Below, one piece after another: positions 1 through 42,023 of a DNA stretch of 42,023 nucleotides; the first letter of the stretch is position 1, and each line of letters opens with the position of its first letter. The DNA lies in contig SHLQ01000007.1 in NCBI GenBank assembly GCA_004282895.1, positions 1 to 42,023 on the forward strand. The letters are read 5' to 3'. Made by a program: the position numbers and the translations under genes. Source of the stretch: Acidimicrobiales bacterium (GTDB taxonomy: Bacteria > Actinomycetota > Acidimicrobiia > Acidimicrobiales > SHLQ01). The notes under the pieces are model-generated. The model saw nothing but the letters and a program-made list of their open reading frames with translations, did no database searches and was not told where the DNA came from.

Positions 1-13
1 ACCCCTTTTTGGC
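1..13. repeat. Truncated end of a GGGGTC hairpin element
   Basis: These 13 bases (ACCCCTTTTTGGC) are identical to the right arm of the complete hairpin at 28195-28207. They lie immediately downstream of the gpsA stop codon, so the element probably serves as the gpsA terminator. The left arm falls outside the window, so the hairpin itself cannot be confirmed here. Confidence 0.4.
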
Positions 14-1009
14 TCAGTGGCGGTCGACTTCGTCCTGTTGGGGGCGTCGGAGGAGGCCTTTGTAGACCTCGCGAGCGGTACGACCTTCGGCCACGACGGC
101 GCACACCTCGTTGCAGATCGGCAGATCGACGCCGTGCTGGCGTCCGAGCTCGGCGACGACTGGCGCGGACTTCAGTCCTTCGGCCACCTGCTGCATCTCC
201 TCGACGATCTCGTCGAGTGAACGCCCCTTGCCCAGCTCGAACCCGACGGTGCGGTTGCGGCTTTGCGGGCTCATACAGGTGGCCAACAAGTCACCCATCC
301 CGGCCAGACCCATGAACGTGTTCTCGTGTCCACCCAGCGCAATTCCAAGTCGGGTCAACTCGGCGAGGCCACGGGTGATGACGGCGGCCAGCGTGTTGTC
401 GCCGGTGCCCAATCCGCCGGCCATGCCCGCGGCGATCGCGATCACATTCTTGAGCGCGCCACCCAACTCGCAGCCGATGCGGTCGGGGTTGGTGTACACC
501 CGGAACACGTCGGTCGCGAAGATCCCCTGCAGCTCCTCGGCAAGGGACACGTCGTCGAAGGCAATAACCGTCGCGGCCGCGTGACCCGCAAGGATCTCCT
601 TCGCAAGGTTCGGTCCGGTGAGAACACCGACCGGGTTGTCCGGCAACACATCCGAGATCAACTCGGTCATACGTTTGCCGGTGTCACGGTCCAGGCCCTT
701 GGCCAGCGAAACGATCGGTACGTCCGCGGAGATCAGTGGCGCCACCTCGGTCAGCGTGTCTGCAAACCCCGCGGAGGCGACACCCATGACGAGCACGTCC
801 GCGTCCGATGCCGCGCCGGCGATCGTGGGTGATGCGACCAATGAGTTGTGCAGTCCGAAGCCCGGCAGATACCTCGGGTTCTCGTTTCTCTGATTGATGC
901 CCTCAACCACCTCGGGACGACGCGCATAGATCGTCGTCGGCGCATTGTGGGCGCACAAGCTGGCGACCGTCGTGCCCCATGATCCACCACCAAGTACAGC
1001 AACCTTCAT
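14..1009 (-). CDS. gpsA: Glycerol-3-phosphate dehydrogenase [NAD(P)+]
   Basis: GpsA makes sn-glycerol 3-phosphate from dihydroxyacetone phosphate with NAD(P)H in the cytoplasm, supplying phospholipid synthesis. The 331-residue protein has the usual family length. It begins with a Rossmann dinucleotide-binding loop (VAVLGGGSWGT, residues 3-13) and carries the family's catalytic-domain signature GALKNVIAIAAG near residues 184-195, followed by GLGTGDNT. The ATG lies 9 bases after the stop of the nucleosidase gene, so it is the third gene of a minus-strand operon (glycosyltransferase, nucleosidase, gpsA). No strong Shine-Dalgarno is seen, which suggests coupling to the upstream gene. Identification is firm. 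Confidence 0.96.
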   Translation of the reverse strand: MKVAVLGGGSWGTTVASLCAHNAPTTIYARRPEVVEGINQRNENPRYLPGFGLHNSLVASPTIAGAASDADVLVMGVASAGFADTLTEVAPLISADVPIVSLAKGLDRDTGKRMTELISDVLPDNPVGVLTGPNLAKEILAGHAAATVIAFDDVSLAEELQGIFATDVFRVYTNPDRIGCELGGALKNVIAIAAGMAGGLGTGDNTLAAVITRGLAELTRLGIALGGHENTFMGLAGMGDLLATCMSPQSRNRTVGFELGKGRSLDEIVEEMQQVAEGLKSAPVVAELGRQHGVDLPICNEVCAVVAEGRTAREVYKGLLRRPQQDEVDRH

Positions 1010-1018
1010 ATGGCGAGA

Positions 1019-1723
1019 CTAGCCGTTGAGCTCGGTGAGGAATACTGGCAGCGCTACCGCCAACGTTGCGCTGGCCACCTCGAGGTTCGCCATGAATTGC
1101 TTGGCGGTCGGCTCGGGCGAGTCGACGAGGTCGGTGATCACCTTGAACGCGGTGAACGGAATGGACGAACGGGCGGCAACCCCCGCAACCGCCGCGGCTT
1201 CCATGTCCTTCGCGATGGTGCCGTGGGTGTCCATCGCCGCCAGATCGAGTGGTGGCGCGTCGAGGGAATCTCCGGTGGAGCACGGCCCGGCGGTGAACCC
1301 CAGCCGTTCCGTGACCTTTTGCAGATCCATCGTGGGATAGTGGCCCTGCGCGTACGCCTCGAAGCCTCCCAGTGGCACGCGGCGGTCGTGGTGGATGACG
1401 GGACCGTTCGCGACGATCACCTGACCGATGTAGCCACCCCGCGATACAAACCCCCCGGCGGTACCGGCGGAGATCACGATGTCGGGTTTGAATCGGGCCA
1501 GCGCAGCCGCAGTACTGAGCGCAGCCGGTGTTGTGCCGATTGAGTCGACGCGATGCACCGGATCGATGCCGTTCACCGCGATCACGAGTCCGGAACCTTC
1601 GAACCAGACCATCGGTGGCGGGGCGTCATCAACGACCGAAAGACTCATCGATCGCACGATGGGCGCGGCCTCGGCTCCCATCGCCATGACAACAAGGATC
1701 GTCACCCGTCGAGGTCCTGCCAT
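1019..1723 (-). CDS. MTA/SAH nucleosidase-like phosphorylase-superfamily protein
   Basis: This 234-residue protein belongs to the nucleoside phosphorylase/uridine phosphorylase superfamily, probably 5'-methylthioadenosine/S-adenosylhomocysteine nucleosidase, which cleaves the glycosidic bond to give adenine and a thioribose. The N-terminal strand ILVVMAMGAEAAPI carries the conserved early Glu. Near the C-terminus, DMEAAAVAGVA matches the family's substrate-binding Met-Glu and is followed by the catalytic Asp in KVITDLVD. A Gly-rich SAGTAGGF loop lies in the middle. The ATG at 1723 was chosen because upstream in-frame sequence overlaps the glycosyltransferase and looks non-native; this gives a 22-bp overlap with that gene. 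A futalosine-hydrolase role in menaquinone synthesis cannot be excluded from sequence alone. Confidence 0.82.
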   Translation of the reverse strand: MAGPRRVTILVVMAMGAEAAPIVRSMSLSVVDDAPPPMVWFEGSGLVIAVNGIDPVHRVDSIGTTPAALSTAAALARFKPDIVISAGTAGGFVSRGGYIGQVIVANGPVIHHDRRVPLGGFEAYAQGHYPTMDLQKVTERLGFTAGPCSTGDSLDAPPLDLAAMDTHGTIAKDMEAAAVAGVAARSSIPFTAFKVITDLVDSPEPTAKQFMANLEVASATLAVALPVFLTELNG

Positions 1724-3978
1724 GGTGGTACCAACCGTGGTGCGCGGGCCAGCGTGAACGAATCCGCGTCGAGGGACAGGTTGGGGGAGTAGGCCGGGTC
1801 TTCCGCGAGTTGTTCCCCCCACCGCTCGATCACCGTGTCGACCTCGGCGTTGAACCGCGCCACCTTGACCGGATCATCCTCTGCTCCGCGGCTCACACTC
1901 TCGTGGTGGTAAAGCAGTGCATGTGGCGTCCACAGGATTCGCTGCTCGGCAACATGGCGGACACGAAGGCAGTAGTCGATGTCGTTGAACGCAACCGCCA
2001 GCTCTTCATCGAGCCCACCGAGCTCGGACCACGTGTCCCGGCGGGTCAAGAGACACGCCCCGGTGACGGCACCAACCTCGTGGGTCATCGTCAACCGACT
2101 GAAGTAGCCGTACTCATCCCGGCCGAGTTGGTGATGTCCATGGCCGGCCAAACCACCAAGCCCCAGAACGACGCCGGCGTGCTGAATCGTGTCGTTCGGG
2201 TACAGCAGCTTGGCCCCGACGATGCCGACGTCCGGCTGTTGAATCCAGCGCACCATTTCACTCAGCCACTCCGGTTCGATCACCTCGGTGTCGTTGTTCA
2301 GCAGGCAAAGGAGTTCCCCGTTTGCGGTGCGAGCGGCGGCATTGTTCACTGCGGAAAAGTTGAATACACCCGGGTGGCGTACAACCCGGTGGTCGTGGCC
2401 GTTGTCGAATGCCTCCAGCCACTCGAGCGTCTGTGGATCGGTCGAATCGTTGTCGACGACGATGATCTCGAAGGCGGGGTAGGTCGTGCGAGCGAGGCTC
2501 TCCGTACATTGCCGGAGCAGATCCACGGAATCGCGCGTCGGAATGATGATTGAGACCAGCGGGAAGTCGAGCAGGGGCGGGGTGCACCGGTAGGCGGTGG
2601 GCGCGGCGGCGTCGCCCACCTTCCAGCCGTCTCCCAGCCGGTCGCGGAGTGCGGCCTTTGACGCATCCTCCGTGTACGACTTCTCATCCGCGGCCTGGGC
2701 CGTGCTGCCCGCGATCGCTCGCCAGTGGTAGGCGATGTACGGCACGTGCACGATGCGGTCGGCGGTGGTCGCCGCCGTGGCTCTCAGAAGAAGGTCGTGG
2801 TCCTGCGATCCGTCGAAGCCTTCGCGAAGATCGCCGATCTGATCGATCAGCGATCGTCGCATGACGGTGAGGTGAGACATGTAGTTCTGGCCGAGCAGGA
2901 GCTCTGGATTCCACGACGGCTTGCAGTGGGGATCGAAGTGTCGTCCCGTGGAATCCACTTTGTCCTCGTCCGTGTAGAGGATGTCGGCCTCGTCACTGGC
3001 CAGTGCGACGACGGCGAGAGCAAAGGGAGCGAGCTCGTCATCGTGATCCATGAAGCCCACGAACCTTCCCGCCGCAAGTCCCAGTCCGTCGTTGGTGGCG
3101 GCGGCGATGTGACCATTCGCCCTGCGGAAGTGCACAACGATACGGTCGTCGCTCGCAGCGGCCTGTTCGAGCACCCGCCGCGCCGTCGCTCCAGGAGAGG
3201 CATCATCCACGATGCAGAGCTGCCAGTTCTCATACACCTGGGCTCGCACCGACTCGATCGCAGCCTGAAGCCAGCGATCGTTCGGCTCGTAGACCGGCAT
3301 GACGATCGAGATCAGTGGTGTCGTGTCGCCGAAATGTGCGGTGACACGAGCTCGAAGCCGGTCGGCGTCGTCGTCGAAGATGACGGCGTTGCGCACGCGC
3401 CAGGACGCGTAGTCGACGCTGTCGCCCGCCCGACGATGCTGCAGGTGTTCGTAGGCGACCGCCACTTGCTGCAATGCGTCCCGGACCCCGCCCTTCGCCT
3501 GGGCAGAACGCAGATCGTCAATCAGGACGTCTCGGTCGGTTGACCCGGCGAAACCTGATGCGGCGACGTCAGCGGACATCATCGACGCGGCCACCATGGA
3601 GGGCAGTTTGCGCAGCTCGACGTGAGACACGGTCACCGAATCCAGCCACGGCGACACCTCCAGATGGATGCGCCTCGTTCCCTCCGGGACGTGAACGACC
3701 CGACCTCGCCGACCGGCGACCTCTGGAACCGGACGACGGGCGAGCGGTACGGAGCCGCGTTCCGGGAGGAACCGAAGCGCAATGGGCGACGCCACGGCTG
3801 GAGCGCCTGGCTCTGGCTTCAGCGTGGTGGCCCCTTCGAGGTCGGTGCGGACGAAATACCAGCCGGGTTCGGGTGTGTCCGACAGTTCGAACAGTGGGCG
3901 CCCGCCCGTGACCTTCCATGACGATGACGATGACGATGCCACCGCGAGATCCCGGACAGCAGTAAGCGAGGCGCGCAC
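1702..3978 (-). CDS. Two-domain family 2 glycosyltransferase
   Basis: This 758-residue protein contains two GT-A (GT2) domains. The first starts near residue 221 (PLISIVMPVYEPNDRW) with a DHDDE metal-binding motif at 311-315. The second starts near 473 (PLVSIIIPTRDS) with the DND motif at 509-511 and LNNDTEV at 560-566. The first 215 residues resemble no domain I recognise and may be an accessory or binding module. Tandem GT2 proteins usually assemble rhamnose- or galactose-containing surface glycans, but donor and acceptor cannot be read here. The GTG start is preceded by TACTGT exactly six bases upstream (3990-3985), which fits a leaderless transcript. It leads an operon with the nucleosidase and gpsA. 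Confidence 0.88.
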   Translation of the reverse strand: MRASLTAVRDLAVASSSSSSWKVTGGRPLFELSDTPEPGWYFVRTDLEGATTLKPEPGAPAVASPIALRFLPERGSVPLARRPVPEVAGRRGRVVHVPEGTRRIHLEVSPWLDSVTVSHVELRKLPSMVAASMMSADVAASGFAGSTDRDVLIDDLRSAQAKGGVRDALQQVAVAYEHLQHRRAGDSVDYASWRVRNAVIFDDDADRLRARVTAHFGDTTPLISIVMPVYEPNDRWLQAAIESVRAQVYENWQLCIVDDASPGATARRVLEQAAASDDRIVVHFRRANGHIAAATNDGLGLAAGRFVGFMDHDDELAPFALAVVALASDEADILYTDEDKVDSTGRHFDPHCKPSWNPELLLGQNYMSHLTVMRRSLIDQIGDLREGFDGSQDHDLLLRATAATTADRIVHVPYIAYHWRAIAGSTAQAADEKSYTEDASKAALRDRLGDGWKVGDAAAPTAYRCTPPLLDFPLVSIIIPTRDSVDLLRQCTESLARTTYPAFEIIVVDNDSTDPQTLEWLEAFDNGHDHRVVRHPGVFNFSAVNNAAARTANGELLCLLNNDTEVIEPEWLSEMVRWIQQPDVGIVGAKLLYPNDTIQHAGVVLGLGGLAGHGHHQLGRDEYGYFSRLTMTHEVGAVTGACLLTRRDTWSELGGLDEELAVAFNDIDYCLRVRHVAEQRILWTPHALLYHHESVSRGAEDDPVKVARFNAEVDTVIERWGEQLAEDPAYSPNLSLDADSFTLARAPRLVPPWQDLDG

Positions 3979-3984
3979 GGCCCC

Positions 3985-3990
3985 ACAGTA
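3985..3990 (-). promoter_or_regulatory. -10 element (TACTGT) of a leaderless glycosyltransferase mRNA
   Basis: TACTGT is followed by GGGGCC and then the GTG start of the glycosyltransferase, placing the predicted transcript start on the start codon. No Shine-Dalgarno is needed. The same geometry recurs at 11621, 20792 and 28964. Confidence 0.4.
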
Positions 3991-4177
3991 GATCGCAGCT
4001 ACGTGGACAGAGCGAACGCTCTTTGGATCGCATCCATGGCTGCCGATGGATCCGTAAGGAACATAAGAACAACGATTGTGGTTCTCTGGAATGCTTCAGA
4101 TCGCTCTAAATTTCGCCTTACCTTTGACGGGTTGAGTGGGTGAAGTAGAAAGCGTCTGAGGTTGGAAAGGCCGATTG

Positions 4178-5623
4178 ATGGATGAAGTGACACGGAGCGA
4201 CTCGCCACAGGATGGCTCACCGACGCCTCCTGTTGTTGCGCCGCCCACCACCGAGCCTTTGGCCGCGTCGAAGCCAACGTCGGACACGTGGCGGGCCGCC
4301 GACCGCCCCGCCGAGGCCGCCCCTTTCCCGGACGTTTCTGCACCAGCGCCCGCTGTCGGTGGCTCCACCGACCGGGTAACACCCTGGGGCGGGCACATCG
4401 CCCCGACTGCTGCGACCACCGCAAACCCGCCGGATGGCCCGGTTCCAACCACCACGGGTCGTCCTGTCGCGGCGGCGCCGACTCCTGCCCGTTCGATCAC
4501 GGCCGCCGCCCCTCTACCCACCAGTCCTGCACCTCAGGCAGAGGAGGCCAAGCGCCGCCTGTGGCCGCTCGCGCTCCTGGCGCTCGCGACCATCGCCTTG
4601 TCCGGTCTTCTGTCCTGGGCCATTGCGAGCAACGTCGCCGACTCGACATCGGTCGCCACCGAACCGGTCCTCGATGGACCGGCTGAGACCGTGTCGACGA
4701 CCATTCCGGCGGCGTCCAACACGATCACCCCCGACAACGTCGAGCCGACCATCGGCGATGACAATCCCTTCTCCGGTGAGCCGTTCGCGGAAGCTGCAGC
4801 CAAGATCGCCCCATCGGTGGTGCAGCTTTCGCTGCAGAACGGCCTGGGCAGCGGTGTGATCATCGACGAGGACGGAACAATCCTGACCGCCGCGCACGTC
4901 GTCGGCACCGCCACGCAGGTGGAGGTTCGCCTCTACGACGGCACGGTGCTCGACGGAACGGTCGTCGGCGCGGACAGCTTCACCGATGTCGCCGTCGTGA
5001 ACATCGACCCCGAAGGGCTCGATCTCGTGGCGGCCCCGATCGCCGATGTGGACGACATTCGTGTGGGCCAGCTCAGCGTGGCCGTCGGCAGCCCCTTCGG
5101 ATTCGAGCAGACCGTGACCGCCGGAATCATCAGTGGTGTTGACCGGGTCGTCAACGACGTCTCGATGGTGCAGACAGACGCCCCCATCAACCCCGGCAAC
5201 TCCGGTGGTCCGCTGATCGACCTCGACGGACGAGTCGTGGGCATCAACGACCTCATCTTCACGGAGTCCGGTTCGAGCGCAGGAGTGGGCTTCGCCATCA
5301 GCATTGATCTTGCGACGATCGTGGCCGATCAGATTCTGGCCGGCGAGGATGTCCGGCTCGCTCTTCTGGGTGTGCAGACCCTGCCATCGGCTGATGGTCA
5401 GCCCGGTGCCCTCATCGACTCCGTCGTCCCCGATTCGGCTGCCGACGACGGCGGCGTGGAGGTCGGCGATCTCGTGGTTTCGGTCGACGGACAAGCGACC
5501 AAAGGTGGCCGCCAGTTGCGGGCCCAGGTCATCGACAACGCTCCGGGCACATCAATCACCCTTGGGATCCTTCGTCAGGGTGAGCTCATCGAAATTGATG
5601 TCACGCTCGGCTCGTCCGGGTAA
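4178..5623 (+). CDS. Membrane-anchored HtrA/DegP-like serine protease with PDZ domain
   Basis: This trypsin-like S1C protease is expected to act outside the membrane on misfolded or signalling proteins. Residues 1-125 are Pro/Ala/Thr-rich and probably disordered in the cytoplasm. A single transmembrane helix spans about 127-150, a Thr-rich linker follows, then the protease domain (about 200-385) and one PDZ domain (about 395-478). The catalytic triad is visible: His240 in LTAAHVVG, Asp270 in SFTDVAVV, Ser342 in [12 protein letters not shown] at 4178 is preferred over an in-frame TTG at 4175 because AAAGG at 4166-4170 is then 7 bases away. The arrangement matches actinobacterial PepD/HtrA-type proteins. 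It is a single gene with rpmB downstream. Confidence 0.92.
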
Positions 5624-5733
5624 CTGTCGCGAGTGGTGAATCCGCGGCATCGGCATTAGCCTTGTCTCTTGGCCCCAACAGCCCCATCTCGCTGGTACGG
5701 ACCGAAATCGTTCGAGAATCAAGGATTTGTGAC

Positions 5734-5970
5734 ATGTCACGTGTGTGTCAAGTAACTGGAAAGAAGCCATCGTTCGGCAAGAACGTGTCGCACTCGCATC
5801 GCCGCACGAACCGCCGCTGGGATCCAAATATCCAGAAGAAGCGTTATTACATTCCGTCCGAGAAGAAGTGGATCACGTTGACCGTGTCCACCAAGGGCAT
5901 CAAGACCATCGACAAGCGCGGCATCGAGAGCGTCGTTGCCGACATGCGCCGGAACGGACAGAAGATCTAA
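5734..5970 (+). CDS. rpmB: 50S ribosomal protein L28
   Basis: L28 of 78 residues, a component of the large ribosomal subunit. The N-terminus [12 protein letters not shown] and the [11 protein letters not shown] segment are characteristic. It lacks the paired CxxC zinc motifs, so it is of the cysteine-free type, and it closely resembles the mycobacterial rpmB2 type. The ATG is set by AAGGA at 5721-5725, 8 bases upstream; the longer open frame upstream is not supported. Its TAA stop overlaps the rpmG ATG by one base (TAATG), showing translational coupling. In several actinobacteria this cysteine-free pair is a zinc-starvation set controlled by Zur, but I see no convincing Zur palindrome in the 110 bases upstream. 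Confidence 0.97.
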
Positions 5971-6131
5971 TGGCCAGCGACAAGCGTCCCATCATCAAAC
6001 TTCGTTCCACCGCCGGTACCGGTTACCAGTACTGGACCACCAAGAACAAGACGAACACCCGCGAACGTATCGAGCTCAAGAAGTTCGACCCGGTCGTTCG
6101 CAAACACGTCATCTTCCGCGAAGAGCGTTAG
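5970..6131 (+). CDS. rpmG: 50S ribosomal protein L33, cysteine-free type
   Basis: L33 of 53 residues. The core [18 protein letters not shown] and the C-terminal [17 protein letters not shown] are diagnostic. None of the four zinc-binding cysteines of the C+ form is present. The start ATG overlaps the rpmB stop by one base, so the two proteins are made in step. Only ribosomal genes rpmB-rpmG are linked here; rpsN and rpsR, which accompany them in the mycobacterial Zur-regulated operon, are absent. Confidence 0.97.
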
Positions 6132-6175
6132 GGGCCGGAGCCCTCGGCGGAGGCCCATGGAGGCATCCGCGGATC

Positions 6176-6194
6176 TCGGGCGGAAGTCCCGAGG
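6176..6194. terminator. Weak hairpin between convergent rpmG and BON-OmpA gene
   Basis: CTCGGG (6176-6181) and CCCGAG (6189-6194) form a 6-bp stem with a 7-base loop, between the rpmG stop and the stop of the opposite-strand gene. There is no T-tract on either strand, so its role as a terminator is uncertain. Confidence 0.25.
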
Positions 6195-6196
6195 TG

Positions 6197-7021
6197 TTAC
6201 AGCAGGACGAGGAATTCGATGCGGCGATTGCGGGCCTTGCCTTCGCGTGTCTCGTTGCTGTCGACCGGGTCCGCTTCGCCGTACCCAACCGCAATCATGC
6301 GGTCACTCTCCACGCCCGCAGCCACCAATGCGGAAACGACGGCATCAGCCCGCGACTGGGACAGAACGAGGTTCGCTTCCTCCTCACCATCGCTGTCGGT
6401 GTGGCCGCCGATTTCCACCCGAAGCTGAGGATTGTTCACCATAACCTGAGCTATTTGTGCGATCGTCGGCGCGGAATCGGCAGTGAGCAGATTGCTGCCC
6501 GTTTCAAATCGGATGGGGTCACGGGCGGCGACCCCGGAAAGGCTCGCCTGAAGCTGCAACTCAACCTTGGAAACGGCGCCACCGGTGATCGGACTTGTTT
6601 GCACGGCGTCGATGTTCTCGCCGAGGTCGCCGAGCTCTGGCTGGCCGGCGAAGGTCAGCCGGTTGTCGACCGTAGCCACCTGCGAAATGCTGTTGACCAC
6701 GGCGCCGGCCGCCACCACATCGGCCCGTGTTGGCACTTCACCACTCAGCGTCACCTTGCGACCTTCGACTCGAACACCTACGTCGCCGTAGCCAACCCGC
6801 GTGAGTGAGGAAGCAACGATCTCGGTGATTTCCGTGCGATCCTCGTCCGCCTGCGCTTCGTCCGTGCTGCTCGTCGATCCGATGATGAACAGCAGCAGCA
6901 GCAGCGCAAATACCACACCGCCGACAATGATCCAGAGGCGAGGCAGATCTGCGCCTCGGCGCGCGGAATAGCCCTGCGACCCCATGCGCGGCGAATAACC
7001 GAGTGTTGGACGGGCGTTCAT
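6197..7021 (-). CDS. BON-domain and OmpA-domain membrane protein
   Basis: The 274-residue protein has a short cytoplasmic tail, a transmembrane helix (about residues 28-47, LWIIVGGVVFALLLLLFIIG), a BON-like segment (about 60-130, with GVRVEGRKVTLSGEVPTRAD) and a C-terminal OmpA peptidoglycan-binding domain (about 165-274). The OmpA domain carries IGGHTDSDG, the SQSRADAV arginine motif and VGYGEADP. Such domains bind diaminopimelate in peptidoglycan, so the protein probably tethers the membrane to the wall. ATG at 7021 is used rather than a TTG at 7051, because the ten extra residues would be encoded by the inverted repeat. It is divergent from the small membrane protein at 7076 and shares that repeat as its upstream region. 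Confidence 0.85.
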   Translation of the reverse strand: MNARPTLGYSPRMGSQGYSARRGADLPRLWIIVGGVVFALLLLLFIIGSTSSTDEAQADEDRTEITEIVASSLTRVGYGDVGVRVEGRKVTLSGEVPTRADVVAAGAVVNSISQVATVDNRLTFAGQPELGDLGENIDAVQTSPITGGAVSKVELQLQASLSGVAARDPIRFETGSNLLTADSAPTIAQIAQVMVNNPQLRVEIGGHTDSDGEEEANLVLSQSRADAVVSALVAAGVESDRMIAVGYGEADPVDSNETREGKARNRRIEFLVLL

Positions 7022-7026
7022 GAACA

Positions 7027-7075
7027 GATGTAAGTCTGGCACCTCCTCCAAGCGAGGAAATGCCAGACTTACATC
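7027..7075. promoter_or_regulatory. Perfect 15-bp inverted repeat between divergent genes
   Basis: GATGTAAGTCTGGCA at 7027-7041 is the exact reverse complement of 7061-7075, with 19 bases between. The right arm abuts the ATG at 7076 and the left arm ends 5 bases from the ATG at 7021 on the other strand. It fills essentially the whole divergent intergenic region, so both genes carry the same sequence at their 5' ends. It may be a palindromic operator or an RNA hairpin that covers both starts. Confidence 0.6.
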
Positions 7076-7426
7076 ATGGCCCAGCTCGCTCAGTCAGACG
7101 AATCCTCCCCGCTCGATTCCCTACCTCCGGAGGTGGTCGACGCGCTGCCCGAAGACATCGTCGAACAGTTAAAAAGCGGGGCGATCGACCGGATCCCGAC
7201 GGAAACACTCGAGGAGTTGCGACCGGATCTCGCCGACAAGGTCCCCGACAGCCTCGCGGAGACAGCCGCGTCGAATCCCGGGTTGACGGCTGTGCTCATC
7301 ATCATTGGCCTGCTGAGCCTGGCCGGAGCGGCGTGGGGATTTGTGAAGGGCTTCCTGAAGTCCGCGATTATTCTCGGGTTGATCGCGGCACTCGCCTGGT
7401 TCTTCTTCTTCCGGGATGTCAGCTAA
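7076..7426 (+). CDS. Small membrane protein of unknown function
   Basis: I do not recognise this 116-residue protein. The first 65 residues are acidic and amphipathic, with repeated leucine/proline steps (SLPPEVVDALPEDIVEQL, then a second DRIPTETLEELRPDLADKVPDSL), suggesting two similar helical hairpins. Two transmembrane helices follow at about 69-88 and 93-112, and the protein ends four residues after the second. The ATG sits directly after the inverted repeat at 7061-7075 with no Shine-Dalgarno at normal distance. The stop codon overlaps the stop of the convergent CAP-RTX gene by a few bases. Divergence from the BON-OmpA gene over a shared palindrome suggests common control. Confidence 0.75.
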   Translation: MAQLAQSDESSPLDSLPPEVVDALPEDIVEQLKSGAIDRIPTETLEELRPDLADKVPDSLAETAASNPGLTAVLIIIGLLSLAGAAWGFVKGFLKSAIILGLIAALAWFFFFRDVS

Positions 7427-8781
7427 CGCTCACACGTGCGCAACGGCTCGTTGGTGGACGGCAAACCGGGACGGTGGGTCCGGCAGAGATCTGAGCCGGT
7501 GTTCCCACTGATGACGTCGCGTTGTGGTCCACCGATCAGCTCGTCGTTGCCCTGGTTGCCAGACAAACGATCTCGCCCGGTCTGACCGTCGAGTCGATCA
7601 TCACCAGCACCGCCACGAATCGTGTCGTGGCCTCGTCCACCAAGTACCACGTCGCGGCCACCGCCGGCGTGGACGACGTCGTTGCCGTTGCCGGCACAGA
7701 TGATGTCGTTGCCGCCACCGCCGTAGATCACGTCGTTGCCACCCAAAGCAACGATGACGTCGTCTCCTGGGGTGCCCTGGATGGTCTCACTGAGGTTCGA
7801 ACCGACAATGGTGGCGACCTGAGAGCGGCATTTCGGTGTGTGGTCCTCAAATGATCCGCCCGCCGGAGCGGCGGCATCGAACGCAACGACCTGGTACCGG
7901 TGACTCACAGGCCCGCTGCTGGTGGTGATTCCGGACACCGCGACCTCGTAGACGGTGTCGAAACCGGCCACGGGATCGGCGTTCAGCGGCTCCCAACCAA
8001 GGGTTGCGTCGCCGAAGCCGGTGGCAACCGGCAGCAGCTTGACGTTCACGGGCTTGCCGTTGCGTGTCATCGAGACGGTGGCGTTCGAGAAGTCCGCGCC
8101 GTCCGTGTGGGAGAGCGACCAACGGGGAAACACCATGTCGTTGGGCGTGTAGCCATGGGGCGGCCAGGAGACCCAGGTCGGGCCCGGTTGTTCGGCGCCG
8201 ATGCCATCGATGACGCTGATAGCGCTGGCCCACGACGTGTTGCCGACGCCAACACGGTCCAGGCGTGAGTACATCAGCCAACGTCGATGTCCCAAGTCCG
8301 AATTGGAGGCGCCAGGATCCTCCATCTGGGCCACGATGCCGCGAGGACCAGCCACACCAAGGGTCAGGTTGCTGAGACCGGCAGACGCCGCGCCGCTCGC
8401 CGAATAGCACGACCAATCGGAAGCCGGGTAGTGGTCCAACGCGGCCTCGGCGTGCATCATGACCGCAGCCGCCTGCGCGGCGGTGGAGCTCGTGGCATCG
8501 AGCGAAACCGCGTCGAGTCCGGACATGGCCCGGAACCAGTTGATCGAGCTCACGGTCGCCGTTTTGAACTGGGCACTCGTCTGCCCACCGTCACACACGT
8601 CCGCGTCACCGGTCCAGCGATGATGAATCCGCGTAGCGTCCTCGACCGAGGAGAGGTAGCTGGCCAGCACGGCCTGGCGGTCGGTCGTGTCGATCCCGCC
8701 CGCTGACGAAGCGGTTGCGGGGTTGCTCACGACGGCCAACATGGCCGCGGTGAGGATGGTGATGACTATCGGAATTCGCAA
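7423..8781 (-). CDS. Secreted CAP-domain protein with RTX calcium-binding tail
   Basis: About 452 residues, with a signal peptide (LRIPIVITILTAAMLAVVSNPATASS) and a CAP/SCP-like domain including HAEAALDHYP and the DLGHRRWLMY motif. A beta-rich middle follows, then a C-terminal RTX block (about the last 135 residues) of GGxGxDxI nonapeptides that fold as a calcium-stabilised beta-roll. CAP proteins are secreted and bind lipids or act on extracellular partners; the exact activity is unknown. The TTG at 8781 is chosen because it lies 7 bases after the M23-RTX stop with TGAGGT just upstream; an in-frame ATG at 8817 would overlap that gene and add 12 residues. It is likely co-transcribed with the M23-RTX gene. 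Four cysteines flank and mark the RTX block. Confidence 0.82.
   Translation of the reverse strand: MRIPIVITILTAAMLAVVSNPATASSAGGIDTTDRQAVLASYLSSVEDATRIHHRWTGDADVCDGGQTSAQFKTATVSSINWFRAMSGLDAVSLDATSSTAAQAAAVMMHAEAALDHYPASDWSCYSASGAASAGLSNLTLGVAGPRGIVAQMEDPGASNSDLGHRRWLMYSRLDRVGVGNTSWASAISVIDGIGAEQPGPTWVSWPPHGYTPNDMVFPRWSLSHTDGADFSNATVSMTRNGKPVNVKLLPVATGFGDATLGWEPLNADPVAGFDTVYEVAVSGITTSSGPVSHRYQVVAFDAAAPAGGSFEDHTPKCRSQVATIVGSNLSETIQGTPGDDVIVALGGNDVIYGGGGNDIICAGNGNDVVHAGGGRDVVLGGRGHDTIRGGAGDDRLDGQTGRDRLSGNQGNDELIGGPQRDVISGNTGSDLCRTHRPGLPSTNEPLRTCER
7490..7800 (-). repeat. RTX nonapeptide-coding repeats (CAP protein)
   Basis: Degenerate 27-base units encode GGxGxDxIx repeats in the CAP-RTX protein. 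They are protein-coding repeats, not a CRISPR array. Confidence 0.8.
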
Positions 8782-8788
8782 CCCAACC

Positions 8789-10252
8789 TCAGTATTCGCA
8801 CTTGATGACGGTCGCATCCCCCGGCTCGGCGCACAGATCGGTGCCTGCGCCTCCGTCCAAGGGATTTGAGCCATCGCCCCCAAAGAGTCGGTCGCGCCCC
8901 GCTCCACCAAACACCGCATCATTGCCGGTTCCGCCGACGAGGCGGTCGTTGCCGCCTGAGCCTCGGACCGTGTCGTGACCGACGCCTCCGAGAATGACGT
9001 CGGGGCCGGTACCACCCGTTGCGTCGTCATGCCCTGCGCCGCCCGATACCCGATCGCGGCCTGCGCCTCCGTCGAGGATGTCCGCGCCACGTCGACCCCA
9101 GAGTCGATCGTTGCCTTCGCCTCCGGAAATCGTGTCGTTGCCGACATCACCGTCGATGAGGTCGTTGCCGGGACCGCCGTCTATTGCGTCGTTGCCCGCC
9201 CCTCCGCAGATCACGTCGTCGCCGGCACCGGCGGCGATTTCGTCGGCGCCGTCGGTGCCGATCAGAACGTCGGGTCCATCGGTGCCGAACGTGGAGGTAG
9301 CGACGTACCCAAGGCAGGTGTCGAGGCCGACGACGGAGGCCGGGTCGTAGCCAACGGGGTCTGACCACGGCGTGAACACGGTGCCGAATTGCGTCCGCAT
9401 TCGCACGATGTAGGTCCATCCATCAGTGACGGCAAGTTTGCGAATCGACTCGGTTGTGACCGCAAGGGGTGTCACCAGGTTGCCTTCGCCGGTCACGGCT
9501 GTGAGTTCCACCTCGAAGCTGGTTCCAAGTGCGTCGGCGGGCGCAGCGACTCCGAAGTGTCCGACGCCTGCGAATACCACGGGTGGGCTACTGGTCAGAG
9601 CCACCCCGTCGAGGCAGGCGAAGTCTTCGTTCGTGATGATGGATCCGTAGGGCACATCGCGCCAATCCGTGTAGCCGAGGACATCGGGGTATTGGACGAC
9701 TTCGCCGTCGATACAGGACAGCAATGGGCCAAACGGGGTGCGGGTGCCGCGCGGGAAGTGTTCGTCGTAGTGCAGATGGACGGAACGAGCACTACCGGTA
9801 TTGCCCGCGGTGCCAACGATCTGGCCTGTCTGGATGATGTCGCCGTCGCGTACGAGCACCTCATCGAGGTGGAGGTAACGGGAGGATGTTCCGTCGGAAT
9901 GGCCGATCTCGACAAACAGCCCGGCACCGCCACGGCACCAGCTGGCACGACAGTCGAGCTCGGTTTGGAGGACCACGCCGGCGCCAGCCGCATGGATCGG
10001 TGTGCCGAGTTCCATTCCGATATCGACGGCCGGTGTGCGGTGGTGGTTCGTGCAGCCTCCGTGAGCGGAGGGATTACGTTCCGTACACCACACCTCAAAG
10101 CTGCCGATCCACGGTGTGGCAACCGGCTGGGTGTTCGCGATCGGCTCGGCCGGAGGATCGTCCTGTCCCGAAGCCGCGGACGGCATCAGAAGCGTCGCCA
10201 ACAACACGGTTATGGACGCGAGCGCGTACATACGTGCAGATGCAGAGGGCAT
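8789..10252 (-). CDS. Secreted M23 (LytM-like) peptidase with RTX tail
   Basis: The 487-residue protein has a signal peptide (ALASITVLLATLLMPSAASG, ending near residue 29) and an M23-type domain at about 45-200. That domain holds NHHRTPAVDIG with the zinc His/Asp, SRYLHLDEV, and the HLHYDEHF HxH motif, as in peptidoglycan-cleaving or LytM scaffold proteins. A beta-sandwich-like region follows (about 230-310), then an RTX calcium-binding block from about residue 312 to the end. The ATG at 10252 has AAAGGA 5 bases upstream; the longer frame is not supported. The first metal site is HRTPAVD rather than the commoner HxGxD, so activity is not assured. The CAP-RTX gene begins within 8 bases of its stop. 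Confidence 0.87.
   Translation of the reverse strand: MPSASARMYALASITVLLATLLMPSAASGQDDPPAEPIANTQPVATPWIGSFEVWCTERNPSAHGGCTNHHRTPAVDIGMELGTPIHAAGAGVVLQTELDCRASWCRGGAGLFVEIGHSDGTSSRYLHLDEVLVRDGDIIQTGQIVGTAGNTGSARSVHLHYDEHFPRGTRTPFGPLLSCIDGEVVQYPDVLGYTDWRDVPYGSIITNEDFACLDGVALTSSPPVVFAGVGHFGVAAPADALGTSFEVELTAVTGEGNLVTPLAVTTESIRKLAVTDGWTYIVRMRTQFGTVFTPWSDPVGYDPASVVGLDTCLGYVATSTFGTDGPDVLIGTDGADEIAAGAGDDVICGGAGNDAIDGGPGNDLIDGDVGNDTISGGEGNDRLWGRRGADILDGGAGRDRVSGGAGHDDATGGTGPDVILGGVGHDTVRGSGGNDRLVGGTGNDAVFGGAGRDRLFGGDGSNPLDGGAGTDLCAEPGDATVIKCEY
8840..9290 (-). repeat. RTX nonapeptide-coding repeats (M23 protein)
   Basis: About fifteen degenerate 27-base units encode GGxGxDxIx repeats. The segment is bounded by a Cys upstream and by a DLC...C pair at the very C-terminus, as in the other two RTX proteins of the window. 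Confidence 0.8.
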
Positions 10253-10436
10253 GTGATCCTTTAGGCGGCGTAACAGGACGGCAACAATAGTTACACATCC
10301 GTCATGTCTTGTCGTTGCTGGACGCGGAGTTTGTGGCCACAGCCGGTTGGCATGAAAGGAAATTCTCGACATAGGCCCGTATCATCGACAAGTCGGGGAT
10401 TTTCATTGAGAAAAACTGGTGGCCGAAAGGGAGACC

Positions 10437-11591
10437 GTGGAAGACGAGAATGGGCGCAGAGGCGGTCTCTCGAAATGGCTGATGGTCCTCTTGGCAGTTG
10501 GTGCCTTCTTGTACGGCGTGTCCTGGCTCGTCACGAGTGGATCGGACACCGATGAGACCGCGGCTGACGTATCGACCGAAGACTCCGATGACGCGCAGTC
10601 CACGTCCACCACGGCATCGAGCGAACCCGCCGATGAAACGACGAGCGCTCCGCCAACCACGGCGCCCGCGACCGTCACCACGACCACAACCGCTGTAGTT
10701 CTGACCAGCACGATCGGTGCCGAGCTCGAGGCCGCCGACGACCTCTCCCAGATCACTGCGGTCGTTCAATCGCTCGGGCTCCGGGACACCCTCGATGGTG
10801 CTGGACCGTTCACCTTTTTTGCACCGCCCAACGCCGTCTTCGCATCGATTGACCGTGACCTTCTGACCGCCGTCACGGCCGACGAGGATCTGCTGCGAGC
10901 CGTGGCGATGAACCACCTGGTCGAGGGTGAAACCTCGTCATTGCGCGAACTCGACGCACCGCTCGTCACGATGGGCGGCGCGGAACTGATCTTCGAAGTC
11001 ATCGATGGCGATCTGTTTCTGCAAACGGAATCCGGCCCCGTTGCTGTTACGGAAAGTCGCATCGCGACCGACAACGGCGTGATCCACGGCATCGATGGGC
11101 TGGTGCTCCCGGACAGCGCAACCACACCACCGGCCAGCGACGATGACGAACCCGCGGACGACCCGGCATCCGATGACGAACCCACCGACGAACCTGTGGA
11201 CGAATCGGATGATGAGCCAACGGGGACGCCGAACGAGACCGTCGACGCGATCGGCGCTCTGCTGGCGCTCGACCCGGTGCAGTTTGATGACAGTTCCGCC
11301 GACATCAAGGCGGAGTCGCTCGCGACGCTCGATCAGGTCGTGGCGATTCTCGAGGCCGACCAGGCAACCGAACTCGAGATCGCCGGTCACACCGACGACA
11401 TCGGCCCGGCCGACGGCAACCAACGGTGGTCCGAACGTCGGGCCAACTCCGTTCGCGACTATCTGATCGCTCAAGGGGTCGACGCCGATCGACTCGTGGC
11501 CGTCGGGTACGGAGAGAACAATCCGGTCGCAGACAACACCACTGAAGAGGGACGAGCCGAGAATCGACGGATCGAGTTCACCCTCCTCTGA
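10437..11591 (+). CDS. Fasciclin-domain and OmpA-domain membrane protein
   Basis: About 384 residues, with a short cytoplasmic N-terminus and a transmembrane helix (WLMVLLAVGAFLYGVSWLV, about 14-32). A Thr/Ser-rich stalk follows, then a fasciclin (FAS1) adhesion domain (about 90-200, with FTFFAPPNAVF and DNGVIHGIDGLVLP), an acidic Asp/Glu/Pro linker, and an OmpA-type peptidoglycan-binding domain (about 270-384, with IAGHTDDIG and SERRANSV). It probably presents an adhesion module while gripping peptidoglycan. GTG at 10437 is preferred to GTG at 10419 because AAAGGGAG lies just upstream. It is divergent from the M23-RTX gene. The fusion of FAS1 and OmpA in one anchored protein is uncommon. Confidence 0.87.
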   Translation: MEDENGRRGGLSKWLMVLLAVGAFLYGVSWLVTSGSDTDETAADVSTEDSDDAQSTSTTASSEPADETTSAPPTTAPATVTTTTTAVVLTSTIGAELEAADDLSQITAVVQSLGLRDTLDGAGPFTFFAPPNAVFASIDRDLLTAVTADEDLLRAVAMNHLVEGETSSLRELDAPLVTMGGAELIFEVIDGDLFLQTESGPVAVTESRIATDNGVIHGIDGLVLPDSATTPPASDDDEPADDPASDDEPTDEPVDESDDEPTGTPNETVDAIGALLALDPVQFDDSSADIKAESLATLDQVVAILEADQATELEIAGHTDDIGPADGNQRWSERRANSVRDYLIAQGVDADRLVAVGYGENNPVADNTTEEGRAENRRIEFTLL

Positions 11592-11620
11592 CGAGTCCTG
11601 TCGGGGCGGCCAGCGGAAAC

Positions 11621-11626
11621 TACGGT
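11621..11626 (+). promoter_or_regulatory. -10 element (TACGGT) of a leaderless OsmC mRNA
   Basis: TACGGT is followed by GGCGCC and the ATG at 11633, so transcription is predicted to begin at the start codon. No Shine-Dalgarno is present. Confidence 0.4.
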
Positions 11627-11632
11627 GGCGCC

Positions 11633-12058
11633 ATGACCACCATTACTGCAGATCTAACCGCCGGAGCCGTCGTTGAGCTGCGAAACGGGCGACACGTCTG
11701 GCATGCCGACGAACCTTTGGAGCTCAACGGCACCGATACCGGCCCGAACCCGTACGAGCTCCTGCTCGGCGCGCTGGGCGCGTGTACCTGCATCACTCTT
11801 TCGTTCTATTGCCAACGCAAAGGCTGGGCGCTGGAATCGGTGTCGGCCTCTTATACGTACGACAAGATCCACGCCGACGACTGCGAACATTGCGACGACG
11901 ACGCTTCCGGTTTTCTTCACAACGTCGAGGCGGAGATCTTCATTGATGGCGACTTCGATGATGATCAGCGGGCGCGTCTGGCGGACATCGCCACCCGCTG
12001 TCCGGTTCACAAAACCCTCGACCAGGGAATGGTGTTCGCCGAAACGATCACGTTCTAG
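11633..12058 (+). CDS. OsmC-family peroxiredoxin-like protein
   Basis: The 141-residue protein has the OsmC/Ohr fold. Both redox cysteines are visible, one in the GALGACTCITLSFYCQRKGW helix and one in TRCPVHKTL. OsmC proteins reduce organic hydroperoxides using thiol partners in the cytoplasm, although many members of this YhfA-like branch are uncharacterised. An additional CEHCDDD segment sits in the middle and could bind metal. It stands alone, with a leaderless-type promoter six bases upstream of the ATG. Family assignment is firm, substrate unknown. Confidence 0.9.
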   Translation: MTTITADLTAGAVVELRNGRHVWHADEPLELNGTDTGPNPYELLLGALGACTCITLSFYCQRKGWALESVSASYTYDKIHADDCEHCDDDASGFLHNVEAEIFIDGDFDDDQRARLADIATRCPVHKTLDQGMVFAETITF

Positions 12059-12134
12059 CGGATTAACACCTGCCCGGAGCGCTCCACTACGGTGCGTTTC
12101 CCACGGGTGGAGAAGGGGCCTGGAAAGGCCTTCC

Positions 12135-12449
12135 GTGACAGACACGACCGCGTCAAGGACCGTCGTGAATCAGCTGCATCGAGCGATGAAACTCGACGCT
12201 GCGCTCGCGTGGTTCAACGGGATTCTCAGTGGAGACGACTGGACGACTCGCGACCGGGTCGAGGTCATTGCCGATGACGGCCATCGAACGGTGCACTACA
12301 CGGTCTGGGGTTCCCGCTGGTGTCTCGAGATCGATGTCGAGGAGGCGGCGATCCTTGGCGGTGTCACCGTTTCGGCTCGGGTGAAGGACCCGGCGTCGGG
12401 ATATGAGCTGCCCGAATTGACCCAACTTGCCCGAGCACTCGTGCCCTGA
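12135..12449 (+). CDS. Conserved-looking 104-residue hypothetical protein
   Basis: I do not recognise a family. The protein is soluble, with no signal or membrane segment. It alternates short helices and strands (AMKLDAALAWFNGI, then VEVIADDGHRTVHYTVWGSRWCLEIDVEE), which looks like a compact alpha-beta domain. GTG at 12135 is chosen because AAAGG at 12124-12128 is 6 bases upstream; longer in-frame sequence runs through the OsmC gene in another frame. It ends 9 bases before the stop of the convergent Tat-type gene. Confidence 0.6.
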   Translation: MTDTTASRTVVNQLHRAMKLDAALAWFNGILSGDDWTTRDRVEVIADDGHRTVHYTVWGSRWCLEIDVEEAAILGGVTVSARVKDPASGYELPELTQLARALVP

Positions 12450-12458
12450 CGGTCTGCG

Positions 12459-13076
12459 CTACGGCGCGCAGCAATTGGTGATGACGCGGATTCCGTCCAA
12501 CGCGGGACCAAAACGCATACTCCAGCGCAAGGAGTTCGCGCCGGGCGTGAGATCCAGCCACATGAGGTCGCTGACCTCCATGGGTGCGTTGAAGTACGTG
12601 GTTCCGGGTGCTTGAAGATACGTCGAGCTGTTGAGCTGCGCGGTGCGGTAGATCAGCCCGATGATGGATGCGTTCCCGAAGGTCATGGTCCCGGTCAGCG
12701 TCCCGTTGTCATCCAGACGGTCGCCGTGCACGTAGAACGAACAGATCTGCGTTCCGGCCGGGATGGTCGCGTTCTCGTTGGAGTTGCCAGTGAAGCCGCT
12801 GCCGGCGGATACCCGGTTGACGGCCAGACCGGCCGTCAGCGTGAACGGACCAACCTCCTGAAACACCCACGTGTTCGTGTTCGAATCAAGACCGGGGGTT
12901 CCCTCGGCGATGGTGGCCGGCGGAGTGATGTAGGTCGCTCCTCCGCTTGCGACCGGAATGTCGGTTGCTACCGAGCCCGTCGCCGCAGCAACGCGGTCAA
13001 GGGCCAACACCGAGGGCGCTATCCACGCGGTCGTGGACAGCATAAGCCCGCCGCCGAGCGCTTTTCGCCTATTCAC
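12459..13076 (-). CDS. Probable Tat-exported protein of unknown function
   Basis: The 205-residue protein begins MNRRKALGGGLMLSTTAW, a twin-arginine pattern followed by a moderately hydrophobic stretch and an AAA cleavage region near residues 30-32. The mature part is Thr/Ser/Asn-rich and probably all beta (TLTGTMTFGNASIIGLIYRT). It ends with RVITNCCAP, in which two adjacent cysteines lie three residues from the end. No domain is recognised. Tat export would imply folding before secretion, perhaps with a cofactor, but none is evident. It stands alone between convergent and co-directional neighbours. Confidence 0.68.
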   Translation of the reverse strand: MNRRKALGGGLMLSTTAWIAPSVLALDRVAAATGSVATDIPVASGGATYITPPATIAEGTPGLDSNTNTWVFQEVGPFTLTAGLAVNRVSAGSGFTGNSNENATIPAGTQICSFYVHGDRLDDNGTLTGTMTFGNASIIGLIYRTAQLNSSTYLQAPGTTYFNAPMEVSDLMWLDLTPGANSLRWSMRFGPALDGIRVITNCCAP

Positions 13077-13106
13077 CTCATCCCATCGGCGGGAGCGTCG
13101 GTCGCG

Positions 13107-13805
13107 TTAGCTTCCGAACGGGTTGACCGTGCGGTCGATTTGGGTGAGCTCGCAGGTGTCCGGATCGCCCATACCGGTTAGATCAATCACGCGAACATCG
13201 ATCGTTTCACCCGACTCCGCTGGCGCCGAGCGTACGGACGAGGTGACGGCCGCCCCCGAGTCATCGACCCAGGCGATGTCGACGAGGTAGGCGGCGGTGC
13301 GGTCGCTGTTGTTGGTGATCGTCACCACCGCCTGACCAATTGCGCCCGAGTTGCTGGCCCGGCACTCGACGAGGTCGACGTCGTCCTCCGGTGGGAACTC
13401 CTCGTTCAACGCACTGTCCGAGTCCCCGAAGAGAAACGAGTCGCCGTCATTGAGTGCCTGCACGATGATGAACGTCGACAGAACGGCAAACGCGACCGCC
13501 AAGACACCGAGCACCATGCCGCCGATCGCGAGCCGGCGACCATCGAGTCCGGCCTTGCTGCGTTTGTATCCAATCGCGCTGAGGATGAAACCGGTGAGGC
13601 CGATGAATCCGCCAACGACGATGATGGCGAGCACCAGCCCCATGACGGAAACGAGGATTCCGGCGATGGCGATGGGGTTTTCCGTGGACTCCTCGGTCGC
13701 CGCGGCTGCGCCGCTGTCTGAGGGCGCGGCTGGTGGTCGCGGGGGAGTGGGGGACTCAGACACCTCACCACGATAAGTCGGGCGGAACCAATCGTCGACC
13801 GTCAC
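13107..13805 (-). CDS. DUF4190-like two-helix membrane protein
   Basis: About 232 residues. A Pro/Ala-rich N-terminus (about 1-40) precedes hydrophobic segments at about 45-78 (IAIAGILVSVMGLVLAIIVV, then IGLTGFILSAIGYKRSK) and about 91-115 (LAIGGMVLGVLAVAFAVLST). This is the layout of DUF4190 proteins. An acidic linker and an extracellular beta domain follow (about 145-232), with two cysteines (VECRAS and DTCELTQ) that could form a disulphide. The start is ambiguous: GTG at 13805 gives this length, while GTG at 13763 would begin MSESPTPPRPP and is equally plausible. Function is unknown. It diverges from the HD-domain gene with 27 bases between. Confidence 0.72.
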   Translation of the reverse strand: MTVDDWFRPTYRGEVSESPTPPRPPAAPSDSGAAAATEESTENPIAIAGILVSVMGLVLAIIVVGGFIGLTGFILSAIGYKRSKAGLDGRRLAIGGMVLGVLAVAFAVLSTFIIVQALNDGDSFLFGDSDSALNEEFPPEDDVDLVECRASNSGAIGQAVVTITNNSDRTAAYLVDIAWVDDSGAAVTSSVRSAPAESGETIDVRVIDLTGMGDPDTCELTQIDRTVNPFGS

Positions 13806-13818
13806 CGCAATGCGTGGC

Positions 13819-13824
13819 TATCCT
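13819..13824 (+). promoter_or_regulatory. -10 element (TATCCT) of the HD-domain gene
   Basis: TATCCT lies 8 bases before the GTG at 13833, predicting a leaderless or nearly leaderless transcript. Confidence 0.35.
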
Positions 13825-13832
13825 TCGCGGTT

Positions 13833-14609
13833 GTGAGTGCATCCCCCGAAGCCGAGGAACTCGCCGCGATTTTGGCGCCAGAGGACCCAACCCCAAGTCT
13901 GTGGTCAGCGTTCGATTCTGGCCGTATGGACGACCTCGCGCCCGAGTTGGCCCTCCTGCGTATGGAGCAGGACCCGATCCATCGCCACAAGGACGTGCTG
14001 GCGCACACCGTCGCTGTTGTGGGAAAGACCAAACCCGATCTCCGGATTCGACTCGGTGCGTTGTTCCACGACGTTGGCAAGCCACGGACCCGCCGCATCG
14101 ACAGCGATGGCGTCACGTTCCGGCATCACGAAGCGGTGGGCGCACGTATGACGCGCAAGCGCCTGACCGCCTTGGGGTTCCCGGAGGACATGGTCGACAC
14201 GGTTTGTGAACTCGTGCGCATGTCGGGGAGGTTCAAGGGGTACAGCGATGGCTGGTCAGACTCCGCCGTGCGCCGGTATGCCCGCGAAGCGGGACCGCTG
14301 CTGGGCGACCTCAATCACCTGATTCGCTGCGATTGCACCACCAGAAACAAGCAGAAGGCGGCTGGGATTCAGGCAGCGATGGACGACCTCGAACGCCGAA
14401 TCGCCGAGCTGGCCGAAGCCGACCGGCGGGCGGCCGAACGACCGGACATGGATGGCTCCGACGTGATGGCCTACCTCGACATCCCGCCCGGGCCCGCCGT
14501 GGGTGAAGCGGTGCGCATGCTGCTCGAGATCAAGCGTGCGGAAGGTCAACTAGACCGCGGCGAGCTTGAGTCGCGGCTCGACGCCTGGTGGGCCGAGCGC
14601 ACTCGCTGA
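13833..14609 (+). CDS. Stand-alone HD/C-terminal half of a CCA-adding enzyme homologue
   Basis: The 258-residue protein lines up with the C-terminal half of actinobacterial CCA tRNA nucleotidyltransferase (PcnA/Cca). Residues 40-105 are the HD hydrolase domain (HRHKDVLAHT, LFHDVGKPRTRR with His79-Asp80, RHHEAVGARM). Residues 130-175 match its RFKGYSDGWSDSAVRRYA and RCDCTTRNK segments. Residues 200-255 match the tail (LDIPPGPAVGEAV ... WW). The N-terminal nucleotidyltransferase head and neck are missing, and upstream sequence holds an opposite-strand gene, so this is not a truncation by the window. It cannot add CCA itself. It may be a phosphohydrolase (2',3'-cyclic phosphodiesterase or phosphatase) or a tRNA-binding protein. 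GTG at 13833 is the only good start. Confidence 0.85.
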   Translation: MSASPEAEELAAILAPEDPTPSLWSAFDSGRMDDLAPELALLRMEQDPIHRHKDVLAHTVAVVGKTKPDLRIRLGALFHDVGKPRTRRIDSDGVTFRHHEAVGARMTRKRLTALGFPEDMVDTVCELVRMSGRFKGYSDGWSDSAVRRYAREAGPLLGDLNHLIRCDCTTRNKQKAAGIQAAMDDLERRIAELAEADRRAAERPDMDGSDVMAYLDIPPGPAVGEAVRMLLEIKRAEGQLDRGELESRLDAWWAERTR

Positions 14610-14612
14610 GAG

Positions 14613-15557
14613 CTACGGGTTCAGCCCGAACTCGACACGACGGTTGGCCAACCTGCCCTCTTCGGTGGCGTTGCTGGCAATTGGCTGATCTTCGCCGCGA
14701 CCAGCGACGGTGATGCGCGAGGCGGCAACATCCTTCGCGATGAGGCGGTCGGCTGCTGCCTGCGCTCGTCGTTCCGACAGGGCCTGGTTGCCACCCGCCG
14801 GCCCTTCGCTGTCCGTGTGTCCCGTGACGTCGACCGTCAACGTGTCATCGGCGATCATGGCGGCGGCGATGCGGTCGATCAGCGGCAGGTAGGCCTCGTT
14901 GACGTCGTTGCGGTTGTACCCGAAGAGATCGGGCGCCGAGAGACGAAAGAGCACCGTCGTGGGTGGAGGGAAACTCGCATCGACGATCTGCTCGTCGATC
15001 ACGGTGAAGCCCTCAAATACCGAGGACGTCAGTTGCAGAACCTCATCGGCGGTCGAATCGGTTGGTAGCCCGCCGACGAGAGTGACCGTATCGACACCAA
15101 GATCGGCGATCGCCCCTGGTGGGGTGGCGGCGAGTTGCTCGGGCGATTCGGGGGCGCGGGCGGAGACCTCGGGAAGGGTTGTCGTCGTTGTTGACGTCGT
15201 GGTCGTCGACGTCGTGGTCGACGTTGTGGTGGAGCTCGTACTGGTGGTGCTGGTGGACGAACGTGACGTTGTTGGTGTCACGCTGACATCTGCACCTGAA
15301 CCGATCGGACCTTCGTCGTCGGTCTCATCGGTGGCACCACCATCGTGCGTTTCGTTCTCGCCGTCGCCGACGCTGCTGTCCGTGACCGTGACGTCGGAGG
15401 ATTCGTTGTCAAAGGCGAAGTATCCAGCCACGCCGATACCGAGCAAACCAAGGAGAAGCAGGCCAAGGAACTTGCCCCGGTGCAGCAACCAGAGGTCTTC
15501 CACGGCGTCAGCAAACTTCCATCGCCATGGGTAGTGATCCGCGCTCGATTCTGCCAT
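14613..15557 (-). CDS. Thr-rich stalk OmpA-domain membrane protein
   Basis: The 314-residue protein has a 28-residue cytoplasmic segment, a transmembrane helix (about 30-48, FLGLLLLGLLGIGVAGYFAF), an acidic then Ser/Thr-rich stalk (about 50-130), a globular region (about 145-215), and an OmpA domain (about 215-314, with VTGHTDSEG and SERRAQAA). It is the third OmpA-domain protein in the block and, like the others, is a single-pass membrane protein likely gripping peptidoglycan. ATG at 15557 is chosen because AAGGA lies 5 bases upstream (TACGT spacer). Nothing shows its specific partner. Confidence 0.86.
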   Translation of the reverse strand: MAESSADHYPWRWKFADAVEDLWLLHRGKFLGLLLLGLLGIGVAGYFAFDNESSDVTVTDSSVGDGENETHDGGATDETDDEGPIGSGADVSVTPTTSRSSTSTTSTSSTTTSTTTSTTTTSTTTTTLPEVSARAPESPEQLAATPPGAIADLGVDTVTLVGGLPTDSTADEVLQLTSSVFEGFTVIDEQIVDASFPPPTTVLFRLSAPDLFGYNRNDVNEAYLPLIDRIAAAMIADDTLTVDVTGHTDSEGPAGGNQALSERRAQAAADRLIAKDVAASRITVAGRGEDQPIASNATEEGRLANRRVEFGLNP

Positions 15558-15670
15558 ACGTATCCTTCGGTGCCGCACCCGCCGCAATGAGCATCAGCGG
15601 GGTCGATTTCCGTAGTTTGTCGTGTTCGTTTGATCGAAGGGAACATCCTTCGGTCGGATCACCACACTAG

Positions 15671-15708
15671 GTGACGCTTGGTCACGATGATCGCCCGCGG
15701 CGTACACT
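15671..15708 (+). promoter_or_regulatory. Putative promoter with GTGAC palindrome upstream of the 15733 gene
   Basis: GTGAC-N5-GTCAC (15671-15685) is a short palindrome overlapping a TTGGTC -35-like hexamer (15678-15683). TACACT (15703-15708) is a good -10, with a 19-base spacer. The GTG start at 15733 has AAAGGGA just upstream. Confidence 0.35.
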
Positions 15709-15732
15709 CGGCCGAATAGTGAAAGGGATGTA

Positions 15733-16809
15733 GTGGGCAGCGAGATTGCAGTTACAGAGGTGCTTGATGAATGGCGACTGTTCATCGATGCAACCGATGA
15801 ACCGGCGGCATTTGATTCGATCGAGCTGTCGCGTGTTGCCGGGCGTGTCCTCGAGAGCGCCCGTTCGCTTCAGCGCACCCTGGATCCGATCGATCCCCGA
15901 TCCGAGCACGCCCGTGCTGCGGAGAACAGCACGTTGGCTGCGGAACGTTTGAGCATCGAGGTGCTTGGGGCACAGCTTGCCGAAAACGACGCCAGCATTC
16001 GTTCTCTGTCGTTGCAGTCCTTCAACGCCTTGATGGCGGCAGGTGACAGTCTGCAGCTGGCGATGGCAGAGGACGACGAGGCCGCGTCGCCGGTCCCGAT
16101 CGATCTGACCACGAGCGTCCCCCTGGACACCGACATTCACCTCGACGAGCCCATCGACCTTCGCGAGGAGTCGCAGATTCTCTCTGCTGTGAAACCTGCG
16201 CTCGAGGTTGATGGAGCGGCTCTCCGGCGAGCTGTCTCCAGCGGCGCGGATCTCCCTCCCGTTGAGACGTCCGACGTCGATGACGCACCATCAGCTGGCG
16301 ATCCGCCGGACGATCCTGCCATCGACCTGGTTATCGAGAGCACAATCGACGACCTCACCATTGAGCCCGATCCCATGGAGATCATCGAAGAGTCAACCGC
16401 GGAGGATGAACCGACCGCCGCCGCGATCGAGCCGGACGTCACGCTTGAAGCCACGCCGATCGAAGTCAAGCGCGATGAGTTTCCGCGCGATGTCTTGGCG
16501 GAGGAGTTCGACGACGAGCCGATCGAATTAGCGGAGGATCTCCGCTACGGGGGACGCCAAGACGGCCGCATCCGTCGAGCTCGCAAGAAGGATGAACGAA
16601 TCATGCGGGTCCAGGCGTTGCGAGCTGAACGCGAAGTGGTGCGACGAAACCACATGGAACGGCTGGCGGCCGGGCACGAGGTGACGGTCCGCTCCCGCTC
16701 TCGGTTGTTCCTCCGGACGATCAACGCGATTCTGGTCGGCACCGTAATGGTGGGAGTTGTCATCGGCGGGGCGCTTCTCGCTGCGTTCGTCTCCAGAACC
16801 TGGTTCTAA
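15733..16809 (+). CDS. Acidic tail-anchored membrane protein of unknown function
   Basis: I do not recognise this 358-residue protein. Residues 1-115 are helical (VLDEWRLFIDA, LSRVAGRVLESARSL). Residues 115-260 are very acidic, Pro-rich and low-complexity. Residues 270-330 are strongly basic (RRARKKDERIMR, RSRSRLFLR). A single transmembrane helix ends the chain (about 333-355), leaving only three residues outside. This makes it a tail-anchored protein with a cytoplasmic body. GTG at 15733 has AAAGGGA 4 bases upstream. Its stop overlaps that of convergent prmA by 3 bases. The helical N-terminal domain could mediate protein contacts; no catalytic motif is seen. Confidence 0.75.
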   Translation: MGSEIAVTEVLDEWRLFIDATDEPAAFDSIELSRVAGRVLESARSLQRTLDPIDPRSEHARAAENSTLAAERLSIEVLGAQLAENDASIRSLSLQSFNALMAAGDSLQLAMAEDDEAASPVPIDLTTSVPLDTDIHLDEPIDLREESQILSAVKPALEVDGAALRRAVSSGADLPPVETSDVDDAPSAGDPPDDPAIDLVIESTIDDLTIEPDPMEIIEESTAEDEPTAAAIEPDVTLEATPIEVKRDEFPRDVLAEEFDDEPIELAEDLRYGGRQDGRIRRARKKDERIMRVQALRAEREVVRRNHMERLAAGHEVTVRSRSRLFLRTINAILVGTVMVGVVIGGALLAAFVSRTWF

Positions 16810-17612
16810 CCGGATCGTTCCAACCGGAGACACACCCACTCGTCTCGCATGGTTTCGCGGGCCGTCGTATGCCGGGGGTAGAGGGATCTGGCCCTGTCCA
16901 CCTGCCGAGCGAGGATGCCGGAAAGCACAACGACATCAACGTCCTGCAGGTCATCCGCTATGAAACGGTGTTGATCTATTGTGACGTTCACCACCGCGAG
17001 GTCGGCGACCGCCGCCAGTTCCGGTGTCACCGGACCCGACTCAAGCGATACCCGATCGGAGAGCGCGTTGGTGGCGATGTTGGCGCGGGCCTGAGCAATC
17101 GCCACGTCCGAGAGATCGCATGCGTCGACGGTCGCGCCGAGGGTCGCGGCCGCGATCGCCAGCACACCGGTGCCGGTTCCGACGTCGAGGACCCGACGAC
17201 CGTCGAGCTCGCTCGTGTGCAACTCCTCGAGGACCAGCCGACTTGTGGGGTGTCGTCCATGGCCAAATGCAGCGCCGGGATCGATGATCAGGTCGATGAG
17301 ATCTATTCCCGGCCCGACCGGCTCGTGCCACGGCGTTCGTATGTGCCATGGTCCCAACTCGAGTGGGCGCAACCCCTCGCGCTGACTCTCGATCCAGTCC
17401 GGCTCGACCGCCACGACGCGCATGGACCGAGGCGCGAGGGCGGACATCATCGTTGTTGCCGCTTCAGCGGATTCGAATCCGGCATGGAGCTCAGTTTCTC
17501 CGTCGTCCGGTGACTCGTGCTCGCCCACCGCCAGCGCCCCGCCGTCAAACAACAGAAGCGACACGAACTCCGCGTCCGACGGCGTGGTTCGAATGATGAG
17601 CATCGTATTCAT
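16806..17612 (-). CDS. prmA: Ribosomal protein L11 methyltransferase
   Basis: PrmA uses S-adenosylmethionine to methylate ribosomal protein L11 in the cytoplasm. The 268-residue protein has an N-terminal substrate-recognition domain (about 1-100), then the PrmA signature AFGHGRHPTSRLVLEEL (usually FGTGxHPTT), the SAM-binding motif I VLDVGTGTGVLAIAA and an acidic motif II (DACDLSD). The catalytic-loop equivalent of NIL reads VVNVTIDQHR here rather than ANIL, a deviation worth noting, so it may be a PrmA-like methyltransferase with another target. ATG at 17612 is preferred over the longer frame. It is divergent from gnd. Confidence 0.82.
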   Translation of the reverse strand: MNTMLIIRTTPSDAEFVSLLLFDGGALAVGEHESPDDGETELHAGFESAEAATTMMSALAPRSMRVVAVEPDWIESQREGLRPLELGPWHIRTPWHEPVGPGIDLIDLIIDPGAAFGHGRHPTSRLVLEELHTSELDGRRVLDVGTGTGVLAIAAATLGATVDACDLSDVAIAQARANIATNALSDRVSLESGPVTPELAAVADLAVVNVTIDQHRFIADDLQDVDVVVLSGILARQVDRARSLYPRHTTARETMRDEWVCLRLERSG

Positions 17613-17652
17613 GAGGATCCCATCATGGCCGATCGGCACAATCGGGTCCGCG

Positions 17653-17658
17653 TAGATT
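17653..17658 (+). promoter_or_regulatory. -10 element (TAGATT) of the gnd-zwf-pgl operon
   Basis: TAGATT is placed to start a transcript near 17665, leaving a leader of about 28 bases that contains the AAGGAG ribosome-binding site at 17682-17687. No clear -35 is visible. Confidence 0.35.
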
Positions 17659-17692
17659 GGTTGGCGGCGGAACCTTCGAACAAGGAGTGAGC

Positions 17693-18706
17693 ATGCAGGT
17701 TGGAATGGTCGGCATCGGTCGCATGGGCCAAGGTCTCATCAAACGGCTGCTGCGCGACGGCCACACCGCGGTGGCGTACGACATCAATCCCGAACCGGTC
17801 GACGAAATTGCCAAGGAGGGAGCGGTGCCGACGCACACACTCGAGGAGTTCGCGGCCGCACTGGAAACGCCTCGCGTGGCCTGGGTGATGGTGCCCGCGG
17901 CGTATGCCGGTTCGACCGTGGACAAGGTGGCGGAGCACTTCGAGGAAGGCGACATCATCATCGACGGCGGCAACTCGATGTGGCAGGACGATGTGGACAA
18001 AGCGGCGGAGCTGTCCGAGCGCGGCATCCACTATGTGGACATCGGAACCTCGGGAGGGGTGTTCGGGTTGGAGCGGGGGTTCTCGCTCATGATCGGTGGA
18101 GAGGATGACGTCATCGAACACCTCTCTCCGGTCTTTGACACGCTGGCGCCCGGAGTGGCGGCGGCCGAGCGGTCCTTGGATGACGGCGGTCCTCTTCGAC
18201 CGGGTGAGCCGGGCTGGCTGCACTGCGGCCCCAACGGTGCCGGCCATTTCGTGAAGATGGTCCACAACGGGGTTGAATACGGGATGATGGCCGCAGTCGC
18301 AGAGGGCCTGGCCATAATCAAGGCCGCAGGCGCCGGTCTGGAATCGCGCGAGGTCGACGCGGAGACCACTCCACTTCGGAACCCGCAGTACTACCAATAT
18401 GACATCGACCCGGCCGCCGTCGCCGAGGTATGGCGACGCGGTTCCGTCGTCAGCTCGTGGCTCATCGACCTGACCGCGCAGGCCATGGCAATCGACCCAG
18501 CTCTCGATGAGTTCGAGGGTCGCGTGTCCGACTCCGGTGAGGGGCGCTGGACCGTGCAGGCCGCAATCGAGCTCGGCATTCCCGCACACACGATCGCCTC
18601 CTCGTTGTTCGAGCGATTTGCCAGCCGCGACCGGGATGAGTTCGCCAACAAGGTGTTGTCCGCCATGCGCAAGGGCTTTGGCGGGCACCACGAGAAGAAG
18701 GGCTAG
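17693..18706 (+). CDS. gnd: 6-phosphogluconate dehydrogenase (decarboxylating), short type
   Basis: Gnd oxidatively decarboxylates 6-phosphogluconate to ribulose 5-phosphate in the oxidative pentose-phosphate pathway. At 337 residues it is of the short (GndA/YqeC-like) type, not the 470-residue type. Visible motifs are the Rossmann loop [31 protein letters not shown] and [21 protein letters not shown] with the catalytic Lys. Short forms are often NAD-dependent; the coenzyme was not established here. ATG at 17693 has AAGGAG 5 bases upstream. It is the first gene of gnd-zwf-pgl; zwf starts 3 bases after the stop. Confidence 0.95.
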
Positions 18707-18708
18707 CG

Positions 18709-20100
18709 ATGACTACAGCGGCTCCCGCGGACGCCTTCCTCCTGTTCGGCGCGTCCGGAGACTTGGCGCGCAAGAAACTCTTCCCTGCGCTCTACGAGCT
18801 GACGAGGGAAGACCGTCTCGAAATTCCCGTCGTCGGCATTGCCCGCAGCGAGTGGAGCGACGCCGATCTGTGCGACCGAGCGCGGGAATCGATCCACGAG
18901 CAGGTCGAAGACCCCGACCCCGCCGTACTCGATCGCCTGTGCGCCCGGCTGCGATACATCTCCGGCGACTACACCGACACCTCGACGTGGACGAAGGTTT
19001 CAGAGCTGACCGAGGGGGCGCAGGTTCCGGTGTCTTTTCTTGCGATTCCTCCCTTCCTGTTTGATGACGTCGTGGAGGGAATGTCGAGCGTGGGCATGAC
19101 CGCCAGCGGCCGTGTGGTCGTGGAGAAGCCGTTCGGTCGGGATCTTGCCAGCGCACGGGAACTGAACGACACGCTCTCCGGCCACCTTCGGGAGTCGCAG
19201 ATCTTCCGCATCGACCACTTCCTCGGCAAGGAACCGGTACAGAACCTGATGGTGTTCCGCTTCGCGAACTCCATGCTCGAACCAATCTGGAATCGGCACC
19301 ACGTCGAATCGGTCACCATCACCATGGCCGAAGCCTTCGGACTCGAAGGTCGAGGAGCGTTCTATGACGAGGTCGGCGCCATCCGCGATGTTGTCCAGAA
19401 TCACCTGCTTCAGATCGTCGCCCTCATGGCGATGGAACCGCCATCAACGAAGGACCCTCGGGCCCTGCGCGACGAGAAGGTGAAGGTCTTCCGAGCCATG
19501 AAGCCGCTCGATCCCGAGCTGGTCGTCCGAGGTCAGGTCGAGGGGTACCTCGACGAGAAGGGCGTGGCCGAGAACTCCGACACGGAAACCTTCGTCGCCA
19601 TGCAACTGGAGATCGATTCCTGGCGTTGGGCCGGCGTGCCGTTCTACATCCGGGCCGGCAAGTCGATGGCCAAGACCGTCACCGAGGCCATGATCGAGTT
19701 CAAACAACCGCCGCGTATGTTGTTTTCGGAGGACAACTACTGCCCGGAGCCGAACCGGCTTCGCTTCCGAATGAAACCGGACAACATGATCAACCTGTCG
19801 ATGCAGGCGAAAGTGCCCGGGCTCGCGATGGTCAGCCGTGACGTCGACCTCGACGTGGACTACCACACCGAGCTGGGCGGCGAGGGCCCCGATGCCTATG
19901 AGCGGCTCATCGCCGATGCGCTCATCGGCGACGAACGGCTCTTCGCTCGCCAGGACGGCGTCGAGGAGGCCTGGCGAATCGTCGATCCCTTGTTGAGCCC
20001 AATGAAGCCGGTCGAGCGGTATGCGGCCGGATCCTGGGGGCCACTCGACGCCGATCGCGTCGCACCGCTGCCGCAGCACCTCGTCGACAATGCAACTTGA
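18709..20100 (+). CDS. zwf: Glucose-6-phosphate 1-dehydrogenase
   Basis: Zwf oxidises glucose 6-phosphate to 6-phosphogluconolactone, making NADPH. The 463-residue protein carries the N-terminal coenzyme motif [21 protein letters not shown] and the catalytic signature [22 protein letters not shown] lies between, and [13 protein letters not shown] lies in the C-terminal domain. It starts 3 bases after gnd and its end overlaps pgl by 11 bases, so the three enzymes are translated together. No opcA is next to it, unlike in many actinobacteria. Confidence 0.97.
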
Positions 20101-20782
20101 GGTTCTTCCCGACCGGGAAGCGCTGGCGGAACGATCGGCCGACTTCGTGGCCGAGGCGGCGGGAAGAGCCATCGCCGAACGGGGTCAGTTCGTCTTTGCA
20201 GTCTCCGGCGGCTCGACCCCGCGACGGCTGCTGGAACTTCTACGGGACCGTGACGACATCGAATGGAATCGCACCCACCTCTTCCAGGTGGACGAGCGGG
20301 TCGCGCCCGACGGGCATTCGGACCGAAACGCGACCATGTTGTCGGAGGCGCTCCTCACACCGGAGTTCGTCGCCGTCCACAAGCTCGCCGGGCTCTGGTT
20401 GATGCCCGTTAGCGACCCCGATCTCATTGCCGGCGCCAACCGCTACGCCGCCACGATGGACGACGTCACCGGCTCGCCGGTGGTCTTCGATCTCATCCAA
20501 CTGGGGTTGGGCGATGATGGTCACACGGCATCGTTGGTGCCAGAAGATCCGATACTCGACGTCGTTGATCACGATGTTTCGGTGACGGCCGAGTACAACG
20601 GTCGTCGGAGGATGTCGTTCACCTGGCCCGTACTCGATCGGGCAAAGGAACAGCTATGGGTGGTCGCGGGTGAATCCAAGCGGGAGGCGCTCGCCCGCTA
20701 CCTGGCCAACGATCCGCAGATTCCCGCGACGCTGCCCACACAGGCACGAGCACGGGTTCTGGTCGACACATCGGCCCGGTAG
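20090..20782 (+). CDS. pgl: 6-phosphogluconolactonase
   Basis: Pgl hydrolyses 6-phosphogluconolactone, linking zwf and gnd. The 230-residue protein belongs to the SOL/DevB type, shown by [16 protein letters not shown], the [14 protein letters not shown] motif and [17 protein letters not shown] at 20090 overlaps the last 11 bases of zwf; the longer frame would extend into zwf in another reading frame. The whole oxidative branch is therefore a single operon. Confidence 0.95.
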
Positions 20783-20791
20783 CTCGTGGCC

Positions 20792-20797
20792 TAGCGT
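20792..20797 (+). promoter_or_regulatory. -10 element (TAGCGT) of a leaderless Nudix mRNA
   Basis: TAGCGT is followed by GATCAT and the GTG at 20804, so the transcript likely starts at the start codon, independent of the pgl operon. Confidence 0.4.
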
Positions 20798-20803
20798 GAT
20801 CAT

Positions 20804-21622
20804 GTGAGCAGCTTCCAACGCGTCTGGGCCGACGGCGATCCAACCGAGGTACCGGTCCGCAGTGCAGCGACCCTGATGGTCGTCGCCGATCGCCCCGAAC
20901 TTGAAGTGTTGCTGGTCCAGCGCACCCCACGTATGGCGTTCGGCGCGGGCGCGTGGGTCTTCCCCGGTGGGCGGGTTGATGAAACCGATAAAGAGTTCGG
21001 GTCGGTGGTCGATGGGCTTACTGATGAACAAGCGTCAACCATGCTCGATCTATCCGAGGGCGGCCTGGCGTGGTGGCTCGCAGCCGTGCGCGAAACTGCC
21101 GAAGAAGCAGGGCTCGTCCTGGCGTGTGCATCATGCACAGCCGAGCAGCTCTCGGTGGTACGGACGGCGGCGGCGAGAGACGATGAAGAGTTCTTCGACG
21201 CGCTGTCAGCACACCAACTACGACTGGATCTGAGCGCGGTCCACGAGGTCGCCCGGTTCGTCACACCGGTGGGACCACCTCGGCGGTTCGACACCCGGTT
21301 CTTTGTGGCCGAGGCACCGCCCGGTCAGGAGGTCCGCCATGACCCGAAGGAACTCGATGACGCGAAATGGTTTCGACCGGCCGACGCGATGGATCTGTGG
21401 CGCTCCGGTGAACTGGAGATGATGTCGGTCACGTATCGGATGCTGGCCTGCCTCGGCCGGTACCCCTCTGTGTCGAGTCTGATGGAAACTGCCGCCGGTC
21501 GCCCTGACCCGAAACGCGTGCGGGTCAACGATCCGGCCGGAGCGTACGAAGTGCTGCTCCCCGGTGAACCCGGATACGAACAAGCCGAACTCGAGGTCGA
21601 GCACGGATGGGTTCGGATCTAG
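20804..21622 (+). CDS. Nudix hydrolase with an interrupted Nudix box
   Basis: The 272-residue protein hydrolyses nucleoside diphosphate-linked substrates in the cytoplasm, most like the NUDT19/RP2-type branch. The Nudix box is split: GGRVDETD near residue 55 is separated by about 35 residues from RETAEEAGL near residue 97, which holds the metal-binding Glu residues. This insertion is known in the NUDT19-like group. The C-terminal region (FVTPVGPPRRFDTRFFVAE) also matches that group. GTG at 20804 follows a -10 hexamer at six bases. Substrate unknown, though CoA derivatives are typical of the branch. Confidence 0.85.
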   Translation: MSSFQRVWADGDPTEVPVRSAATLMVVADRPELEVLLVQRTPRMAFGAGAWVFPGGRVDETDKEFGSVVDGLTDEQASTMLDLSEGGLAWWLAAVRETAEEAGLVLACASCTAEQLSVVRTAAARDDEEFFDALSAHQLRLDLSAVHEVARFVTPVGPPRRFDTRFFVAEAPPGQEVRHDPKELDDAKWFRPADAMDLWRSGELEMMSVTYRMLACLGRYPSVSSLMETAAGRPDPKRVRVNDPAGAYEVLLPGEPGYEQAELEVEHGWVRI

Positions 21623-21628
21623 AGGGTG

Positions 21629-22936
21629 CTACGCCGCTCGGCGTTGGGTGTGATGCGCCGGCGCTGCCAGCTGTTCGGCCGCCCGCTTTGCTTCGGCAGC
21701 CAGATGGGTGCGAGCCATTGCATCGAGGCTCGAGGCCAGGCCGAGCCACGCGTCCGCATCGCCAGGAAAACGATCGACATGCGCACGGTACGCCGCGACG
21801 GCGTCGGCGTTCTCGTCCAAACTGCGATGCAGGTCGCCAATTCGTCGATACAGCTGCAACCGTTCGATATCAGGGAAGAGCGCAACCGCGTTCTTGAACA
21901 GCGGAATGGCGCCCACGGCGTCGCCGCGTGCGACATGGGTCTGGGCCTGGCTGACCAGCATCTGGGAGCGAGCCCGATCATCTGACATGCGGTCACCGAT
22001 ACTCATGAACCGGTCTCGAATGTCCGAGCCGATTGCATGGGTGGTGCTTTGCATGTGGCGGGCGCGAGCATCGCCGATCTTGAGATGGCTCCCGTCGACA
22101 AAACGAAGGTAGAGCGGGTGCCGGTATCCGGATCGAGCCTTCGACGTCATCGTTTCTGTCTCCACTCCGACGCTGAACACTTCGGTCGGGTGTCGCTCGA
22201 TGATTTCGCCTCGTGGAAGCCGGTAGTGGATCAAGTCGCCCAGATGGAGCTCAACAGGTTGGTCTTGGCGGAAGACCGATCCTGCAACCGTGGCGATTCG
22301 GACGCGTTTCGGAACGACGTACGACGAGGGCACATCCGACGGCCGGGAGACCGGCCGGCGACGACTCAGCGGCGACTCCTGCACGATCTCTGCCTGGGGT
22401 GCGTATCGGCACAGCCGGTTGAAGAAATCCTCGTAGTTGTCGATCGTCTTGAAGACGCGAATGGAACGTCGACCGTCTGTCTTGATCCGAATTCGGGGAA
22501 CCGGGTGCAACTCGACGATGCGGGTTATCTGGTCGTAGAGCACGACTTGCTCTCGCCCAAATCGTCGCTGTACGAGTCGGTCGTTCTGCAGGATGTAGAC
22601 CCTCCACCCGGGCAGGCCAGCCAGCACGGCAATCACGACGATGACGAGACTGGTCGCAACCAAACGAAACGCAGCCTGGCCCGCAGATACATCCGGTACC
22701 CATATCCACACGACGGCTGGAATCATCGACATCCCGAGCAGTGCTCCCGACAGCCAGAACATCACCAGGCTGATCCGGAACGAGACGTCTGACCAGTACA
22801 GCTGGCCCCGATCGCTGAGTGCGTCGAACTGTTCGGCCCGACCGCGCATCAAGATGCGGCTGACATACCACGCCAGCGCGACGCCGACGGTGAGACATAC
22901 GACCGCCAGGACGACGATTGCGATGTTCGTCAGCAC
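21629..22936 (-). CDS. Membrane protein with PH-like and TPR segments
   Basis: The 435-residue protein has three transmembrane helices (about residues 3-25, 54-76 and 88-110). A region follows that resembles a bacterial PH-like domain (about 112-180, WRVYILQNDRLVQRRFG). A second beta-rich part comes next (about 210-290), and a C-terminal pair of TPR-like repeats (about 325-415, AQTHVARGDAVGAIPLFKNAVALFPD and RIGDLHRSLDENADAVAAYRAHV). No enzyme motif is seen. The TPR part probably binds partner proteins. The GTG start overlaps the end of a tiny upstream reading frame at 22930-23061, and the TPR gene at 23097 lies further upstream on the same strand. Confidence 0.75.
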   Translation of the reverse strand: MLTNIAIVVLAVVCLTVGVALAWYVSRILMRGRAEQFDALSDRGQLYWSDVSFRISLVMFWLSGALLGMSMIPAVVWIWVPDVSAGQAAFRLVATSLVIVVIAVLAGLPGWRVYILQNDRLVQRRFGREQVVLYDQITRIVELHPVPRIRIKTDGRRSIRVFKTIDNYEDFFNRLCRYAPQAEIVQESPLSRRRPVSRPSDVPSSYVVPKRVRIATVAGSVFRQDQPVELHLGDLIHYRLPRGEIIERHPTEVFSVGVETETMTSKARSGYRHPLYLRFVDGSHLKIGDARARHMQSTTHAIGSDIRDRFMSIGDRMSDDRARSQMLVSQAQTHVARGDAVGAIPLFKNAVALFPDIERLQLYRRIGDLHRSLDENADAVAAYRAHVDRFPGDADAWLGLASSLDAMARTHLAAEAKRAAEQLAAPAHHTQRRAA

Positions 22937-23061
22937 GAGTCACCGCCCACGTCGACGCGTGAGTGCCCGACGAGGATCGCGCGATCAATCGCCGGTGCGC
23001 GTCGCCCACTCTGCAGCAGATTCCACGACGCGCCAATGTCTTTTGTGGAGTCTTCGTTCAT
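22930..23061 (-). CDS. Possible 43-residue peptide overlapping the TPR-membrane gene start
   Basis: An open frame runs from ATG at 23061 to TGA at 22932-22930, starting 35 bases after the upstream TPR gene stop and overlapping the next gene's GTG by 7 bases. Codon third positions are about 70% G+C, as in the neighbours. The spacing of AAGG to the ATG is very tight. Nothing about its product is recognisable; it may simply couple the two flanking genes. Confidence 0.25.
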   Translation of the reverse strand: MNEDSTKDIGASWNLLQSGRRAPAIDRAILVGHSRVDVGGDSC

Positions 23062-23096
23062 ACCTTCTCATCTATCGGACGAGGAGGCCTTGGTAC

Positions 23097-23492
23097 TTAG
23101 ACCCGTTCGGCTTCAATCACGCGGAGTATGCGCTGACCCTGCTCGCTGTTCGGTTCTCGCTCGAGTCCTGCGTGAACCGCTGCCATTGCTTCGACCCATA
23201 CCGATGATCGAGGAAACGAATCGGCCCGGCCTTCGTAGACCAGTGCCGATGCGAGCTCGAATCGGAGCTCAGCGTCGTCGGGATCCATCTCGACCGCAGT
23301 CTCAAAGGCAACGACGGCATCAGCCAGCCGATTGTCTGCGACCAGAACACGGCCCCACGTGCGGTGCCCGTGTGATCCCATCGGATCGTCGGCGACAAGG
23401 TCGACGACATAGCCGGAGGCAGCCTTGAAGTCTCCTCTGTCTGCCGCCGACAATGCAGCAACGGTCCGATCTCTACGAAGGTCAATCTCCAT
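23097..23492 (-). CDS. Small TPR-repeat protein
   Basis: The 131-residue protein has two to three TPR-like helices (GDFKAASGYVVDLVADDP, NRLADAVVAFETAVEMDPDD, AELRFELASALVYEG) and no signal or membrane segment. It is probably a cytoplasmic scaffold. ATG at 23492 is preferred to GTG at 23498. It lies upstream of the membrane TPR protein at 21629, and the pair probably act together. Neither family nor target is known. Confidence 0.7.
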   Translation of the reverse strand: MEIDLRRDRTVAALSAADRGDFKAASGYVVDLVADDPMGSHGHRTWGRVLVADNRLADAVVAFETAVEMDPDDAELRFELASALVYEGRADSFPRSSVWVEAMAAVHAGLEREPNSEQGQRILRVIEAERV

Positions 23493-23571
23493 GACCACGA
23501 CTGTGTCATTCCGAGGCGCTCGGTGTTAGGGAAATCTGGCCTATTCAGGACTGGGTCTGACGCGGCAATTC

Positions 23572-25617
23572 TCAGGGAACCAGCTCGAACTCGCAGTTCA
23601 CGAGGTTCTCGAATTCGGCGCAGAAGTCGGTGCCGATCTTCCCGTTTGCCGAGTCGAATCCGCCCCCGCCGAAGAGTCGGTCGTTGCCACCTCCGCCGGA
23701 AACGAAGTCGGGTCCGGATTGGCCGTCGATCCGGTCACGGCCGTTTCCGCCGATGAGCGTGTCGCGGCCGCCGTTGCCCGAGATTCGGTCGTTGTTTCGT
23801 CCCCCTACCACAACGTCGTCGCCGGGTCCGCCTCGGGCTACGTCGCGTCCGGGACCACCGTCGATGAAGTCAAGACCGGGTCCGCCATAGACACGGTCGT
23901 TGCCATCACCGCCGAACAGGCGATCATCACCATCGCCTCCGTTGATGAGGTCGTTTCCTCCACCTCCGCAGATCGTGTCATTGCCACTGCCGCCTTCGAG
24001 AATGTCCGGAGCCTCCGACCCGATCATGACGTCGTCGCCATCGGTGCCCACTACTCCGGCGATCGTCACCGCGAGGCCATCACAGGTGCCGGTGGGCGGC
24101 AGGGAATTGCTGACGATGTAGATCCATCCATCGCGTTTGTTCAATATGTAGAGCTCTCCATAGGGCCCTTGCCCGAAACGCACATCGGCTCGGCCCGAAC
24201 CGTCGTATCGAAGCGAATCGTTGATGACCTCACCCATGGTTGCGCGAGGTTTCACCGGCGTGGTCGCGTCACCGTCGTGGTCGAAGGCAATGGACGAAAC
24301 GTACGTAGGTGCCTGCGTAAGATCTTCGGGGTGATCGCGGTCCGGTACCGCCGGATCCAGCTCGGTGACGGCTCCGAGAATGTCAACTACCGACGAGTGG
24401 TAGATCGTGCCGCTCCTCGCGAAGTCTGCATAAAAGTAGTGCCCAGACAACACGGAGCCGTTGTCGATGGCGAACCCTCCGGCGATCGCCCGACCGGAGT
24501 TTGTCGACCCTCGAACACCATCGTGACCTAGTTGCGCAGCCGGATAGATGAAGCCGTTGAGGGCATCATCGACGGGCAGCGGCGCAACTCCGTCGATGAG
24601 TGTGCCGCCCGGCAGGTGCACGAAGGTTCCCTCGCGCATGCTCCACCCGTAGTTTCCGCCCCGCTGAATCACATTGACTTCTTCGACGTTGTCGCGACCC
24701 GGCTCGGCTGCGATGAGCCGACTCGTTCCTGCGTCATCCACGAAGGCGAGATGATGTGGGTTCCGATGCCCGATGGACCACGCTTCGTTGATCATTGTCG
24801 CGTCATCGACGAACGGGTTGCTTTCGGGAACCGAATACGGCGAGGTATCGCGTTGGCGGGGATCGATTCGCAGAATCTTGCCGAGCGCATCGTTGTTCTG
24901 CCCGCCTCCTGCAGTCGCGGAGTTCACACTGCCGTCGCCGTGGGCGACGTACAGCAGCCCGTAGCCGTCGTCGTCCGGCTCGGCGAATGGGTCGAACGCG
25001 ATCTGCTTGATCGGGTGGTCGTAGACCGGCATACCAACCCGGAAGACCTGGCGATACGAAGCCGGATCGACCTCGTCGCGATTGTGGTCATAGGTCCACT
25101 CGATTACGACACTGTCGGCCGGGATTGGAGTCGGCACATCGCTGATGTAGTCGTCCGGGTTGGGAGCTGCCGGGCGGGTCTCCATGACGGACGTGTAGAA
25201 GAGTCCGTTCTCGGCGAATGCAGGATGAAAGGCCAGTCCTCGAAGCCCGCCGTGGACTCGGTTTGTGTTGTCGAGCGTTCGGCTGGTCGCCGACGCGATT
25301 GCATCCTTGACGTTCAGGAACGGCCGCAAGGTCGGTTGGTTGTCGACGGTCGTGATCTCCCAAATGTCACCATCCCACTCCTCGACTACGAAGACCCGTT
25401 CTCCGGTCGAGGCCATCGCGTTCAGCCGCGGGCGCCCCATCGACGAGTCAGGAATCTCGACCCAGGGAACAACCTCGAGCACGACCCCCGTGTCGACGAG
25501 TGGAGCAGCGACGGGATTGTCCGCCCACACCGCAGCTGGGGCCGACGCGAACACGAGCGACACGATGGCCAAAACGAGAAACAGTCCGATGTGGTTTCTG
25601 CGCGGGTCCGCCTCCAT
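23572..25617 (-). CDS. Secreted PQQ-type sugar dehydrogenase with RTX tail
   Basis: The 681-residue protein has a signal peptide (GLFLVLAIVSLVFASAPAAVWA, ending near residue 32) and a glucose/sorbosone dehydrogenase (GSDH) beta-propeller at about 55-500. That propeller has GGLRGLAFHPAF with the catalytic-type His, EAWSIGHRNPHHLAF and GGNYGWSMREGT. The last 170 residues are an RTX calcium-binding block. GSDH enzymes oxidise sugars with PQQ outside the membrane; several homologues have other or unknown substrates, and no pqq genes are in the window. Four cysteines at fixed points of the RTX block are shared with the other two RTX proteins. The gene is alone, ending 79 bases from the TPR gene. 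Confidence 0.87.
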   Translation of the reverse strand: MEADPRRNHIGLFLVLAIVSLVFASAPAAVWADNPVAAPLVDTGVVLEVVPWVEIPDSSMGRPRLNAMASTGERVFVVEEWDGDIWEITTVDNQPTLRPFLNVKDAIASATSRTLDNTNRVHGGLRGLAFHPAFAENGLFYTSVMETRPAAPNPDDYISDVPTPIPADSVVIEWTYDHNRDEVDPASYRQVFRVGMPVYDHPIKQIAFDPFAEPDDDGYGLLYVAHGDGSVNSATAGGGQNNDALGKILRIDPRQRDTSPYSVPESNPFVDDATMINEAWSIGHRNPHHLAFVDDAGTSRLIAAEPGRDNVEEVNVIQRGGNYGWSMREGTFVHLPGGTLIDGVAPLPVDDALNGFIYPAAQLGHDGVRGSTNSGRAIAGGFAIDNGSVLSGHYFYADFARSGTIYHSSVVDILGAVTELDPAVPDRDHPEDLTQAPTYVSSIAFDHDGDATTPVKPRATMGEVINDSLRYDGSGRADVRFGQGPYGELYILNKRDGWIYIVSNSLPPTGTCDGLAVTIAGVVGTDGDDVMIGSEAPDILEGGSGNDTICGGGGNDLINGGDGDDRLFGGDGNDRVYGGPGLDFIDGGPGRDVARGGPGDDVVVGGRNNDRISGNGGRDTLIGGNGRDRIDGQSGPDFVSGGGGNDRLFGGGGFDSANGKIGTDFCAEFENLVNCEFELVP
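23630..24060 (-). repeat. RTX nonapeptide-coding repeats (sugar dehydrogenase)
   Basis: Degenerate 27-base units encode GGxGxDxIx repeats in the C-terminal part of the dehydrogenase. They are coding repeats. Confidence 0.8.
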
Positions 25618-25704
25618 CTACCCGACTATGTCAGGCGTTCGCAGGGTCTGATCAGGGGAATCAGGCCCATTCTTGCAGTGGTGGAACGTGCGATGGTCAG
25701 CGGC

Positions 25705-26937
25705 TTATCGCATGAGGAAGACCACGTCTTCTGGCATTGCAGTTTCGGGGTCGAAGCCCGGTCCGCCTCGAAGTACCTCGTTGAGGAACCGGATCGCGAA
25801 CGTGTTTGTGAGTTCCTGCGCGCGGTCGATCGGCATATCACCCGGCTGACAGCCGGCTTCGGCGAACGAATCGATGGTCGTCGTGATTGGCTCGGGTACG
25901 GCGTCGAGAGTCGGCAGGTAGTCCTGGTAATCACAGACGTCGGTGAACGTCTGGTGTTCGGCTGCGCTCAGCTCGACTCGATACGAGATGTCGCTGGTCA
26001 TGAGATCCCATGGTCTGGTCACGTTCGGGTCGACGGGTGTGGTCTTGTCGTCCGTTCCGACGATCATGAGTGAGGGGACGCTTACTGCACTCAATGCCTC
26101 GTCGCTGAGAATCGGCGAGGTGAATGGCGCCAGCGTGATGATCGCATCAACGCGTTCGTCGGCCGCGAACGAGCCGATCTCATTCTCGTAACCACTCGCC
26201 ATGGCGAAGGATGTGAATCCACCGAACGAGTGACCGGTGACGGCGACGTTCTCGCTGTCGATCCGTTCCGCAAACGGGCTGGTGATCTCGCTCGTGGTAT
26301 CCAGCATCTCATCGATGAGGTTCGACACATCGTTCGGACGGTTGAAGGCGATTGTCGCCGGCTCGTCCGACGAGCTCAACAACTGGTCAACCGCAGTGTT
26401 CCCGGTGTGATCCGCGGCCGCCACGATGTAGCCATGGCTGGCAATCGCCTCGGTGTAGTCGCTGTGGATGTATCGAAGGCCTCCGCTGCCATGGGAGTAG
26501 ATCACAAGCGGATAGGGGTCAGACCCCGCGATGGTGTCCGGGGTGGCCGCGACGGCCAGTGGAGACTCGTAGTAGACCCCGGGCAACAGGGTGTATTGCT
26601 GCGGGTCACCGGTGGAGCCTGGTTCCAGCGGGAACCAAATGTCGACCGTGAGCGGCCGATCCGACTCGGCCAACACCTCGACCGTGGTGACACCGACGGT
26701 GTAGTCGCCCCGGCCAATGAGTTCCAGCGGCTCGGGCGGAGGAGTGGTCGTGGTCGTTGTCGTGGTGGTCGTGGTGGTTGTTGTGGTTGCGGCAGTGGTG
26801 GTTGGCGCCGCCGAGTCGGCCGCAGCCACGGCGCTGGTTTGGGTCGCGGAATCGTCGGCCGTGGAGTCACCGCCATCGGATCCGCCGCAGGCAGCGGCCA
26901 CGAGGGCCAAGGTGAGGAGGAGTGGAGTGATCCGCAT
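25705..26937 (-). CDS. Alpha/beta-hydrolase lipoprotein with Thr-rich linker
   Basis: The 410-residue protein begins with a lipoprotein signal (MRITPLLLTLALVAAACGG, lipobox ending at Cys17). A Thr-rich stalk of about 15 consecutive Thr follows, then an alpha/beta-hydrolase domain of the PAF-acetylhydrolase/dienelactone type. The nucleophile elbow is GHSFGG; the acid lies in IVGTDDKTTP and the base in SAAEHQTFTD. It would sit on the outer face of the membrane and cleave an ester or lipid. It starts 2 bases after the class V PLP gene, so the two are co-transcribed. The substrate is unknown. Confidence 0.87.
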   Translation of the reverse strand: MRITPLLLTLALVAAACGGSDGGDSTADDSATQTSAVAAADSAAPTTTAATTTTTTTTTTTTTTTPPPEPLELIGRGDYTVGVTTVEVLAESDRPLTVDIWFPLEPGSTGDPQQYTLLPGVYYESPLAVAATPDTIAGSDPYPLVIYSHGSGGLRYIHSDYTEAIASHGYIVAAADHTGNTAVDQLLSSSDEPATIAFNRPNDVSNLIDEMLDTTSEITSPFAERIDSENVAVTGHSFGGFTSFAMASGYENEIGSFAADERVDAIITLAPFTSPILSDEALSAVSVPSLMIVGTDDKTTPVDPNVTRPWDLMTSDISYRVELSAAEHQTFTDVCDYQDYLPTLDAVPEPITTTIDSFAEAGCQPGDMPIDRAQELTNTFAIRFLNEVLRGGPGFDPETAMPEDVVFLMR

Positions 26938-26939
26938 GG

Positions 26940-28166
26940 TTAGAGCACCTCGTCGAGTGCTTCGATGGCCTGGGTGACCTCCGCCGGTGACGTGTAGTGC
27001 ACGAAACTGAGGCGCAGCACGCCGGGGTCGGCTGGCTGGCCCATCGCTTCGACGAGACGCACGGCATAGAAATCGCCGGCGCCGGCCATCACCTTGTGTT
27101 CCACCAGCTTGTTCGCGACAACGCTGGGGTCCTCCTCGGTGACGAAGGCAACCGTCGGTACGCGGGTCGAAGGATCCGTGGGTCCCATGATCCGAACGTC
27201 ACCTCGATCGACGAGGTAGCTCAACAGGGGAGCCACGAGGGCAGTTTCCTGGGCTCGCATGAGGTCATGCACTCGACGTCCCCGCTCGGGGGCGGGCGCA
27301 CCATCCTCGAAGTGGTGCTCATGCAACAGGTCGATGTAGTCGGCAACACCGTTCAGTGCTGCCACCTGGGCGTGATCCGGTCCTGCCGGCACGAGCCGTT
27401 TGTGGATCTCCCCGTCATTGAAGTAGTGGCTCTGATTGGCAAGAGCGTTGTTCGTGGCGTCGCGCACGATCATGACGCCCTGGTGGGGGCCGTATGTCTT
27501 GTACGCCGAGAACAAGTAGATGTCGGCGCCGAGCGCATCAACATCGGGCAATCCGTGGGGAGCGGCGGAGACACCGTCGACGACGGTGGTCGCACCGACG
27601 GCTCGAGCCATCGCGCAGATCTCAGCCACCGGGTTGATGTGGGCCACGATGTTCGAGCAGTGGGGAAAGGCCACAAGTTTCGTCTTGTCGCTCAGCAGGT
27701 TTGCCAAATCCGCGGGGTCCAGAACGCCGGTGTCGGGATCTACGCCCCACTCGAGCACGCGGATCCCGCTGTCTGCGAGTCGTCGCCAGACTCCGGAGTT
27801 GGCTTCGTGGTCCTGGTCGGTGACGATGATCTCGTCGCCTTCCGACCAGCCTTGACGGAACGCGTGCGCGAGCACGTAGGTGTTCTGTGATGTGGACGGA
27901 CCAAACTGCAACTCGTCCGCTCCCACATTCATGAGCCCGGCGAGGCGAACGTGGGCCTGGTCCATCTGATCACCAGCATCGGCGCTGGCGGGGTAGGGGC
28001 CGTACGGCTGGACCTTCGTCTTCGTGTAGAAGTCGGTCAGCCGATCGATGGTCTGACGGCACGCGTACGAGCCGCCGGCGTTCTCGAAGAACGCCCACCC
28101 TTCGAGCGAGGCCTCCGCAAACGCGGGGAATTGGCTACGAACAAAGTGCAGATCAAGATCGGTCAT
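26940..28166 (-). CDS. Class V PLP enzyme, cysteine desulfurase-like without the catalytic Cys
   Basis: The 408-residue protein has the aminotransferase class V fold: an early FFENAGGSYACRQTI, TVVDGVS with the PLP-pairing Asp197, and the PLP lysine K223 in LFSAYKTYGPHQGV. In true SufS-type desulfurases the catalytic Cys lies in RAGHHCAQP; the matching stretch here reads MAGAGDFYAVRLVEAMG and has no Cys. It is therefore unlikely to release sulfur from cysteine in the usual way and belongs to the poorly characterised desulfurase-like group. Upstream of its start is the GGGGTC hairpin; AATACT lies six bases before the ATG. Confidence 0.88.
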   Translation of the reverse strand: MTDLDLHFVRSQFPAFAEASLEGWAFFENAGGSYACRQTIDRLTDFYTKTKVQPYGPYPASADAGDQMDQAHVRLAGLMNVGADELQFGPSTSQNTYVLAHAFRQGWSEGDEIIVTDQDHEANSGVWRRLADSGIRVLEWGVDPDTGVLDPADLANLLSDKTKLVAFPHCSNIVAHINPVAEICAMARAVGATTVVDGVSAAPHGLPDVDALGADIYLFSAYKTYGPHQGVMIVRDATNNALANQSHYFNDGEIHKRLVPAGPDHAQVAALNGVADYIDLLHEHHFEDGAPAPERGRRVHDLMRAQETALVAPLLSYLVDRGDVRIMGPTDPSTRVPTVAFVTEEDPSVVANKLVEHKVMAGAGDFYAVRLVEAMGQPADPGVLRLSFVHYTSPAEVTQAIEALDEVL

Positions 28167-28182
28167 GCGAGCAGTATTCCAG

Positions 28183-28204
28183 AAAAGGGGTCAGACCCCT
28201 TTTT
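28183..28204 (-). terminator. GGGGTC hairpin, probable terminator of the DinB/mycothiol gene
   Basis: AAAAGGGG (28183-28190) pairs with CCCCTTTT (28196-28203), closed by a further T-A pair around a CAG loop. On the minus strand it lies 20 bases past the stop of the 28224 gene and ends in a run of Ts that is part of the stem. Its right arm is repeated at the left edge of the window. Confidence 0.6.
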
Positions 28205-28223
28205 GGCCTTTTGGCTTGTAGCG

Positions 28224-28952
28224 CTAGGGGGCGACGGCCTGCCAGGCGTCGGCGGCATGGGTAGCCCCGAGGATCTCCACGTCTTCGTCGCTGCGACCCC
28301 AAATCCACAGCAACAGCGCCTCGGCTGAACCCCGCACGGCGGCATCACCCTTGGCGTGTTCTTCCGTGACCTCAACCTGTTCCTCATTGCCGCGCAACAT
28401 CCATTCCCCGTCTCCATCGGTGCGGTGAAGATGCAGCGTCTCGGATGGGTAAATACGGTTGGGTTTGCCACTGGAGTAACGCAAGCCGACAGCGAGGTAT
28501 TCGTTGATGCCATCGCAGGCCAGATCGGGATCGAGAGACCTGGCTTCACCGAGTCCATTCTCGGCATCCCACCTATGAACAGCCGTCTCGTGGACCATAC
28601 GTCGCTGCCAGAATCCGGCGGTCTGATTGTCCGGCGCGAACGACCACGCCGCCTCCTCTGGGCCGGTGGCACGAAGTGTGTTCAACATCGCCGAGCGACG
28701 TTCGTTCAGCCAGGGGACGATCTGCGCGTCGTCGTCGGGCATGTGGCCGGATTCGCCCGGCGGGGTGGGCGCGTCGATGGCGGCGGTCACGTTGGCCGTG
28801 GCGATGGCCCACACCTTTCCGAGGTGACCGGCCAGGTCCCGCATTGTCCAATGGCCACAGGTGGGAATGGCGTAGTCGAGGGCACCGTCGACAGCGGCGA
28901 TGAACGCAGCGCTTTCGCGCTCTACGGCTGCGAGGAAGTCGTTCTTTTCCAT
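28224..28952 (-). CDS. Maleylpyruvate isomerase-family (mycothiol-type DinB) protein
   Basis: The 242-residue protein has the mycothiol-dependent maleylpyruvate isomerase N-terminal four-helix (DinB-like) domain at about 1-150. Metal-binding histidines lie in MRDLAGHLGKVW and MVHETAVHRWDAE. The C-terminal MDMPI domain covers about 160-235. Such proteins use mycothiol or bind metal in actinobacteria; most members are not biochemically defined. ATG at 28952 is preceded by TATGGT at exactly six bases (28964-28959), again fitting leaderless translation. The family supports an actinobacterial origin. Confidence 0.87.
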   Translation of the reverse strand: MEKNDFLAAVERESAAFIAAVDGALDYAIPTCGHWTMRDLAGHLGKVWAIATANVTAAIDAPTPPGESGHMPDDDAQIVPWLNERRSAMLNTLRATGPEEAAWSFAPDNQTAGFWQRRMVHETAVHRWDAENGLGEARSLDPDLACDGINEYLAVGLRYSSGKPNRIYPSETLHLHRTDGDGEWMLRGNEEQVEVTEEHAKGDAAVRGSAEALLLWIWGRSDEDVEILGATHAADAWQAVAP

Positions 28953-28958
28953 CGCCGA

Positions 28959-28964
28959 ACCATA
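28959..28964 (-). promoter_or_regulatory. -10 element (TATGGT) of a leaderless DinB-like mRNA
   Basis: TATGGT is followed by TCGGCG and ATG, so transcription is predicted to start at the initiation codon. Confidence 0.4.
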
Positions 28965-28992
28965 GCCCAAACCGGTAATTCAGAGATGAGCA

Positions 28993-29030
28993 AAGGGCTG
29001 GCGCAAACCCCCCGGATTACGCCAGCCCTT
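28993..29030 (-). terminator. Terminator hairpin after the cox operon
   Basis: AAGGGCTGGCG (28993-29003) is complementary to CGCCAGCCCTT (29020-29030), an 11-bp stem with a 16-base loop. It lies downstream of coxM on the minus strand. The following T-tract is short. Confidence 0.55.
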
Positions 29031-29037
29031 CGACGGT

Positions 29038-29057
29038 CGACAGCGCACGCGCTGTCG
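29038..29057. terminator. Second hairpin next to the cox terminator
   Basis: CGACAGCG (29038-29045) pairs with CGCTGTCG (29050-29057) around a CACG tetraloop. It stands 8 bases from the first hairpin, nearer to coxM, so the two form a tandem stop for the cox transcript. There is no T-tract. Confidence 0.4.
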
Positions 29058-29112
29058 GCTTGTCTGGAACCGACCCCCATCGGCCCCATACATCTTTCAG
29101 TCCAACAGTTAA

Positions 29113-29931
29113 CTACCCTCCGTTGGCGGCCGCCAATGCACGACCGGTCAGAACCTTGGCCAAATGCGCTCGGTAGGCTGCATCGGCGTTGAGATCCTCC
29201 GGTGGGCTGGTGCCATCGGCAGCCAACGCTGCGGCGTCCTCCATCGAAGCTCCTCCGGCAAGTGCGGCCTCTGCTGCCGACGCTCGCAACGGAGTCGAGC
29301 CCATGTTGATCAGGCTGATGCCGTTGCCGCCATCGGCAACACACACCCCGACGATCGCCCAGTCCTGAGCTCGACGGTTGAACTTCTGGTAGTTCCAGCC
29401 ACCGGTGTTCGCCGGCACCTTGATCTCCACGATCATCTCATCGGCCGCAAGGACCGACTCGAAGTAACCGGTAAAGAACTCGGTCGCCGCGATCTCCCGC
29501 TTGCCGTTGGGACCCTGAGCCACGACCGTGCCTCCGAGCGCCAGCACTGCTGCGGGCAGATCGGACGCGGGGTCACTGTGGGCCATCGTTCCGCCGAGCG
29601 TGCCTTTGTGGCGAACCGACGGATCTCCAACCAAGGAGGCGACATGCTGCAACAGAGGACAGGCGTCGGCCAGCACATCGCTGGTCTCCAAGTCCATGTG
29701 TTTCGTCATGGCGCCAATCGCCACGTGGCCATTCTCCTGACGGATGTAGGACAGGTCATCGAGACGCCCGACGTCGATGAGCATCGTTGGCGTGGCCAAA
29801 CGGAACCTCATCATCGGAAGCAACGAGTGTCCACCAGCGAGAAGCTTGGCCTCATCGCCAGCTTCGCCGAGCAACTGGATGGCGTGGTCGGCCGATTCTG
29901 CGACCGTGTAATCAAATGCTGCGGGGATCAT
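29113..29931 (-). CDS. coxM: CO-dehydrogenase-like FAD subunit (medium)
   Basis: CoxM carries FAD and passes electrons between the molybdenum subunit and the iron-sulfur subunit. The 272-residue protein has the FAD-binding motifs AGGHSLLPMMRFRLA near residue 30 and TLGGTMAHSDPASDLP near residue 107. ATG at 29931 overlaps the coxL stop by 4 bases; the longer frame is not favoured. The order on the minus strand is coxS-coxL-coxM, which is the gene order of form II clusters. The true substrate may not be CO. Confidence 0.9.
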   Translation of the reverse strand: MIPAAFDYTVAESADHAIQLLGEAGDEAKLLAGGHSLLPMMRFRLATPTMLIDVGRLDDLSYIRQENGHVAIGAMTKHMDLETSDVLADACPLLQHVASLVGDPSVRHKGTLGGTMAHSDPASDLPAAVLALGGTVVAQGPNGKREIAATEFFTGYFESVLAADEMIVEIKVPANTGGWNYQKFNRRAQDWAIVGVCVADGGNGISLINMGSTPLRASAAEAALAGGASMEDAAALAADGTSPPEDLNADAAYRAHLAKVLTGRALAAANGG

Positions 29932-32294
29932 GCCGCACCTCCGTTCGCGTTGATCGCTTCCCAAACTCTCTGTGGTGTTGCCGGCATGGCTATGTCTTTC
30001 ACTCCGTACGGACTCAGTCCGTCGCAGATGGCGTTGATGGTTGCCGCGGCGGAACCGATCGTGCCGGCCTCACCCACACCCTTCACTCCAAGTGGATTCG
30101 AGGTCGACGGCGTTTCGGTGCTGTCCAGGTGTAGTGACGGAACCTCTGCGGCCGAAGGCACGAGATAATCCATGAAGGACGGGTTGTGGATGTTGGCGTC
30201 CTCGTCGTACACGGCCTCTTCCCACAGCGCTTGGGACACACCCTGCACGATCCCGCCATGGACCTGACCGTCCACAATGAGCGGATTGACCTGCGGGCCA
30301 CAATCGTCGACCGCCACGTAGTTGATCAGTTCGACGCCTCCGGTGTCGGTGTCGATCTCGACCACAGCCACGTGGGTCCCGAAAGGGAACGCAAAGTTCG
30401 GCGGATCGAAGTTGACCTGCTCCATCAGATTTGGCTCCATTCCATCGGGGAGGTCGTGCGCAGCGAATGCCGCGAACCCGAGCTCCTGGATATGGACCGA
30501 CTTCGATGGTGTGCCAGCGACCGAGAACGAACCGTTCTCGAACTCGACATCCTCGGGCGCAGCCTCGAACTGGTGAGCGGCCATCAGCCTGGCCTTCTCG
30601 ACCACCTTGTCAGCGGCCATCGCAATCGCGACACCACCGACGGCGAGCGAGCGTGACCCGTAGGTGTCAAGGCCGAGCGGGCTCGTGGCCGTGTCGGAAT
30701 GCAGCACCTCGACGTCATTGGGGTCGACGCCCATCTTGTCGGCGATGATCATCGACCACGACGTCTCGTGGCCTTGTCCGTGTGGCGTTGAACCCGAGAC
30801 AACTTCGACCTTGCCGGTGGGCAACAGTCGAACTGTTGCGTGTTCCCAGCCACCGGCGCCGTAGTTGAGACCGCCGAGGGCCCGTGATGGGGCCAATCCG
30901 CAGATCTCCACGTAGGTGCACATGCCGATGCCGAGTTGTTTGGCCTCGCCCGCCTCGCGGCGGCGCGCCTGTTCGGCCCGCAACCCCGCAACATCGGCCA
31001 TCTCGAGCGCACGATCGTGTGCAGGGTTGTAGTGCCCCGAGTCGAAGATGAGCGTGCTTGCAGCCTCATGATTCTCGAAGTGCTCACCACCATTGATGTA
31101 GTTGCGCTTGCGAATCTCCTCCGGCGTGATTCCGACCTCTCCGGCCATGAGATCCATGGTCCGTTCGATCGCGTAGCTGGCCTCGGGACGACCGGCGCCG
31201 CGATACGCATCCGTCGGGGTCATGTTCGTGAAGTACCCGTCGCAGGTGAAGCTGAGATTCGGGATGTCGTACACGCCGGTGTAGAGGAAGCTCCCGAGCA
31301 ATGGAACACCCGGGGTGATCAGCATCATGTAGGCACCCATGTCGGCGTCGAGGTGCACCTTCACTGCGTTGATCTTGCCGTTCTCGTCGGCAGCAGCCTC
31401 GATGTACTGCACCTGACCGCGTCCTTGGTGCGACGCGCCGGCAGCTTCGGAGCGGGACTCCGTCCAGCGCACCGGCAGGCCGAGGTGGTTGGCCAACGTC
31501 ACCGACAGAACCGCGTCGGCATCGACGTTCAGCTTGCCGCCAAAGCCTCCACCCACGGAAGGAGCGATGACCCGAATCTTGTTCTCCGGGATGCCTGTAA
31601 CCGCGGCGATCATGACCTTCAGGATGTGTGGCACCTGCGTGGCGCTGTAGAAGGTGACCTCTCCACCCGCAGGGGAGGGGATGGCCAGACAACCGCGCGG
31701 TTCCATCGGCGAGGGAATCATGCGTTGCTGCACGAAGCGAGCCTTGACGGTGTGCGCTGCGGAAGCGAACGCCGCGGCGGTGCCTTCAGGGTTCGGGTCG
31801 AGCGGCCAGTGGAAGGCCTTGTTGGTTTCCAGGTCGCTGTGGGCCATCTTTTCGCCGGCCACAGCTTCTTCGACCGAGGCGACCGCGGGAAGGTCGTCGT
31901 AGTCGACGATCACTTCGGCAGCCGCGTCAGCGGCGCGGTAACGACTGTCGGCCAGCACGACGGCGACGATGTCGCCCACGTGTTTGGCTTCTTCGACCGC
32001 AACCGGATTGTGTGGGGGGTTCACCATGTCCTCGGTGACCGGCCATGCACATGGCAGTGGCGCTCCCCATAATCCCATCTCGGCGAGTTGGGCCCCGCTG
32101 TAGACGGCGTGGACGCCGGGCATCGCCTCGGCCGCACTCGAATCGATGCTGTTGATCTTTGCGTGGGCCAGCGGGCTGCGCACCATGCCCATCCACAACT
32201 CGCCGGGAGCATGGATGTCGTCGATGAACTTGTTCTCGCCCGTCAGTAGCTTGGGATCCTCCTTGCGGAGCATCCGGGTTCCCATAACAGCCAT
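29928..32294 (-). CDS. coxL: CO-dehydrogenase-like molybdenum subunit (large), form II
   Basis: CoxL binds the molybdopterin cytosine dinucleotide cofactor of xanthine-oxidase-family hydroxylases. The 788-residue protein has the family features VGGGFGGKLNVDADAV, the C-terminal GVKGVGEAGTIGSAAA with the conserved active-site Glu, and the active-site loop AYRGAGR at residues 363-369. AYRGAGR marks form II; form I CO dehydrogenases have AYxCSFR with the copper-binding Cys, which is absent. CO oxidation by form II enzymes is unproven, so an aldehyde or heterocycle substrate is possible. ATG at 32294 overlaps the coxS stop by one base (TGATG). Confidence 0.93.
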   Translation of the reverse strand: MAVMGTRMLRKEDPKLLTGENKFIDDIHAPGELWMGMVRSPLAHAKINSIDSSAAEAMPGVHAVYSGAQLAEMGLWGAPLPCAWPVTEDMVNPPHNPVAVEEAKHVGDIVAVVLADSRYRAADAAAEVIVDYDDLPAVASVEEAVAGEKMAHSDLETNKAFHWPLDPNPEGTAAAFASAAHTVKARFVQQRMIPSPMEPRGCLAIPSPAGGEVTFYSATQVPHILKVMIAAVTGIPENKIRVIAPSVGGGFGGKLNVDADAVLSVTLANHLGLPVRWTESRSEAAGASHQGRGQVQYIEAAADENGKINAVKVHLDADMGAYMMLITPGVPLLGSFLYTGVYDIPNLSFTCDGYFTNMTPTDAYRGAGRPEASYAIERTMDLMAGEVGITPEEIRKRNYINGGEHFENHEAASTLIFDSGHYNPAHDRALEMADVAGLRAEQARRREAGEAKQLGIGMCTYVEICGLAPSRALGGLNYGAGGWEHATVRLLPTGKVEVVSGSTPHGQGHETSWSMIIADKMGVDPNDVEVLHSDTATSPLGLDTYGSRSLAVGGVAIAMAADKVVEKARLMAAHQFEAAPEDVEFENGSFSVAGTPSKSVHIQELGFAAFAAHDLPDGMEPNLMEQVNFDPPNFAFPFGTHVAVVEIDTDTGGVELINYVAVDDCGPQVNPLIVDGQVHGGIVQGVSQALWEEAVYDEDANIHNPSFMDYLVPSAAEVPSLHLDSTETPSTSNPLGVKGVGEAGTIGSAAATINAICDGLSPYGVKDIAMPATPQRVWEAINANGGAA

Positions 32295-32770
32295 CAGGCA
32301 CCCCCCGCCACGCTCTGTACTGCCTTCACAATGTTGTGATAGCCGGTACATCGACAGAGATTTCCTTCGAGGCCGTATCGGATATCGGACTCGGAGGGTT
32401 CAGCGTTCTCGGAGAGCAGCGATACCGAGGCCATGACCATGCCCGGTGTGCAGTAGCCGCACTGGAGCGCATGGCACTGCTGGAATGCCTCCTGCATCGG
32501 ATGCCAATTCTGATCGCCGGTGGCCGAGCCATCGGCCTGAGCCACGGCGGCCAGTCCTTCGATGGTGGTGACCGTCTCGCCATCGGCTTGTACGGCGAGC
32601 ATCGTGCACGCCTTCACCGATTTCCCGTCGATGTGGACCGTGCAGGCGCCACACGACGAGGTGTCGCAACCGATGTTGGTTCCCGTCAGCCCCAGTTCGT
32701 CGCGCAAGTGATGCACGAGCAACGTCCGGGGCTCGACCTCATTGCTGTAGGCCGTTCCATTTACCGTCAT
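32294..32770 (-). CDS. coxS: CO-dehydrogenase-like [2Fe-2S] subunit (small)
   Basis: CoxS carries two [2Fe-2S] clusters that relay electrons from the molybdenum site. The 158-residue protein has the plant-type cluster cysteines C35, C40, C43 and C55 ([10 protein letters not shown] ... KACTM) and the second cluster C104, C107, C139 and C141 (QCGYCTPG ... LCRCTG). All ligands are present. ATG at 32770 has AGGTG a few bases upstream; the much longer open frame upstream is not supported. It is the first gene of coxSLM, divergent from glgP. Confidence 0.94.
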
Positions 32771-32939
32771 TGACACCTGCAAGATCCGTACCCCCGTGGT
32801 TCGTTTGGAAACTGAATCCGAGTCTTTCGCGAAAGTGTGACGCGCGCCACTCGAACGGCCGGTGTTCTTCCCGACTACGTTGGGGCTGCGACGGGTCGAC
32901 GAGCCACTCACGTCGCGCGTCGATCGGAAGGTATGGATC

Positions 32940-35498
32940 ATGAAACCGGCGATGACTTTCTCCGTCAGGGCAACTCTGCCGCCGGCGTTGGAGCCTCTTC
33001 GCCAGGTGGCCACCGACCTGCATTGGGCGTGGAATCACGACTCCATCGCGCTCCTCCGTCGGCTGGATGCCGACCTGTGGGAGGAAGCCGGGCACAACCC
33101 GGTGCTGATGTTGGGATCGATCGATCAGGAACGTCTCGACGAGGCGTCATTGGATCCGGTCTTTCTCGCCCACATGGAGCGGGTAGTCCAGACACTCGAT
33201 GGGTACGTTCAACAGCGGACCACCTGGTTCCGGCGACACCATGGCGACGGAGACGGGCTACAGGTCGCCTACTTCTCGCTCGAGTTCGGTCTGACTGAGT
33301 GTCTGTCGATCTTTGCCGGCGGGCTCGGAATCCTTGCTGGAGATCACCTCAAGTCGGCGAGTGATCTCGGGGTGCCTCTGGTGGGTGTGGGGCTGCTGTA
33401 TCAGGAGGGCTACTTCCATCAGGTCCTGAACGACGCTGGCTTTCAGCAGGAGATCTACACCCCGAACGACTTCGGAAACCTGCCCATCCAACAAGAGCTC
33501 CAGTCAGACGGACGTCCTCTCGTCGTCGAAACTCCGTTCCCTGACGGGCCTCTCCGCGCCTATGTCTGGCGCGTGACGGTCGGTCGGATCACGCTCTATC
33601 TCCTGGATGCCAAACACCCTGACAACGATGCGGCCGGCCAGGAGGTGACCCGACAGCTGTATGGGGGCGACCGCGCGAACCGCCTTCGCCAAGAGGTGCT
33701 GCTGGGCGTCGGTGGCGTCCGAGCGCTGGAGGCGATGGGCATTGAGCCGACCGTGTACCACATCAACGAGGGCCATTCAGCCTTCCTGATCCTCGAACGG
33801 ATCGTCCGGATCATGGAGGAGCAGGGATTGGATTTCGCCGCGGCCCGCGAGGCCGCTGCGGGGTTGGTCTTCACGACCCACACGCCGGTGGAGGCGGGCC
33901 ACGACTACTTCTCACCCCAACTGATCGAGCGGTATCTCGGCCAGTACGCAACGGCGGCTGGCATCACCATCCACGAGCTGCTTGGTCTGGGTCGTCGCGA
34001 TCCCACCGACTGGAACGAGGAGTTCTGCAACACGGTTCTCGGACTGCGTTGTGCCGCGTACACAAACGGTGTCAGCAAGCTGCACGGAGAGGTGTCCCGC
34101 TCGATGTGGCGCGGAGTATGGCCGGACGTTCCGGAGTCGGACGTGCCGATCGGATCGATTACGAACGGGGTGCATTTCGAGTCGTGGGTGTCGGACGAGC
34201 TCAAGGAGCTCTACGACCGCTACCTCGGCCCCCAGTGGCGCGAAGAGCCCGCGGACGCCTCGGTTTGGTCGCGGGCGTCGAAGATCCCGCCGGCCGAATT
34301 GTGGCGCATACATCAGCTACGGACGGACCGTCTCGTGGGGTTCGCCCGACGGCGGCTCTCGGCCCAATTGGCCGGACGTGGTGCGTCGCAGGCCGAGATC
34401 GACGTTGCTGAGGTCGTGCTTGATCCAAATGCGTTGACGATCGGGTTCTCGCGCCGCTTCGCCACGTACAAGCGGGCCACATTGCTCCTTTCCAACCCGG
34501 ATCGTCTCGAGAAGATCCTGACGAACGAGGAACGGCCGGTTCAGCTGATCTTTGCCGGTAAGGCCCATCCCAACGACCAGGAGGGAAAGGAGCTCATTCG
34601 TTCGATCATCGAACTCACCCGCCGGCCCGGCCTTCGCCGCCACCTGGTGTTCATCGCCGACTACGACATGGCGGTCGCTCGTTACCTCGTTCAAGGGTCC
34701 GACGTGTGGCTCAACACGCCGGTGCGCCCGCTCGAGGCGAGTGGCACCAGCGGTATGAAGGCGGCCGCCAACGGCGTGCTCAATCTCAGCACCCTCGATG
34801 GCTGGTGGGACGAGGCTTTCGAACCCGACGTCGGATGGGCGATCGGTGGGCGCAACCCGCACCCGGATCCTGCCGCTCGCGATCAGTCGGAGGCCCACGC
34901 GCTCTATGACCTCCTCGAGTACGACATCGTGCCGCTCTTCTACGAGCGCGGAGCCGACCGTCTACCCCGCCGCTGGATCGAGCGGATGCAAGCGAGCATG
35001 GCCAAACTCAACGGCGTGTACAACACCCACCGAATGGTCAGGGAATACACGGAGCGTTACTACCTCCCGGCAAACCGTCGAAGCGCTGAGCTGAACTCGG
35101 ATGGGGGTCGACGGGCGGTGGAGCTGGCCGAATGGCGCCAACGGATGTACGACGCCTGGGAGCGGGTGCGGGTGGTCGAACTTACGTCGGACCATGGCAC
35201 GGATGCGGTTTCGGTCAACGAGCGGGTGCCGGTTCGCGCCACCCTGGATCTCGGTGGGATCGACGCCGATTCGGTTGCCGTCGAGCTCTACCAGGGTCCG
35301 ATCGATGCCGACGGCAATGTCGCGGACGGTCTGGCCACACCCATGAGGCTCGACGGTCCGGCCGACGACGGCAACTGGACGTATAGCGCCGAGGTCACCT
35401 TCGCCAGGAGCGGCACCTCCGGATTCACCGTGCGCGTGGTTCCCAGCCAGCCAGACCTGGTCACCAGAATGATTCCAGGCCTGATCACCTGGGCCTGA
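32940..35498 (+). CDS. glgP: Alpha-glucan (glycogen) phosphorylase, DUF3417 type
   Basis: This GT35 enzyme releases glucose 1-phosphate from glycogen or maltodextrin using phosphate and PLP. The 852-residue protein has the N-terminal DUF3417 segment (about 1-110, [17 protein letters not shown]), then the phosphorylase body with [26 protein letters not shown]. The PLP lysine is K607 in [22 protein letters not shown]-terminal beta domain (about 735-850) follows. It belongs to the shorter bacterial type, not the allosteric 800-plus residue animal type. ATG at 32940 has GGAAGG about 8 bases upstream. It is monocistronic, in front of leuA. Confidence 0.95.
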
Positions 35499-35544
35499 TC
35501 CATCGCGAGAGCGGGTCCACGTACGCTCGTTGCGAAACATCCGC

Positions 35545-35550
35545 TAGCCT
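35545..35550 (+). promoter_or_regulatory. -10 element (TAGCCT) of the leuA leader
   Basis: TAGCCT lies 8 bases before the leader ATG at 35559, predicting that the transcript starts at about 35557 and that the leader peptide is leaderless or nearly so. No clear -35 is visible. Confidence 0.45.
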
Positions 35551-35558
35551 GATCGACG

Positions 35559-35606
35559 ATGGACTTTCGACTTCTTGCGCTTCGACTTATGGGCCCGGCC
35601 TACTGA
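35559..35606 (+). CDS. leuA leader peptide
   Basis: A 15-codon frame encodes MDFRLLALRLMGPAY. Four of the 15 residues are Leu, all written CTT, a codon that is uncommon in a genome of this G+C content. It ends at TGA 35604-35606, inside the terminator hairpin, and leuA follows 61 bases later. Ribosome pausing on CTT codons when leucyl-tRNA is short would control leuA expression. The Leu-rich leader in front of leuA is a known arrangement, and a conserved pseudoknot (LEU element) has been described upstream of leuA in many actinobacteria. Confidence 0.75.
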   Translation: MDFRLLALRLMGPAY

Positions 35607-35633
35607 GCATCCTCAGTTTCGCCGGGATTTTGT
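35594..35633 (+). terminator. leuA attenuator hairpin
   Basis: CCCGGC (35594-35599) pairs with GCCGGG (35621-35626), and inside it ACTGAG (35602-35607) pairs with CTCAGT (35612-35617) around CATC. ATTTTGT follows directly, giving a terminator. A ribosome stalled at the last Leu codon (35586-35588) would cover about to 35600 and so block the left arm. GAAGTCG (35647-35653) can also pair with CGACTTC (35568-35574) in the leader. Confidence 0.6.
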
Positions 35634-35667
35634 CGTAGCCGCATTCGAAGTCGTTTAGGAGAATCTC

Positions 35668-37362
35668 ATGAGCAGTCGCTCAGCCCAGAAGCCATCATCC
35701 ATGCCGGTCGAAAAGTACCAGGCATTCCCCGCCGTCGATCTTCCCGATCGCACGTGGCCGTCCAACACCATCACGAAGGCGCCGCTGTGGTGCAGCGTTG
35801 ATCTTCGCGATGGCAACCAGGCCCTCATCGAACCGATGGACAGCGAGCGCAAGTGGAAGATGTTCACCAAGCTCGTCGAAGCGGGTTTCAAGGAGATCGA
35901 AGTTGGCTTTCCGTCCGCGTCGGACACCGACTTCCAGTTCGTGCGCGAAATCATCGAGCAGGGCGCGATTCCGGACGACGTGACCATCCAGGTGCTCACC
36001 CAGTGTCGGCCCGAGCTCATCAAACGAACGTATGAGGCGATCGCTGGCGCCAAGCAGGCGATCGTGCACATCTACAACAGCACCTCAACGCTGCAACGTG
36101 AGGTGGTCTTCGGACTCGATGAGGATGGGATCGTCGACATTGCCTTGAAGGGTGCGGCGCTGTGCCGCGAGCTCGAATCCACCATCCCGGAAACGAAGGT
36201 GCACTACGAGTATTCGCCCGAGTCGTTCACGGGCACGGAACTGCCGTTCGCGAAACGTATCTGTGACGAAGTGATCGACATCCTCGACCCGACCGACAAG
36301 ACCGTCATCATCAACCTGCCGGCCACGGTCGAGATGAGCACCGCCAACATCTACGGCGACATGATCGAATGGATGCACCGCAATCTGGCGCGTCGGGACG
36401 AGATCGTCCTGAGCCTGCACCCCCACAACGATCGGGGCACCGGTGTCGCGGCCGCCGAGTTCGGCGTGATGGCTGGCGCCGATCGGGTCGAGGGCACCTT
36501 GTTCGGCAACGGTGAACGAACCGGCAACGTCGACGTCATCAACATCGCGATGAACCTGTTCAGCCAGGGGGTCGACCCGGAACTCGACATCTCGGATATC
36601 AACGAGCTTCGCCGCACCGCCGAGTACTGCAATCAGCTGCCGGTCCACCCCCGGCATCCCTATGTTGGCGACCTGGTCTACACCGCATTCAGTGGGTCAC
36701 ATCAGGACGCCATCAAGAAGGGCTTCGATGCGCTCGAGAAAAACGAATCGTCGCTGTTCGAGGTGCCATACATCCCCATCGATCCCGAGGACGTCGGTCG
36801 CTCCTACGAGGACGTGATCCGGGTCAACAGCCAGTCGGGCAAGGGCGGCGTGTCCTACCTGCTCAAGACGGAGCACAACATCGACCTGCCCCGACGGATG
36901 CAGATCGAGTTCACCCGCGTCATTCAGGACATCACCGATCGCACCGGTAAGGAAATGACCGCCGGCAACATCTATGACGAATTCGATGCCACGTACCTTG
37001 GCCTCGACTCGCCCTTCCTGTTGAACGGCTATGAGTCCGCTCAGAACACCCGCGGTCAGGATCTAACGCTGCTAACGGCTCGGATTACGCGCGATGGCGA
37101 GGCACATGTAGTGCAGGGCACAGGTTCTGGTGCGCTCTCCGCGTTCGTCTCCGGTCTGACCGAACTCACCGATCTCGACATCCGAGTACTTGACTACCAT
37201 GAGCACTCGAAGGGGTCCGGCAAGGACGCCACGGCGGTGACGTTCATCGAGACGCAGATCAATGGCGTGGAGCTGTGGGGTTGCGGCATGCACTCCGACA
37301 TCACGACGTCGTCGATGCGGGCGATCGTGTCGGCGCTGAACCGATTCAGCGCACTGGCCTAG
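35668..37362 (+). CDS. leuA: 2-isopropylmalate synthase
   Basis: LeuA condenses acetyl-CoA with 2-oxoisovalerate in the first committed step of leucine synthesis, with leucine as feedback inhibitor. The 564-residue protein has the DRE-TIM metallolyase barrel (about 1-390) with DLRDGNQALIEPMD, the metal-binding HPHNDRGTG and FGNGERTGNVDV, then the C-terminal LeuA dimerisation/regulatory domain (about 430-564) with TGSGALSAFVSGL. Length and sequence match the long actinobacterial type. ATG at 35668 has AGGAG at 35657-35661. Expression is likely controlled by the attenuator just upstream. The gene is convergent with an HD-GYP gene, with 7 bases between. Confidence 0.97.
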   Translation: MSSRSAQKPSSMPVEKYQAFPAVDLPDRTWPSNTITKAPLWCSVDLRDGNQALIEPMDSERKWKMFTKLVEAGFKEIEVGFPSASDTDFQFVREIIEQGAIPDDVTIQVLTQCRPELIKRTYEAIAGAKQAIVHIYNSTSTLQREVVFGLDEDGIVDIALKGAALCRELESTIPETKVHYEYSPESFTGTELPFAKRICDEVIDILDPTDKTVIINLPATVEMSTANIYGDMIEWMHRNLARRDEIVLSLHPHNDRGTGVAAAEFGVMAGADRVEGTLFGNGERTGNVDVINIAMNLFSQGVDPELDISDINELRRTAEYCNQLPVHPRHPYVGDLVYTAFSGSHQDAIKKGFDALEKNESSLFEVPYIPIDPEDVGRSYEDVIRVNSQSGKGGVSYLLKTEHNIDLPRRMQIEFTRVIQDITDRTGKEMTAGNIYDEFDATYLGLDSPFLLNGYESAQNTRGQDLTLLTARITRDGEAHVVQGTGSGALSAFVSGLTELTDLDIRVLDYHEHSKGSGKDATAVTFIETQINGVELWGCGMHSDITTSSMRAIVSALNRFSALA

Positions 37363-37369
37363 CTGTTCG

Positions 37370-39259
37370 TCAGCGAACGAGCGGTCGGGTCTCTGAGGAC
37401 ACGACTTTCGAGCCATTGAGGAGATCGAGTCGCATCTCGTAGACGCCCAACGCGAAGTTGCCGACGTCGAGTGTGACGCCAACCGCGGTTGCGCCGGATG
37501 CGACCGGTACCTCTTGCACCAGCACGTCGTCGACGTAGACCGCGAGCGTGTCGCCGCTGACGTTGACGTAGATGTCGTCGACGAGCACGGCCTGCAACCG
37601 GTAGTTGAAGCTCAGTACCTGTTTGGACGGGTCCCGGGGTGGCAGCGAGGTCGTCGGCTCCGCGACGGGCTCCGTCGTCGGCGTGATGGTGGTGCTCGTC
37701 GTCGATGTGGTCGTCGTCGATGTGGTGGTGGTCGTTTCCACCGCGTCATCGACAGTCTCTGACGTTGCGTCCTCGACCACGACTTCCTCGAACGCAATCG
37801 CGGGCGGAGAGTCCTCTGGGACGGAGACGCCAGCGCTCAGCAGTCCAGCGAGAATGGAACCTCCAACGACGGTCGACGTGGCAATACCACTCAAGACGGT
37901 CGAGTCCGCGGCTACCGACAGGCCGGCGAAGGTCACGGCCCACCCGCGAACATGCGCGAGTTTGGCGTTTCCAATGCGCAGAAATGCGGCCACGACGGTC
38001 GGGTCGAATTGCGCGCCGGCACCCGCAACCAGTTCCTCGCGCGCGAAATCGATGGAGTGAGGCTTCTTGTAGGACCGGGCATGGGTCATCACATCGAACG
38101 CATCCGCAACCGCCACGATACGAGCGATCAGAGGGATCTGGTCACCGGAGAGCTGATTCGGATAGCCGGTTCCATCCCAGTTCTCGTGGTGATATTCCGC
38201 GGCGTCGTACATCGACGGGCCCAACCAGGATTCGAGCGGTTCGAGATAGCTGCGGGCATTGTTGGGATGAAGCCGAAGGATGGTCCATTGGGCTTCGGTT
38301 GGTTCATCGGGCGTTTGCAGGACCGCAGCCGGAACGTCGAGCTTTCCCATGTCATGCAGAAGGGCGGACCAGCTCAGTTGGGCCAATTCGGCTTCACTGA
38401 ACCCGAGTTCTTCGCCGATCAACGTCGAGTAGGCGCGAACTCGCTCGATGTGTCCCCGCGTCAATCGTTCGTGGCGGTTCATGTCGGACAGCAACTGCAT
38501 GAGGTACTCAGCCTGCTCGTCGACGCTCAACGCCTTGTCGGTGGAGATCCTTGACCGGGCGGATCCCGCTCGGAGAGCGGAGCGGAATCGGCTGTCCATT
38601 TCCTCGTTGAAGTTGCTGGCCATCGAATACAGGCGGGTGTACACGAGCGCTCGTTCCACGAGGATGCTGAGGGCTTTTGCCACCACGATGGCGATGACCA
38701 CAACCGTCAGTACCCAGATGCCAAAGTCGAGTCTGTCGTCGAAGGGTTTGCCGTAGCGAAGCAGCAGCATGGCAATGATGAACGAACCGACCGCGGGGAC
38801 GAGGAAGGCGGTCAGTTTCAGGAGGCGGTCTGCGTACTTCCGCCTTGTGGCCGGCGCGGCGACGAAGTTGTCTCCCAGCAGACGGGTGCGCTCGACTTGT
38901 TCCATCGGCGCTGCGATGGGCTCGTCGGCTTCTCCAGCCGCTGCGGCGATCGACCACACGGACTGTGCCGATGGTCGATCATCGGGTTGCTCTGGATCCG
39001 GATCCTCTTCGGTTGCGTGTTCGCTCACGTCTGTCTCTTCGATTTCGTCTGCCACTTCGGTCTCGTCTGCCACTTCGGTCTCGTCTGCTTCTTCGGCAAA
39101 ATCGAGGTCGTCCCAAAGCGTGGAATCACCGGAGCCGTCGTCCTTGAGATCAACCGGAGTGACTGAAGGGGTCTCGACGTCGAAGTCGGTGAACTCGAGC
39201 GCGACCTGGTCGATGCCTGCGGTCTCGGGGGTCTGGGGTTCGAGTTCGGCGTCGTCCAT
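37370..39259 (-). CDS. Transmembrane HD-GYP protein with external C-terminal domain (copy A)
   Basis: The 629-residue protein has an acidic cytoplasmic N-terminus (1-145, including a 6-residue repeat of DETEVA type), transmembrane helices at about 148-167 and 181-200, an HD-GYP domain (about 250-430) and a third helix at about 455-476. A Thr-rich stalk (about 509-535) and a beta-rich C-terminal domain (about 548-629) follow. The HD-GYP motifs are complete: HD at 302-303 (LLHDMGKLDVP) and HHENWDGTGYP at 357-367, so it can be expected to hydrolyse cyclic di-GMP. Three helices place the stalk and last domain outside the cell. The stop of copy B lies 5 bases upstream of its ATG, so they form one transcript. 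Confidence 0.9.
   Translation of the reverse strand: MDDAELEPQTPETAGIDQVALEFTDFDVETPSVTPVDLKDDGSGDSTLWDDLDFAEEADETEVADETEVADEIEETDVSEHATEEDPDPEQPDDRPSAQSVWSIAAAAGEADEPIAAPMEQVERTRLLGDNFVAAPATRRKYADRLLKLTAFLVPAVGSFIIAMLLLRYGKPFDDRLDFGIWVLTVVVIAIVVAKALSILVERALVYTRLYSMASNFNEEMDSRFRSALRAGSARSRISTDKALSVDEQAEYLMQLLSDMNRHERLTRGHIERVRAYSTLIGEELGFSEAELAQLSWSALLHDMGKLDVPAAVLQTPDEPTEAQWTILRLHPNNARSYLEPLESWLGPSMYDAAEYHHENWDGTGYPNQLSGDQIPLIARIVAVADAFDVMTHARSYKKPHSIDFAREELVAGAGAQFDPTVVAAFLRIGNAKLAHVRGWAVTFAGLSVAADSTVLSGIATSTVVGGSILAGLLSAGVSVPEDSPPAIAFEEVVVEDATSETVDDAVETTTTTSTTTTSTTSTTITPTTEPVAEPTTSLPPRDPSKQVLSFNYRLQAVLVDDIYVNVSGDTLAVYVDDVLVQEVPVASGATAVGVTLDVGNFALGVYEMRLDLLNGSKVVSSETRPLVR
39043..39096 (-). 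repeat. Three 18-base tandem repeats inside the HD-GYP gene (copy A)
   Basis: Units at 39043-39060, 39061-39078 and 39079-39096 share a TCGTCTGCCACTTCGG core with few changes. They encode 6-residue acidic repeats in the cytoplasmic tail and may vary in number among strains. Confidence 0.7.
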
Positions 39260-39264
39260 GGCTG

Positions 39265-40731
39265 CTACCGGAAGATCGGCAACGACTCGCTGGATACGAG
39301 TTCACCGTTGTCGAAGAGGTCGAAGCGGACATTGTGGGCGCCGGGCGCGAGGTCGGTTGCGTCGATAATCACCGAGAGGGCTCGCTGGCCGTCCTCAAGT
39401 GCGATGACGTGGTTGGGAATGTTGTCGACGAAGACCTGCAGGGTGTCTGCGGAAACCGTTGTCTCGATTCCGTCGACTTCGATCGTCTTGATCTGGTACG
39501 CAATGCTGAGCAGTTCGATTGGCTTCGCCGTGGTCGTGGTCGTGGTTGTCGCGATCGTCGTGGTCGTGGTCGTGGGCCGCGGGTTCGTCGAGGGAGTTGC
39601 AGGAGCGGCTGTTGTGGTGGTCGTCGTTGTGGTTACTGCTTCAAACGCGATCACGGGTGGAGGAGCAACCGTCGGTGGCGGAATGTCGGCGACAACCACA
39701 CCAATGGCCACGGAACCAACGACTGCCGCGGTCTGCGCGCCGACGGCAACCAAGTTGGACTCTGCTGCGACGCCGATGCCGGCGACCGACGTCGACCAAC
39801 CCCGGATTGCGCCAAGATCAGCGTCACCGATGCCGATGAACACGGCCACAAGTTCCGGGTCGAAATGGCTGCCGGCGCCCTGTTGGAGGACCTCTCGGGC
39901 TTCGCTGAGAGAGATGGTGTCGCGATAGCTGCGAGGGTGGGTCATGACATCGAATGCATCGGCGATCGCGATGATGCGGCCGAACAACGGGATGTCGACG
40001 CCAAGGAATCCGCGCGGGTAGCCGGTTCCGTCCCAGCGTTCGTGGTGGGCGAGGGGACCGTGAAGGACCTCCGGACCGAGCCACGTCTCGAGCGGCTCCA
40101 CATACTTGCGGCTGTTGAGAGGATGACGCTTCAGGACGGCCCACTGTGCGGTGGTCGGCTTGACTGGCGTCGAGAGAATGGAGGGAGGAACGTCGAGCTT
40201 GCCGACGTCGTGAAGAAGGGCCGAGAACGACAACGACTTCAGACGATCCTCGTCGAATCCGAGCTCGCGGCCGATGAGCACGCTGTACGCCCGGACTCGT
40301 TCGCTGTGGCCCCGGGTCAGTCGATCGTGGCCGTTGATCCGATGTAGGAGGGCAAGTACGTGTTCGAACTGTTCCTGGGTGCTGAGCTGTACCCGTCCGG
40401 TCTTCAACATCTTCTTGGGGTTGCCGGCCCGAAGCGTGGTGCGGAAACGGTCATGGATCTCTTCGTCGAAGTTCGATGCAGATTCGTACAGACGCGTCAA
40501 GGGGAGGATCCGTTGGATCAACATGCTGACGATGAAGCTGGCGATGATCGACAACAGCACGGCGGACAGGACCCAGGTGAAATAGTCGCGGTTGTCGTCG
40601 AACGGCTTCGCGTTGTGCAAAACAAGGACCGCGACGACGAAACCGGCGAACGCCGGAATCAGAAATGCAATGACCTTGACGATGCGAGCCGCGCGATGAC
40701 GCTTCTCGATCGGGCTATTTTCCGTTGTCAC
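39265..40731 (-). CDS. Transmembrane HD-GYP protein with external C-terminal domain (copy B)
   Basis: The 488-residue protein has the same layout as copy A without the long acidic N-terminus: helices at about 17-38 and 51-73, an HD-GYP domain (about 120-300), a third helix at about 328-348, a Thr-rich stalk (about 367-402) and a beta-rich C-terminal domain (403-488). HD at 174-175 ([11 protein letters not shown]) and [11 protein letters not shown] at 229-239 are intact. Both copies end with a closely similar SSExxPxxR stretch, showing duplication. GTG at 40731 has GAGGA about 9 bases upstream. Active c-di-GMP phosphodiesterase activity is inferred. Confidence 0.9.
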
Positions 40732-40819
40732 GGGGACGGTCCTCGAGTCGGTACTTGGTGTACTCCTTTCGGACCGTGAACCGTTGTCGTTAGGGGTTTC
40801 GCGTAATGCGGAAATTCAT

Positions 40820-40848
40820 TTGGGTTTCGCGGTGGGCTCTCGTAGACT
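40820..40848 (+). promoter_or_regulatory. Putative promoter of rpsL-rpsG
   Basis: TTGGGT (40820-40825) and TAGACT (40843-40848) are separated by 17 bases. The transcript would begin near 40855, leaving a leader of about 105 bases before the rpsL ATG. Confidence 0.45.
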
Positions 40849-40960
40849 GCTGAGCTGGCCCAACCGCGGTTGCGCCCGAAAAGCCTGGTGTCTGCATTCC
40901 CGCAGCACCTTGACGAAGAACGTGGGCCCAGCCCGGGTCACAGACGCCGAAAGTTTCCTT

Positions 40961-41329
40961 ATGCCAACAATCAATCAGCTGGTCCGCAAGGGCCGCGAAT
41001 CCAAGCGCCGCAAGGAAGCCACGCCGGCGCTCAAAGGTGCTCCGCAGCGCCGCGGTGTGTGCACCCGTGTGTACACCACGACACCAAAGAAGCCGAACTC
41101 CGCGCTTCGCAAGGTCTGTCGTGTGCGATTGACCTCCGGTATTGAGGTCACGGCGTACATTCCCGGTGAGGGCCACAACCTCCAGGAGCACAGCATCGTG
41201 CTCGTACGTGGTGGTCGTGTGAAGGACCTTCCCGGTGTTCGTTACAAGGTCATCCGCGGCACGCTCGATACCTCCGGTGTTCGTGATCGCAAGCAAGCCC
41301 GTAGCCGCTACGGCGCCAAGAAGGACTAG
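40961..41329 (+). CDS. rpsL: 30S ribosomal protein S12
   Basis: S12 of 122 residues, a decoding-centre protein of the small subunit. [24 protein letters not shown] and [15 protein letters not shown] are fully conserved. Lys43 and Lys88, where streptomycin-resistance changes occur, are the wild-type residues; Asp89, a methylthiolation site, is present. ATG at 40961 fixes the standard MPTINQL start; a longer frame upstream is not real. It leads the rpsL-rpsG-fusA string, with rpsG beginning 5 bases after its stop. Confidence 0.98.
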
Positions 41330-41334
41330 GTCGC

Positions 41335-41802
41335 ATGCGCAAGAACGCTGCTCCCCGTCGGGAGCTTTCCCCCGATCCGGTCTATGACTCGATCCTTGTA
41401 ACCCAGTTCGTCAACAAGGTGCTTCAGCGCGGCAAGCGTGCCACCGCCGAACGCATCATGTACGAAGCGATGGATATCGTCGGCGAGAAGACCGGCGGCG
41501 AAGCGTTGTCGGTACTCAAGCGTGCGGTGGACAACACCCGTCCGCAGCTCGAGGTCCGCAGCCGTCGTGTCGGTGGAGCCACGTATCAGGTTCCGGTCGA
41601 GGTTCGTCCTCGCCGGGCCAACACGTTGGCGATCCGCTGGTTGGTCAACAATGCGCGCAAGCGTCGCGAGCGCAGCATGTCCCAACGTATGGCGAATGAG
41701 ATCCTTGATGCATCGAACGCCGTTGGCGCCTCGGTCAAACAACGCGAGGATCTGCACAAGATGGCGGACGCGAACAAGGCCTTTGCGCACTACCGCTGGT
41801 AG
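41335..41802 (+). CDS. rpsG: 30S ribosomal protein S7
   Basis: S7 of 155 residues, a primary 16S rRNA-binding protein of the head of the 30S subunit. The N-terminus [19 protein letters not shown], the [13 protein letters not shown] segment and the [10 protein letters not shown] end are diagnostic. It follows rpsL by 5 bases. The gap of 147 bases to fusA contains a possible promoter and hairpin. Confidence 0.98.
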
Positions 41803-41865
41803 CTGCGCGTAGAGCCATGAGCTGTGCTGTGACCACATTCCACCGGTTTGCAGGGCAGTCGACCC

Positions 41866-41903
41866 TAGAATTGACGATCGACCGGGCAGCGTCTGCCCGG
41901 TCG
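41866..41903 (+). promoter_or_regulatory. Possible internal promoter and hairpin before fusA
   Basis: TAGAAT at 41866-41871 is a good -10 sequence, and the transcript would start at about 41878. There an 11-bp perfect stem begins: CGACCGGGCAG (41879-41889) with CTGCCCGGTCG (41893-41903) around CGT. No T-tract follows. The hairpin could stabilise fusA mRNA or modulate read-through from rpsG. Confidence 0.35.
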
Positions 41904-41949
41904 TCGCGTGTCCCCCCGACAATCCCCCCAGATCTGCAGGAAGAGAACG

Positions 41950-42023
41950 ATGGCTGAGCGAGTCCCCCTCGAAAGAACCCGAAACATCGGGATCATGGCC
42001 CACATCGACGCGGGCAAGACCAC
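41950..42023 (+). CDS. fusA: Elongation factor G (5' end only)
   Basis: Only the first 24 codons lie in the window. MAERVPLERTRNIGIMAHID followed by AGKTT is the start of EF-G, with the P-loop AHIDAGKT that binds GTP. Its position after rpsL-rpsG is the standard str operon. The start ATG at 41950 is preceded by GGAAGAGA within 10 bases. The rest of the gene lies beyond the right edge. Confidence 0.95.
   Translation, partial: MAERVPLERTRNIGIMAHIDAGKT

Follow-up and report, generated by a model that had tools for sequence, protein, structure and literature searches.

Two genes that follow each other on the minus strand of an Acidimicrobiales contig, encoding the membrane HD-GYP proteins P2 and P1, raise the question of whether a phosphodiesterase inside the cell can have its putative input domain at the C-terminus and on the outside, and how such a protein might work. 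The window, by which we mean the whole stretch of DNA analysed, is one complete contig of 42,023 nucleotides from an assembly of 3.48 Mb in 316 contigs, estimated to be 85% complete. According to a preliminary description, the two adjacent genes each encode two N-terminal helices and an HD-GYP domain with a complete HHExWDGTGYP motif, and indeed both open reading frames are found at this place, P2 followed by P1 after a gap of five bases (Table 1), and the motif is present in both products (HHENWDGTGYP in P1). The proteins are 45% identical over 497 residues, and full-length homologues of P2 occur in six relatives within the genus. The extension preceding TM1 in P1, which P2 lacks, holds 45 D/E residues versus 9 K/R residues and contains ADETEVADETEVADEIEETD repeats that are found in P1 only. 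The SSExxPxxR end that the two proteins were said to have in common is present in both and nearly kept in the ortholog from genome G006 (STETTPIIR), but it is missing from the other four aligned rows and is hence not a general signature.

Table 1. Position of P2, P1, their parts and their neighbours in the window.
Feature	Position	Strand	Residues	Details
leuA-like gene (2-isopropylmalate synthase by sequence)	35668..37362	+		Convergent neighbour, conserved in seven genus members
P1, membrane HD-GYP protein	37370..39259	-	629 aa	ORF, ATG start
P1 acidic repetitive N-terminal extension	38855..39259	-	about 1-135	Sequence
P1 TM1	38753..38821	-	147-169	dG -1.6
P1 TM2	38657..38725	-	179-201	dG -2.3
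P1 HD-GYP domain	37994..38473	-	263-422	HD_5; ligands conserved
P1 putative TM3	37820..37885	-	459-480	dG +1.6
P1 Thr-rich stalk	37634..37744	-	506-542	Sequence
P1 C-terminal Ig/FN3-like beta domain (predicted)	37373..37633	-		Profile match 37376-37633; aligned with P2
P2, membrane HD-GYP protein	39265..40731	-	488 aa	ORF, GTG start
P2 TM1	40618..40686	-	16-38	dG -1.4; AlphaFold helix, pLDDT about 90
P2 TM2	40516..40584	-	50-72	dG -2.6; AlphaFold helix; followed by family linker motif
P2 HD-GYP domain	39850..40335	-	133-294	HD_5, AlphaFold, Foldseek, metal ligands
P2 putative TM3	39685..39753	-	327-349	dG +1.4, hydropathy 1.9
P2 Thr-rich stalk	39499..39642	-	364-411	Sequence
P2 C-terminal Ig/FN3-like beta domain (predicted)	39268..39519	-		Structure prediction; profile match 39271-39528
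rpsL and rpsG	40946..41802	+		Divergent neighbours, conserved in seven genus members

Both proteins match HD_5 (Pfam PF13487), P2 with an E-value of 5.4e-35 and P1 with one of 1.2e-30, and with 121 and 107 bits they lie above the curated cut-off of 27.2. The P2 domain is furthermore modelled by AlphaFold with a pLDDT above 95 over most residues, and a Foldseek search of the PDB returns DvhD, the best match, as well as PmGH and PA4781 at E-values of 3e-10 to 7e-10. When P1 and P2 are aligned to PmGH with the residues listed by Bellini et al. (PMC4159591) as a guide, seven of the eight metal ligands (H189, H221, D222, H250, H276, H277 and D305) are found to be kept in both, as are the HD and HHExxDGxGYP motifs and Lys225 and Arg314 (PmGH numbering), and the position of Asp183 is Asp in P2, Glu in P1 and either of the two across the family. 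Across 40 aligned relatives there is little or no variation at the seven ligands, Lys225, Tyr285 and Arg314, and HD motif and His ligands are intact in every one of them. The eighth ligand position, E185, is Leu in both proteins and L, M, R, K, A, S or T in the family, so that P1 and P2 lack the ligand characteristic of the E/D-T-G (trinuclear) subgroup, which leaves their membership of the superfamily unaffected. In PmGH the E185A mutant is impaired but still active, and enzymes without the E185 carboxylate have been proposed to be binuclear (Bellini et al., PMC4159591); judged by this behaviour and by the Leu that they have in this position, P1 and P2 are expected to be active phosphodiesterases and are probably binuclear. 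His135 of P2 (40327-40329), seven residues before the equivalent of H189, is found without exception in the 40 aligned relatives, corresponds to a Lys in PmGH and might be a substitute for the missing ligand. Hydrolysis of c-di-GMP is strongly suggested by the sequences, and the 20 GGDEF and 14 EAL places of the host genome point to a c-di-GMP network in this organism; the domains could also act on another cyclic dinucleotide.

Whether the C-terminal part is outside depends on the third helix. TM1 and TM2 are strong in both proteins, with dG values of -1.4 to -2.6 kcal/mol (hydropathies of 2.4 and 2.9 in P1), whereas the Ala/Val-rich TM3 is weaker and indeed marginal at +1.4 kcal/mol in P2 and +1.6 in P1, these values being approximate and in agreement with plain hydropathy. 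TM3 is better than the best segment of the HD-GYP domain of the same protein (+2.8 in P2 and +3.7 in P1), and in the AlphaFold model of P2, where residues 318-401 have a pLDDT below 50, it is not resolved. The third helix that the preliminary description saw in both proteins is therefore present, albeit only as a marginal one that AlphaFold does not resolve, and P1 and P2 by themselves would leave it putative. The case is firmer across the family, since a hydrophobic segment is found in the TM3 region of all 66 complete relatives and beats every segment of the HD-GYP domain in each of them, and since this segment lies about 100 residues past the HHE motif, a distance that is nearly fixed in most members. 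Furthermore, K+R per 15 residues falls from 1.42 before TM3 to 0.44 after it in the 66 relatives and D+E rises from 0.67 to 1.99, as expected for a C-terminus outside, and K+R amounts to 3.3% of the tails versus 12% of the enzyme domains. The charge bias, the occurrence of TM3 in all 66 relatives and its absence from 18 controls (see below), the surface-type domains that follow it and the low K+R content of the tails give strong though indirect support to a cytoplasmic HD-GYP domain and a C-terminus outside, as had been proposed. The order had also been called unusual, which agrees with the finding that a C-terminal helix or tail past the HD-GYP domain occurs in none of 18 other actinobacterial HD-GYP proteins taken as controls, whose chains stop at a median of 73 residues beyond the motif.

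The C-terminal beta domain comprises 84 residues and is confidently modelled in P2, with a pLDDT of 91-94 in the full chain and 89 when predicted alone, in which case an eight-stranded sandwich with a pTM of 0.76 is predicted. Its structural matches are the N-terminal part of chitinase A, the Epf adhesin and FN3 domains. The best Foldseek match has an E-value of 0.017, and VIA-align gives a Z of 8.2 and an rmsd of 1.8 Å over 71 residues for the N-terminal part of chitinase A, many rows being tied, and a Z near 8.2 may reflect merely a common arrangement. As modelled, the domain is thus a generic Ig/FN3-like sandwich; a known cytoplasmic fold, which would speak against an outside location, is not what the structure searches returned. 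A sensor fold of known type, for example Cache or PAS, was likewise considered and rejected, as these searches gave the generic sandwich only, and no ligand pocket was found in the 84 residues. In Pfam the domain stays below every curated cut-off, with sub-threshold E-set/Ig matches only (TcfC, Glucodextran_B), and in 298 genomes of the order its profile matches solely the C-terminus of these HD-GYP proteins of this genus. Kinship with the Big_9 tail of another family member from the same genome was also rejected, a profile search giving no match. The domain could be an adhesin or a spacer instead of a sensor.

A search for the architecture in other Acidimicrobiia led to a much larger family, including giant ectodomains of which the preliminary description makes no mention, and P1 and P2 are small members of this Acidimicrobiia-centred and apparently undescribed family with the order 2TM-linker-HD-GYP-TM-ectodomain. 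Profile A1, which covers the TM hairpin and the linker after TM2, matches P2 at 8.5e-36 and P1 at 9.6e-21, P2 being part of the profile and P1 not, and has matches in 34 of 296 sampled genomes of the class, in 21 of 396 of the phylum and at seven places in the host genome. With a five-row N-terminal alignment, to which diverged linkers such as those of P1 and P2 are invisible, the FPDxAPSRF linker was sought in 84,980 species; of the 158 loci confirmed in this way the best 80 are titled Actinomycetota, nearly all of them Acidimicrobiia. Conservation is high in the linker and the TM hairpin, where P, L, F and R positions are invariant, and P1 and P2, the linker of whose clade has diverged from FPDxAPSRF, conform to the family pattern of a third helix about 100 residues after HHE and a Thr/Ser/Pro stalk thereafter. 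The ectodomains found after TM3 include cadherin, Big_9, lamin-tail, FG-GAP, NHL, PKD, CshA, C-type lectin, pentapeptide and PASTA domains, and what lies outside varies from no more than a stalk to giant chains like those of adhesins, the longest chain having 2507 residues; several members, for instance L049, have a low-complexity tail only, without any Pfam domain. PASTA, the wall-sensing domain of PknB-type kinases, ends two members of the same HD-GYP family (L171 and L175). Another two (L177 and L178; G662:C210 and G591:C24) keep the hairpin, a TM3-like segment and a Pro/Ser/Thr tail and have lost the HD and GYP motifs; they are likely pseudo-enzymes or receptors, which suggests that catalysis has been dropped in some lineages. 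The earlier statement that no named family with this order was known agrees with both domain and literature searches, and no account of an HD-GYP protein with a C-terminal outside domain was found in the literature searched, the architecture review of Galperin and Chou 2021 being outside the comparison. The enzyme type itself is known, and the domain order appears to be new for HD-GYP proteins insofar as no description of it was found.

The architecture, the conserved active site, the exchange of ectodomains and the lineage distribution of the family are observed, and P1 and P2 may well be single-chain transmembrane c-di-GMP phosphodiesterases with a C-terminal ectodomain, acting as outside-in receptors or adhesins coupled to local hydrolysis. 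TM1 and TM2 would then form an N-terminal hairpin from which the conserved linker leads to the catalytically complete cytoplasmic HD-GYP domain, and TM3 would take the flexible Thr-rich stalk and the Ig/FN3-like domain into the envelope, where the ectodomain would engage wall, matrix or another surface and thereby send a signal via TM3 to the adjoining end of the HD-GYP domain, altering the local hydrolysis of c-di-GMP. The sensing of a ligand or contact and the direction of the signal we infer only weakly, and a stalk rich in Thr could serve only poorly as a lever between ectodomain and enzyme. Two considerations favour the outside-in direction: the family retains its catalytic residues, which the inside-out receptors DvhD and LapD do not, and receptors usually combine an unchanging output with input domains that are swapped. 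The main rival, which seems rather doubtful, is that the C-terminal part is a plain surface adhesin or wall tether coupled by place alone to an HD-GYP domain that is constitutive or internally regulated. Cadherin, Big_9, CshA and lectin domains are indeed adhesin-like rather than ligand-sensor folds, the stalks are flexible and members with a bare low-complexity tail (L049) could hardly sense, but the linker and the TM hairpin are conserved as if transmitting and the distance to TM3 is almost fixed. An inside-out receptor, in which c-di-GMP at the HD-GYP domain changes exposure, shedding or adhesion of the ectodomain as in LapD and DvhD, has a precedent in the best Foldseek match, since DvhD is a solved HD-GYP receptor controlling adhesins (PMC13090378), and would fit the joining of HD-GYP to adhesin-like domains and the existence of the degenerate L177 and L178. 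It is nonetheless unlikely, since DvhD no longer has its HD motif or metal ligands and is without c-di-GMP hydrolysis (PMC13090378), while in P1, P2 and each of the 40 relatives in the alignment both HD motif and His ligands are intact. A TM3 that does not cross the membrane at all, with the C-terminal part serving as a regulatory domain in the cytoplasm, would be in line with the marginal dG and the low AlphaFold confidence, but it is hard to reconcile with the charge bias, the universal TM3, the surface-type domains following it and the Thr/Ser/Pro stalks poor in K+R, and it must be regarded as highly improbable.

Compatible with any of these mechanisms is the proposal that P1 and P2 form an obligatory heterodimer, which is favoured by the closeness and identity of the two genes and by the reported occurrence of HD-GYP domains in dimeric assemblies (PMC13090378). 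The order and strands of leuA, the HD-GYP gene, rpsL and rpsG are kept in all seven genus members, but six of these have a single HD-GYP gene at this locus and only the present genome has two, and among loci of at least 6 kb tandem family members occur at just 2 of 96. In the tree the genus clade, supported 100/100, contains P1, P2 and the G006 gene as a single group whose branching is not resolved, and together with the single gene of the six relatives this indicates either a lineage-specific duplication or an older duplication lost elsewhere. P1 and P2 are paralogues that have diverged and occupy a single conserved locus, and the heterodimer suggested in the preliminary description is left without comparative support and, as an obligatory one, is improbable. 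Tandem pairs are seen at L044 and L052, with partners unequal in C-terminal length (1740 and 704 aa; 1077 and 817 aa). Elsewhere in the window, two overlapping minus-strand open reading frames in different frames (7423-9150 and 8789-10372) are both rich in RTX calcium-binding repeats, the latter also having a Peptidase_M23 domain, and may be one frameshift-split gene or two genes, and a third (23572-25617, minus strand) encodes a glucose/sorbosone dehydrogenase domain followed by RTX repeats and is apparently a secreted enzyme.

To our knowledge it is poorly known how surface contact changes c-di-GMP in monoderm bacteria. If the outside-in reading is true, the same protein may both touch the surroundings and lower c-di-GMP, and with an adhesin-type ectodomain and a phosphodiesterase in one chain the link from contact to c-di-GMP would be directly testable, the exchanged ectodomains over a fixed enzyme making up a natural set of chimaeras. 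Acidimicrobiia are an abundant environmental class, and almost no work on c-di-GMP in them was found in the literature searched. It is possible, and we put it forward tentatively, that the family consists of class-specific one-chain adhesion receptors whose giant cadherin, lectin or PASTA ectodomains turn contact into a local fall of c-di-GMP, P1 and P2 being minimal members.

With PmGH (4mcw) and PA4781 (4r8z), P1 and P2 have in common the fold, seven of the eight metal ligands, HD, K225 and GYP, but owing to the Leu at E185 they belong by letter to neither the E/D-T-G nor the Tyr/Phe subgroup of Bellini et al., and they differ furthermore by a putative input domain that is C-terminal and outside, by the N-terminal 2TM hairpin and by the invariant His135. 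DvhD has a periplasmic dCache domain followed by PAS (PMC13090378), and P1 and P2 resemble it and LapD as membrane c-di-GMP proteins tied to large surface adhesins, in the case of DvhD even with HD-GYP. The adhesin and protease of DvhD are however separate proteins, whereas enzyme and ectodomain form one chain in P1 and P2, and the catalytically dead cytoplasmic domain typical of LapD and DvhD is not found in them, their catalytic residues being complete. In PknB-type PASTA kinases the cytoplasmic output comes first, then a TM helix and then the extracellular C-terminal domain. RsgI anti-sigma factors are likewise built from a cytoplasmic output, a TM helix and an extracellular C-terminal domain (PMC12203970). 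The family is like both in this order, two members even having PASTA, but its output is a predicted c-di-GMP phosphodiesterase and not a kinase or an anti-sigma factor. Finally, the giant members resemble large cadherin or Big repeat adhesins in the composition of their ectodomains, but it is a three-helix HD-GYP module that anchors them, where such adhesins use a sortase signal or an outer-membrane retention module.
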